Shown: positions 1-43,351 of the stretch, one piece after another
Layout of the letters: each line of letters opens with the position of its first letter
Numbering within the stretch: position 1 is the first letter of the stretch
Assembly (NCBI GenBank): GCA_019359115.1
Contig: JAHHHW010000118.1
Span: 1-43,351, forward strand
Source: Pelatocladus maniniholoensis HA4357-MV3
Lineage (GTDB): Bacteria > Cyanobacteriota > Cyanobacteriia > Cyanobacteriales > Nostocaceae
DNA: 43,351 nucleotides
Reading direction: 5' to 3'
Program-made: the position numbers and the translations under genes
Notes under the pieces: generated by a model
Told to the model about the DNA's origin: nothing
The model's database searches: none
The model's input: only the letters and a program-made list of their open reading frames with translations

Positions 1-162
1 TTGTTCTCTACAAGAATTATCTCAAACCCTTATTTATTCGTATAGACTAGCTGAATCGCAATGCTTGCATTTGCACCCTAAGAGCTAGTCACATAAAGGC
101 TTTGATAGTTGTCGGAGATGTCTAGTGTTCACTTCCTCATACCCCTATTTAACTTGATAAAA

Positions 163-903
163 ATGAAATTTATCGGCATCGATTTAGGCTGGAAATCTCA
201 ACCAAGCGGACTGTGCTACTTAGAATGGGCAGAAAATCAACTACAAATACTCGACTTAGATCGCCAAGAAGCAATTGCAGACATCCTCAACTGGGTTGAT
301 ACTTGTGTTCCACCATGTGAAAGTGCCGTAATTGGTGTAGACGCGCCGACTCTCATTCCTAACGCCATCGGTAGTCGTCTCCCCGACAAACTCACCCATA
401 AATACTTTGGTAAATATCACGCTGGTTGCTACCCAGCCAATCTGAATCTTCCCTTCGCCGAACGCACCGTTAACTTTGGTTTAGAACTCGAATCACGTGG
501 TTTCGCCCACGCACCCACCATCGAACCCCAAAAACCTGGTAGATATCAAATCGAAGTCTTTCCTCACCCCGCCATAGTCAATTTGTTCAGATTAGAACGT
601 ATTCTTAAATATAAGAAAGGACGCCTGAGCGATCGCCGCCTAGAACTAATCAAACTCTATAATTACATCACACAAATATTACCCACCTTAGAACCTTCTT
701 TGTGTACTTTGCGCCTTTTCAATTCATTTCTCCCCGAAATCCCCATCACAGGCGCACAACTCAAAGCCGTCGAAGACAAACTCGATAGCCTCATCTGTGC
801 TTACGTAGCAGCATACTGGTGGTATTGGGGAGAACAACGTAATTTCGTACTAGGCGATCGCACCACAGGTTACATAGTCGTTCCGCAAAGGATCGGGGAT
901 TAG
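163..903 (+). CDS. DUF429 family protein
   Basis: The protein has about 246 residues. It opens with MKFIGIDLGWK, the first strand of an RNase H-like fold with an early acidic residue, and has a second acidic strand, VIGVDAPTL, near residue 74. Both fit the DUF429 family of predicted nucleases, whose biochemical role is not established. An in-frame ATG lies 54 bases upstream, but the 18 extra residues do not look like part of the domain, so I chose the ATG at 163. No operon partner is visible: the next gene is on the other strand, beyond a repeat-filled spacer. The family call is fairly sure; the function is unknown. Confidence 0.75.
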   Translation: MKFIGIDLGWKSQPSGLCYLEWAENQLQILDLDRQEAIADILNWVDTCVPPCESAVIGVDAPTLIPNAIGSRLPDKLTHKYFGKYHAGCYPANLNLPFAERTVNFGLELESRGFAHAPTIEPQKPGRYQIEVFPHPAIVNLFRLERILKYKKGRLSDRRLELIKLYNYITQILPTLEPSLCTLRLFNSFLPEIPITGAQLKAVEDKLDSLICAYVAAYWWYWGEQRNFVLGDRTTGYIVVPQRIGD

Positions 904-937
904 GGGATCAGGGATCGGGGAACAGGGACAAGGGAAG
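904..937. repeat. Dispersed ggggatt/gggacaa intergenic repeat
   Basis: This is a purine-rich low-complexity stretch made of variants of ggggatcaggg and gggacaaggga. The same family recurs at about 1093-1120, 1180-1210, 3463-3570 (inside glgP, opposite sense), 12900-12950, 25660-25690, 27326-27365, 39585-39720 and 43131-43177. Such spacers are common in Nostocales genomes. Confidence 0.7.
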
Positions 938-1092
938 CAGGGTGGTTTCATACAAGCAGATAAAAATTAAAATCTTCTTTTAAAGCCTCTCCCCTTAATA
1001 AGGGGAGAGGTTTGGAGAGGGGTAAAAATCTATGCTTCAAAACGAGAAATACAGACTTCCATATTTTTATTTTTTCGTATGAAACCACCCTG
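938..1092. mobile_element. MITE-like element, 155 bp, with perfect 16-bp terminal inverted repeats
   Basis: The left end (938-953, cagggtggtttcatac) and the right end (1077-1092, gtatgaaaccaccctg) are exact reverse complements. An identical 18-bp stretch, gaacagggacaagggaag, flanks the element on both sides (920-937 and 1095-1112). This could be a target duplication or could come from the surrounding repeat. The centre carries a ccccttaataagggg hairpin. There is no ORF, so any movement would need a transposase from elsewhere. The left 49 bp recur at 43178-43226. Confidence 0.7.
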
Positions 1093-1217
1093 GAGAACAG
1101 GGACAAGGGAAGGGGGACAACTTATCAGTTATCAGTTATCAAATTAAAACTGTTAATTGTTAACTGATTCATACCCAATCCCTGATCCCCGATTCCCGAT
1201 CCCTTATCCCTAATTAC

Positions 1218-3863
1218 TCACTCCGCCCACAAAATCAACCTTGGCTCATAAGGAGTAGAAAGATATTTATGTTTGGGTAATACACGCAAAGATAATCCTT
1301 GTAAACCAGAAGTCGTATACAGAATATCTGCCGTGTAAATACTTAAGCCTTGGGCATCTTCTCCTTGGTATTCCATCACAAGTGGTACACCATTGACAAT
1401 CTCGCCATTAGCATCTACTGCACCTTGATACAGTTCTATCTGTACGTCATCATTTGTAAGAGTTGCCAAGTCAATTTTGGCTTTAACAGCAACGGTTTGG
1501 TTAACTTCAATATCAGGGCCTACAGAAACATCAATATCTTTAATTGTGATGTTGTACCAGTGTTCACCGAGATTTAATTTCCAAGCTGCCAGTTCTTTGG
1601 CAGGGGCATAATTATCACTAGTCAGGATAGTATGGCGATCGCTTGCGGGGAAATATGCTCTTTGGGCATATTCTCTCACCATCCGCGCGGTGTTAAAGAA
1701 CGGACAGTTTAACCGGATAGCGTCTTTCATTTTGGCAACCCAGTGTCTAGGCAAACTATCGGCATCGCGATTATAAAACAACGGTACAACTTCTTTTTCT
1801 AAGATGTCATACAGGGCATTTACTTCTATTTCATCCTGATAAGTGGGATCGTCGTAAATTTCCCCATGTCCAATTGCCCAACCAGTGCGGACATAATCAG
1901 CTTCATCCCACCAACCATCTAGTACACTTAAATTTGGCAATCCGTTCATTGCTGCTTTCATGCCACTAGTACCAGAGGCTTCGCGGGGACGACGGGGTGT
2001 ATTTAACCACACATCACAGCCCGCCACCATTAACCGAGCAATATGTATATCGTAATTCGGAACAAACACCACCTGTTTTTCCAAATTATTTTCACGGATG
2101 AAATGATTAATTTCGCGAATGAGTTCTTTACCGGGGATATCTTTAGGGTGTGCTTTACCAGCAATCACAAATTGTACTTTGCGGTCTTTATTGCCAAATA
2201 AAATCCGCTTGACACGCTCTAAATCACGCATCCAGAGAGTAGCACGTTTGTAGGTGGCAAAGCGACGGGCAAAACCTATCGTTAAAATATGAGGATCGAG
2301 GACTTCTTGGGCTTGGGCAATTTCGCTAGGGGATGCACCGCGATCGCGTAAATGTTTGACTAAATGCTCCCGGACATACAAAATCATATCTAAGCGGCAG
2401 CGTTCGTGGTTCCGCCACAACTCCTCATCGGGAATCGCATTCATCCGATCCCACAGGGGATGCTCACCCGGTGCTGATGACCAATTGGGGCCTAAATAGC
2501 GATCGTACAACTCCTGAGTTGATTTAGCCACACAACTACGGGCATGAACACCGTTGGTAATGGCTGCAATTGGCACTTCTTGGGTTGGTACATCAGTCCA
2601 CAAACCCTTAAACATTTGCCGTGACACAGAACCGTGCAACTGCGCCACACCGTTAGAAAATGTTGCCATCTTCAGCGCTAGCACTGCCATACTAAAAGGT
2701 GAGGATAAATCACCTGTACTCTCCCGTCCCAATGCTAAAAATTGGTCTTTACCTAAACCAAAAATTTCTGCATAGTGTCCCAGATAGTACAAAATTTTAT
2801 CTGGTGGGAACAAGTCGATTCCGGCTGGCACTGGTGTATGGGTGGTAAATATATTTGTAGAAGCTACCACTTGCCTAGCTTCGATGTGACTCAGCCCTTG
2901 CTCTTGAATTAAAATGCGGATACGTTCTAGGGCAGAAAATGCTGCATGTCCTTCATTCATGTGGTAAGCAGTGACGTTATACCCCAGTGCTTTCAACATC
3001 CTCACGCCGCCAATACCCAACATTATTTCTTGGTGGATACGCATATCAATATCACCACCATACAGTTGATCTGTAATGTCGTGATCGTAAGGATTGTTGG
3101 GTTCAATATTGGTGTCAAGCATGTATAATGGCACCCTTCCCACTTGCACCCGCCAAACCCTGGCATAAACGGTACGCCCCGGATAATCTACTGTAATTCG
3201 CAGCTCTGAACCATCCGAATTGCGTTCTAGGTGCAAAGGCATGTTATAAAAGTCGTTAATTGGATAACGCTCTTGCTGCCAGCCATCAGCATTTAAATAC
3301 TGAGCAAAATAGCCTTGCTGGTACAACAAACCCACACCGACGAGGGGAAGCCCTAAATCACTGGCAGATTTTAGATGATCCCCTGCTAGTACACCCAAGC
3401 CTCCTGAATAGATGGGCAAACAGTCCACTAGCCCAAACTCAGCAGAAAAATAGGCGTAGCATTCTAGGGATTGGGGATTAGGGATCACAGATTGGGAATC
3501 GGGAGAAGATAAGCCAGAAGAATTACTTTCTTGTCTCCAGTCCCTTGTCCCCAATCCCCTGTCCCTTGTTTTCTCATACCAAGTGCGTTCTTTGAGATAA
3601 TCTTCTATCTGCAAAGCGGCACGATCCATTTGTGCCAAAAAGCCTTCATCTTCCACTACTTCGAGCAACCGCGCTTGGCTTATGGTTCCTAGCATCAAAA
3701 CAGGGTTATGATGGCTAGATTCCCATAAATCAGGATCTAAACGGCGAAATACATCTTTAGTTTCTACGTTCCAATCCCAAAGCAAGTTGTAAGCCAGCTT
3801 GCGTAATGGTTCGAGTCGCGCAGGCAAAGAAGGTGAGACGTTGAATGTACGAATTGGCTGCAT
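1218..3863 (-). CDS. glgP: Alpha-glucan (glycogen) phosphorylase
   Basis: This enzyme phosphorolyses alpha-1,4-glucan to glucose-1-phosphate in the cytoplasm and mobilises glycogen. The N-terminal part (about residues 10-100) matches the DUF3417 region of the short alpha-glucan phosphorylases. The core follows, with YFSAEFGL and GGLGVLAGDHLKSASDLG, and the PLP-lysine motif GTSGMKAAMNG lies in the C-terminal half, followed by a family-typical C-terminal extension. At 881 residues it is slightly longer than usual. The excess, about residues 98-134, is encoded by the ggggatt/gggacaa intergenic repeat inserted in frame between RTWYEKTR and the YAYFSAEFG strand (see findings). The reading frame is otherwise intact, so the enzyme is probably functional. 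It is a single gene; the gene on its 3' side faces the other way. Confidence 0.93.
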   Translation of the reverse strand: MQPIRTFNVSPSLPARLEPLRKLAYNLLWDWNVETKDVFRRLDPDLWESSHHNPVLMLGTISQARLLEVVEDEGFLAQMDRAALQIEDYLKERTWYEKTRDRGLGTRDWRQESNSSGLSSPDSQSVIPNPQSLECYAYFSAEFGLVDCLPIYSGGLGVLAGDHLKSASDLGLPLVGVGLLYQQGYFAQYLNADGWQQERYPINDFYNMPLHLERNSDGSELRITVDYPGRTVYARVWRVQVGRVPLYMLDTNIEPNNPYDHDITDQLYGGDIDMRIHQEIMLGIGGVRMLKALGYNVTAYHMNEGHAAFSALERIRILIQEQGLSHIEARQVVASTNIFTTHTPVPAGIDLFPPDKILYYLGHYAEIFGLGKDQFLALGRESTGDLSSPFSMAVLALKMATFSNGVAQLHGSVSRQMFKGLWTDVPTQEVPIAAITNGVHARSCVAKSTQELYDRYLGPNWSSAPGEHPLWDRMNAIPDEELWRNHERCRLDMILYVREHLVKHLRDRGASPSEIAQAQEVLDPHILTIGFARRFATYKRATLWMRDLERVKRILFGNKDRKVQFVIAGKAHPKDIPGKELIREINHFIRENNLEKQVVFVPNYDIHIARLMVAGCDVWLNTPRRPREASGTSGMKAAMNGLPNLSVLDGWWDEADYVRTGWAIGHGEIYDDPTYQDEIEVNALYDILEKEVVPLFYNRDADSLPRHWVAKMKDAIRLNCPFFNTARMVREYAQRAYFPASDRHTILTSDNYAPAKELAAWKLNLGEHWYNITIKDIDVSVGPDIEVNQTVAVKAKIDLATLTNDDVQIELYQGAVDANGEIVNGVPLVMEYQGEDAQGLSIYTADILYTTSGLQGLSLRVLPKHKYLSTPYEPRLILWAE
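3463..3570. repeat. In-frame copy of the intergenic repeat inside glgP
   Basis: The + strand reads ggattggggattagggatc at one end and cttgtccccaatcccctgtc at the other. This is the same vocabulary as the intergenic repeats of this window, in an inverted-repeat arrangement. On the minus strand it encodes a Gly/Arg/Ser/Pro/Gln-rich linker that keeps the glgP frame. Confidence 0.75.
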
Positions 3864-4041
3864 AGGTTTAGCAGAACTCCAGGTCTAGCTATCGTTATTG
3901 TTGTCTTTATTTTCCTAATGTTGCCAATTTTTTATACTGTGTTCGTAAATCGCCTCTATTTTTGTGAACTTTTGTAAAGATTTTGCTCAACATAGAACCA
4001 GATCTGAGTGGTACTAAATCCAAAGAATAATCTATGCAGCT

Positions 4042-5241
4042 TCATAGAGAACTGGTACTAGACAGGATCGTGACACACATTGTTTTCCTGTTCCCTGTTA
4101 AGAGCTTTTCGTCTGCGATCTCTTTTATCTGTTTGTTAACTAATAAATTTTGTATAAATAGGTCAATTTTTTGGGTAGAAATGTGCTGCATGACGACGAT
4201 GTGAGCAAGATTTTCCTCTGTGGCTAATTGCCACTTGCGACATAGCTCGATTTCAGGCTTGTCAAAAACTACTGTGATTGAAAAATCATTAAGTAAAGGA
4301 TGGTAATTTCTTTCTTGTAGGCGATCGCGCAGATACCGCGCATTTTGCAAGCAGCTAGCGACTTCCTTCTGAAAGTGCTGACTTCTCGTTTGGATCGCAT
4401 ACCACAAAAGTAAAGCAGCGATTCCGCTACGTGAACCCAAAATAGTTGTATCTTGACTGCCAATATATTCAACACTTGTCTCAATTTTGTTGACATAAGG
4501 TTGACGAGTGAGAACAATTCCATAAGCGATAGGAGAACCAATAAACTTGTGACCACTGACAGAAATACTTCCAATGGGATAGTCCCGAAAACTAATTTTT
4601 GGTGCTTCTTTTATAAAAGGAAGTAACATTCCTCCCAGTGCGCCATCACAATGGATATAAAAGCGAACTCCTACCCTTTGTGTGATCTCAATAATTCGCT
4701 CTATATTATCAACTGCTCCTTTCATAGTAGTGCCTAAATTTATATTGATGATGGCACTTTTATGTTTTCGTTGTGATAGCTCATACTCTAGATGTTCATA
4801 GTTAATTTCCCCGTTAAATTGTGAACTAATCACAATATGAGGTATTTTCAATAAACGTGCTGCTTTGGCAACTGAATAGTGAGTATCGCTAGAAGAATAA
4901 AGAATCGCATCAGGGTTAAGTTCTCTACCCAAGAATATACCGTAGAGATTTCCTTCCGTACCACCACTGGTGAGATATCCCCAGTATTCTTCTAACTCAT
5001 AAAGTTGAGCAAACCAGTTAATACATTGTCGTTCAAATTCTTTAGAATGAAGAGCGAAGTTACCTTCGACAAATGGATCACCGACATTATTAAGATAATA
5101 TTGAAAGAAGGGCAGCAATAAAGTGTAATCAAAGTCGAGATTAGCAGGATAGCCGATAGAAAGCTTTGTGCATTTAGCTAGATGCTGCTGTAATCTTTTT
5201 AAACTTACTGAAGTATTTTTATCAACTAATTGGGGAAACAT
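4042..5241 (-). CDS. Histidine decarboxylase-like PLP-dependent group II decarboxylase
   Basis: This is predicted to be a PLP-dependent amino-acid decarboxylase of fold type I. The protein has 399 residues; bacterial PLP histidine decarboxylases have about 380. Visible elements are YLTSGGTEGN (phosphate-binding loop, about 90-98), SSSDTHYSVAKAARLL with His121 likely stacking on PLP, HCDGALGG with Asp199 (contacts the PLP nitrogen), and SVSGHKFIGSP with Lys232 as the Schiff-base lysine. The overall layout, including the N-terminal FFQYYLNNVGDP segment, fits histidine decarboxylase best, giving histamine and CO2. Substrate cannot be proved from sequence; a related serine or aromatic amino-acid decarboxylase is the main alternative. 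The last 20 or so residues look poorly conserved. It stands alone, with about 480 bp of non-coding DNA upstream. Confidence 0.8.
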   Translation of the reverse strand: MFPQLVDKNTSVSLKRLQQHLAKCTKLSIGYPANLDFDYTLLLPFFQYYLNNVGDPFVEGNFALHSKEFERQCINWFAQLYELEEYWGYLTSGGTEGNLYGIFLGRELNPDAILYSSSDTHYSVAKAARLLKIPHIVISSQFNGEINYEHLEYELSQRKHKSAIININLGTTMKGAVDNIERIIEITQRVGVRFYIHCDGALGGMLLPFIKEAPKISFRDYPIGSISVSGHKFIGSPIAYGIVLTRQPYVNKIETSVEYIGSQDTTILGSRSGIAALLLWYAIQTRSQHFQKEVASCLQNARYLRDRLQERNYHPLLNDFSITVVFDKPEIELCRKWQLATEENLAHIVVMQHISTQKIDLFIQNLLVNKQIKEIADEKLLTGNRKTMCVTILSSTSSL

Positions 5242-5667
5242 ATGTTTAATTTTCTACTTAATATTGCTAATTTTCTTATGCTTTCTCTGTTATGAATTCA
5301 TGAATGGATAGCAGAGAACCGAAAAACGAAAAAGCAGGATTGAGGCTGAAACACTTACTACACGATCTTTTTATGCGTGCTTTTTTTCGCCTTAATCACA
5401 TGATTTTTAAGATAAAAATGTGAATGACAATGAATTTGTCAGTTATCTTCTGTCTAGGTTGTTGCAAAGCTTCTCTGTTTTGCAGCTATGTAATAAGTAC
5501 CTAAACATAAATGAACTTTCTTGAGTGAAGAGAGGTTTGAATAGTATCAAATATTCATATAACAAGCTTGTCAGCTAAACTCATCCCTACACTAATCACA
5601 TCACTTGTCTATGTCTTTTTGGTCACTAAGTTGCTACAGCCACTAACAATTTCATTCTAGCTCTTTG
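5242..5667. other. Non-coding spacer upstream of the decarboxylase
   Basis: An AT-rich stretch with no convincing ORF, tRNA or terminator. It probably contains the promoter of the decarboxylase gene that reads leftward, but I cannot single out a -10/-35 pair. Confidence 0.4.
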
Positions 5668-5790
5668 CAAAGGGTTTAAACTTTTTGCTAATAGCGCAAG
5701 TCATCTTCAGACGACTTCATAAAATTAAACAGTCTGCTTAAGCAGACTTTCACTATGAGACCGCAATTTCAATCGCAGGCGTTTTTTTGA
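5668..5790. repeat. Multi-hairpin dispersed element, copy 1
   Basis: A chain of short palindromes. It has a caaagggtttaaactttttg stem, then gctaatagcgcaagtc, an agtcatcttcagacgact stem, the perfect 18-bp palindrome agtctgcttaagcagact, and a gcaatttcaatcgc-type stem ending in aggcg. The same order recurs at 6530-6650 and, in part, at 7372-7446. It overlaps the 3' end of the possible reading frame through the neighbouring 21-bp array. Confidence 0.7.
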
Positions 5791-6141
5791 ACATTTGCGA
5801 TGCTCCCTTTCTTGTTTCAACCCTGGAGCTTTTTGTTCTGAACTCGAAGTTTCTCGTTTCAACCTTGGAGTTTCTTGTTTCAAACGAGAAGTTTCTTGTT
5901 TCAACCTTGGAGTTTCTCGTTTCAAACGAGAAGTTTCATGTTTCAACCCCGGAGTTTCTCGTTTCAACCCCGAAGTTTCTCGTTTCAACCCCGAAGTTTC
6001 ATGTTTCAACCCCGAAGTTTCATGTTTCAACCCCGAAGTTTCATGTTTCAACCCCGAAGTTTCTTGTTTCAAACGTGAATTGTCTGATTTTGATCTCTGA
6101 CGTTTCAAAGTATCTGCACAACCATAGATAATCACCAACAA
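5725..6141 (-). CDS. Possible repetitive heptad protein (LK-x-ETS-x repeats); may not be a real gene
   Basis: The minus-strand frame encodes 138 residues with about ten seven-residue units of the type LKHETSG, LKRETSG and LKQETPR, followed by a basic tail read from the multi-hairpin element. Because the DNA period is 21 bp, several frames are open through the array, so openness alone is weak evidence. Each unit has one Leu but often a Gly or Pro, a poor coiled-coil design. A similar frame occurs at 9449-9715. I cannot name a function and lean towards a non-coding array. Confidence 0.2.
   Translation of the reverse strand: MLVIIYGCADTLKRQRSKSDNSRLKQETSGLKHETSGLKHETSGLKHETSGLKRETSGLKRETPGLKHETSRLKRETPRLKQETSRLKQETPRLKRETSSSEQKAPGLKQEREHRKCSKKRLRLKLRSHSESLLKQTV
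5813..6076. repeat. 21-bp tandem repeat array 1, about 12 units
   Basis: The consensus unit is agtttca-tgtttca-accccga, three heptamers of which the first two are related. The units are contiguous with no spacers. Most variation is in positions 6-8 and in the third heptamer. The left edge, gttctgaactcgaagtttct near 5835, is shared exactly with the array at 9478-9715, so the two arrays are related copies. Confidence 0.85.
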
Positions 6142-6197
6142 GCGATCGCACTCAATACAGATAATTTTTATGCTAAACTATGAATTTTTAGCTTGCG

Positions 6198-6215
6198 CAC
6201 TAAAAATTTTTAGTG
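6198..6215. repeat. Perfect 18-bp palindrome
   Basis: cactaaaaatttttagtg is fully self-complementary and lies about 100 bp upstream of the small gene at 6317. It could be an operator or a chance AT-rich palindrome. Confidence 0.35.
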
Positions 6216-6316
6216 TAGTATGAAATATATAGAGAAGGCGCTCCAGACTAACAACCTCAAGCGCCTCTCTATCTCAAAACAACTGTTCATCATTTTGATT
6301 ATTTAAAATTGTAGCA

Positions 6317-6517
6317 ATGACACAACCAATTTTTTGCCAAACACCTACTAGAGGTTTTGTAAATTTAGCTTACGCTCGCAAAGTTTGTTTTCGGAAGATA
6401 AACTATAACATGGCTTGGCAATTTGCCTGCGTCATCATTTGGAGTAATGGTGAAAAGGAAAGTTTTTTTGGCAAAGACGCTAAAGTTATAGTCCAAACAT
6501 TAGAAAAAATGAAATAA
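6317..6517 (+). CDS. Small hypothetical protein, 66 aa
   Basis: This frame has a normal amino-acid mix (MTQPIFCQTPTRGFVNLAYA at the start, a hydrophobic MAWQFACVIIW strand, then NGEKESFFGKDAKVIVQTLEKM). It reads like a compact beta-beta-alpha protein: two strands and a C-terminal helix. I see no strong ribosome-binding site. No membrane segment or signal peptide is convincing. It is flanked by repeats on both sides and has no operon partner. I do not recognise a named family. The composition suggests a real gene, but this is not certain. Confidence 0.55.
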   Translation: MTQPIFCQTPTRGFVNLAYARKVCFRKINYNMAWQFACVIIWSNGEKESFFGKDAKVIVQTLEKMK

Positions 6518-6529
6518 AAGCAAAGCAAA

Positions 6530-6650
6530 GGGTTTAAATCCTTTGCTAATAGCGCAAGTCGTCTGAAGACGACTTCATGAAAATCAAACAGTCTGCTTCA
6601 GCAGAGTTTAGCTATGAGACTGCGATTTCAATCGCAGGCGTTTCAAATGC
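6530..6650. repeat. Multi-hairpin dispersed element, copy 2
   Basis: It has the same order of stems as copy 1: gcaaagg with cctttgc, agtcgtctgaagacgact (8-bp stem, 2-nt loop), agtctgcttcagcagagt, and gcgatttcaatcgc. The stems keep pairing while their sequence differs from copy 1 (for example agtcatcttcagacgact against agtcgtctgaagacgact), which hints at selection on structure. Confidence 0.7.
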
Positions 6651-6797
6651 GATCGCTTGTTGATTCGATGAGAGTGCGATCGCCTTTTATCTAGTGTATC
6701 AGTGTCCTCATTTTTTCCATTGATTTAACCAGCGTACTTGCCCGATTAAATCAACTGCTTGTGTTTCCGTTAACATACAATCCAAAGTAAAAGAATC

Positions 6798-7196
6798 TTA
6801 GACATTATAAGACTCGAAAGCTTGTTCTGCTGCTATGGCTTGGTCAATCTCTTGTCTATGTGCAGTATAAAAAGCTAGTGCTTCGTTGACTTGTGCTTCA
6901 CTTAAATTATATTCAGCTGCAATTTGTGAAACAGATAAACCCCATTGCTGACTAGCGATCGCAACAGACTGGACTCGTAAGCCAGTTCCCAACAGTATAG
7001 GTACTCGCGTACCGCTAGCACCACAACGATATGTAATACCAGGAAACCGAGGATCGTCAACAGGCTGACTCAGAGTTCCTACTTTTTCTGCGATCGCCCA
7101 AATGATAAACTGCTCAAGAGATATGCCTTGATTTGTAGCCCATCTCTGTGCTTCTTGTTGTAATTGAGTTGGTAAATTCACAGGAAAAGACGTCAT
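6798..7196 (-). CDS. DUF433 domain protein with ribbon-helix-like N-terminus, possible antitoxin
   Basis: The protein has 132 residues from the ATG at 7196; a TTG 18 bases upstream is an alternative start. The N-terminal 45 residues (FPVNLPTQLQQEAQRWATNQ and following) resemble the short DNA-binding segments of HicB/RHH-type regulators. The C-terminal part (GTRVPILLGTGLRV...QIAAEYNLSEAQVNEALAFY) is a DUF433 winged-helix-like domain. DUF433 proteins are often the antitoxin of a DUF5615/PIN-like toxin encoded directly downstream. Here only a 22-codon frame (6708-6776) follows, so the toxin is missing or the protein acts alone. It sits in a repeat-rich accessory stretch. Confidence 0.7.
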   Translation of the reverse strand: MTSFPVNLPTQLQQEAQRWATNQGISLEQFIIWAIAEKVGTLSQPVDDPRFPGITYRCGASGTRVPILLGTGLRVQSVAIASQQWGLSVSQIAAEYNLSEAQVNEALAFYTAHRQEIDQAIAAEQAFESYNV

Positions 7197-7274
7197 TAGT
7201 TTTACCACAGTCAAGCAACTGATAACTTTAATTTACTAACCGCTAAATCTAGCTTACTGCTTTACTTAATGGGG

Positions 7275-7371
7275 GTGCGTAGACGCAAAGCGGCTTGTCA
7301 CCAGACATCGCACAATCCTAGAGAATCAAAAAGCGCGATGTCTGACGACAAGCCACTGCGTGTCTACGCAC
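7275..7371. repeat. Long inverted repeat with 37-bp arms
   Basis: Left arm 7275-7311 (starts gtgcgtagac, ends cagacatcgc) and right arm 7335-7371 (starts gcgatgtctg, ends gtctacgcac) pair with few mismatches around a 23-base loop. The motif gtagacgcnaagcggcttgtc is a common dispersed repeat in filamentous cyanobacteria. Confidence 0.7.
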
Positions 7372-7446
7372 TTCATAAAATCAAACAGTCTGCTTTAGCA
7401 GAGTTTAGCTATGAGACTGCGATTTCAATCGCAGGCGTTTCAAATG
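7372..7446. repeat. Multi-hairpin dispersed element, partial copy 3
   Basis: It contains the right two thirds of the element: cttcataaaatcaaacagtc, ctgctttagcagag and gcgatttcaatcgcaggcg. It starts directly at the end of the long inverted repeat and stops right beside the stop codon of the protease gene, where it could serve as a transcription end. Confidence 0.65.
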
Positions 7447-7447
7447 C

Positions 7448-9055
7448 TCACTGTTGAAGCTTTTTAATCAACTCCAAAATTGTTTGATATAACTCTGTAT
7501 TTCCTTGTTGTTTAAACAGTTCAGCAGCTTTCTGCAAATCCGCAATTCCACCTTGCTTATCTCCTGTCTCAACACGGACTATACCGCGTCGTCCGTAGGC
7601 TTGGGCATAGTTGGGATCAATTTTGAGGGCTAAGTTGTAATCAGTGATTGCACCTTTATGGTCTCCCAATTCACTGCGGGCTACACCCCGATTGTAGTAG
7701 GCTTTGGCATAGTAGGGATTAATTTTGAGAGCTTGGTTGTAATCAGCTATAGCCCCTTTATGGTCTCCCAATTCACTGCGGGCTACACCCCGGTTGTAGT
7801 AGGCTTTGGCATAGTAGGGATTAATTTTGAGAGCTTGGTTGTAATCAGCTATAGCCCCTTTATGGTCTCCCAATTCACTGCGGGCTACACCCCGGTTGCT
7901 GTAGGCATCAGCATAGTAGGGATTAATTTTGAGAGCTTGGTTGTAATCAGCTATAGCCCCTTTATGGTCTCCCAATTCATAGCGGGCTACACCCCTGTTG
8001 TAGTAGGCTTGGGCTAAGTTGGGATTAATTTTGAGAGCTTGGTTGTAATCAGCTATAGCCCCTTTATGGTCTCCCAATTCATAGCGGGCTACACCCCTGT
8101 TGTAGTAGGCTTGGGCTAAGTTGGGATTAATTTTGAGAGCTTGATTGTAATCAGCTATAGCCCCTTTATGGTCTCCCAAATCCGAGCGGACTACACCCCG
8201 GTTGTAGTAGGCATCGGCATAGTTGGGATTGAGACGAATCGCTTCTGTTAAATCAGCTATTGCCCCCTTGTAATCTTTTTGATCATACTTATCGTTAGCT
8301 TTGATAAAGAAGTCATCTGCTTTCAGCCCAGTCGCCACAACATCCGGTGGGCGCACTCCCACATCTACACCCACAGCTAACATTTGCCGCAACGCTGAAT
8401 AAATAGTAGTCCCTAAACCCGTAATAATCTTACTCTGACTTTTCTCACCAATTTCTTGTTCATCAACTCTGCCGTGAATTGCTACCACTTCCCCCTGTTC
8501 ATTTAGCACAGCCCCACCACTCATACCACTCAAAGTATCGTTATCGTAGAGAATGTTGTAACCATCACGCTGCGCCGCACCGTTAGCTTGAACTTGTCCT
8601 TTGTTGAAAAATAACTGCGGATTAGAAATTGCTGCTGTTCTGCCCGGAAACCCTGCTACATATACACTCGTACTAGATGTAGCCTTGTCAGAATTCCCAA
8701 TCTTGGCAAGTTTATAATCCTTGCTACTACTAAACTCAACCACAGCCAAATCAACATCTGGTAAGCGTTTGACAGATTTAACCTGATTGGTTTGTGTATC
8801 TGGCGTCATAATTTCGTACTTACCACCATCTTTCATCACATGATAAGCAGTCAAAACTGTGTAAGTGTTGCCAGAATGTTTAATCAAAACACCCGAACCA
8901 GAAACAGTTGGATCTTGAGTATCGACAATTCGCACAGTAATTTCTTTACCAATGCTTTCCACCTGTTGCTGAGATAAAGCGACTGCAACTTGTGATTGCA
9001 CCAAAACCATCGATACGCCGATGAATACAGGTGGCAGTGTATACAAGTACTTCAT
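7448..9055 (-). CDS. Secreted trypsin-like serine protease with eight TPR repeats
   Basis: The protein has 535 residues. Residues 1-27 form a signal peptide (hydrophobic PPVFIGVSMVLV, cleavage near VAVA-LS). Residues 35-220 are a trypsin-like protease with the triad His72 (TAYHVM), Asp102 (PDVDLAVV) and Ser179 (GMSGGAV). From about residue 248 come eight 34-residue TPRs, of which units 2-7 are nearly identical (for example NRGVARSELGDHKGAIADYN). The protein is probably periplasmic or secreted, with the TPRs serving as a docking scaffold. Such trypsin-TPR fusions are frequent in filamentous cyanobacteria, but their substrates are unknown. The near-identity of the repeats at DNA level (102-bp units) shows recent expansion or gene conversion. 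Confidence 0.88.
   Translation of the reverse strand: MKYLYTLPPVFIGVSMVLVQSQVAVALSQQQVESIGKEITVRIVDTQDPTVSGSGVLIKHSGNTYTVLTAYHVMKDGGKYEIMTPDTQTNQVKSVKRLPDVDLAVVEFSSSKDYKLAKIGNSDKATSSTSVYVAGFPGRTAAISNPQLFFNKGQVQANGAAQRDGYNILYDNDTLSGMSGGAVLNEQGEVVAIHGRVDEQEIGEKSQSKIITGLGTTIYSALRQMLAVGVDVGVRPPDVVATGLKADDFFIKANDKYDQKDYKGAIADLTEAIRLNPNYADAYYNRGVVRSDLGDHKGAIADYNQALKINPNLAQAYYNRGVARYELGDHKGAIADYNQALKINPNLAQAYYNRGVARYELGDHKGAIADYNQALKINPYYADAYSNRGVARSELGDHKGAIADYNQALKINPYYAKAYYNRGVARSELGDHKGAIADYNQALKINPYYAKAYYNRGVARSELGDHKGAITDYNLALKIDPNYAQAYGRRGIVRVETGDKQGGIADLQKAAELFKQQGNTELYQTILELIKKLQQ
7640..8240. repeat. 102-bp coding tandem repeat (TPR units of the protease)
   Basis: Blocks such as gcccctttatggtctcccaa and gggattaattttgagagctt return every 102 bp with only a few changes. 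This corresponds to the 34-residue TPR unit. Copy number is likely to vary between strains. Confidence 0.85.
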
Positions 9056-9228
9056 TTTATATAAAAGAGTGTGTTGCTGAAAATTGTGAAAATATATGGC
9101 AATAAAAAAAGCTACAAATCAAACTTGCAGCTTTTCGCAATTATACTGAGATATATCAAGAAAAATATAATTTTTGAGTAAAATCATATCTTGCATCAGC
9201 TTTTCATCCCGCCAATAAATAAATTTAT

Positions 9229-9310
9229 TGGCTAATAGCTAAAGTCAGATAAATCTGACTAGGACGGTGTTTGAGCCCGTTTTAATGGACTTATGCTATT
9301 AGCCTCATTC
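9229..9310. repeat. Hairpin element bounded by ggctaatagc inverted ends
   Basis: The left end ggctaatagctaaagtc pairs with the right end gacttatgctattagcc. Inside are an agtcagataaatctgact stem and a cgg...gagcccg stem. It resembles the multi-hairpin family at 5.7-7.4 kb (gctaatagc then aagtc then hairpins). It lies in the 390-bp spacer upstream of the protease gene, where no gene is seen. Confidence 0.6.
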
Positions 9311-9360
9311 CTTAATTCTGAGGCGGGATATGGGGTTGGTGCAAGATATCAGTGAACAGT

Positions 9361-9467
9361 TAATACCATTTCACTAAAACCTTGGTACAAATACAGGCGG
9401 TGTAGAGACGCGAAATTTCGCGTCTCTACAAATTTATATGGATCGTGATTAACGTGAAATGGTATAA
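9361..9467. mobile_element. MITE-like element with a perfect 30-bp palindromic core
   Basis: The ends ataccatttcac (9363-9374) and gtgaaatggtat (9454-9465) are exact reverse complements, bordered by TA. In the middle, 9401-9430 is a perfect palindrome (tgtagagacgcgaaa followed by its complement). There is no ORF. Confidence 0.65.
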
Positions 9468-9479
9468 CAGTTATCAAGT

Positions 9480-9715
9480 TCTGAACTCGAAGTTTCTCGT
9501 TTCAAGCTAGAAGTTTGTTGTTTCAAACCTGGAATTTCTTGTTTCAAGCTAGAAGTTTGTTGTTTCAAACCTGGAATTTCTTGTTTCAAGCTAGAAGTTT
9601 GTTGTTTCAAGCTGGAAGTTTCTCGTTTCAACCTAGAAGTTTGTTGTTTCAAGCTGGAAGTTTCTCGTTTCAACCTAGAAGTTTGTTGTTTCAAACCTGG
9701 AATTTCTGGTTTCAT
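9480..9715. repeat. 21-bp tandem repeat array 2, about 11 units
   Basis: Units are of the type agtttgt-tgtttca-agctaga and agtttct-cgtttca-acctaga. Units alternate in pairs, giving a higher-order period of 42 bp in places. The array begins with the same flank as array 1 (gttctgaactcgaagtttct). The minus strand is open for 88 codons (9449-9715, units LKQQTSS/LKRETSS), but I regard coding as unproven. Confidence 0.85.
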
Positions 9716-9750
9716 ATCAGGTTCGCTTGATTACTTATAATTCCCTTTGA

Positions 9751-9820
9751 ACCCCACCCCGGTTTTGTCTAACGCCAAAACCGCCCCTCCCCGCACGCGG
9801 GGAGGGGTTGGGGGTGGGGT
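9751..9820. repeat. Cloverleaf-like repeat (two hairpins inside an outer stem)
   Basis: The outer arms accccacccc (9751-9760) and ggggtggggt (9811-9820) enclose hairpin one (ggttttg...caaaacc) and hairpin two (cccctccccgc-ac-gcggggagggg, 9784-9807, 11-bp stem). It lies just past the 3' end of uvrA and could also terminate it. A related copy in the opposite orientation is at 36617-36686. Confidence 0.65.
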
Positions 9821-9898
9821 GCAATGACTGTGGGAAATATAACTAATCATCCGAACTTGATATTAAACCCGATCGCTCTCCCCACCCTACCTACTTAT

Positions 9899-12805
9899 TC
9901 AATTCGCCAAAGCTACTGGCGGATACTGCTGCAACACATGCTTCAAATACTGTCCAGTATACGACTTAGGATTCTCTGCAACTTCTTCTGGCGTACCTTT
10001 GGCAATAATTTCTCCGCCTTTATCGCCACCTTCTGGTCCCAAATCTATCACCCAATCGGCACAACGAATCACATCTAAGTTGTGTTCAATCACCAAAATC
10101 GAATTACCTTTGTCTACTAATCTTTGCAACACATCTAATAATTTGTGGACATCATAAAAAGATAAACCTGTGGTTGGTTCATCAATTAAATAAAGAGTTT
10201 TTCCTGTTGCGCGACGTGATAATTCTGTTGCTAACTTGACTCGCTGTGCTTCCCCACCAGACAAAGTTGTTGCGGGTTGTCCTAAATGAATGTAACCCAA
10301 GCCAACATCTACTAAAGTTTGCAAGCGGTTAACAGCTTTGGGAATATTCTGGAAAAACTCCAAAGCTTCTTCAACCGTCATATTCAAAACATCAGCAATA
10401 GATTTGTCTTTGTATTTTACTTGCAATGTTTCGCGGTTGTATCTTGCACCTTTGCAGACTTCACACTGCACATACACATCCGGGAGAAAATTCATTTCAA
10501 TGACATTCACACCTTGTCCGCTACAAGCTTCACAACGTCCACCTTTGACATTAAAAGAAAATTGTCCTGGTTTATAACCCCTCGCTTTCGCTTCAATGGT
10601 AGCTGAAAAGGTATCACGAATCACATCAAAAATACCTGTGTAAGTCGCTGGGTTAGAACGAGGTGTCCTACCGATAGGTGATTGATCAATAACGATCGCT
10701 TTATCAACTGCACTCAATCCCTTAATTCCATCAATTTCTTTTGGTAAAGGAACCTTACGAAAAAGGTGATGTTGCAATGCTGGGTAAAGTAATTCATTAA
10801 TTAAAGTTGACTTCCCAGAACCAGAAACACCTGTGACAGCGACGAGTTTACCGAGGGGAATCTCCACATCTATATTTCTCAGGTTGTTGCGACAAGCATT
10901 TTTAATAACTAAACTTATCCCATTTCCTTCTCTCCTATTTGCAGGAGTTTGAATCACTCGCCTTCCCGATAAATACGCACCCGTCAAAGAATTTTCTGCT
11001 TTTAATAAAGCTTGTAAATCACCCTCAGCAATTATATTACCGCCGTGAATACCTGCACCCGGCCCAATATCAACTATATGATCAGCAGCCCGAATCGTTT
11101 CTTCGTCATGCTCAACGACAATTAACGTATTCCCCAAATCCCGCAACTTCGTTAAAGTTTGCAGTAACCTACCATTATCGCGTTGATGCAAACCAATACT
11201 TGGTTCATCTAAAACGTATAATACACCAGTCAACCCAGAGCCGATTTGTGTTGCCAAACGAATGCGTTGCGCTTCTCCACCCGAAAGCGTCATCGCCGGA
11301 CGATCTAAAGTTAAATAATCCAACCCCACATCCAACAAAAACTGCAATCTCGCCCGAATTTCTCGCAACACCAAATCTGCAATCTGCATTTGGCGATCGC
11401 TCAACTTTAATTGATCTACTCTCTGGCGACACTCACGAATTGACACCCCCGTCAAATCTAGAACTCGGTACTGTCCCAATTGCACCGCCAAAGCTTCGGG
11501 CTTCAAACGCTTTCCGCCACACACTGGACAGGGTTGATCAATTAAATATTGTTCCAATTTTTGCTTAACTAACTCCGTACCTGCCTCATATTGACGCTGC
11601 AATATGGGAATTACCCCTCTAAAAATTTGTTTTTTCTGAGCTTGTGCGGTTTCTTCTCCATATAAAATTATCTGCTGCTGTTCTTCAGTCAACTTTTGCC
11701 ATTGTGTCTGCAACTCGAATCCGTAAGCTTGACTCAAATCATACAGCAACTCTAAATAATAAGAATTATCCTTTTCCGACCAAGGCGCGATCGCAGCATA
11801 TAAAGGTGCTTCCGGGTCAGGTACTACCAACTCCGGCGAAAATGTTTTTAAAGTGCCAAGTCCATGACAATTGGGACAAGCACCGTAGGGCGAGTTAAAC
11901 GAGAACAAGCGCGGTGATAATTCCTCCATCACTGCACCATGTTCTGGACAAGCAAAGTTTTCGGAAAAAACTAATTCTTCGTCATTGTTAGACCCCCCGC
12001 CTTCACCAGAGGGGGTTTCCTCAGAATTTGGAGTAAAAAGAATTACTGCTATACCTTCGGATAGTTTTAAACACGTAGACAGTGAATCGACCAAACGCTC
12101 TTGCATACCGTCTTTTTTCAGCAAACGGTCGATGACAACTTCAATCGTATGTGTAAAATTTTTATCTAACTCAATCGCGTCTGAAAGTTCCCGCACTTCC
12201 CCATCGATACGCACACGCACAAAACCTTGGGAAGCGAGACTAGATAACAGCTTTTTATGAGTACCTTTTTTCCCTCGTACCACAGGTGCGAGAATTTGAA
12301 AGCGGGTGCGATCGCTCAATTCCATAATCCGATCCACCATCTCATCGATAGTTTGGGGAGCAATACAGCGATCGCAAATCGGACAATGGGGTTCTCCCGC
12401 TCGTCCAAACAATAACCGCAGATAGTCGTAAATCTCCGTCACCGTTCCCACTGTCGAACGGGGATTATGAGAAGTTGATTTTTGATCAATGGAAATCGCT
12501 GGACTCAACCCTTCAATTGACTCCACATCCGGCTTATCCATCTGACCTAAAAATTGCCGAGCGTAAGCACTCAGAGATTCCACATAACGGCGCTGTCCTT
12601 CAGCAAAAATTGTATCAAATGCTAAAGAAGACTTACCAGAACCAGACACACCCGTAAAAACAATCAGGCGATCGCGTGGTAATTCTAAATCAATATTTTT
12701 TAGGTTATGCTGCCTAGCACCCCGAATCCTAATTGTATTGGAGCTGTTGGGATTGGGATGGGGAAGGTGTCCATTTAGGGATGCAGCAAACTGAGTTTCT
12801 GACAT
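9899..12805 (-). CDS. uvrA: UvrABC excinuclease subunit A
   Basis: This is the DNA damage-recognition ATPase of nucleotide excision repair and works with UvrB and UvrC. The protein has 968 residues, normal for UvrA. Both ABC modules are complete: the first Walker A is [13 protein letters not shown] near residue 55 and the second [15 protein letters not shown] near 665; there are two LSGGEAQR signatures (about 520 and 855), with VLYVLDEPS and TLYLIDEPT as Walker B. Zinc-binding cysteines are seen in [24 protein letters not shown] and CEACSGQG...CEVCKG. A variable acidic loop, about residues 260-275, reads [15 protein letters not shown]. It is a single gene, probably with its own promoter in the 12806-13033 spacer. 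Confidence 0.97.
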
Positions 12806-12894
12806 ATCAACAGGCTAATAAATATGGGGCAGCACAAAACAGTCCTTAATAATACTAGCGTTGACTTGCCCAAATAGAACAATCGTACTGTTTG

Positions 12895-13020
12895 ATTCAT
12901 TGGGAATTGGGGATTCTCCAGAGGAGACGCACTCGCGTTCGGGAATCGGGAATGAATCAGTTAACTGTTACCAGTTTAATTTGATAACTGATAACTGATA
13001 ACTGATTAGTTGTCCGCGAT
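12895..13020. repeat. Intergenic ggggatt and agttatc (STRR heptamer) repeats
   Basis: The stretch contains gggaattggggattctcc-type repeat followed by gataactgataactgataac, a heptamer tandem repeat. It separates uvrA from the DUF2267 gene. Confidence 0.6.
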
Positions 13021-13033
13021 CCCCAATCTCCAA

Positions 13034-13576
13034 CTACGCCTGTTCCCAAAGTTCGCGCACGTGACCAGGAAGCCAGCTGGCAATTTCCTGAATGCGCTCT
13101 TCGGAAAGTTCTTCTTTGGTAGCAGAGAATACAGCTTTTACGACTTGCTCACGATCAGCTGTGCGTGGTAATCCTCCCTCGTTTGCTACTCGGAAGAGGA
13201 AGCGATCGCTATCAATTTTGAAGATACCAGGGCCTTGCCAAGGTGGACGTACCCGGCTCAAAAAGCCCACGATAGGATTGGTATCTCGCCAGAGTTCGGC
13301 TACTTTTAGGTTCTGGAGTTCTTTCTCTTCTGTAGTGTAGGCGGGTTCATGCAATTCGGCTTCGACTTGATCTGCTGCTTTTGTGGTCATTAAATCACGC
13401 ATGACGCGAAATACAACTTCAGTCAAATCTCTAGCATCATAAGGATCAGCAAGTCCACCTCTGACCATGACTTTTTCCAGAAACGATCTGTGTTCGTCTG
13501 CGATCGCAGTTCTGGAATCTTCAACCTCAGTAGGATCAACTTCCGGTAAGTCTTTTCTTAAAATTTCGTCTGGCAT
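13034..13576 (-). CDS. DUF2267 family protein
   Basis: The protein has 180 residues and is cytoplasmic, with no signal or membrane segment. The segment [20 protein letters not shown] with [20 protein letters not shown], then [20 protein letters not shown] ending in [10 protein letters not shown], matches the two-lobed helical DUF2267 pattern (a lobe ending in a 'LP...L W' motif). Family members are seen in stress-related settings, but no activity is established. It is divergently placed from the peptide transporter gene at 13948, with a 370-bp spacer between, so a shared regulatory region is possible. Confidence 0.75.
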
Positions 13577-13947
13577 ATTTTGTTCCTGTGTTTTTTAGTA
13601 TTTGGCAATTATGCTCATTTACTAAATTGCACTAGTTAAAAATGCTTAACACCGTTCAAAGGTTGGAGAAGCCGGGTAGCCAAAAGTTAGAGATTATTCT
13701 AGTTCTAGTCTCACAAATCAATTCTGAGGCGGACTGGATGAGAATGAAATAGCTTTGTTGCATATAGTCTTGACAAATAACAGATTCCAGATAATTTGTA
13801 GATGTAAGCAATTTACTAAATAATTAAATTTAAAAGCATAAATTCTATATTTATTTTATATAAAAATTTAGATATTATAAATTACTAAACAAAATATTGT
13901 TAATTAAAATCATTAATTAAATAAAAGTTAAAAAGCATTTTAATTTT
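13577..13947. other. AT-rich divergent promoter region
   Basis: The spacer lies between the DUF2267 gene (leftward) and the C39 ABC transporter gene (rightward). The last 150 bp are extremely AT-rich. A 36-codon frame at 13642-13752 is open but has no recognisable features. No GG-type precursor peptide was found here on the + strand. Confidence 0.4.
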
Positions 13948-16098
13948 ATGAAATATGCTCATGTATTACAACATAGCAAAGAAGATTGTGGCGCCGCTTG
14001 TCTTGCTTCAATCACAAAATATTACGGAAGTCATTTTACTCTCAACCACATTCGTGAAGTCGTAGGTACTGGACAATTTGGAACAAGTTTGTTGGGACTA
14101 AAACGAGGTGCTGAAAGGCTCGGTTTTAATGTTCGTCCTGTTAAAACTTCACCTGAAATCTTAAACCAAATCAATCAAGCACCCTTACCAGCAATTATTC
14201 ATTGGAAATGTCATCATTGGGTAGTTTTATATGGTAAAAAAGGCAAGAAATATGTAGTTGCTGATCCTGCGGTAGGACTGCGGTATCTGTCTCCACAAGA
14301 TTTAGCAGAGGGTTGGACAGATTGGTTGATGCTTTTATTACAGCCAGATCCAATCAGATTTTATGCTCAACAGAGCGATCGCATCGGTGGTTTTTGGCGT
14401 TTCTTCAAGCGCATCTGGAATTTTCGGGCAATTTTAGCTCAAGCTTTACCCCTGAATCTAATTTTGGGATTGCTATCTTTAGCTTCTCCTTTTCTATTAC
14501 AAATTCTCACTGATGATGTGCTAGTTCGAGGTGATACAAAACTTCTCACTACGATGGCGATCGCTGTAGTTGTAATGAATGTTATTTCTAGCAGTTTATG
14601 TTGGATACAGTCTAACTTAATTGCTCACTTTGCTCAACGTCTGCAATTGGGGCTAGTTCTGGAATTTGGACATCAAATTCTACAATTACCACTCTTGTAC
14701 TATGAAGTTCGTCGGAGTGGAGAAATTGTCAGTCGGCTACAAGATATTAACCAGATTAATCAACTAGTTTCTCAAATTATTGTTAGTCTACCTAGTAAAT
14801 TTTTTATTGCCATAATTTCTTTAGCAATAATGACTTATTATACTTGGAAATTGACGATAATAGCTCTTTTCATTTCTATATTAATGGCGATATCTACAAT
14901 TATCTTTCAGCCCACTCTACAGCAAAAAACTCGTGATCTTTTAGTTACAGAAGCTGAAGCACAAGGTGTTTTAGTAGAAACTTTTAAAAGTGCGCTTATT
15001 CTCAAAACTACTACAGCATCACCACAATTTTGGGAAGAATTACAAAGTCGATTTGGGCGAATTTCTATCCTGACACTAGGCACGATGCAAATTAGTATTA
15101 ATAATAATATATTCTCTACCTTAGTTTCTGGAATTGGTAGTGTTGCTTTGCTTTGGTTTGGTGGGAATTTAGTAATTAATCCAGATGAAAATCTCAGTAT
15201 TGGGCAACTACTTGCATTTAACTCCATGAATGGTAATTTTGTCAGCTTAATTGCTACTGTCATTACTTTCATAGATGAATTTACTAAAGTAAAAACTGCC
15301 ACACAACGCCTTGCAGAAGTTATAGATACCACTCCAGAAAATCAAGATGATGGGAAAAAGCAGTTTGTTACAATTTCTGAAGATGCTGACCTTATCTTTA
15401 GTAATGTTAGCTTTTATTACCCTGGTCAAGTTGAACTACTAAACGACTTTAATTTAACAATTCCTGCTGGTAAAGTGACCGCCATTATTGGTAAATCTGG
15501 TTGTGGTAAAAGTACTTTAGCTAAAATAATGGCGGGTCTATATCCACTTAATTCTGGAAATATCCGCATTGGAATTTATAATCTAGAAGATATCTGTTTA
15601 GATTGTCTACGTCAACAATTAGTTTTAGTTCCCCAAGATGCTCACTTTTGGAGTCGCTCTATTATTGAAAACTTTCGTTTAGGAGCGCCTGAACTTACAT
15701 TTGAGCAGATTGTGAGAGCTTGTCAAATTACGGAAGCAGATGATTTTATTAGTAAACTTCCTAATAAATATCAAACAGTTTTGGGTGAGTTTGGGGCAAA
15801 TATTTCTGGTGGACAACGCCAACGTCTAGCAATAGCAAGAGCCATTGTTACAGACCCACCAGTGTTGATTTTGGATGAATCTACTAGCGGACTCGATCCA
15901 ATCAGTGAAGCGCAAGTTCTAGATCAGTTACTGAAGCATCGTTACGGTAAAACCACGATTTTGATTACCCACCGTCCCCAGGTAATTAATCGTGCGGACT
16001 GGATTATAGTCCTAGATCAAGGGAAGTTAAATACTCAAGGTTCTTTAGCGCAATTACGCTGTCAATCTGGAGAACATGTGAAATTTTTAAATCCTTAA
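13948..16098 (+). CDS. Peptidase-containing ABC transporter (C39 peptidase, membrane domain, ATPase)
   Basis: This predicted exporter cuts off a double-glycine leader and pumps the mature peptide across the inner membrane. The protein has 716 residues. The C39 peptidase domain occupies about residues 1-130, with Gln8, Cys14 (EDCGAAC), His90 (HHWVVLY) and Asp106 (VADPAVG), all catalytic positions present. The membrane domain covers about 155-450. The ATPase has Walker A GKSGCGKST near 514, signature SGGQRQRLAIARA near 621, Walker B VLILDEST near 638 and the H-loop THR near 673. The HlyD partner follows after 24 bp, and the putative substrate gene lies at 17871. No TolC is in the window. HetC, a heterocyst-differentiation exporter, shares this architecture, but the nearby GG precursor argues for a peptide-secretion role. 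Confidence 0.93.
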   Translation: MKYAHVLQHSKEDCGAACLASITKYYGSHFTLNHIREVVGTGQFGTSLLGLKRGAERLGFNVRPVKTSPEILNQINQAPLPAIIHWKCHHWVVLYGKKGKKYVVADPAVGLRYLSPQDLAEGWTDWLMLLLQPDPIRFYAQQSDRIGGFWRFFKRIWNFRAILAQALPLNLILGLLSLASPFLLQILTDDVLVRGDTKLLTTMAIAVVVMNVISSSLCWIQSNLIAHFAQRLQLGLVLEFGHQILQLPLLYYEVRRSGEIVSRLQDINQINQLVSQIIVSLPSKFFIAIISLAIMTYYTWKLTIIALFISILMAISTIIFQPTLQQKTRDLLVTEAEAQGVLVETFKSALILKTTTASPQFWEELQSRFGRISILTLGTMQISINNNIFSTLVSGIGSVALLWFGGNLVINPDENLSIGQLLAFNSMNGNFVSLIATVITFIDEFTKVKTATQRLAEVIDTTPENQDDGKKQFVTISEDADLIFSNVSFYYPGQVELLNDFNLTIPAGKVTAIIGKSGCGKSTLAKIMAGLYPLNSGNIRIGIYNLEDICLDCLRQQLVLVPQDAHFWSRSIIENFRLGAPELTFEQIVRACQITEADDFISKLPNKYQTVLGEFGANISGGQRQRLAIARAIVTDPPVLILDESTSGLDPISEAQVLDQLLKHRYGKTTILITHRPQVINRADWIIVLDQGKLNTQGSLAQLRCQSGEHVKFLNP

Positions 16099-16122
16099 TT
16101 ATTCACACTTATTCGTGTAATT

Positions 16123-17535
16123 ATGCTCTACACTCAGAATCAAAAACTTCTACCATCAACTTCAAATGAAGAGTTTCTTCCCCCTGTTAGTCGTTGGACA
16201 TCCTTAGCAGGATTTTTTCTTGTCGGGAGTATTGTCGCTAGCATTAGTCTGTGTTCATGGATTAAATACAATGTGACGGTAAAAGCTAGTGCTGTTGTGC
16301 GTCCTACAGGAGAAATTCGCCTCGTGCAATCGAAAATTGAAGGGACTGTTAAAAGTATTTTGGTTAAAGAAAATCAATTAGTTAAACAGGGAGAGGTAAT
16401 CGCTTATCTTGAAGATAAACAATTACAAATTAAAAATAACCAACTGCAAGGTAATATCCAACAGAATAAATTACAAATAATCCAAATTAATGCTCAGATT
16501 AAAGCTTTAGATTCCCAAATTCTTGCTGAAGCAATAGTAGCAGACGGGACAGTAGCTTCTGCCAAAATAGATTTGGAACGAAATCAACGGGAATATCAAC
16601 AGCGACAAATTACCACCAGTAGCGAATTACTTGTAGCTCAAGCAAATTTGCAAAAAGCTCAAGCAAACTTGCAAAAAGCTCAAGCTGATTTAAGCTTTGC
16701 AGAGATGGATCGCGATCGCTATCAACATTTATCACAAATTGGTGCCATTGCGAATCGGGATTTTGAGCAGAAAAAGCTAGTTGTTAAACAAACTCAAGCC
16801 ATACTTGAAGCTGAAGAAAAAGCTGTTGATATCGCCAAAGCTCAAGTGGAATCAGCTAAAGCTGCTATTAATCCTACCACTGCCACAGTGGCGATCGCTC
16901 AAGAGCGCATTACCCAAGAAACTGCAAGAGGAAAAGCAACTATCGCTTCTTTAAAAAAAGAAAAACAAGCTTTGATTCAGCGTCGAGTTGAAATACAAAA
17001 CCAACTCGGACAATCTCAAAAAGAACTCCAGCAAGTAGCAAATCAGCTGCAAGATACTATTGTGCGAGCAACTAGTAATGGTATCATCCTCAAATTGAAT
17101 TTGCGAAACCCTGATCAAGTGCTACGAGTGAGCGAGGTAATCGCTGAAATTGCTCCTAATCATACTCCTATTGTCATTAAAGCAATAATTCCCACTCAGG
17201 AGATCAAAAATGTTGCAGTTGGTCAAAAAGTACAATTGCGAATTGATGCTTGTCCTTATCCTGATTATGGAACTCTCAAAGGGGTTGTTGAAGTTGTTTC
17301 TCCAGACACAATTACATCCACAAGCAACAATATAGATGCAGCAAAATCAGGATCTACAACTTCTGTTCTTAACTACTTTGCAGCGACTATTCGACCTCAA
17401 AGTCTAACATTTAGAAATGGTGAGCGCCAGTGTCATATCCAATCAGGAATGCAGGTAAAAGCTGACATTATTTCTAGAGAAGAGACAGCGCTGCAATTTG
17501 TGCTGAGAAAAGCCAGGTTAGCTACTGATTTATAG
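16123..17535 (+). CDS. HlyD-family periplasmic adaptor (membrane fusion protein)
   Basis: The protein has 470 residues. A short cytoplasmic tail is followed by one membrane segment (about 28-50, AGFFLVGSIVASISLCSWIK), a lipoyl-like half (GTVKSILVKENQLVKQGEVI, about 72-91), a long Gln/Ala/Lys-rich coiled coil (about 95-310, with a duplicated LQKAQAN unit), the second lipoyl half, and a beta-barrel region. It should link the C39 ABC transporter to an outer-membrane channel. It is only 24 bp behind the transporter gene, clearly the same operon. The adaptor is complete, with no sign of decay. Confidence 0.92.
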   Translation: MLYTQNQKLLPSTSNEEFLPPVSRWTSLAGFFLVGSIVASISLCSWIKYNVTVKASAVVRPTGEIRLVQSKIEGTVKSILVKENQLVKQGEVIAYLEDKQLQIKNNQLQGNIQQNKLQIIQINAQIKALDSQILAEAIVADGTVASAKIDLERNQREYQQRQITTSSELLVAQANLQKAQANLQKAQADLSFAEMDRDRYQHLSQIGAIANRDFEQKKLVVKQTQAILEAEEKAVDIAKAQVESAKAAINPTTATVAIAQERITQETARGKATIASLKKEKQALIQRRVEIQNQLGQSQKELQQVANQLQDTIVRATSNGIILKLNLRNPDQVLRVSEVIAEIAPNHTPIVIKAIIPTQEIKNVAVGQKVQLRIDACPYPDYGTLKGVVEVVSPDTITSTSNNIDAAKSGSTTSVLNYFAATIRPQSLTFRNGERQCHIQSGMQVKADIISREETALQFVLRKARLATDL

Positions 17536-17653
17536 ATCATGACACAATACGTACAGATAGTTAGTCAACAATATTACAAACAGATGCGAACATATACAAG
17601 CAAATCCAATACTGCTCGGATAAGACAAATCGATTGACATTTAAACCCACCAG

Positions 17654-17673
17654 AGACGCGATATATCGCGTCT
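17654..17673. repeat. Perfect 20-bp palindrome upstream of the precursor gene
   Basis: agacgcgatatatcgcgtct is self-complementary and extends with a small bulge (acc...ggt). It belongs to the agagacgcga/tcgcgtct palindrome type also seen at 9401-9430, so it is more likely a dispersed repeat or transcript end for the adaptor gene than an operator. Confidence 0.5.
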
Positions 17674-17825
17674 GGTACAACCCCAAATGCAGTAGCAGTA
17701 TTGCACTTGCATTTGCTATTAGTATTATATTTTTCCATTACTTTATATTATCGTTATTATCTTAAAATTTTAATAGTTTATGATTGCATGAAAGTGGTAT
17801 ATCAATTTTAAAAAATCTGACTTTA

Positions 17826-17831
17826 TATAAT
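17826..17831 (+). promoter_or_regulatory. Candidate -10 box for the precursor gene
   Basis: A consensus TATAAT lies 40 bp upstream of the precursor ATG, inside a very AT-rich stretch. No good -35 is seen at the usual distance. Together with the 335-bp gap after the adaptor gene, it suggests that the small gene is transcribed on its own. Confidence 0.35.
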
Positions 17832-17870
17832 GATTAGATGAGGATTTTATTTTATTTGGAGAAATAAGCT

Positions 17871-18071
17871 ATGCGAGAAACAAAACCAAAAAAACATCTT
17901 CAACCCACACAAGATTTTACCCATGAATCGAAACTTTTTGAAGACTTAACAGATGGAGAGATAGAGAAAGTATGTGGTGGTGCTACTAAATTAGATTTTG
18001 AAGATTTTAAAGTTGATTTCAAATTTGCCAAGGTTGAATTTACGGCAGAATTTCTAACTTTTAAAATCTAA
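17871..18071 (+). CDS. Double-glycine leader precursor peptide, 66 aa
   Basis: This is the likely substrate of the C39 transporter/HlyD pair. A ggag ribosome-binding site lies 9 bases before the ATG. The leader (residues 1-37) ends in LFEDLTDGEIEKVCGG, a classic bacteriocin-type GG leader: acidic/hydrophobic helix, then Gly36-Gly37 (Cys35 just before is unusual). Cleavage after Gly37 would free a 29-residue core, residues 38-66. The core has seven Phe and five Lys against six Asp/Glu, and no Cys, Ser, Gly, Pro, Trp or Tyr; Asp/Glu-Phe pairs occur at 42-43, 45-46, 49-50, 56-57 and 60-61. Hydrophobic residues alternate with charged ones, as in an amphipathic beta strand. No modification gene is nearby. 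The peptide's function is unknown; secretion is a strong inference. Confidence 0.85.
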   Translation: MRETKPKKHLQPTQDFTHESKLFEDLTDGEIEKVCGGATKLDFEDFKVDFKFAKVEFTAEFLTFKI

Positions 18072-18097
18072 GAGAATCACTGAGTATATACAATAAT

Positions 18098-18128
18098 TAT
18101 GCTTAAATATTTTAAATATTTAAGCATA
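18098..18128 (+). terminator. Hairpin after the precursor gene, possible terminator
   Basis: Arms atgcttaaatat and atatttaagcat pair perfectly over a 5-base gap, 27 bp after the stop codon. The stem is AT-only apart from one G-C pair and no clear T-run follows directly, so it is a weak or bidirectional terminator at best. Confidence 0.45.
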
Positions 18129-18200
18129 CAAAATATTTACTTTTTCCTTGATTTATCATCAAAGAAGTTCGAGAAATATTAATCAGATTCAACTTGCCCT

Positions 18201-18357
18201 TAGAGCATGTTTGAAAAGTCATGATTGATGTATCAAATATTTTTTACCCCACCCTAACCCTCCCCTTTACAAGGGGAGGGAACTGGATTTCTCTCCTTTA
18301 TAAGGGGAGTAATAATGTAATTAAAATTACAGCCAATCACTTTTCAAACAACTTCTT
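18201..18357. mobile_element. MITE-like element, family 2, copy A
   Basis: The left end agcatgtttgaaaagtcatg and the right end ccaatcacttttcaaacaac are imperfect inverted repeats around a ccctcccctttacaaggggagg hairpin-like core. A further left-end fragment (agagcatgtttgaaaagt) follows immediately at 18358. Copy B is at 22148-22312. There is no ORF. Confidence 0.65.
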
Positions 18358-18454
18358 AGAGCATGTTTGAAAAGTATTGGGCGAATATAATTCGCTACTA
18401 CACAAGCGCGACGTGTAGCGGCTTCCTGATAAGGAAGTCCACCAACATTTTAAT

Positions 18455-18512
18455 TTAGGGCTAGGTGTAAGATATAATTTCAACCCACTTCAAGTGGGTT
18501 TTTGCTATTAGC
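18455..18512. repeat. Hairpin element with gctattagcc end
   Basis: It contains an aacccacttcaagtgggttt stem-loop and ends in tgctattagcctca, the same end as the element at 9229-9310. Placed directly behind the stop codon of the hydrolase gene, it may terminate that transcript. Confidence 0.5.
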
Positions 18513-18519
18513 CTCAAAT

Positions 18520-19419
18520 TTATTTGATGGCGCAGTTTAACCACTCGACAATCTGTGAATTCACCACATCCGGTACTTCATCATGGGGACAATGTCCAGC
18601 ACCAGGAATGGGGACGATTTTGATATTTTTACCATTCTCCCGCGCTTGATCATAAATTTTAGCACCAGTGATCGGTGTCCAAGGATCGTCAGCACCCCAA
18701 ATTACCAGCAGAGGATGTTGGACTTTCGGTAATAGTTCTTCAGTTCTGGGACCGGGAGGCGCGGTAAGAATAGATGCAAAAACTTTTTGCGCTCCTGGAT
18801 CACAAGATGGTGTATAAAGCATATCTACCAATTCATCCGTGACAGCTTGGCGATCGCGATAAACTTGGTAGAGAGTACGGCGAATTTGATGTTTTTGCCG
18901 AATGCGGTTAAATACGAATGTCCCTGTAATCGGATGACCAACTAGTTTATTAAAAGCAGACATCACAACTCGTAATGGTGGGTTCAATTCGTGGGGACGA
19001 TGACTCAAACCCCCCGCAGAGTTAATCAACACACCACCCGCAACAATTTCTGGATGTTCGGCTAATACCATCAAGCTTAAAAGTGCGCCGATAGAGTTAC
19101 CAATAAATACGGCTGGTTCGTTAATATGGGTTTTCCAAAAATCTTTAAGTAGTTCCACCCAAACTTCTACTGTATAATCAATGGCTGCTTTATCAGAACC
19201 ACCAAATCCCAATAAATCAAGAGCAAATACTTGATAGCCAGCATCGGCTAAAGCGGGGATATTTTTTCGCCAATGTCCAATACAAGCACCAAAACCGTGA
19301 ACCAAAACCAATGGTTTACCCGTTCCCACGACGGTGTATTGAATTTTGTAGTCTTGCCAAGTCCAAAAGTGTTTTTCAAAGATGGCCGTTATCGGTAGCT
19401 GCTGGGTATTTACAGTCAT
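18520..19419 (-). CDS. Alpha/beta-fold hydrolase
   Basis: The protein has 299 residues, cytoplasmic, with no signal peptide. The oxyanion region is LVHGFGACIGHWRKN (about residue 40), the nucleophile elbow is FIGNSIGALL with Ser near 110, and the acid and His are in VIWGADDPWTPI and GAGHCPHDE. The canonical triad is therefore intact. The general class covers esterases, epoxide hydrolases and haloperoxidase-like enzymes; the substrate cannot be told. It is a paralogue of the protein at 32149-33069, sharing the HGFGA-x3-HWRKN and GNSIG motifs. Single gene. Confidence 0.85.
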   Translation of the reverse strand: MTVNTQQLPITAIFEKHFWTWQDYKIQYTVVGTGKPLVLVHGFGACIGHWRKNIPALADAGYQVFALDLLGFGGSDKAAIDYTVEVWVELLKDFWKTHINEPAVFIGNSIGALLSLMVLAEHPEIVAGGVLINSAGGLSHRPHELNPPLRVVMSAFNKLVGHPITGTFVFNRIRQKHQIRRTLYQVYRDRQAVTDELVDMLYTPSCDPGAQKVFASILTAPPGPRTEELLPKVQHPLLVIWGADDPWTPITGAKIYDQARENGKNIKIVPIPGAGHCPHDEVPDVVNSQIVEWLNCAIK

Positions 19420-19812
19420 TATTAAGATGAGTAAAGCTTTTCTTTATATCATAATTTGTTCTGAGTATTTAGGCTGATGCAAAGTTCGTAGTCAGGACTT
19501 TAGTTCTCTTTCCTCTCTAGTTTGAGGATTGAAGGCGCTTACTACAAAATCCGCATACTTTGTGTGGTGAAGCACTAAGTTGCGATCGCCTTTAGCAAAT
19601 ATTTTTTTGGATGATTTTGTATGATTATTCTAGTATTGTAGTGTTTTTTATTTATTTCAATGACATTTCCGCGATCAATAGAGGAGGACAGTATTTCTTA
19701 ATACATTCACTTCTTGATTTAACATTTTTCCCCCCTTGTAAATCCAGATTTGGTTTTTCTATCTTTTGGACTCATGGTTTACTCCTAAACTTCATGTTAA
19801 AGAGTTTAATTT
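19420..19812. other. Spacer with a dispersed hairpin repeat
   Basis: It contains an imperfect inverted repeat at about 19488-19548 (ttcgtagtcaggactttagt paired with gattgaaggcgcttactaca), a type frequent in Nostocales. The remainder is AT-rich with no convincing gene; the frames directly beyond the stop of the TIR gene show no continuation of the domain. Confidence 0.45.
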
Positions 19813-20079
19813 TTAATATTCTCTGGCAGCAAGCCCATCTAATTCTCGCTGTGTCCATTTTTTTCTGAAGAAATTAGGACTTAATACAACAATTCCATAC
19901 TTTGATTGTGAAAGACCTTGATCTATTGAACGACGTAAACTGTCTCCCAGCTTTAAAGTCAACTCATCATACCAAACACGATAGTCTTTTTGTCTTAACC
20001 TACTAGCAAGTTCTCTAACAAAAATATCTTTATCTTCACTTGCATGACTGACAAACACATCATATAAATTACTCATCAA
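19813..20079 (-). pseudogene. Truncated TIR-domain protein
   Basis: The 88 residues cover only the first two thirds of a TIR domain: YDVFVSHASEDKD (box 1), then LASRLRQKDYRVWYDELTLKLGDSLRRSID, carrying the Glu expected for NADase activity (WYDE), then GIVVLSPNFFRKKWTQRELDGL. A TIR domain normally continues another 40-60 residues after this helix, with a further strand and helix, and is usually fused to a second module. Here a stop follows AAREY, and no homologous continuation is seen in any minus frame down to 19600. It is probably a remnant of a signalling or anti-phage TIR protein. A short functional protein is unlikely. Confidence 0.7.
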
Positions 20080-20160
20080 AACTCCTGATTGATTTGAATT
20101 TATAGTAATTAATAAACACTTTAATACATACTGAACTATAGAAATAGCTAATAGCTAAAA

Positions 20161-21078
20161 ATGGACTTACCGTTGGTTTATCACTCAGATTACGTTGCGC
20201 CATTACCTGAAGGACATCGTTTTCCTATGCCTAAATTTCAGCAACTCTATGAACTGTTGCTGGCTGATGGTGTGGCGTATCCTTCCCAATTTTATATCCC
20301 CGAACGTTCTCAACAGGAATTAATAGAATTAGTCCACACGCCAGAATACGTTCAAGCTTATTGTGAAGGAACCCTCGACTCAAAAGCCCAACGGCGGATT
20401 GGATTACCTTGGAGTTCGGCTTTAGTCAATCGTACCTGTGTGGCGGTAGGTGGTACGATCATGACTGCCAAGTTAGCACTGAATCACGGTTTAGCTTGCA
20501 ATACTGCTGGCGGTACTCATCATGCTTTTCCTAATTATGGTTCTGGTTTTTGCATTTTCAATGATTTAGCGATCGCCCCTCGTGTCTTGCAAAAACTAGG
20601 ACTAGTCCAAAAAATTCTAATTGTAGATTTGGATGTGCATCAAGGAGATGGAACAGCATTTGTTTTCCAAAATGATGACAGTGTTTTTACCTTTTCCATG
20701 CATTGCGAAGTCAATTTTCCTGGTACTAAACAAAAAAGTGATTTGGATGTTCCGCTTTCTATTGGAATGGAAGATGATGAATATCTACAAACTTTAGCAG
20801 CATTTTTACCAGATTTGTTGTCTCAAGTCAAGCCAGATTTGGTTTTCTATGATGCAGGTGTAGATCCTCATGTGGGCGATCGCTTGGGAAAATTAGCTCT
20901 GACTGACACTGGTATTTATCGTCGGGAAATGCAAGTTTTAAGTACTTGTATTGCTGCTGGGTATCCTGTCGCTTGCGTCATTGGCGGTGGTTACGCCGAT
21001 GATCTCAAATCTCTCGTCTATCGTCATTCCCTTGTGCATCGCGCTGCAAGTGAAGTCTATCAACATTTTCATCTGTAA
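20161..21078 (+). CDS. Histone deacetylase family (class II-like) metal hydrolase
   Basis: The protein has 305 residues, typical of bacterial HDAC-like amidohydrolases. Motifs in order: GGTHHAFPNYGSGFCIFND (the His-His active-site pair, about 119-137), ILIVDLDVHQGDGTAF (zinc-ligand Asp and His), FSMHCEVNFPG, and FYDAGVDPHVGDRLG (zinc-ligand Asp). The C-terminal CVIGGGY loop is also present. It is expected to remove acyl groups from lysine, polyamine or a small molecule such as acetylpolyamine; the substrate is unknown. The start ATG follows a run of gctaatagctaaaa. Single gene. Confidence 0.9.
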   Translation: MDLPLVYHSDYVAPLPEGHRFPMPKFQQLYELLLADGVAYPSQFYIPERSQQELIELVHTPEYVQAYCEGTLDSKAQRRIGLPWSSALVNRTCVAVGGTIMTAKLALNHGLACNTAGGTHHAFPNYGSGFCIFNDLAIAPRVLQKLGLVQKILIVDLDVHQGDGTAFVFQNDDSVFTFSMHCEVNFPGTKQKSDLDVPLSIGMEDDEYLQTLAAFLPDLLSQVKPDLVFYDAGVDPHVGDRLGKLALTDTGIYRREMQVLSTCIAAGYPVACVIGGGYADDLKSLVYRHSLVHRAASEVYQHFHL

Positions 21079-21403
21079 CTTTATGAAAATTTTATCTAGC
21101 CATCTAACTAGGTTATTTCTCACAAGCCCTATCAGAGGGTGCTTCCAATCAAAAAACCTCTTTTTTGTAAGTATAAACTTTTCATGAAATTAAATAAGGA
21201 GCCTTTATTTATACTATAGAATTAGTATCGCTTATTACTAAGACCTAGTAAATCTAAATTACGATTTAATCCTTCTGTCTACGTCGCGACAGGGTAACAA
21301 ACCTCTGTCGCTGTAATTTTTAAATTGCGACAGTCGGAAAGCAAACAATCTCACTCCAGGGAAATCTACCATCGATTTTGATCATGTTGTAGGAGTGAGT
21401 TGA
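21079..21403. other. Spacer upstream of the PEP-CTERM gene
   Basis: AT-rich. It contains the inverted pair ctgtcgc/gcgacag around aatttttaaatt at about 21306-21334 and an aggag ribosome-binding site just before 21404. No gene is seen. Confidence 0.4.
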
Positions 21404-22129
21404 ATGACAGGGTTTCAATTCGCAAAAAGCCGAGGTAAGCTTGATTATGCCACAATATCAAGCAAATCTCAGGTAAGAAAGAAGTTGCGGAAAACTGCAA
21501 CCATAGCTACATTTGTTGCTATTGTGGTCGGGGTAATTCAGACAAAACAGGTTCAGGCTGTCACTGTTACCTTTGACGATCTATCTGGATCTCAAAACAC
21601 AATTGATAATGGCTATGCAGGATTGAATTGGGAAAACTTTTATCATCTTGATACAACTTCTTTTGTTCCTTCAGGTTATGTAAATGGAACGGTATCACCA
21701 AAAAACGTAGCCTACAATGGCTTTGGTGAACCTGCTGTAATCAGTACGGTTGATAATATTTTCGATTTTAATAGTACATATTTAACATCAGCTTGGAATG
21801 ATGATTTAACTGTGCTAGTAGAAGGTTACACGGGAGGAATATCCGGGGATAAGAAATATTCACAGACAGTAGTTGTGAATACAAAAACTCCTACACTATT
21901 TACATTTGATTTCTTGGGAATTGATTCTTTAAAGTTTACATCTTCTGGAGGTAATAACGCTGGCTATAACGGAAGTGGCACGCATTTTGCGATAGATAAC
22001 TTTACTTTCAACAAAAAAACTAAAGCTGTTCCCGAACCTCTAACTATTTTTGGTTCAGTAACAGCAAGTAGTATTGGCTTGGCTTTATATCGAAAGCAGA
22101 AGCAACAACAAAAAGATGTAAATAAATAA
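21404..22129 (+). CDS. PEP-CTERM sorting domain protein
   Basis: The protein has 241 residues and is predicted to be exported and processed by the exosortase encoded 375 bp downstream. A charged N-terminal region precedes a signal sequence (about 33-52, ATIATFVAIVVGVIQTKQVQA). The body is a Gly/Asn/Thr/Ser-rich beta protein (VTFDDLSGSQNTIDNGYAGLN...), the kind of carbohydrate-binding-like fold common in PEP-CTERM proteins. The C-terminus has Val209-Pro-Glu-Pro, then a hydrophobic helix (LTIFGSVTASSIGLALY), then a basic tail (RKQKQQQK), the complete tripartite signal. A ribosome-binding site, taggag, lies before the ATG. The ligand and role are unknown. Confidence 0.88.
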   Translation: MTGFQFAKSRGKLDYATISSKSQVRKKLRKTATIATFVAIVVGVIQTKQVQAVTVTFDDLSGSQNTIDNGYAGLNWENFYHLDTTSFVPSGYVNGTVSPKNVAYNGFGEPAVISTVDNIFDFNSTYLTSAWNDDLTVLVEGYTGGISGDKKYSQTVVVNTKTPTLFTFDFLGIDSLKFTSSGGNNAGYNGSGTHFAIDNFTFNKKTKAVPEPLTIFGSVTASSIGLALYRKQKQQQKDVNK

Positions 22130-22147
22130 GGAAATTTTCAAACTTGT

Positions 22148-22312
22148 AAGAGGATGTTTTAAAAGTCCTTTTGTCGGTAGTAAAACGTTTGTGTTCCCCC
22201 TAAATCCCCCTTTTTAAGGGAGACTTGGATTCTATTTCCTGCTTTTTAAGGGAGGTTAGGGGGGATAAATAAGTGCCTAAAGTCACAGCCAATCACTTTT
22301 CAAACAACCTCT
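22148..22312. mobile_element. MITE-like element, family 2, copy B
   Basis: The left end is aggatgttttaaaagtcc and the right end is cagccaatcacttttcaaac, an imperfect inverted pair; the interior has ccccctaaatccccc...gggaggttaggggg. It shares the right end of copy A (18331-18350) nearly base for base. It separates the PEP-CTERM gene from the exosortase operon. The rest of the spacer up to 22504 holds no gene but has gcgaattatattcgcc, the reverse complement of a stretch near 18382. Confidence 0.65.
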
Positions 22313-22504
22313 AATACTGATATTTGACTTTTGAACAAAATTCAAGTTACTGGCTCACAAACCAAGTCCGCTTTTGCGAACTTATTGTAACCTACGTAAG
22401 CAGGTGCAAGTTTTGTGTAGCCGCGAATTATATTCGCCAAGTCTTTTTCAAAAATTGGGATGTTCCCTGAAAAATTCATAGAAAAGCTGCCACTAAATTA
22501 GACA

Positions 22505-23365
22505 ATGAAAACTAGTAAACTGGCTAAAGTCATACGACTTGATCATCCTCAGTTCTGGCTCTTAATCATAGGTTCAGGCTTAATAGTGATTCACCTAACG
22601 CTAAGTTGGAGAGCAGAAAATCCCAACCTTTGCAGTACTAGTTTTTTGTTTTGGGCAGCTGTATCTTTTTTTATCTGGGAAAAACGAGATAATTTAAGTT
22701 TAGAAAGTGGAATTTTACCCAGTTTTTTGGGTTTCTCACTCATCTGGATAGCACTGTTCAAGAGTGCATCTATGACTAGCTTAGGAGGTTTTTTGTATGC
22801 CTTACCCTTTATTTTTGGCTTAGGACTTGGTTTAATAGCTTCTGGCTTTCAAGGACTAAAGCAATATACGGGTGAGTTAATAACATTATTTTTTATCAAT
22901 GTACCTAAGTTATTACCAAAATGGGGGATCTATAAGCTTACACTGCTAACTGCCAAGTTATCAGCTTTTATACTTTGGTATACAGGCTTTGAAGTTATTC
23001 TTTCTGGAGTGAATGTTTATCTACCAAATGGCAGTATAGAAGTGCTTAGTGGATGCTCTGGTATAGAATTAATTTCTCAAATGCTCGGTTTAGCAATACT
23101 TTTTATGTTAATGTTTCCTCAAACTTGGCAGCAGAAAATACTCGTGCCACTTGTAGCTGCTACGGTAGGATTTATTGTTAATTCTGGACGAGTTGCACTT
23201 ATGGCCATCATCGTAGCAAAAGATAATATGGATGCTTTTGATTACTGGCATAGTGGCAATGGTTCTCTTTTATTTTCAATAATTTCTGTACTCCTTTTCG
23301 GTTTATTCTGTTGGTTTTTAATAGGACGAACTGAATCTGGGAATAAAAATTCTCGGTTGTCATAA
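22505..23365 (+). CDS. crtA: Cyanoexosortase (probably type A)
   Basis: This membrane transpeptidase-like protease recognises PEP-CTERM tails. The protein has 286 residues with about eight hydrophobic helices. The three catalytic positions of the family are visible: Cys184 (EVLSGCSGIELI), Arg229 (VNSGRVALMAI) and His249 (FDYWHSGNGS). The following gene, which resembles the cyanoexosortase A-associated family, points to the A type; type B is less likely. It is followed 7 bp later by the associated protein and then the HpsJ-like gene, so the three form an operon. It probably handles the PEP-CTERM protein at 21404 and others elsewhere in the genome. Note that crtA here means cyanoexosortase, not the carotenoid gene. 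Confidence 0.9.
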   Translation: MKTSKLAKVIRLDHPQFWLLIIGSGLIVIHLTLSWRAENPNLCSTSFLFWAAVSFFIWEKRDNLSLESGILPSFLGFSLIWIALFKSASMTSLGGFLYALPFIFGLGLGLIASGFQGLKQYTGELITLFFINVPKLLPKWGIYKLTLLTAKLSAFILWYTGFEVILSGVNVYLPNGSIEVLSGCSGIELISQMLGLAILFMLMFPQTWQQKILVPLVAATVGFIVNSGRVALMAIIVAKDNMDAFDYWHSGNGSLLFSIISVLLFGLFCWFLIGRTESGNKNSRLS

Positions 23366-23372
23366 TAAAAAT

Positions 23373-24029
23373 ATGATTACTTGGAAAAAAATCCGTATTT
23401 CATTGTTAATTATAGGCTGTAGCAACGTCTTGTTGGTATTGGGGCAAGTTCTTATTCTGCCAATCCAGTCTAAAAATCCTGCTAATTTTTTTGTGTTTTC
23501 AGAATCCCCACCTTTACCTCACTGGCAACTCAAATCTACCAAAAGTTTAACTTATGATCTACAAGATGATTCTGAATTGTTATCCCAAAAAAATTATCAA
23601 TATATACGTAAAGAATTGCCTTTATATATCGAAATGCGTTACGTAAAAATAGGAGATGTTAATCAACTAATTAGAAAATATACTAAAATTTCTGCGTCTG
23701 CGGTTGTACGTCAAAAAGAAGATATAGGTTATTACGGTTTAGGAGTTGAACAACAAAAAGCCTACCTCAGTGCTTGTATTAATATGTATGGTCATAGCAC
23801 TTTTACTAATACACAATTTAACCAAAATCAGCAGCGAAGAGATCAACCTTGGCAACGTTTATTACCCTGGTTACTAAGTCGAGAACAATTAAGAAAAGAC
23901 AAGCGCTGTCTTTGGACGCATATGTCAATTCCATTAAAAAATTCTTCCCCAGAAGTTGCTTATCAAGTCCTAGAAAATGCGTGGTTTTCCTGGTACAAAT
24001 ATTGGCATTCTCGTTTGCATAAACCTTAA
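23373..24029 (+). CDS. Cyanoexosortase system-associated protein
   Basis: The protein has 218 residues, with one N-terminal membrane anchor (about 8-30, ISLLIIGCSNVLLVLGQVLILP) and an extracytoplasmic domain that contains PLPHWQLKSTKSL and a C-terminal LLPWLLSREQLRKDKRCLWTHMSIPL block. It starts 7 bp after the exosortase gene. This position and layout match the small partner proteins that accompany cyanoexosortase A; their biochemical role is not established. The gene is intact. The family assignment rests mostly on context and overall look. Confidence 0.75.
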   Translation: MITWKKIRISLLIIGCSNVLLVLGQVLILPIQSKNPANFFVFSESPPLPHWQLKSTKSLTYDLQDDSELLSQKNYQYIRKELPLYIEMRYVKIGDVNQLIRKYTKISASAVVRQKEDIGYYGLGVEQQKAYLSACINMYGHSTFTNTQFNQNQQRRDQPWQRLLPWLLSREQLRKDKRCLWTHMSIPLKNSSPEVAYQVLENAWFSWYKYWHSRLHKP

Positions 24030-24073
24030 AGCTTTGTTTATACAATTTTCATTGTAATACTTTGTAAGGAATT

Positions 24074-24775
24074 ATGACTAAATCGAAAACTGAAAAAATT
24101 ACTTCTCCTCAGTTTGTCTTAACCCAGGAAAGTTCGCTCACTATTCTGCGATCGCTTGGCTACGGCTTGTTAATATTATCTTTGTTTGATTGGGTAGCAA
24201 TGTTTGTTCCATCAAACTTTTTTAACCCTGCTTGGGAATTCCAAACTATAGGAGCAATAGTTGAACGTGTACCTGTACCTTTAATTGGTTTAGCACTAGT
24301 ATTTTATGGGGAATTGCATTCGCGCAACAGATGGGAATTTCCTATTTTAAAGTTATTATCAGGGCTAACTTTATTATTGGCAGCGTTATTTTTACTCATG
24401 ATACCTTTGGGAGTTTCTAATACCATCCGCTTGAATAAAGAAAATGTCGCACAAATCAATAATATCTCAACACAACAAATTTCTCGTGCTGAACAATTAC
24501 ACCAGAAACTCAGCGAAGCAACTCCTGAACAATTGGATAATCTTTTAAAAAGCCGAGGTGGTTCTCTATATGGGAAAAAACCAGAAGAAGTAAAGAATGA
24601 ACTTTTGTCTCAAGTTTCTAAAGCAAAAGCACAAATCAAAGATCAAGCAGAAACTACCCAGTCTTTGCGAGGTCTAAACTTAATTAAGACTTCCACAAAA
24701 TGGATTCTTGGCGCTTTAGTTTCTGCGTTTCTGTTCTTTAGTTTGTGGAAAGGAACAGATTGGGCTAGATTTTAA
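24074..24775 (+). CDS. HpsJ-like membrane protein, cyanoexosortase-associated
   Basis: The protein has 233 residues. Three or four membrane helices are seen (about 26-46, 70-90, 98-120 and 208-226), with a soluble helical region between helices three and four (about 125-200) rich in Gln, Lys and Glu. HpsJ proteins were linked to secretion of the hormogonium polysaccharide in Nostoc, and family members are commonly found beside cyanoexosortases. It is the third gene of the operon, 44 bp after the associated protein, with an aagga ribosome-binding site. A strong terminator follows. Confident as a member of this locus; molecular role unknown. Confidence 0.75.
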   Translation: MTKSKTEKITSPQFVLTQESSLTILRSLGYGLLILSLFDWVAMFVPSNFFNPAWEFQTIGAIVERVPVPLIGLALVFYGELHSRNRWEFPILKLLSGLTLLLAALFLLMIPLGVSNTIRLNKENVAQINNISTQQISRAEQLHQKLSEATPEQLDNLLKSRGGSLYGKKPEEVKNELLSQVSKAKAQIKDQAETTQSLRGLNLIKTSTKWILGALVSAFLFFSLWKGTDWARF

Positions 24776-24781
24776 ATACAT

Positions 24782-24819
24782 AAAAAAGGCGATCGCTATT
24801 CAATCGCCCTTTTTTTTTA
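24782..24819. terminator. Bidirectional rho-independent terminator
   Basis: aaaaaaggcgat pairs with atcgcccttttttt around a small loop and is followed by a run of T (and preceded by A on the other strand). It lies between the convergent HpsJ-like and rpe genes and can serve both. The stem includes a HIP1 site. Confidence 0.8.
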
Positions 24820-24868
24820 TTAGTTCATAGTTAGCACTTTGATGCTTCAATAAGTGCCTAGCTTAAGC

Positions 24869-25576
24869 TTATACTTGTGCTAGTTCTGGTGTGGGACGCT
24901 TGCTATTACGAACAGCTGCGATCGCCTCGCCATAGTCCTTAGCATTAAACACAGCTGAACCAGCGACAATTGCATTAGCTCCAGCTTCCAAAACTTGCCA
25001 AGTATTATTTGCTTTTAGTCCACCATCTACTTCAATCCAAGGATCAAGACCACGTTCCTCACACATTTGACGCAGCTTACGGATCTTGGGAACAACTCCT
25101 GGAATAAAACTTTGACCACCAAAACCAGGGTTGACACTCATAATCAACACTAAATCGCAAACTTCCAGCACATACTCAATCAAATCTAAAGGTGTAGATG
25201 GGTTGAGTACAACACCAGCTTGCTTGCCAAATTCTTTAATTTGGCACAAAGTACGATGTAAGTGTGGCGATGCATTGTGTTCACAATGTACAGAGATAAT
25301 ATCTGCACCTGCTTTGGCAAAATCTGCAACATATTTTTCTGGTTCCACAATCATTAAGTGGACATCCAGTGGTTTTTTCGTAACCGGACGAATCGCCTCC
25401 ACTACCAGAGGACCTATCGTAATATTAGGTACAAAGCGACCATCCATTACATCAACATGAATCCAATCTGCTCCCGCCTCATCCACGGCGCGTACTTCCT
25501 CTCCCAGACGACTAAAATCGGCTGATAGGATAGATGGAGCAATTACAATCGGCTTGTTAGATAGCGTTTTGGTCAT
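24869..25576 (-). CDS. rpe: Ribulose-phosphate 3-epimerase
   Basis: The enzyme interconverts ribulose-5-phosphate and xylulose-5-phosphate in the Calvin cycle and the pentose phosphate pathway. The TIM barrel is complete: [15 protein letters not shown], then [19 protein letters not shown] (metal/catalytic Asp), [33 protein letters not shown] and [11 protein letters not shown] (second catalytic Asp), and ending AGSAVF for the phosphate. I chose the ATG at 25576, giving about 235 residues; the frame extends 19 codons further upstream without family similarity. Single gene. Confidence 0.95.
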
Positions 25577-25659
25577 GACTAGTGGATATTTAAGCGTCCT
25601 TATTCTGTAATTATTGTAACAAAACTTGAGCAAATGCTCATAAGTTTTGTATGAGCTTT

Positions 25660-25733
25660 TTTAGGGAGAAGGGAAGGGGACAAGGGGGACAACAATGACC
25701 AATGACCAATGACCAATGACAAATGACAAATAA
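25660..25733. repeat. gggacaa repeat plus caatgac heptamer (STRR) array
   Basis: After a gggaaggggacaaggggg stretch, the seven-base unit caatgac/aaatgac is repeated about five times and ends three bases before the start codon of the S8 peptidase gene. The gene's leader region is therefore made of repeat, leaving no normal ribosome-binding site. Confidence 0.7.
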
Positions 25734-25735
25734 CT

Positions 25736-27325
25736 ATGGTAAAAAAAATTAGCTGGATCGTTTGGGGATTAAGTGCTTCTTGTTTGAGTCTGCCAGTATT
25801 AGCTTTGGAAATTTCCATGAGCGCTAACGGTATTGACGTTCTGAAGTTACATAAAGCCCCGTATAATCTCACAGGTCGCAAGATTGCCATTGGTCAAGTG
25901 GAAATTGGGCGTCCTGGTAAGTTTGGTGTAGACAAAGCAGTTTCTAAAAATCGCTCTGTCAATATAACAGGTGTGTTTTTACGCAATAATCCCGCTAAGT
26001 CAAATACTGGTGTTGACCCTCACGCCTACAATGTTGCTGGTGTCATGGTTAGTACAGATAAAGGCTTCCCAGGAGTAGCCCCAGGGGCGCGGCTATATTC
26101 GTCTGCTGTAGGTTCCACAAAAATGGGACAGCCAGAAGAATGTTTATCTGCACAGCACGTAGCACTGCAAAATGGTGGCGACGTTCGTGTCATCAACTTT
26201 AGCTTTGGCGAACCTCTAAACCGTGATCCGCGACCGGAGGCTGTTTTGGATGGTAACGCCTTACTAACCCAATGTATTGATTGGTCTACTCGCGCTCACA
26301 ATGTTTTATATGTGATTGCTGGCAACCAAGGTAAAGGCGGAATTCCTATCCCTACCGATAATTTTAATGGAGTAAATGTGGCTTTTTCCTCTCGTCGGGG
26401 AGGAATTTTTAATAAAGTAGACGTTTCCAATTTGGTGGCGACAACTGAAGCGATGACCCTCCGTTTATCTGGCAAGGAAATTAATCTTGGTTCCCGTGGC
26501 ACAATTGGTATAGTGGCTCCTGGTAGTAATATTCCCTTGCTTAATCCTGATGGCAAAATTAATAAAGTCACAGGGACAAGTTTTGCAGCACCACATGTGA
26601 CAGCTACAGTTGCTCTATTGCAAGAGTTTGGTGACAAACAATTACGAACAAAACAACCAAATTGGAGTACTGCTTCTCGCCAAAATGAAGTTATGAAAGC
26701 TGTTTTATTAAATTCTGCTGACAAAATTCAAGATGCTGGCGATGGCTTGCGGCTAGGAATGACCAGAACACTCATCAATAAACAAAATCAAGACTGGCTG
26801 ACTTCTGATGCTTATAAAAATCCCAAAGTTCCTCTGAATAATCAGATGGGGGCTGGTCATTTAAATGCTTTTCGTGCTTACCAGCAATTTAGTGGAGGTC
26901 AATGGAAACCATCACAATCTGTACCTGCCATTGGTTGGAATTATGATACTGTCAATGCTGGTTCATCAGTGGAATATGTTTTCGACAGACCGTTACAGCA
27001 GAAAAGTTTTGTGGCTATCACCTTAGCTTGGGACAGGCTAGTAGAACTGAACGATAAAAATAAGAATAATCAATTTGATGCAGGGGAAAATTTTCGCGAT
27101 CGCGGTTTAAATAATCTTGATATCTATCTAGTCAAAGCTGATGCGACACAAAATAGAGACACAGAGACTGTTTGCGCCTCTACTAGTGATGTCGATAGCG
27201 TAGAACATATTTTTTGTCCTGTCCCCACCACCGATAAATATAAAATTCGCGTCCAGTTTCGCAACCAAGCAAACGAAGCCACTCAGCCATACGCTTTGGC
27301 TTGGTGGACTGTACCGAAAAAATAG
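25736..27325 (+). CDS. Exported S8 (subtilisin-like) peptidase with Glu at the catalytic Asp position
   Basis: The protein has 529 residues. Signal peptide about 1-24 (KKISWIVWGLSASCLSLPVLA). The subtilase domain covers about 45-390. His96 is in DPHAYNVAG, the oxyanion Asn197 in VIAGNQG and Ser282 in GTSFAAPHVTA. The strand that normally carries the catalytic Asp (VAVxDTG) reads KIAIGQVEIG and aligns Glu56 with that Asp. A C-terminal beta domain (about 400-529) contains a DKNKNNQFDAGENF loop that resembles a calcium-binding turn. It may be a slow or inactive protease, or a Glu-adapted one. A serpin gene follows on the same strand, 130 bp away. Confidence 0.88.
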   Translation: MVKKISWIVWGLSASCLSLPVLALEISMSANGIDVLKLHKAPYNLTGRKIAIGQVEIGRPGKFGVDKAVSKNRSVNITGVFLRNNPAKSNTGVDPHAYNVAGVMVSTDKGFPGVAPGARLYSSAVGSTKMGQPEECLSAQHVALQNGGDVRVINFSFGEPLNRDPRPEAVLDGNALLTQCIDWSTRAHNVLYVIAGNQGKGGIPIPTDNFNGVNVAFSSRRGGIFNKVDVSNLVATTEAMTLRLSGKEINLGSRGTIGIVAPGSNIPLLNPDGKINKVTGTSFAAPHVTATVALLQEFGDKQLRTKQPNWSTASRQNEVMKAVLLNSADKIQDAGDGLRLGMTRTLINKQNQDWLTSDAYKNPKVPLNNQMGAGHLNAFRAYQQFSGGQWKPSQSVPAIGWNYDTVNAGSSVEYVFDRPLQQKSFVAITLAWDRLVELNDKNKNNQFDAGENFRDRGLNNLDIYLVKADATQNRDTETVCASTSDVDSVEHIFCPVPTTDKYKIRVQFRNQANEATQPYALAWWTVPKK

Positions 27326-27455
27326 GGATCGGGGATTCTCCAGAGGAGAATCCCCAATTCCTAACAAAATTGTTGCCAAAACTGTAACCACCAAATAGCT
27401 GTGTTCCTTGAAGTGTCATAGTCAATAGATAGACTCTGCCTTTTGGTGTGGTAAA

Positions 27456-28775
27456 ATGAAGCAGAAATTTGGTAATGCTTGGGAAAGTTTTCTACAAAGA
27501 CGTTACGCTGTTCGTTTGGGAAGACGCTACGCTTTGGCAGCAGCTAGTGTAGTTTTGATGGGTGTGATTGGATGTACTCAAGTTAATAGTAATACAAAAG
27601 TTTTTGCACAATCTGGTGTACCTCGCTCAGAATCTCCTCTTCCTCAAAAGTCTGTCTTGCCTGATACTAAATTCATTAATGCCAATACGAAATTTGGCTT
27701 CAAACTTTTTGAAGAAGTTCTCGAACAAGAGAATAATAAAAATGTGTTTATTTCACCTGCCAGTATCGCGATCGCTTTAGATATTACCTACAATGGTGCT
27801 AGTGGCAGTACTCAGCAAATAATGGCAAAAGCACTGGAATTGCAAGGATTAAGTATCCAGGAAATTAATTCTTCTAACACAGCATTAAAACAGCTTTTAG
27901 AGAATCCAGATCCACAAATTCAATTAAGTATTGCTAACTCGCTTTGGGCAAATCAAGAAGTTAGCTTTAAACCTGATTTTCTGAAAACAATTCAAAATTC
28001 TTATCAAGCAAAAGTCACAAATTTAAACTTTCAAGATTCAGGCTCAATTGGTACTATTAATAATTGGGTGAAGGAAAGTACTCGTGGCAAAATTGACAAA
28101 ATTGTTGAAAACATCAAACCAGATCAAGTATTGTTTATTATTAATGCCATTTATTTCAAAGGCAGATGGACAAACGAATTTGACAAGCAACAAACTACCC
28201 AACAACCTTTTTTTCTGACATCTGATAATCCGAAACAACATCCGATGATGTCACAAAAAGGTAGATATAAATACTATGAAAACGAGCAATTTCAAGCAGT
28301 GAGTTTACCTTATGGGAAAGATGGTAAAATCAGCTTTTATGTTTTCCTCCCAAAACAGAATTTTGGTCTGAAATCTTTTTATCAAAATCTTAATACTGAG
28401 AATTGGAAAAAATGGATGTCTCAGTTTAGCCAGCAAGAAGGTTTGATTCGCTTACCCCGCTTCAAGATAGATTATGAGGTAAGGCTTAATGATGCTTTGC
28501 AAGCATTAGGTATGGGTGAGGCTTTCAGCAACAAAGCCGATTTTTCTCAAATGGGGGAAAACTTTGCAATTAGCGAAGTTAAGCATAAAACTTTTGTGGA
28601 AGTAAATGAAGAAGGAACAGAAGCTGCTGCAACTACTTCTGTGGGTATAGTTCAAACATCTTTGCCTGTTAATGAACCATTCCAAATGATTGTTGATCGT
28701 CCGTTTTTCTGTGCGATGCGTGACAACCAAACTGGAAGCATTCTGTTTATGGGTTCAATCTTAGATCCTAGTTAA
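27456..28775 (+). CDS. Serpin (serine protease inhibitor), probable lipoprotein
   Basis: The protein has 439 residues. The N-terminus contains a hydrophobic stretch ending VVLMGVIGCTQV, a lipobox with Cys at about residue 40, so it is likely anchored to a membrane on the periplasmic side. The serpin fold covers about 75-438: NVFISPASIAIALDITYNGA, IINAIYFKGRWTNEF, VSLPYGKDGKISFYVFLP, and the C-terminal PFFCAMRDNQTGSILFMG. The hinge of the reactive loop, EEGTEAAATTSVGI (about 384-397), has the small-residue pattern of inhibitory serpins; the cleaved bond lies a few residues downstream, around VQTSLP. A basic Tyr/Arg-rich stretch before the hydrophobic segment derives from repeat-like DNA. It follows the S8 peptidase gene. 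Confidence 0.93.
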   Translation: MKQKFGNAWESFLQRRYAVRLGRRYALAAASVVLMGVIGCTQVNSNTKVFAQSGVPRSESPLPQKSVLPDTKFINANTKFGFKLFEEVLEQENNKNVFISPASIAIALDITYNGASGSTQQIMAKALELQGLSIQEINSSNTALKQLLENPDPQIQLSIANSLWANQEVSFKPDFLKTIQNSYQAKVTNLNFQDSGSIGTINNWVKESTRGKIDKIVENIKPDQVLFIINAIYFKGRWTNEFDKQQTTQQPFFLTSDNPKQHPMMSQKGRYKYYENEQFQAVSLPYGKDGKISFYVFLPKQNFGLKSFYQNLNTENWKKWMSQFSQQEGLIRLPRFKIDYEVRLNDALQALGMGEAFSNKADFSQMGENFAISEVKHKTFVEVNEEGTEAAATTSVGIVQTSLPVNEPFQMIVDRPFFCAMRDNQTGSILFMGSILDPS

Positions 28776-28820
28776 AAGTCTATCAGTAATAACCATCGAC
28801 AAATGACAAATGACAAATAA

Positions 28821-30032
28821 CTAAGCAGTCGGAGGAGAAGTTTCGGGTGTCACAGGTGTACCTACCTCTACTGATCGCACATTTGTGGTTTCATTTATTT
28901 GTTTACGACAAGATTCTTCCCCCTGTTCAGGACTGTTACTAGTGACATCTCCCGTTTCGCTGTGATTCGTAGACGTAACATCAGGGCGCAGCGCGCTTAA
29001 AGCTGTTTTAATAACAACGGCAGTGGGTACTGCTAAAATAACACCCAAAAGACCACCGATTCTTGCCCCTGTTAAGACCGAAATTAACGCCCAAACTGGA
29101 TTTAAACCAGTGAAGCTACCTAAAATTCTCGGCCCAATCAAGTTTTCAAGAATTTGCTGAACAATTACTGCTGCAATTAAAACTCTTGCACCTACCCAAA
29201 CGTCTTGTAATGCTACTAATAGAGTAGTTAAGGCAATACCTACAGACCCACCATAAGGAACAAGAGCCATAATGCCAATACTCAAGCCAAATAGCAATCC
29301 AAATGGTACTTTCAGCCATAAAAAGGTTGGAATTAAGGCAGATGCCATACAGGTAGATAAAATGAGCTGAGTGATAAAGAAATTTTGAAAACTGAGGCGT
29401 ACAGTTTGAGAAAAAGCCTCACGAAATTTGCTTGGTAGCCAACTAACTAGACTTTGCCAGAGTTCATCCCCATGCTGCAACAGGTAAAAAGTCAAAACCA
29501 TTGTTAGTAGAAAGTCCAGTAGACTCGTGAAGGTGACTACCGCCAGATTCAGAACTTGTCCTGCGATCGCCTGCAATTGTCCCTTAACCCGATCATTGAT
29601 TTGCACTAACAAAGCATCAAGATTAATGGGTATGCCCATACTTTCAGCTTTTTCATTCAAAATCATTAATTGGGAGCGTCCAGAGTCAATTAACTCCGGT
29701 AAACGTGCTACCAATTGCTGGGCTTGGGTCAGAGCTAGTGGGACTAGAGTAACACCTAATGCTAGTAAAATTGACAAAGCCAGTAAAAATACTAAAATAG
29801 CTACTTGCTCTCGCCTAGCACCATGACGTTCCATCCAGCTTACAGGATAATTAAGCAGAAACGCTAGTACGGAGGCTGCCACTAAAATGACAATCAGCGA
29901 GTGAAAATAATGAAAAATGACTGAAAGGGCCCAGCCATTCAACACTAAAAGCGGAGCAAATAAGGCGATCGCACCTAATCGTGCTAATGGTGTGAGTGTT
30001 TGCCACCAGTTTAAGAGCTTGCGTGTCTGCAT
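28821..30032 (-). CDS. AI-2E/PerM family membrane protein
   Basis: The protein has about 403 residues from the ATG at 30032; the frame begins seven codons earlier. It contains seven to eight membrane helices, with a long central amphipathic region (about 100-170, LTQAQQLVARLPELIDSGRS). The conserved PerM-like end has a PFGLLFGLSIGIMALVPYGG motif. After the last helix comes a hydrophilic Ser/Thr/Glu-rich tail of about 55 residues (SETGDVTSNSPEQGEESC). Members have been proposed as quorum-signal exporters or as Na+/H+ antiporters; the substrate here cannot be told. Its stop is close to a tgacaaa heptamer repeat. Confidence 0.85.
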   Translation of the reverse strand: MQTRKLLNWWQTLTPLARLGAIALFAPLLVLNGWALSVIFHYFHSLIVILVAASVLAFLLNYPVSWMERHGARREQVAILVFLLALSILLALGVTLVPLALTQAQQLVARLPELIDSGRSQLMILNEKAESMGIPINLDALLVQINDRVKGQLQAIAGQVLNLAVVTFTSLLDFLLTMVLTFYLLQHGDELWQSLVSWLPSKFREAFSQTVRLSFQNFFITQLILSTCMASALIPTFLWLKVPFGLLFGLSIGIMALVPYGGSVGIALTTLLVALQDVWVGARVLIAAVIVQQILENLIGPRILGSFTGLNPVWALISVLTGARIGGLLGVILAVPTAVVIKTALSALRPDVTSTNHSETGDVTSNSPEQGEESCRKQINETTNVRSVEVGTPVTPETSPPTA

Positions 30033-30053
30033 CTGCCGATTGCCGGATAACAC

Positions 30054-30632
30054 AAATATAATCCCTATCTAAAGCTTATTATCTCTAACTACATCAATAT
30101 CATTCATCCCTCTAATTTAGGATTGCACTCAACCAAATGAATAATTTTGAACCAAGATCCGGAGATAGGGGAATGTGGGGACAAGGGAGACAATTTCTCT
30201 GTTGTCACTCTCCGCGTCTTTTAACCTCAGCGTCGTCCCATTAGTCAGGGGAGATATAAAACACTTTTGGTAAAAATAGAGTAAAGGGTTGTTTTCATTG
30301 ATAACTGATAACAAACGCGTAGACGCTCGTAAGAGCGGCTTCTCGTAAGAGTATAATCGCGTCTTTAAATATTTGTGGTTGTTTTTGTTTTCTAAAAATT
30401 TACAGATTTTTCTCCAGTTACCTAGTCAAATGATGCCTAATATTGCCATACTTCATAAAGAAAACATCTAAAGCGTTTTCTTTATGAACGAAAAAATTAA
30501 GAAGAATAAAGTTAGAAGTGTTACAGAAGACACTTAATCCACTAATTTCCCACTAATAATTAAGAGTTAGGTATTATAGTTTGATTCGCCTGTTTTCCAA
30601 AAGTGGATTCACCAAGTATTATTCAATAAAGT
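30054..30632. other. Intergenic region upstream of the LCP gene
   Basis: It separates two divergent genes. It contains an STRR/hairpin repeat (about 30300-30365: gataactgataac, then gcgtagacgctcgtaagagcggcttctcg and tcgcgtct) and an AT-rich stretch from 30370 to the LCP start. No ORF of interest. Confidence 0.4.
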
Positions 30633-32060
30633 GTGAGGAAGTCTGTGACCATTCAAAGAGGTTCGGCGTCAAAAAACCATTCTAAGTCCCGCTCCAAATC
30701 TAGTGGTAGAAAAAAGGTCAATCGTTCCAAATCTGGACGTTGGCTGTGGTTTTTGCTGGGTATGGGCGGTATCGCGATAGTGTCAGCCACAGCAGGAGCA
30801 TTACTGTCCTTAAACACTACACCTCTGATGCAAGCCAATCTGAGTGCAGATGAGGCAGCAGTTTTTGATGGCGATCGCATTTCTGGAGGGGGACTGCGAT
30901 TTTCAGAACTAACTCGCCCCGTCAATATCCTAGTCATGGGGATGAGTGTACTACCACCAGATGTCCAAAATGCGCCAGAAGAAACCAAAACTTTGGGATA
31001 TCTACCCCAGATTAATTCCTTTGATGGTCTTTCTGATGTCATGCTCTTGATCAGATTTGATCCAGAAACTAAAAAATTAGTCATGCTTTCCATTCCCAGA
31101 GATACCCGTGTGGAAATTGAAGGACATGGAAGGAAAAAAATTAATTCGGCTAATGTTCAGGGTGGGCCTGCTTTAACTGCCAAAACCGTTAGTAACCTCT
31201 TGGATGGAGTCGGAATTGATCGCTACATTCGTATCAACATTTTGGGCGTTGCCAAGCTAATCGATGCTTTAGGAGGGGTAAACATTGACGTTCCTAGAGA
31301 CATGAAATATCAAGATGATTCGCAGCATCTTTATATCAATCTCAAAAAAGGAAAACAGCATCTCAATGGCGACCAAACACTACAATTATTACGTTTTCGC
31401 CATGATGAAAACGGCGATATTGGTCGGATTCAACGACAACAGAAGGTGATCCGAGCATTGATTGATCAAACCCTCAACCCCACAACACTGACAAAATTAC
31501 CCAACATTCTCAACGTAGTTAAAGAGCATATTGATACTAACTTGACCGTTGAAGAATTAGCAGCATTGGTTGGTTATGGAGTTAGAACAAATCGCTCTAA
31601 TGTTTTGCAGTTGATGCTGCCCGGTCGATTTAGCGAAAATGGAGAGTATGACGCTAGCTATTGGATACCAGATAGCGATCGCATTGCGACCACGATGGCA
31701 CAGTATTTTGATATACAATCGTCTGAACAACAGCAAGCAGTAGATCCAACATATCTACGAGTAGCAATTCAAGATAGTACTGGCAGCGATGACACCAATC
31801 TTCGACCACTAATTAGAAGCCTGCAAAAAGCTGGTTATAGCAATGTCTACATAGCCAAAAACTCTGGTGAACCCTTAGAAGTTACTCACATCGTTGCTCA
31901 ACAAGGAGATGGCAACAGCGCCGAATCAATTCGTAACACTTTAGGATTTGGAGAAGTACGAGTGGAAAGTACGGGTAATCTCTCTTCTGATATCAGTATT
32001 CAAGTGGGTAAAGATTGGTTACAGCAACAAAGCTTATTTGAGCGACCAATCTCATATTAA
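30633..32060 (+). CDS. LytR-CpsA-Psr (LCP) family ligase
   Basis: This enzyme attaches glycopolymers to peptidoglycan or other acceptors at the cell surface. The protein has about 475 residues from the GTG at 30633; a second GTG at 30645 is also possible. The basic N-terminus (RSKSGRWLW) is followed by one membrane helix (about 42-64). The LCP domain (about 95-290) contains LVMLSIPRDTRVEIEGHGRKKINSAN, with the pyrophosphate-binding Arg residues, DALGGVNIDVP, and LRFRHDENGDIGRIQRQQ. The C-terminal third (about 365-470) looks like a LytR_C domain: YLRVAIQDSTGSDD...LRPLIRSLQKAGY. Single gene, probably for cell-wall or exopolysaccharide attachment. Confidence 0.93.
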   Translation: MRKSVTIQRGSASKNHSKSRSKSSGRKKVNRSKSGRWLWFLLGMGGIAIVSATAGALLSLNTTPLMQANLSADEAAVFDGDRISGGGLRFSELTRPVNILVMGMSVLPPDVQNAPEETKTLGYLPQINSFDGLSDVMLLIRFDPETKKLVMLSIPRDTRVEIEGHGRKKINSANVQGGPALTAKTVSNLLDGVGIDRYIRINILGVAKLIDALGGVNIDVPRDMKYQDDSQHLYINLKKGKQHLNGDQTLQLLRFRHDENGDIGRIQRQQKVIRALIDQTLNPTTLTKLPNILNVVKEHIDTNLTVEELAALVGYGVRTNRSNVLQLMLPGRFSENGEYDASYWIPDSDRIATTMAQYFDIQSSEQQQAVDPTYLRVAIQDSTGSDDTNLRPLIRSLQKAGYSNVYIAKNSGEPLEVTHIVAQQGDGNSAESIRNTLGFGEVRVESTGNLSSDISIQVGKDWLQQQSLFERPISY

Positions 32061-32148
32061 TTAATAAGGCAGAAATCAGAAGGCTGGAGGAAGTAGGAAG
32101 AACAAGCATTTTTATTTTAGTTAAAAACTAAATTTCTCCGCTGATCCA

Positions 32149-33069
32149 TTACTCATTTTCCGAAGTCTGAATTCTTGTTCTTTCCCATATCCAGTCCTGC
32201 AAAATCGGATTGACTACCTCCGGAGCTTCATCTTGGGGACAATGTCCTACGCCTTCTAAAGGTATAAACTTTTGCACTTGTGGAAAGTTGGCTAACTCTC
32301 TACCTAACTCAATTGGTTCCCAACGATCAGCTGTTCCCCATAAAATAATTGCTGGACAAAGCAATTGAGGTAAAAGATCTTCTGGTAAGGGGCCTTGAGA
32401 ATAAGAAGTAAAAGCAAGAAACACTGCTGCTGCACCTGGATCACTAGCAGGAGAGGTGAGAATATCTACAAGCTCTTCTGTCACCATTGCAGAATTAGCA
32501 TAAGCTTGTAGTAGAACTTTACGTACAGTTTTGGGTTTGGCAATTTGATCGAAAAAAAATTCACCAATTGGTTTAAAAGATAATACACGTTGTAGAAGCG
32601 GCGCTCCTACACGACGCGACCAAGGTAAACTTTGGCGTTTGCGATCATGTAACAGCCGCAAAGAACAGTTTAATAATGCTACTCCTAGAGCAATTTCAGG
32701 GTTACTTACAGCTGTTTGCATGGCTACAATACAACCAATCGAGTTCCCAACTAAAAAAGCAGGCTCTGTTACCACTTCACGGCAAAAATCAGCTATTTGT
32801 TGTCCCCAAGTTTCAAATGTATAACTGATACTTTTACCCGGTTCAGGTTTTGCTGAAGCACCAAAGCCGATCAGATCAATTGCATAAACGCGACAATTTT
32901 GCGCCAGTACTGGCATGTTTTTCCGCCAATGCCACCATGAAGCTCCAAAGCCATGCACGAAGATCACGGCTGGGCCAGTACTTCCTTGAGATTGATAGCA
33001 AATAGAAAAGCCTTGCCAAATCCAGGTTTTTGTTGGAGTAAATGCGATCGCAGAAGTGGAGGAAGCCAT
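32149..33069 (-). CDS. Alpha/beta-fold hydrolase, paralogue of 18520-19419
   Basis: The protein has 306 residues, cytoplasmic. It has FVHGFGASWWHWRKN, nucleophile elbow FLVGNSIGCIVAM, acid loop ILWGTADRWEPIE and catalytic His in GVGHCPQDEAPEVV, matching the paralogue in order and spacing. The two share the C-terminal pattern CPxDE. The function of this pair is unknown; they could be esterases or dehalogenase-like enzymes acting on lipids or pigments. It is encoded alone, 88 bp downstream of the LCP gene on the opposite strand (convergent). Confidence 0.85.
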   Translation of the reverse strand: MASSTSAIAFTPTKTWIWQGFSICYQSQGSTGPAVIFVHGFGASWWHWRKNMPVLAQNCRVYAIDLIGFGASAKPEPGKSISYTFETWGQQIADFCREVVTEPAFLVGNSIGCIVAMQTAVSNPEIALGVALLNCSLRLLHDRKRQSLPWSRRVGAPLLQRVLSFKPIGEFFFDQIAKPKTVRKVLLQAYANSAMVTEELVDILTSPASDPGAAAVFLAFTSYSQGPLPEDLLPQLLCPAIILWGTADRWEPIELGRELANFPQVQKFIPLEGVGHCPQDEAPEVVNPILQDWIWERTRIQTSENE

Positions 33070-33318
33070 GGGTATTTAATAAAATTAAAATGAAAATTTG
33101 GAAAAACGCAGATATATTTATACTAACTATTTCTATTTTTATAAAACTTTATATATTCTTACCTAGACAATTTTATGCTGCTGCTTTCAATCTGATACTT
33201 GGGTTTTGGAAATTCAGTAGTTTCACAATTTACGACAGCAAAACTGGTTTATAAAATAGTCAAAACATAAAACATTTCCTTTAAAGGTGTGTTCATTAGT
33301 TCCTGCAAGTGAGCAAAT

Positions 33319-33441
33319 ATGAATCAAGTAGAAACAAATAATACTCCTGTAGGAATTTACGCACCAGATTTTGAACTGCCAGGAATTGACGAGCAAGTAC
33401 ATCACCTAAGTCGTTATTTAATTGAGACTTCCCAGCCCTAG
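33319..33441 (+). pseudogene. 5' remnant of a redoxin/thioredoxin-like gene
   Basis: An ATG-started frame of 40 codons reads MNQVETNNTPVGIYAPDFEL and continues PGIDEQVHHLSRYL before ending in IETSQP and a stop. APDFELPGIDEQVHHLSRYL is the typical start of an AhpC/TSA- or TlpA-type redoxin, normally about 150-190 residues long. The catalytic cysteine region is missing. The match stops just before a cccagccctagaagggctgg hairpin, so the rest was probably replaced by an insertion or deletion. This frame is too short to be picked up by ordinary gene finding. Confidence 0.7.
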
Positions 33442-33475
33442 AAGGGCTGGAATTTTTGCTTCAAAGGGATTCCAA
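33430..33475. other. Hairpin junction behind the truncated redoxin, possible IS end
   Basis: ccagccctagaagggctgg is a compact stem-loop (7-bp stem plus) followed by gaatttttgcttcaaa. Subterminal hairpins of this kind mark ends of IS200/IS605-type elements, but no transposase or second end is present in the window. A simple terminator is the alternative. Confidence 0.4.
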
Positions 33476-33592
33476 TGAATTTACCCCTTGCTCTTGCATA
33501 TTGATGATTGTCAAGTACTGGAGACAGATAGTCACACTACTGTTATCTTTAATTGGAGGTAATTAGCATATTTTTTGATAAAGCGTAACTTC

Positions 33593-34321
33593 ATGGGAAC
33601 AAATTACCGACGGGTTTTACTTAAACTAAGCGGTGAAGCCTTAATGGGCAACATGGGCTATGGAATTGACCCAGAAGTGGTCAAAGAAATCGCCCAAGAA
33701 GTAGCAGAGGTAGTAGCCACTGGTGTTCAAATCGCCATCGTCGTTGGCGGGGGTAATATATTTCGTGGTGTCAAAGCGGCATCGGCAGGGATGGACAGGG
33801 CAACAGCTGACTACATTGGTATGATTGCCACGGTAATGAATGCCATGACGCTGCAAGACTCACTGGAACGAATAGGGGTACAGACGCGGGTACAAACCGC
33901 GATCGCCATGCAAGAATTAGCTGAACCATATATCCGTCGTCGTGCCATCCGTCACCTAGAAAAAGGGCGGGTGGTTATTTTTGGCGCAGGTTCTGGTAAT
34001 CCCTTTTTCACAACCGATACCACTGCTGCTTTAAGAGCCGCAGAAATTGAAGCCGAAGTTATTTTTAAAGCTACTAAGGTGGATGGAGTCTACGACGCCG
34101 ACCCACATATCTACCCTGATGCCAAACGTTACAATAGTCTTACATATGGACACGTTTTGGCAAAAGATTTGCGGGTAATGGACAGTACCGCGATAGCCTT
34201 ATGTAAAGAAAATAATATCCCAATTCTTGTTTTTGACTTGGGCGTACGGGGTAATATCCATCGCGCAGTCATGGGAGAATCTATCGGCACCCTTGTGGGA
34301 GGTACTTGTGAAATTAGCTGA
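33593..34321 (+). CDS. pyrH: UMP kinase
   Basis: It phosphorylates UMP to UDP in pyrimidine nucleotide synthesis. The protein has 242 residues from the ATG at 33593 ([19 protein letters not shown]); the frame is open six codons further to a TTG at 33575. Family motifs are complete: [23 protein letters not shown], the [22 protein letters not shown] loop, [13 protein letters not shown] and [11 protein letters not shown]. It overlaps the start of frr by 14 bases, a translationally coupled pair conserved in most bacteria. It is preceded by an aattggaggt ribosome-binding-site-like sequence at 33551-33560. Confidence 0.96.
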
Positions 34322-34856
34322 AGCTGAAAGTACGATGCAAAAAACCGTTGAAGCAACTCAACGAGCTTTTAATACAATTCGCACTGGTCGCGCCAATGCC
34401 AGCTTGTTAGACAAAGTGACAGTGGACTATTATGGTGCATCTACACCTCTGAAATCACTGGCTAACATCAGCACACCAGATGCTACAACGATTCTGATTC
34501 AGCCTTATGATCGCAGTTCTTTAAACTTGATCGAAAAGGCTATTTCTATGTCAGATGTGGGTTTAACCCCCAGTAACGACGGTTCTGTCATTCGACTTAA
34601 TATTCCCCCACTGACAAGCGATCGCCGTAAAGAATTAGTAAAAATTGCTGCCAAGTATGCTGAAGAAGGTCGTGTTGGCATTCGTAACATCCGCCGCGAT
34701 GCCCTAGATACTATTCGCAAAATGGAAAAAAACTCTGAGGTATCCGAAGACGAAGCACGTGATCAACAAGACAAATTACAAAAACTGACGGACAAATACA
34801 CTGCCAGAATCAATGAACTATTGGCAGAAAAAGAAAAAGACATCACTACCGTCTAA
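34308..34856 (+). CDS. frr: Ribosome recycling factor
   Basis: With EF-G it splits post-termination ribosomes. I chose the GTG at 34308, which has a good gggagg at 34297-34302 and gives the family-typical 182 residues beginning [19 protein letters not shown]. The frame extends 27 codons further upstream inside pyrH. Motifs: [15 protein letters not shown], then [17 protein letters not shown], then [19 protein letters not shown], and the C-terminal helix with the conserved [13 protein letters not shown]. Overlaps pyrH by 14 bases. Confidence 0.96.
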
Positions 34857-34866
34857 TCAAAGTACT

Positions 34867-34917
34867 AGGTAAAAGGTAAAAATTGGGACAGTAGTTTTTT
34901 ACTTTTACCTTTTACCT
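34867..34917. terminator. Inverted repeat after frr, likely transcript end
   Basis: aggtaaaaggtaaaa (34867-34881) pairs perfectly with ttttaccttttacct (34903-34917). The arms are made of ggtaaaa heptamer units, also a known spacer repeat type; a T-run lies within the loop side. Confidence 0.55.
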
Positions 34918-35463
34918 TACTTACATCAAAGGCAAATCCTTGCATCACATGAGTGGTTTAATATATTGAGAACATATTGTCTTTGAACAAGAAATTTTAC
35001 TAAAACTTTATATTTTATCTAAAATAATTGGCAAAAAATTTGTAAACAGTGAAACTAATAAATTGTAATTTGTAAAGGAAAGCTGATTTAAAGTTTGGCT
35101 CATTGTAGCTTGTACCAAGCTGTTATTTTTAAATTATCGAAATATTCTTAATCCAAGAAAACTTATAAATGTAATCAAAATGCACGTATAAATTGCCAGA
35201 AAATATCCATGATTCTGTAAAAAATCAAGATCAAATTCAAGTTTTGAAAAGAATTCAAATAACAAAAAGATTGACTTTGCAAACCGAATATTTACTGATG
35301 AGTATTGCTAAGGCAAAATAAATTTTTGCACACAAACAAAGCCTAAAAAAACTGTGAAATTTTGCACATAAACCTAAAATTCGGTTAAATTTTGGTAACA
35401 CTGTCTAACATAGAGTCTAAAACTCAAAAATCAACTAATTCAAAAGCAAAAATTTAGAACGTT
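34918..35463. other. AT-rich spacer upstream of the geranylgeranyl reductase-like gene
   Basis: No ORF or RNA recognised. It should contain the promoter of the downstream gene. Confidence 0.4.
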
Positions 35464-36582
35464 ATGTACGACTGCATCATTGTCGGTGCCGGCCCAGCCG
35501 GTGGAACAGCAGGGTATCATCTAGCCAAGCAAGGGCGCTCCGTGTTAATCATGGAAAAAGCATCTTTACCAAGATATAAACCTTGTGGTGGTGGCGTATC
35601 ACCTGCGATCGCTGAGTGGTTTGACTTTGACTTTAGTCCAGCAATTTCCATCAAAGCAGACACCATCCGATGTACTTGGAAAACAGGCGACCCAGTAGAA
35701 GCGAAACTAGAAACTCCTGAACCAGTGTGGATGGTACGGCGTGATGTTTTCGACCACTTCCTAGTGCAGCAAGCACAAAAACAAGGGGCAGAACTCAAAG
35801 ACAACACAGAAGTCACTGGTATTGAGTTTAAAAGTGACCATTGGCAAGTGAATACAGCTAATAGTTCGATAATGGGTAGATATTTAATTGCTGCTGACGG
35901 TGCCAAAGGATCGATGGCGAAATGGCTAGGTTTCAAAGAACGTAAACGCCGCCTCGCAGCAGCCTTAGAAGCAGAAGCACTAGCCAAAGTCGAAAACGGT
36001 AATATTGCCCATTTTGAATTTGGTCTGGTAAAAAATGGCTATCTCTGGAATTTCCCCAAAGCAGATGGTTACTCTGTTGGTGTTGGTACGTTTATCGGTG
36101 GTGAACCGCAGGACTTTAAGAAAATTTTGGACGAGTATGGCAACTCCTTTGGTTTGGATATAAAAACCTGCCAGCAATATGGTCATGCTATTTGCCTGTG
36201 GAATGGTGAACAAAAACTGCATACTGAAAATGCAATTTTGGCAGGGGAAGCAGCTTGTGTGGTTGATCCTTTTACTGCCGAAGGTATTCGGCCCTCAATA
36301 TTTAGTGGTTTAAAAGCATCAGAGGCGATCGACAAAGCCCTCTCTGGTGACATCAATGCCTTGGAAAAATACTCAGATATCATTAATGCTGAATGGGGTA
36401 GTGATATGGCTTGGGCGCAAAAATTAGCTGGGCTATTTTATCGTTTTCCTGGTGTCGGCTACAAAGTAGGTGTCAAGCGTCCTTCTGCACCTCAAATCAT
36501 GGGTAAAATCCTGTGTGGAGAACTGCGCTACAAAGATGTGGCAGGTCGTGCGATCAAACGCTTAACTCCATTTGGTGGTTAG
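35464..36582 (+). CDS. Geranylgeranyl reductase family FAD-dependent oxidoreductase
   Basis: The protein has 372 residues. The N-terminal Rossmann FAD motif is IIVGAGPAGGTAGYHLAKQG, then LIMEKASLPRYKPCGGGVS (substrate/FAD region), and the conserved GD-like motif appears as ILAGEAACVVDPFTAEGI near residues 259-276. This family includes ChlP, which reduces geranylgeranyl chains for chlorophyll and tocopherol, and paralogues acting on other isoprenoids. ChlP itself is usually longer (about 405 residues), so this is probably a paralogue with an unknown isoprenoid substrate. It is a single gene, 600 bp after frr. Confidence 0.85.
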   Translation: MYDCIIVGAGPAGGTAGYHLAKQGRSVLIMEKASLPRYKPCGGGVSPAIAEWFDFDFSPAISIKADTIRCTWKTGDPVEAKLETPEPVWMVRRDVFDHFLVQQAQKQGAELKDNTEVTGIEFKSDHWQVNTANSSIMGRYLIAADGAKGSMAKWLGFKERKRRLAAALEAEALAKVENGNIAHFEFGLVKNGYLWNFPKADGYSVGVGTFIGGEPQDFKKILDEYGNSFGLDIKTCQQYGHAICLWNGEQKLHTENAILAGEAACVVDPFTAEGIRPSIFSGLKASEAIDKALSGDINALEKYSDIINAEWGSDMAWAQKLAGLFYRFPGVGYKVGVKRPSAPQIMGKILCGELRYKDVAGRAIKRLTPFGG

Positions 36583-36583
36583 T

Positions 36584-36716
36584 CAATATAGCAGTTCTCG
36601 GTTGTGTCCAATACGTACCCCACCCCTTAATCCCCTAAGCGCTTGCGCAAGCGGGGAGGTTTTGCATCAGCAAAGCCGGGTGGGGTTCCGACTGTATTGC
36701 AATCGAGTCAGTAGTC
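36584..36716. repeat. Element with cloverleaf repeat, opposite orientation to 9751-9820
   Basis: The outer arms accccacccc (36617-36626) and gggtggggt (36678-36686) enclose cccctaagcgc...caagcgggg and ggttttgcatcagcaaagcc. These correspond to the hairpins of 9751-9820 in reverse order. It is flanked on both sides by agtcaatatagc-ttctcggttg (36583 and 36713). Confidence 0.6.
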
Positions 36717-36717
36717 A

Positions 36718-36815
36718 ATATAGCGCTTCTCGGTTGTGTCCAATACGCTGCGCCCAGACGTTACTCTACATTGTTCATGGCGGTGTATTTGATTCAAATG
36801 AGAACCGCTATAGTT
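36718..36815. mobile_element. MITE-like element with tatagcg ends
   Basis: The left end tatagcgcttctcggttg and the right end caaatgagaaccgctata form an imperfect inverted repeat about 95 bp apart, of the TA-bordered kind. The left end is also present at 36590 as a direct repeat. No ORF. Confidence 0.55.
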
Positions 36816-36872
36816 ATTAGTCATTTGTTATTAAATGACAATAACTATTGACTACTGACTACTGACCATTGA

Positions 36873-38009
36873 TTATTCCCACAATCGTCTGCCACTTTTT
36901 CCTTGTAACCTTTGATGAGTATCCTTCAGTAAGGCAGGGATATCTAAGTTTTGCGGACATTTTGGCAAGCAGTCACCGCAGTCTGTACAGCGATTTGCTT
37001 TCATTCCACCGAACCAGTGACCAGCGTTTTCAAACATTCCATAACGATACTGTCCATAATCTGTCATGTTATAGGCTACTGCCAAATTTCGTAGCCGCAG
37101 TACTTCTGGAATGTTGATATTTTCTGGACAGGGTAAGCATTCATAACACTGACTGCATAAATCAGTACCCAAAGCCAGATTTTGATGATTTTCTAAACGT
37201 TCAAAAACTGTAATTTCCTCATCAGTTAATTGCCCATCCTGGTCAGCAACTTCTAATGGTTGAGTTAATTCTTCAGGATTTGCTGGTCCGACACTCAAGC
37301 TAGTAATGCGGGGGTCACTCAGTAGAAATCGATAGTTTAACTCTAGAGGCGAGAAAGGATGACACAAGTCAACTAAAGTAGGGGGTGGAGTGTAAAGACG
37401 TCCACCCTTATCCGCAGGGGAAATGATAAATATGCCCATGTCTTTAGCTGCTGCTAGTTGAATGACTGGGGTATGACGCTGAAAAAAATAGTAGTAATGC
37501 AGATTGACAAATTCAAAAAAATCTGTATTTATCGCTGCCAGAATTACATCTAAGGAACCGTGGGTAGAAAAGCCAACGTGTCGAACACGACCATCAGCAA
37601 CGGCTTCTTGTACAGCCTGCATACAGCCACCCTTGGTTTTGACCCAATCAAGATGTTCCCAAGTGTTTAAACCGTGAATCCCCAGGCAATCTACATATTC
37701 TAGATGCAATCTTTCTAGAGATTCATTGATGTACCGACGCATAGTATCTGCATCTACCGTGGGAGGGATTTTAGTTGTGATATGAACCTGCGAACGAGTT
37801 ATTGGCAACCCCAAGGCGATCGCCTTACCAAGATACTCCTCACTTTTGCCGTAACCTCTAGCAGTTTCTATATGATTAATTCCCAGCGCTATAGCTGTTT
37901 GAATTGTTTGCCATACATTGTCTGGTGAAGCTAAATAGCGCATTGTTCCCAAGGAAAACACCGAAAGGCGTAGTCCGGTTTTTCCAAAGCGTCGGTATCG
38001 CATCTTCAA
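36873..38009 (-). CDS. Aldo/keto reductase with C-terminal 4Fe-4S domain
   Basis: The protein has 378 residues. The N-terminal TIM barrel has Tyr53 (ARGYGKSEEYLG), Lys80 (VHITTKIPP) and His112 (GIHGLNTW); the usual catalytic Asp of DTA appears as Glu48 in INHIETA. After about residue 300 come two cysteine clusters: CSQCYECLPCP and CTDCGDCLPKCP, the pattern for two 4Fe-4S clusters. Such fusions are widespread in cyanobacteria and clostridia and are thought to be ferredoxin-dependent oxidoreductases; substrate unknown. Its stop lies beside repeat DNA, and upstream is an STRR array. Confidence 0.88.
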   Translation of the reverse strand: MKMRYRRFGKTGLRLSVFSLGTMRYLASPDNVWQTIQTAIALGINHIETARGYGKSEEYLGKAIALGLPITRSQVHITTKIPPTVDADTMRRYINESLERLHLEYVDCLGIHGLNTWEHLDWVKTKGGCMQAVQEAVADGRVRHVGFSTHGSLDVILAAINTDFFEFVNLHYYYFFQRHTPVIQLAAAKDMGIFIISPADKGGRLYTPPPTLVDLCHPFSPLELNYRFLLSDPRITSLSVGPANPEELTQPLEVADQDGQLTDEEITVFERLENHQNLALGTDLCSQCYECLPCPENINIPEVLRLRNLAVAYNMTDYGQYRYGMFENAGHWFGGMKANRCTDCGDCLPKCPQNLDIPALLKDTHQRLQGKSGRRLWE

Positions 38010-38088
38010 TTAGTCCTTTGTCATTTGTTCTTTGCCATTTGTCTTTTACTAATAACCAATGACTAATGACTAATGACCAATGACTTTT
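38010..38088. repeat. STRR-type heptamer repeats
   Basis: Units of the type caatgac/taatgac and tttgcca/tttgtca fill the spacer between the bifunctional nuclease gene and the aldo/keto reductase gene. Confidence 0.65.
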
Positions 38089-38586
38089 TTAGGATTCATC
38101 ATAGCCAAAACGCTTAATCAGATCTTCAGGACGGAGATTAGAGAGAAATTCGCGAAATGCCTCTTGTTCAGCTTCATCGGCATCGCGATCTACGGGTATA
38201 GATGCATCAGCTATTACTTCTTCCATGACCCAAATAGGCGCATTTGTACGGAGAGCAACAGCGATCGCATCGCTAGGACGTGCGTCAATTTCTTTTTTGA
38301 CTTCGCCTTGTTTAATAATCAAAGCTGCATAAAATGTATCCTTTTGTAGGGAATGAATAATAACACGCTCTAGAGTCATATTCCACGTCTCCAGAATATT
38401 TACAATCAGGTCGTGGGTTAAGGGTCTAGGAGGCTTCTGATTCTCCAGTGCGCCCATGATTGCCCTAGCCTGTTCCTGACCGATATAGATAGGTAAAGCA
38501 CGCCGATCTGTAGCATCTTTTAAAAGTACAATCGGGCTGCGGGTTATGGCATCTAATGCTATGCCAGCAACTTTCATTTCAATCAT
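38089..38586 (-). CDS. Bifunctional nuclease family protein (BFN/DUF151)
   Basis: The protein has 165 residues with the complete BFN/DUF151 core: MIEMKVAGIALDAITRSPIVLLK, ALPIYIGQEQARAIMGALEN, RPLTHDLIVNILE, then the DARPSDAIAVALRTNAPIWV block. Plant homologues have been reported to have both RNase and DNase activity; the bacterial role is unclear. The C-terminal tail (DADEAEQEAFREFLSNLRPEDL) is the acidic extension typical of cyanobacterial members. It is a single gene ahead of the divergent riboflavin synthase. Confidence 0.9.
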   Translation of the reverse strand: MIEMKVAGIALDAITRSPIVLLKDATDRRALPIYIGQEQARAIMGALENQKPPRPLTHDLIVNILETWNMTLERVIIHSLQKDTFYAALIIKQGEVKKEIDARPSDAIAVALRTNAPIWVMEEVIADASIPVDRDADEAEQEAFREFLSNLRPEDLIKRFGYDES

Positions 38587-38924
38587 TCGCTGGACCTCTA
38601 GAATCCTTTGAGCGTTAGAGGAATCTGTAACAAATCATACTCTTGATTGGGCAAGATTGAGATTATCAAAAACATAAGTCTTGTTCTCTATAATTGCTTC
38701 TATTAAACTCCCAAATGGTTGTGAACACCAGAGTAAGTCAATTTAGTTTTTTTCCGCAATAATGTAATTATCTAAATATGCCTTATCTTTATTGTAAATG
38801 TATTGAAATGTTGATACAAATAATGGTTAAAAAGTATACTTTAAATTCTTGTATTTTTGTGAAATTACCAACTAAATTTTAGTTAAAATCTAGCATTAAT
38901 TTGAGTTCTATAGAGAAAAGAGCC
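38587..38924. other. Divergent promoter region before ribE
   Basis: The spacer is AT-rich. I looked for an FMN riboswitch and did not see its conserved parts. The start codon of ribE follows a gagaaaagagcc stretch. Confidence 0.4.
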
Positions 38925-39584
38925 GTGTTTACAGGAATAATCCAGGCATTAGGAACCATAAGACCCTTAGAGGGTAATTATTGGCAAATTAGTTGTGTTA
39001 GACACCCATGTGAAGTCATCATGGGAGACTTAAGTTACGGTGACAGTGTAGCAGTAGATGGCATTTGCCTGACCGTGGAAGAAATATTAAAAGACGGGTT
39101 TATAGCCACAGCATCACCAGAAACCCTCCGCCGTACAACTTTAGGAAAAGAGCAAACAGAACCGAAATATGTAAATTTAGAAACCTCCTTACGAGTAGGT
39201 GGCAAAGTCGGAGGTCATTTTGTGATGGGACACGTGGATGGTATAGGTTGTATGGTTTCGGCACAGCAGACAGCAACTGCCTGGGAAATGACGTTTACCG
39301 CTCCTGATGCGATCGCCCATTATATTGTTCCCAAAGGCAGTATTACTGTGAATGGTATTAGCCTCACAGTAGCTGATTATAATCCAGAAATATCTCAGTT
39401 TACAGTTGCCGTAATTCCCTTAACTTACGTTGAAACAAACCTCAGTTACCTAGTTAACGGCAGTTGGGTCAATCTCGAAGGTGATATTCTCGGCAAATAT
39501 GTAGAAAAATTCCTTAAATTTCCCACAAACACCACGCGCGAGGAAGTTACACCAGCATTTCTGGCTGAACATGGGTATTTGTGA
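38925..39584 (+). CDS. ribE: Riboflavin synthase alpha chain
   Basis: It makes riboflavin from two molecules of 6,7-dimethyl-8-ribityllumazine. I chose GTG at 38925, which gives VFTGIIQALG at the N-terminus, the family start, and 219 residues; the frame opens eight codons earlier at TTG 38901. Two homologous lumazine-binding barrels are visible: residues 1-95 (VDGICLTVEEI) and 100-200 (GGHFVMGHVDGIG and VNGISLTVADY), ending with NLEGDILGKYVEKFL. Single gene. Confidence 0.95.
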   Translation: MFTGIIQALGTIRPLEGNYWQISCVRHPCEVIMGDLSYGDSVAVDGICLTVEEILKDGFIATASPETLRRTTLGKEQTEPKYVNLETSLRVGGKVGGHFVMGHVDGIGCMVSAQQTATAWEMTFTAPDAIAHYIVPKGSITVNGISLTVADYNPEISQFTVAVIPLTYVETNLSYLVNGSWVNLEGDILGKYVEKFLKFPTNTTREEVTPAFLAEHGYL

Positions 39585-39726
39585 TTGGGGAATGGGGAAC
39601 AGGGAAAGGGGATTGGGATGAAGATGCGGTAACGCGGAGAGTGGAGACGCGGAGAATTGATCAAAAATATTCGACCTGTCCCCGTGTCCTCCTTGTCTCC
39701 CTTGTCTCCCTTGTCCCCTAGTCCTG
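39585..39726. repeat. Spacer filled with ggggatt/gggacaa repeats
   Basis: gattggggaatggggaacag at one end and tgtctcccttgtctcccttg at the other are inverse forms of the same repeat. They lie between the convergent ribE and M23 peptidase genes. Confidence 0.6.
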
Positions 39727-41298
39727 CTACTGACTAACCTGGGCTGTCTGTGTACTTTGCTCTAGTTGACCGAGTGCAGATTGTATTTGTCCTCTTGGAT
39801 CGACAGCAACCCAGCCTTCGGGTGTTAGCTGGCGGACTTCAAAGTGCAGGTGAGGGCCTGTTGAGTTACCTGTACTTCCGACCAGACCAATCACGGTTCC
39901 TCGTTCTACCCGTTGACCAGGCTGAACAAGGATTTGGGACATGTGACCGTAGAGAGTTTGTAGGGCGTTGTTATGGTTGAGGATTACAGCTTGACCATAA
40001 CCACCTACCCAGTCAGCAACTTCAACTTGACCAGAATATGCTGCTAAAATTGGTGTTCCGATCGCCGCGCCGATGTCCATACCAGAGTGGAAACGGCGAT
40101 CGCCTGTAATTGGATGAACGCGCCAACCAAACAATGAGGTAATTGGCGAGGGAATTGAAAGTGGGTACATGAATCCTGTACCACTAATCGCTATTCTATT
40201 CCCATAAATGGCTCTGTAGGCGATTTGTGGTAGTGTTGTTGCCAAAGGAATGTCATAGGCTACCATACCCGGACGAGGCGCTAGATTATCGGCTGTCATC
40301 GGTGCTGTCAATTTACCCGCACTGGGCGCGATCGGCACTTCGCTAATTGTGGTTGTGGGGGTAAAATTGCTAGGACTAGGAATAAAACGGTTGGGATGAT
40401 AATTACTCTTGCTAGAACCGAGATTAGCAACTTGGTTAGAACGCAAAGCAGTACTAGAAACGACCTTAGAAACAATAGTAGGCGGACGCCAACCATTATT
40501 GTTTGTATTCTTAGTAGCAAGCCGCTTTGTGATTGGAATGGCTGCTACTGAGACATTTTGGCTTTTTTTCAACCAATTGGGTGTTCCGGAATTAGCATTG
40601 GTTAGAGGCTGATTACTAGTACAGGTGTTGCTAGCAATTCCTTGCTTCAATACAGCTTGACAACCAGTGGTGCGCTCTGTAGCTATTACACTACTGGGAG
40701 CTTCATATTTAGCCGTGGGATTATAATCTGTGGGGTCAATATAAGCGTTGTTGTAGTCTTTGGGTTTTCCTGCTGTGGCTCCAGTAGCACTAGGAGAGTT
40801 CTTGACAGGTTGGGTAACTACAGGAAGTTTTTGTTGTGTAGAACGAGGCTGAGTTGGAGTGGTAAATTCTACTTGTGGTTTTTCTTGTGTGATGACAGGA
40901 GTAGTATTAGGCGTGGAAACTTTTACCCTTGGTGATGATTGAGAAGTTGTCACTGGGGGTTTAGATTTTCTGGCTCTGATGGTTGCTGGGGGTTGAGAAG
41001 CTTCTTCCTCCTGCCGCAGTCTTTTTCTGAGTCTACTCCGACGTTGAGAAAATTCTGGTTGGGAGTCAGTTTTTTCTGGAATTACTAAAGTTTGACTGCG
41101 CTCAACAGTATTTTTGTTAACAGTTGGAGAATTTTCTGTTGTGGGAACAATATTATCTATAGCGGATTCGGATTGGGCAAGCACCATGCCACTGCTTAGA
41201 AGGCTGAAGCTACTAAGCAAACAGATACTCTGTGCTGGCAGCGATCGCCGCCATAAGTGATCCAAACGTTTAGGAGCAGAGTTATTGCGCTGCGTCAT
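39727..41298 (-). CDS. Exported M23-family peptidase (LytM/NlpD-like)
   Basis: A predicted cell-wall endopeptidase or amidase activator. I chose ATG at 41298, which starts MTQRNNSAPKRLDHLWRRSL and leads into a signal sequence (ICLLSSFSLLSSGMVLAQ); a frame extension of 14 codons lies upstream. A low-complexity, Pro/Thr/Ser/Gln-rich region of about 300 residues follows. The peptidase domain is at the C-terminus (about 390-510): SLFGWRVHPITGDRRFHSGMDIG (zinc-binding H-x3-D), YGHM, and GPHLHFEVR with the third zinc ligand. All active residues are present. It probably acts on peptidoglycan during growth or division. Upstream is an STRR array, then birA. Confidence 0.92.
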   Translation of the reverse strand: MTQRNNSAPKRLDHLWRRSLPAQSICLLSSFSLLSSGMVLAQSESAIDNIVPTTENSPTVNKNTVERSQTLVIPEKTDSQPEFSQRRSRLRKRLRQEEEASQPPATIRARKSKPPVTTSQSSPRVKVSTPNTTPVITQEKPQVEFTTPTQPRSTQQKLPVVTQPVKNSPSATGATAGKPKDYNNAYIDPTDYNPTAKYEAPSSVIATERTTGCQAVLKQGIASNTCTSNQPLTNANSGTPNWLKKSQNVSVAAIPITKRLATKNTNNNGWRPPTIVSKVVSSTALRSNQVANLGSSKSNYHPNRFIPSPSNFTPTTTISEVPIAPSAGKLTAPMTADNLAPRPGMVAYDIPLATTLPQIAYRAIYGNRIAISGTGFMYPLSIPSPITSLFGWRVHPITGDRRFHSGMDIGAAIGTPILAAYSGQVEVADWVGGYGQAVILNHNNALQTLYGHMSQILVQPGQRVERGTVIGLVGSTGNSTGPHLHFEVRQLTPEGWVAVDPRGQIQSALGQLEQSTQTAQVSQ

Positions 41299-41344
41299 TT
41301 GTTTTGGGATTGAGTGTAAGTACGTAGTTTGCCTAAACAAATTG

Positions 41345-41380
41345 TTTAACCAGTTATCAGTTATCAGTTATCAGTTAATC
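41345..41380. repeat. agttatc heptamer array
   Basis: cagttatcagttatcagtta is a tandem array of the STRR heptamer agttatc, between the M23 gene and birA. Confidence 0.7.
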
Positions 41381-41434
41381 TAAACAAAATTATGGACTTA
41401 CTTATCATTTTTTTACTTGATCACTGTTTACTGT

Positions 41435-42277
41435 TCACTGATTCGGTGATGTAGAATAGCCCAAACTGATTATACCGGGCTGGAGATAAATTTCTGGCTT
41501 TGTTGCTTGTGAAGATTCAAATGTATCTATTAGTACATGCAATTCTCCAGTAGGTATCACACCGACTATAGTGCCTGCAAGGTTGTTGACGTAAACGCGA
41601 TCGCCTAAATTTGCAAGCAACTGTTGATAACGAGCCAATAATATATTTACTCCTTCTTGCAAAAGACTCTGTATACCGGATTCTATTCCTAGCAAGATTT
41701 TCGCTGCCAATACTTCTAAACAGGGAATTAATTTAGTTTTTTGTGCAGCTTGCCACATTTCTAAATTTATCCCAGTTTTCGGAACAGGGTTAGTCCAGTT
41801 AATACCAACCCCAATTACCGCTTGAGTAATTATGCCTTGATGGACTTTTGTTTCGGTCAAAATACCACCCAGTTTACGCCTATTGATCACTAAGTCATTT
41901 GGCCACTTAATCTCAACATTTACACCACTTTTTCGCAACTGATTAGCAATTCCCCAAGCGCTGGCAAAAGTTAGCTGGTAGCTGTGACTAGCTGCAATCT
42001 TAGGAGTAAGCAAAACTGAAAGATATAATCCTCCTGTAGGAGAAATCCAATTTCGCCCCCATTGTCCCCGTCCTGCGGTTTGCTGAGTTGCAATTACTAC
42101 ACAGCCATTTTTTGCTCCTTGCTCTAACAATTCCCACAGAGTTTTATTTGTTGAAGCCACAGAGTCAAGTATATGGAGTGAGAATGGTAAATAACTATAC
42201 TGACGTTCACCTTTTAAGGCGGATTCCAACTGTTGCTGATCCAATCCCACAGAGTTTCCCCAAATTTGCTTGTTCAA
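41435..42277 (-). CDS. birA: Biotin-[acetyl-CoA-carboxylase] ligase (short form)
   Basis: It attaches biotin to the carboxylase carrier protein. The protein has 280 residues. No N-terminal HTH repressor domain is seen, so it is the monofunctional form. Catalytic motifs: STNKTLWELL, QTAGRGQWGRNWISP (biotinoyl-AMP loop, GRGxxGRxW), and VEIKWPNDLVINRRKLGGILTE (KWPND for biotin/ATP). The C-terminal SH3-like domain is at about 225-270 (LGDRVYVNNLAGTIVGV). It is divergent from pgeF. Confidence 0.93.
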   Translation of the reverse strand: MNKQIWGNSVGLDQQQLESALKGERQYSYLPFSLHILDSVASTNKTLWELLEQGAKNGCVVIATQQTAGRGQWGRNWISPTGGLYLSVLLTPKIAASHSYQLTFASAWGIANQLRKSGVNVEIKWPNDLVINRRKLGGILTETKVHQGIITQAVIGVGINWTNPVPKTGINLEMWQAAQKTKLIPCLEVLAAKILLGIESGIQSLLQEGVNILLARYQQLLANLGDRVYVNNLAGTIVGVIPTGELHVLIDTFESSQATKPEIYLQPGIISLGYSTSPNQ

Positions 42278-42326
42278 GTTAGCATTAATTGGCTGATTTT
42301 TATTTTGTTTTTAGGCTTGGTTGAAG

Positions 42327-43130
42327 ATGCACACTTGGCATTGGCAGACTTGGGAAGAGATGTCTTACCTAACTTGTAGTCTTCTCGAAGCTTGGCCACA
42401 TGGCTTTTTTACCCAACATTTTTGGCCTCGTTCTCCAGAAGAATTAACGATGGTACTGCATCCAGATGCTTCAGGATATCGCTTAAAACAGGTGCATGGC
42501 AATACTGTTCTTACACCAGGAGAAATTGCTACTGAGTTACTCTCACCTGACGATGACGTAAATCAAAATCAAGAAGATAATTCTGTCCTTGCATCAGCAG
42601 ATGGTTTAGTGAGCGAACAGCCACTACAAGCCCTTTGGGTAGCTTCTGCTGATTGTACACCCGTGCTGATTGCCGATGAAAAAACTTTTCAGGTGTCAGC
42701 AGTCCATGCTGGTTGGCGTGGTACAGCAGCGAAGATAGTACCGCAGGCTATTGCTCGTCTGCAAGCCCAAGGCAGCAAAATCCAAGATTTGCGAATTGCT
42801 ATGGGACCAGCGATCGCTGGGGAAGTTTACCAAGTATCCACGCAAGTAGCAGCAGAAGTTGGGGCTAGTATTATACCACATGAAGACGAAAAAACAAAAA
42901 TTCAAGCTTTACACAAACTGCCTAATCCGCCTTTATTGCCAGATTCTAACCCCGGTAAAGTCCGTTTAGATGTAAGACGAATAAATTTTTTACAGATGGA
43001 AAAACTAGGTATTAGTCCTGAACAGATCGCGATCGCTCCTTACTGTACTTACCAAACCCCAGAACATTTCTTTTCCTACCGTCGGGAAAAACAAAAAAAA
43101 GTCCAGTGGTCGGGGATTGTGAGTAGATAG
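42327..43130 (+). CDS. pgeF: Peptidoglycan editing factor / laccase-domain protein
   Basis: The YfiH/DUF152 family was first described as multicopper oxidase-like; E. coli YfiH removes wrongly incorporated amino acids from UDP-MurNAc. The protein has 267 residues from ATG 42327 (MHTWHWQTWEEMSYLTCSLL); the frame starts two codons earlier at TTG. Metal-site residues of the family are visible: His in LKQVHGNTV, Cys in ASADCTPVLIAD and His in VSAVHAGWRGTAAKI. The usual second half includes MGPAIAGEVYQV and the end FFSYRREK. Probably single, with a repeat-filled spacer after. Confidence 0.9.
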   Translation: MHTWHWQTWEEMSYLTCSLLEAWPHGFFTQHFWPRSPEELTMVLHPDASGYRLKQVHGNTVLTPGEIATELLSPDDDVNQNQEDNSVLASADGLVSEQPLQALWVASADCTPVLIADEKTFQVSAVHAGWRGTAAKIVPQAIARLQAQGSKIQDLRIAMGPAIAGEVYQVSTQVAAEVGASIIPHEDEKTKIQALHKLPNPPLLPDSNPGKVRLDVRRINFLQMEKLGISPEQIAIAPYCTYQTPEHFFSYRREKQKKVQWSGIVSR

Positions 43131-43177
43131 TGGATCGAGGATTGGGGATTGGGGATTGGGGACAAGAGGAACAAGGG

Positions 43178-43226
43178 CAGGGTGGTTTCATACAAGCAGA
43201 GAAAAATTAAAATCTTCTTTTAAAGC
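43178..43226. repeat. Left end of the 938-1092 MITE
   Basis: Its 49 bp (cagggtggtttcatacaagc and following, up to tcttcttttaaagc) match 938-986 with one visible mismatch. The right half and right terminal repeat of the element are absent before the window ends. Confidence 0.65.
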
Positions 43227-43351
43227 AATACCTTCGCCAAATTTATGAACTGGTAGAACAAGGATCGGCAGGGTGGATGCGTCCTAAATTGGTAACTCTG
43301 TGGAAAATATTGGCAAGTAAAATTGGGTCTGGTTTTTCCGGAAGGAGTTTT
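43211..43351 (+). other. Open frame running off the window, maybe 5'-truncated gene
   Basis: A frame open from the stop at 43208-43210 to the window edge encodes 47 residues with a normal protein-like composition (RQIYELVEQGSAGWMRPKL). No start codon precedes it: its beginning is MITE sequence, so the gene may have lost its 5' part, or the start may lie after 43227 (for example the ATG in GWMRPK). I do not recognise the family. Confidence 0.35.

Follow-up and report, generated by a model that had tools for sequence, protein, structure and literature searches.

Organization of the locus

The window, a stretch of 43,351 nucleotides from the filamentous cyanobacterium Pelatocladus maniniholoensis HA4357-MV3 (Fischerella group), carries genes for an exporter with a C39 peptidase domain, an HlyD-type adaptor, and a small precursor with a double-glycine (GG) leader. 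The exporter and hlyD genes are separated by 24 bp, and a further 335 bp lie between hlyD and the precursor gene (17871-18071), which encodes 66 amino acids with GG at positions 36-37. This arrangement bears out the first-pass annotation of the locus, which had described a complete C39 ABC transporter, an HlyD adaptor close behind it, and a GG precursor past the adaptor. The repeat in the hlyD-precursor interval is dispersed, with at least tens of copies among the matches listed in two related genomes (G001 and G003).

Table 1 Features of the exporter locus (positions in the window)
Feature	Position	Strand	Evidence
Short-type C39-peptidase ABC exporter (PCAT, 716 aa) with C39 and transmembrane domains and an NBD	13948..16098	+	Pfam
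HlyD-type membrane-fusion adaptor (470 aa)	16123..17535	+	Pfam HlyD_3, 4e-13
Dispersed repeat, hlyD-precursor interval	17606..17687	.	G001 and G003 searched at the DNA level (query about 4757-4838)
Upstream element TTGCATGAAAGTGGTAT..., imperfect 11-bp direct repeat	17784..17813	+	Kept in 7/7 and ahead of distant orphan precursors
Precursor leader, 37 aa, VCGG end	17871..17981	+	Invariant residues in 7/7, dN/dS
Core peptide, 29 aa, with stop codon	17982..18071	+	Invariant residues in 7/7, dN/dS
A+U-rich hairpin 3' of precursor, possible terminator	18098..18128	+	Aligned in 7

Beside the exporter, a loose pattern scan of the window revealed no further GG-leader ORF. The pattern also matched at 27183, 36572, and 39750, sites that are distant from the exporter and do not look like leaders. 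Our counts of GG ORFs leave out matches that are far from an exporter or lack leader-like context, namely these three together with L024:2932, L066:8632, L027:5918, L109:14056, L114:3864, and L115:15011. The Pfam scan covered 15 of the 28 window ORFs of >=200 amino acids and two shorter neighbors, with listing thresholds of E<=1 for the exporter, hlyD, and precursor and E<=1e-5 for the remaining ORFs scanned. Among these ORFs, the scan revealed no LanM, YcaO, radical SAM, or SurA-type match and no second, peptidase-less ABC transporter. An S8 peptidase is encoded at 25736-27322, 7.7 kb past the precursor and behind unrelated genes.

The exporter and its adaptor

Pfam matches to Peptidase_C39 (8e-35), ABC_membrane, and ABC_tran span the exporter. 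Its C39 domain comprises residues 3-130 and no cyclic-nucleotide domain is listed, which marks the protein as the short type. The catalytic residues Cys14, His90, and Asp106 are located where the first-pass annotation had placed them, and the nucleotide-binding domain contains Walker A (515), ISGGQ (619), and Walker B (639) motifs. The protein thus has the architecture of a PCAT, with a C39 domain bearing the Cys/His/Asp residues, a transmembrane domain, and an NBD in one chain; as a PCAT, it would cleave and export a substrate with a GG leader, for which the linked GG precursor is the candidate. Like the peptide exporters PCAT1 (PDB 4ry2) and ComA (8hf4), it is built as C39-TMD-NBD, and it aligns with these solved relatives over nearly its full length (residues 2-711 and 9-715, respectively). 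PCAT1 and ComA are Gram-positive systems that lack an outer-membrane channel, and ComA is accompanied by a dedicated accessory protein, ComB. The adaptor matches NCBIfam TIGR01843 at 6.9e-47, yet its score falls under the cut-off of that model (160 versus 209 bits).

Exporters of this kind are common. Related proteins were present in 137 of the 198 genomes searched, a survey in which the best five candidates per genome were scored and identities refer to the matches listed. The window genome itself holds a second exporter that is 74% identical. CTB family bacteriocins (NF038167) are encoded upstream of this paralogue, and no ORF similar to the window precursor was found at its locus. The same genome encodes one TolC-like protein, which contains two OEP repeats, in addition to weaker matches.

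A conserved precursor family

Homologues of the precursor (E<1e-17) occur in 7 of the 198 genomes, its own included. The reading frame, GG site, leader, and much of the core are kept, which indicates that the precursor is more than a chance ORF. All seven close homologues retain GG, and C39 exporters are present in all seven genomes. Invariant residues in the seven sequences are Q14, L22, L26, T27, E30, E32, V34, C35, G36, and G37 in the leader and T39, K47, D49, F50, K51, A53, K54, E56, F61, T63, and K65 in the core. Pooled dN/dS is about 0.30 for leader residues 22-37 and about 0.43 for the core, the latter a sign of moderate purifying selection. Comparison of the window core with that of Westiellopsis reveals 0 synonymous and 8 nonsynonymous changes, a pattern that could hint at diversification of the kind seen in bacteriocins and that is not significant (p 0.35).

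No library family model matches the precursor over its cut-off. The closest candidate, the CTB family model NF038167, scored 12 bits with the window precursor and 17.4 with the G061 homologue, below its cut-off of 32, and assignment to this family was rejected. The NCBIfam library includes models for NHLP and N11P precursors; at E<=1 it returned NF038167 alone for the window precursor, and these two classes were rejected as well. A PDB sequence search with a precursor profile yielded nothing under E 0.09, a tblastn search of plasmids gave no precursor match, and we found no description of the family in the literature searched. The precursor family appears to be new and particular to the Fischerella lineage; the kind of exporter beside it is well known.

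Sequences flanking the precursor gene

The upstream element starts 87 bp ahead of the precursor ATG, with a TTTATATAAT stretch after it at 17822-17831. It also lies ahead of distant orphan precursors, including those of G066. A pattern for the element, written in its final form after inspection of 11 precursor upstream regions, gave 27 matches in the 198 genomes (11 with zero mismatches, 1 with one, and 15 with two). A GG precursor lies behind every one of the 11 matches without mismatch, a result that holds partly by construction because the pattern was made after inspecting those 11 regions. The zero-mismatch pattern was found nowhere else in the 198 genomes, the reversed control gave none, and no GG ORF lies behind the one-mismatch match or the 15 two-mismatch matches. 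An earlier pattern, drawn from the seven close members and applied with up to 2 mismatches to three genomes, had also matched exactly at G000:C108 in the window genome, a site with no precursor behind it. No regulator of the element was found. In the available portion of a paper on HetC in Anabaena (PMC4133259), a 10-letter fragment of such an element occurs within alr2818 cloning primers, a coincidence that is probably due to chance.

When folded alone, the 3' hairpin forms in six of the seven sequences and is broken in the PCC 9431 orphan; in a longer 97-base fold, it fails in PCC 7521 also. A simple terminator scan missed the hairpin.

Linkage, orphan precursors, and change of cargo

Among the matches listed, exporter, hlyD, and precursor occur together in all five genomes with an orthologous (>=84%) exporter, so that homologous precursors do recur beside C39/HlyD pairs as the first-pass annotation had anticipated. 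Fischerella muscicola PCC 7414 and F. thermalis PCC 7521 are among the strains that carry both exporter and precursor. The trio is kept in two unrelated settings, one marked by uvrA and the other by a debranching-enzyme gene. In the stretches compared, the only genes common to both settings are this trio and an antisense ORF within the exporter gene. No modification gene and no recognizable immunity-like gene is common to the five loci, in line with the first-pass annotation, and a pattern scan found no other GG ORF near the orthologous exporters. Nor was an S8 gene common to the five loci found, although the G002 stretch may end short of that distance.

In two of the seven close genomes (G001 and G003), the precursor occurs without an orthologous exporter; both hold the 74% exporter. 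The pairing of precursor and exporter is therefore not strict. The DNA block common to the window and these two close orphans starts at about 17736, which leaves hlyD outside. Comparison of the G001 and G003 orphan cores reveals 5.5 synonymous changes per 17.2 sites versus 4.5 nonsynonymous changes per 69.8 sites (Fisher p 0.003 or 0.02, depending on rounding), and this synonymous excess indicates that the orphan precursors are still under selection. Two more genomes carry distant orphan precursors. The alignments behind the wider searches, that for distant orphans included, hold rows from most of the strongly matching genomes, so counts drawn from them describe spread rather than independent discovery; in the distant-orphan search, only the G094 match falls outside the alignment.

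The neighborhood comparison covered 12 of the related exporters listed, in addition to those already described; the rest of the list, at 77% identity or lower, includes several second copies and fell outside it. Unrelated GG peptides, three or four in number, are encoded upstream of the seven closest exporters (78-80%), and the window exporter clade is nested among exporters of this kind with support of 0.96. The older cargo of the exporter line has thus probably been replaced. The first-pass annotation had assigned the exporter one dedicated substrate. That assignment stands inside this exporter clade; in its strict form it fails, since the precursor also occurs away from such an exporter and the GG peptides of the nearest exporters differ.

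Properties of the core peptide

The window core begins V-T-E, contains no Cys, Ser, or Gly, is rich in charged residues, and has a net charge of -1. Cys is missing from the core in 7/7 sequences and Ser in 5/7 (one Ser in each of the other two), which speaks against lanthionine chemistry and argues for an unmodified secreted peptide; with no linked enzyme found, we rejected assignment to lanthipeptides or other modified RiPPs. AlphaFold models the precursor with low confidence (pLDDT 51.7) and gives the core as helix, not strand. Computed over 16 residues, the beta-type hydrophobic moment of the window core was reached by 1.8% of 2000 shuffles and by one of 60 other GG cores; for the other six relatives, 1.65 to 7.7% of shuffles reached theirs. 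Two of the three G066 cores were tested and lack the moment (28 and 40% of shuffles). Because the seven scored cores are related sequences, the scores lend weak support to a beta-strand core.

Interpretation

We consider it likely that the locus is a type I peptide-secretion module that releases an unmodified 29-residue core, a lineage-specific replacement cargo with its own promoter and orphan copies served in trans. The C39 domain would cut the 66-aa precursor after Gly37, with the core carried outside, most likely unmodified, by the ABC part together with HlyD and a TolC-like channel whose gene lies elsewhere. The lineage-specific peptide may have taken over from older GG peptides of the exporter line, with transcription from a promoter of its own; where the precursor is kept without an adjacent exporter, the 74%-identical second exporter presumably serves it in trans. 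Gene content, conservation, linkage, cargo difference, and orphan retention are the observed parts of this picture. We favor a role of the core on the filaments of the producer itself, where it would most likely serve as a signal or as a surface or matrix peptide, over one as a bacteriocin.

The precursor could instead be a self-standing regulon gene that is exported mainly in trans and lies beside the exporter incidentally, a reading we hold possible, if on the unlikely side. Its own 5' element and 3' hairpin, the occurrence in G001, G003, and G066 of precursors that have the same element but no such exporter nearby, and the exclusion of hlyD from the block common with the two close orphans are what such a gene would leave; immediate position downstream of all five orthologous exporters, in two unrelated settings and with no other GG ORF near, points the other way. 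It is tempting to speculate further that in the Fischerella line a group III exporter captured a small regulon of GG peptides, encoded by scattered, mobile single genes with an 11-bp direct-repeat promoter element in common, that its main peptide self-assembles outside the cell, in the form of a charge-alternating, amphipathic beta strand, as matrix or sheath, and that export proceeds in trans where the adjacent exporter was lost; we judge this version quite improbable.

Rather doubtful, too, is the reading of the core as a bacteriocin or microcin of the unmodified (class II-like) kind that targets close relatives, with the exporter or a gene at another site conferring immunity. Bacteriocins are the classical products of GG precursors linked to C39/HlyD, the distribution of the precursor is narrow and patchy, and the moderate core dN/dS and the 0/8 pair would fit; against this stand the lack of an immunity-like gene common to the five loci, the many charged residues and absence of Gly in a core of net charge -1, and overall purifying selection on the core, with orphan copies still constrained. 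Modification of the core by an unlinked enzyme, which would make it a RiPP in the strict sense, is very improbable: Thr and charged residues are modifiable in principle, and unlinked lanM genes are among the cyanobacterial cases in the available part of one survey (PMC3140520), but the near absence of Ser, the lack of Cys, and the lack of a modification gene in the five loci or among the window ORFs scanned argue against it.

The precursor family, the probable change of cargo in one exporter line, and the orphan precursors under selection combine into a natural test of whether cyanobacterial C39 exporters are dedicated or shared, and the evidence for the latter two also appears to be new. The peptide is a further candidate for the GG peptides of cyanobacteria whose role may be other than antibiotic.

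Comparison with known systems

The first-pass annotation had set the locus apart from standard bacteriocin loci. That distinction is not upheld, since the group III layout, as published, consists of a short C39 transporter with HlyD (PMC3140520). The window transporter is short and lacks the N-terminal CAP_ED domain, HlyD is adjacent, and no SurA or LanM was found among the ORFs scanned; a GG precursor completes the likeness. Wang, Fewer, and Sivonen (2011) name such groups bacteriocin clusters, and the results in the available portion of their paper come from genome mining only (PMC3140520). According to the accessible part of a second paper, group III clusters have already been counted in Fischerella genomes (PMC4558948). 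Unlike group III clusters, which average 3.89 precursors each in the former survey, the window locus has one, which lies downstream of hlyD behind its own upstream element. A group VI cluster was rejected: the S8 peptidase lies 7.7 kb off, but group VI transporters are of the long type. CTB family precursors (NF038167) share a similar GG leader and the same kind of exporter. A further parallel is found in Synechococcus elongatus, where, in the portions available of two papers, efficient secretion of EbfG1-4 requires PteB, a C39 transporter (PMC4997328), and the EbfG proteins take part in biofilm formation, with EbfG1-3 forming amyloid (PMC4997328, PMC9981879). Both systems pair a C39 transporter with small GG proteins. 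Unlike the EbfGs, which are encoded by four genes in one operon, the window core is short and highly charged.

Conservation of the exporter, hlyD, and precursor genes

The first-pass annotation had placed a C39 ABC exporter, an hlyD gene, and a precursor with a GG leader beside one another, and all three were found at those positions. The window transporter comprises C39, transmembrane, and NBD domains; Cys14, His90, Asp106, Walker A, ISGGQ, and Walker B are all intact, and PCAT1 and ComA align with the protein across nearly its whole length. Gaps of 24 bp and 335 bp separate the exporter from hlyD and hlyD from the precursor, respectively.

Positions of features in the window
Feature	Position	Strand	Remarks
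C39 ABC exporter	13948-16098	+	
hlyD	16123-17535	+	
Intergenic dispersed repeat	17606-17687		upstream side of precursor; copies elsewhere in G001 and G003, among the matches listed
Precursor, 66 aa	17871-18071	+	
Intergenic dispersed repeat	18235-18284		downstream side of precursor; copies elsewhere in G001 and G003, among the matches listed
Intergenic dispersed repeat	18354-18443		downstream side of precursor; copies elsewhere in G001 and G003, among the matches listed
TIR-domain ORF, 88 aa	19813-20079		
Exosortase (EpsH) gene, two ORFs without a Pfam match, S8 peptidase, serpin	22505-28775		

Among the matches listed from 198 genomes, an orthologous exporter (84–93% identity to that of the window) occurs in Westiellopsis prolifica IICB1, Fischerella muscicola PCC 7414, F. 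thermalis PCC 7521, and genome G061 as well as in the window genome; the next best exporter is 80% identical. The precursor lies 249–415 bp downstream of hlyD in all five genomes, and no further GG ORF was found near the exporter and precursor in any of the five loci. Pelatocladus and Westiellopsis share a setting that includes uvrA. The other setting has a nitrogenase-like reductase gene on one flank (G061 and PCC 7414) and a glycogen-debranching-enzyme gene on the other (G061, PCC 7414, and PCC 7521). Comparison of ORFs of at least 80 aa in the fetched stretches, with the precursor compared separately, revealed that the settings have solely the exporter, hlyD, and the precursor in common, apart from an antisense ORF within the exporter gene. 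The module is thus a conserved unit with no recognisable immunity or modification gene.

Two other regions of the window deserve mention. The serpin (E 2e-120) lies directly behind the S8 peptidase; this bacterial serpin and the subtilase beside it may form a protease/inhibitor pair. The TIR-domain ORF seems to be cut short, since its Westiellopsis homologue (L020:12597-14042) has 481 aa.

The precursor family and its core

Seven of the 198 genomes have precursor homologues with E<1e-17: the five with the orthologous exporter, the window's own counted, together with F. muscicola SAG 1427-1 (G001) and Fischerella sp. PCC 9431 (G003). Five further genomes gave weak matches only, up to E 0.1. Even sampling of the order gave matches at E<=0.01 in 6 of 388 genomes (two of them strong), and a family-level set gave matches in 24 of 217, nine with E<1e-10. 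The seven-member alignment contains 21 invariant columns, which include L26, T27, E30, E32, V34, C35, G36, and G37 in the leader and T39, K47, D49, F50, K51, A53, K54, E56, F61, T63, and K65 in the core. Pooled dN/dS, for which the sequence pairs are non-independent, is about 0.76 for residues 2–21, 0.30 for residues 22–37, and 0.43 for the core.

The window core contains six acidic, five basic, and seven aromatic residues and lacks Cys, Ser, and Gly. Its charged fraction is 0.38, whereas 60 other GG cores average 0.16 and reach at most 0.30. Hydrophobic and charged residues alternate in a manner that resembles designed ionic-complementary beta peptides. A beta-strand statistic for the core is suggestive only, and an AlphaFold model of low confidence favours a helix. 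GG-leader peptides at L164 and L167 (loci in G495 and G453) have cores built of consecutive short PQFQ/PQFE-type repeats (QFQLPQFEFQLPQFEFQLPEFQMP), which differ from all other cores seen.

Cargo of related exporters

We surveyed the cargo of 12 fetched exporter loci. All seven exporters with 78–80% identity are preceded by three or four GG ORFs with unrelated cores (e.g., ...YLFILGAGVVFGNPGLTPDEIQFAWES...), and the five with 76–77% identity have two to five GG ORFs upstream. The window clade (support 1.0) is nested within the group of seven 78–80% exporters (0.96 and 0.998). On the parsimonious reading, the upstream peptides were lost in this exporter line and a new one was acquired downstream; a cargo swap is probable. 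The window genome also encodes a 74% identical paralogue (at G000:C70) with two CTB-family peptides upstream.

Orphan precursors and a possible separate transcription unit

In SAG 1427-1 and PCC 9431 the precursor is intact and the orthologous exporter is absent; the closest C39 exporter in either genome is the one with 74% identity. The SAG 1427-1 precursor still adjoins the window's hydrolase gene, the exporter being gone, and that of PCC 9431 sits among other genes. We found no trace of an exporter in 17 kb of sequence around either precursor. The two cores differ by 5.5 synonymous changes per 17.2 sites and 4.5 nonsynonymous changes per 69.8 (Fisher p = 0.003 or 0.02 depending on rounding), so the orphan core is still under selection. 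Distant homologues occur in genome G066, as a tandem set of three whose retrieved surroundings (18 kb) contain no exporter, and in genome G094, where 3 kb of surroundings were viewed.

The region 5' of the precursor is conserved in all seven genomes, with TTGCA[TC]GAAAGTRGYAT 82–87 bp upstream of the ATG followed by a TATAAT-like stretch. Slightly altered versions stand upstream of all four distant orphans, three in G066 and one in G094. The final pattern has 11 zero-mismatch matches in the 198 genomes, all ahead of these precursors, a result that is partly by construction because the pattern was drawn up from these 11 upstream regions; a reversed-pattern control gave none. Downstream of the stop codon, six of the seven have a hairpin. 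The window shares with both close orphans a DNA block that begins at about 17736, some 50 bp past a dispersed repeat. Together, the 5' element, the 3' hairpin, and the start of the block suggest that the precursor is a separate transcription unit able to move alone, in which the element and hairpin would act as promoter and terminator. The flanking repeats may assist such single-gene movement.

A dispersed, partly tandem element was observed at L145 and L151–L159 (loci in G066 and G094) and at L132:4007 in the window genome. It consists of TTGCATGAAAGTTGTATATNACTTTAYAAA followed at a fixed 37–38 bases by TTTTCTGGAATTCTTA, and most copies have a CCAGTG...CACTGG hairpin with a T-run at 77–109. 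The element looks like a small-RNA family whose upstream element is related to that of the precursor; Rfam gave no match to it at gathering score in 12 loci scanned. It is perhaps comparable to tandem NsiR1. L132 (G000:C108:28000-44000) carries epimerase and DUF2141 genes, as found beside the tandem G066 orphans (L026), and an IS605-type transposase gene. The precursor is absent there; a copy of its upstream element persists at 7968-7992 (minus) with no ORF behind. Two-mismatch copies in SAG 1427-1 and Westiellopsis adjoin the same gene as in L132 (L132:6262-7380).

Comparison with known systems

Wang et al. 2011 define the group III layout and describe 19 such clusters, with a mean of 3.89 precursors (PMC3140520). 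A 2015 survey of Fischerella and relatives counts, in its Table 3, two group III clusters each in PCC 7414 and PCC 7521 and one each in PCC 9431 and SAG 1427-1 (PMC4558948). The counts of two agree with a window-type and a 74% exporter, and the counts of one with the 74% exporter without the window type; these loci were therefore probably already counted in that survey. The survey also describes many short peptides of such clusters as still uncharacterised (PMC4558948). Keyword searches of the open-access literature showed no description of this precursor among the entries listed, and the family seems to be undescribed. GG peptides with other roles include EbfG1–4, exported with PteB (PMC4997328), of which EbfG1–3 form amyloid (PMC4997328, PMC9981879), and HetC is a C39-type exporter of unknown substrate required for heterocyst differentiation. 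Judged from its sequence, the locus is a true peptide-secretion module, well preserved and of a type already known.
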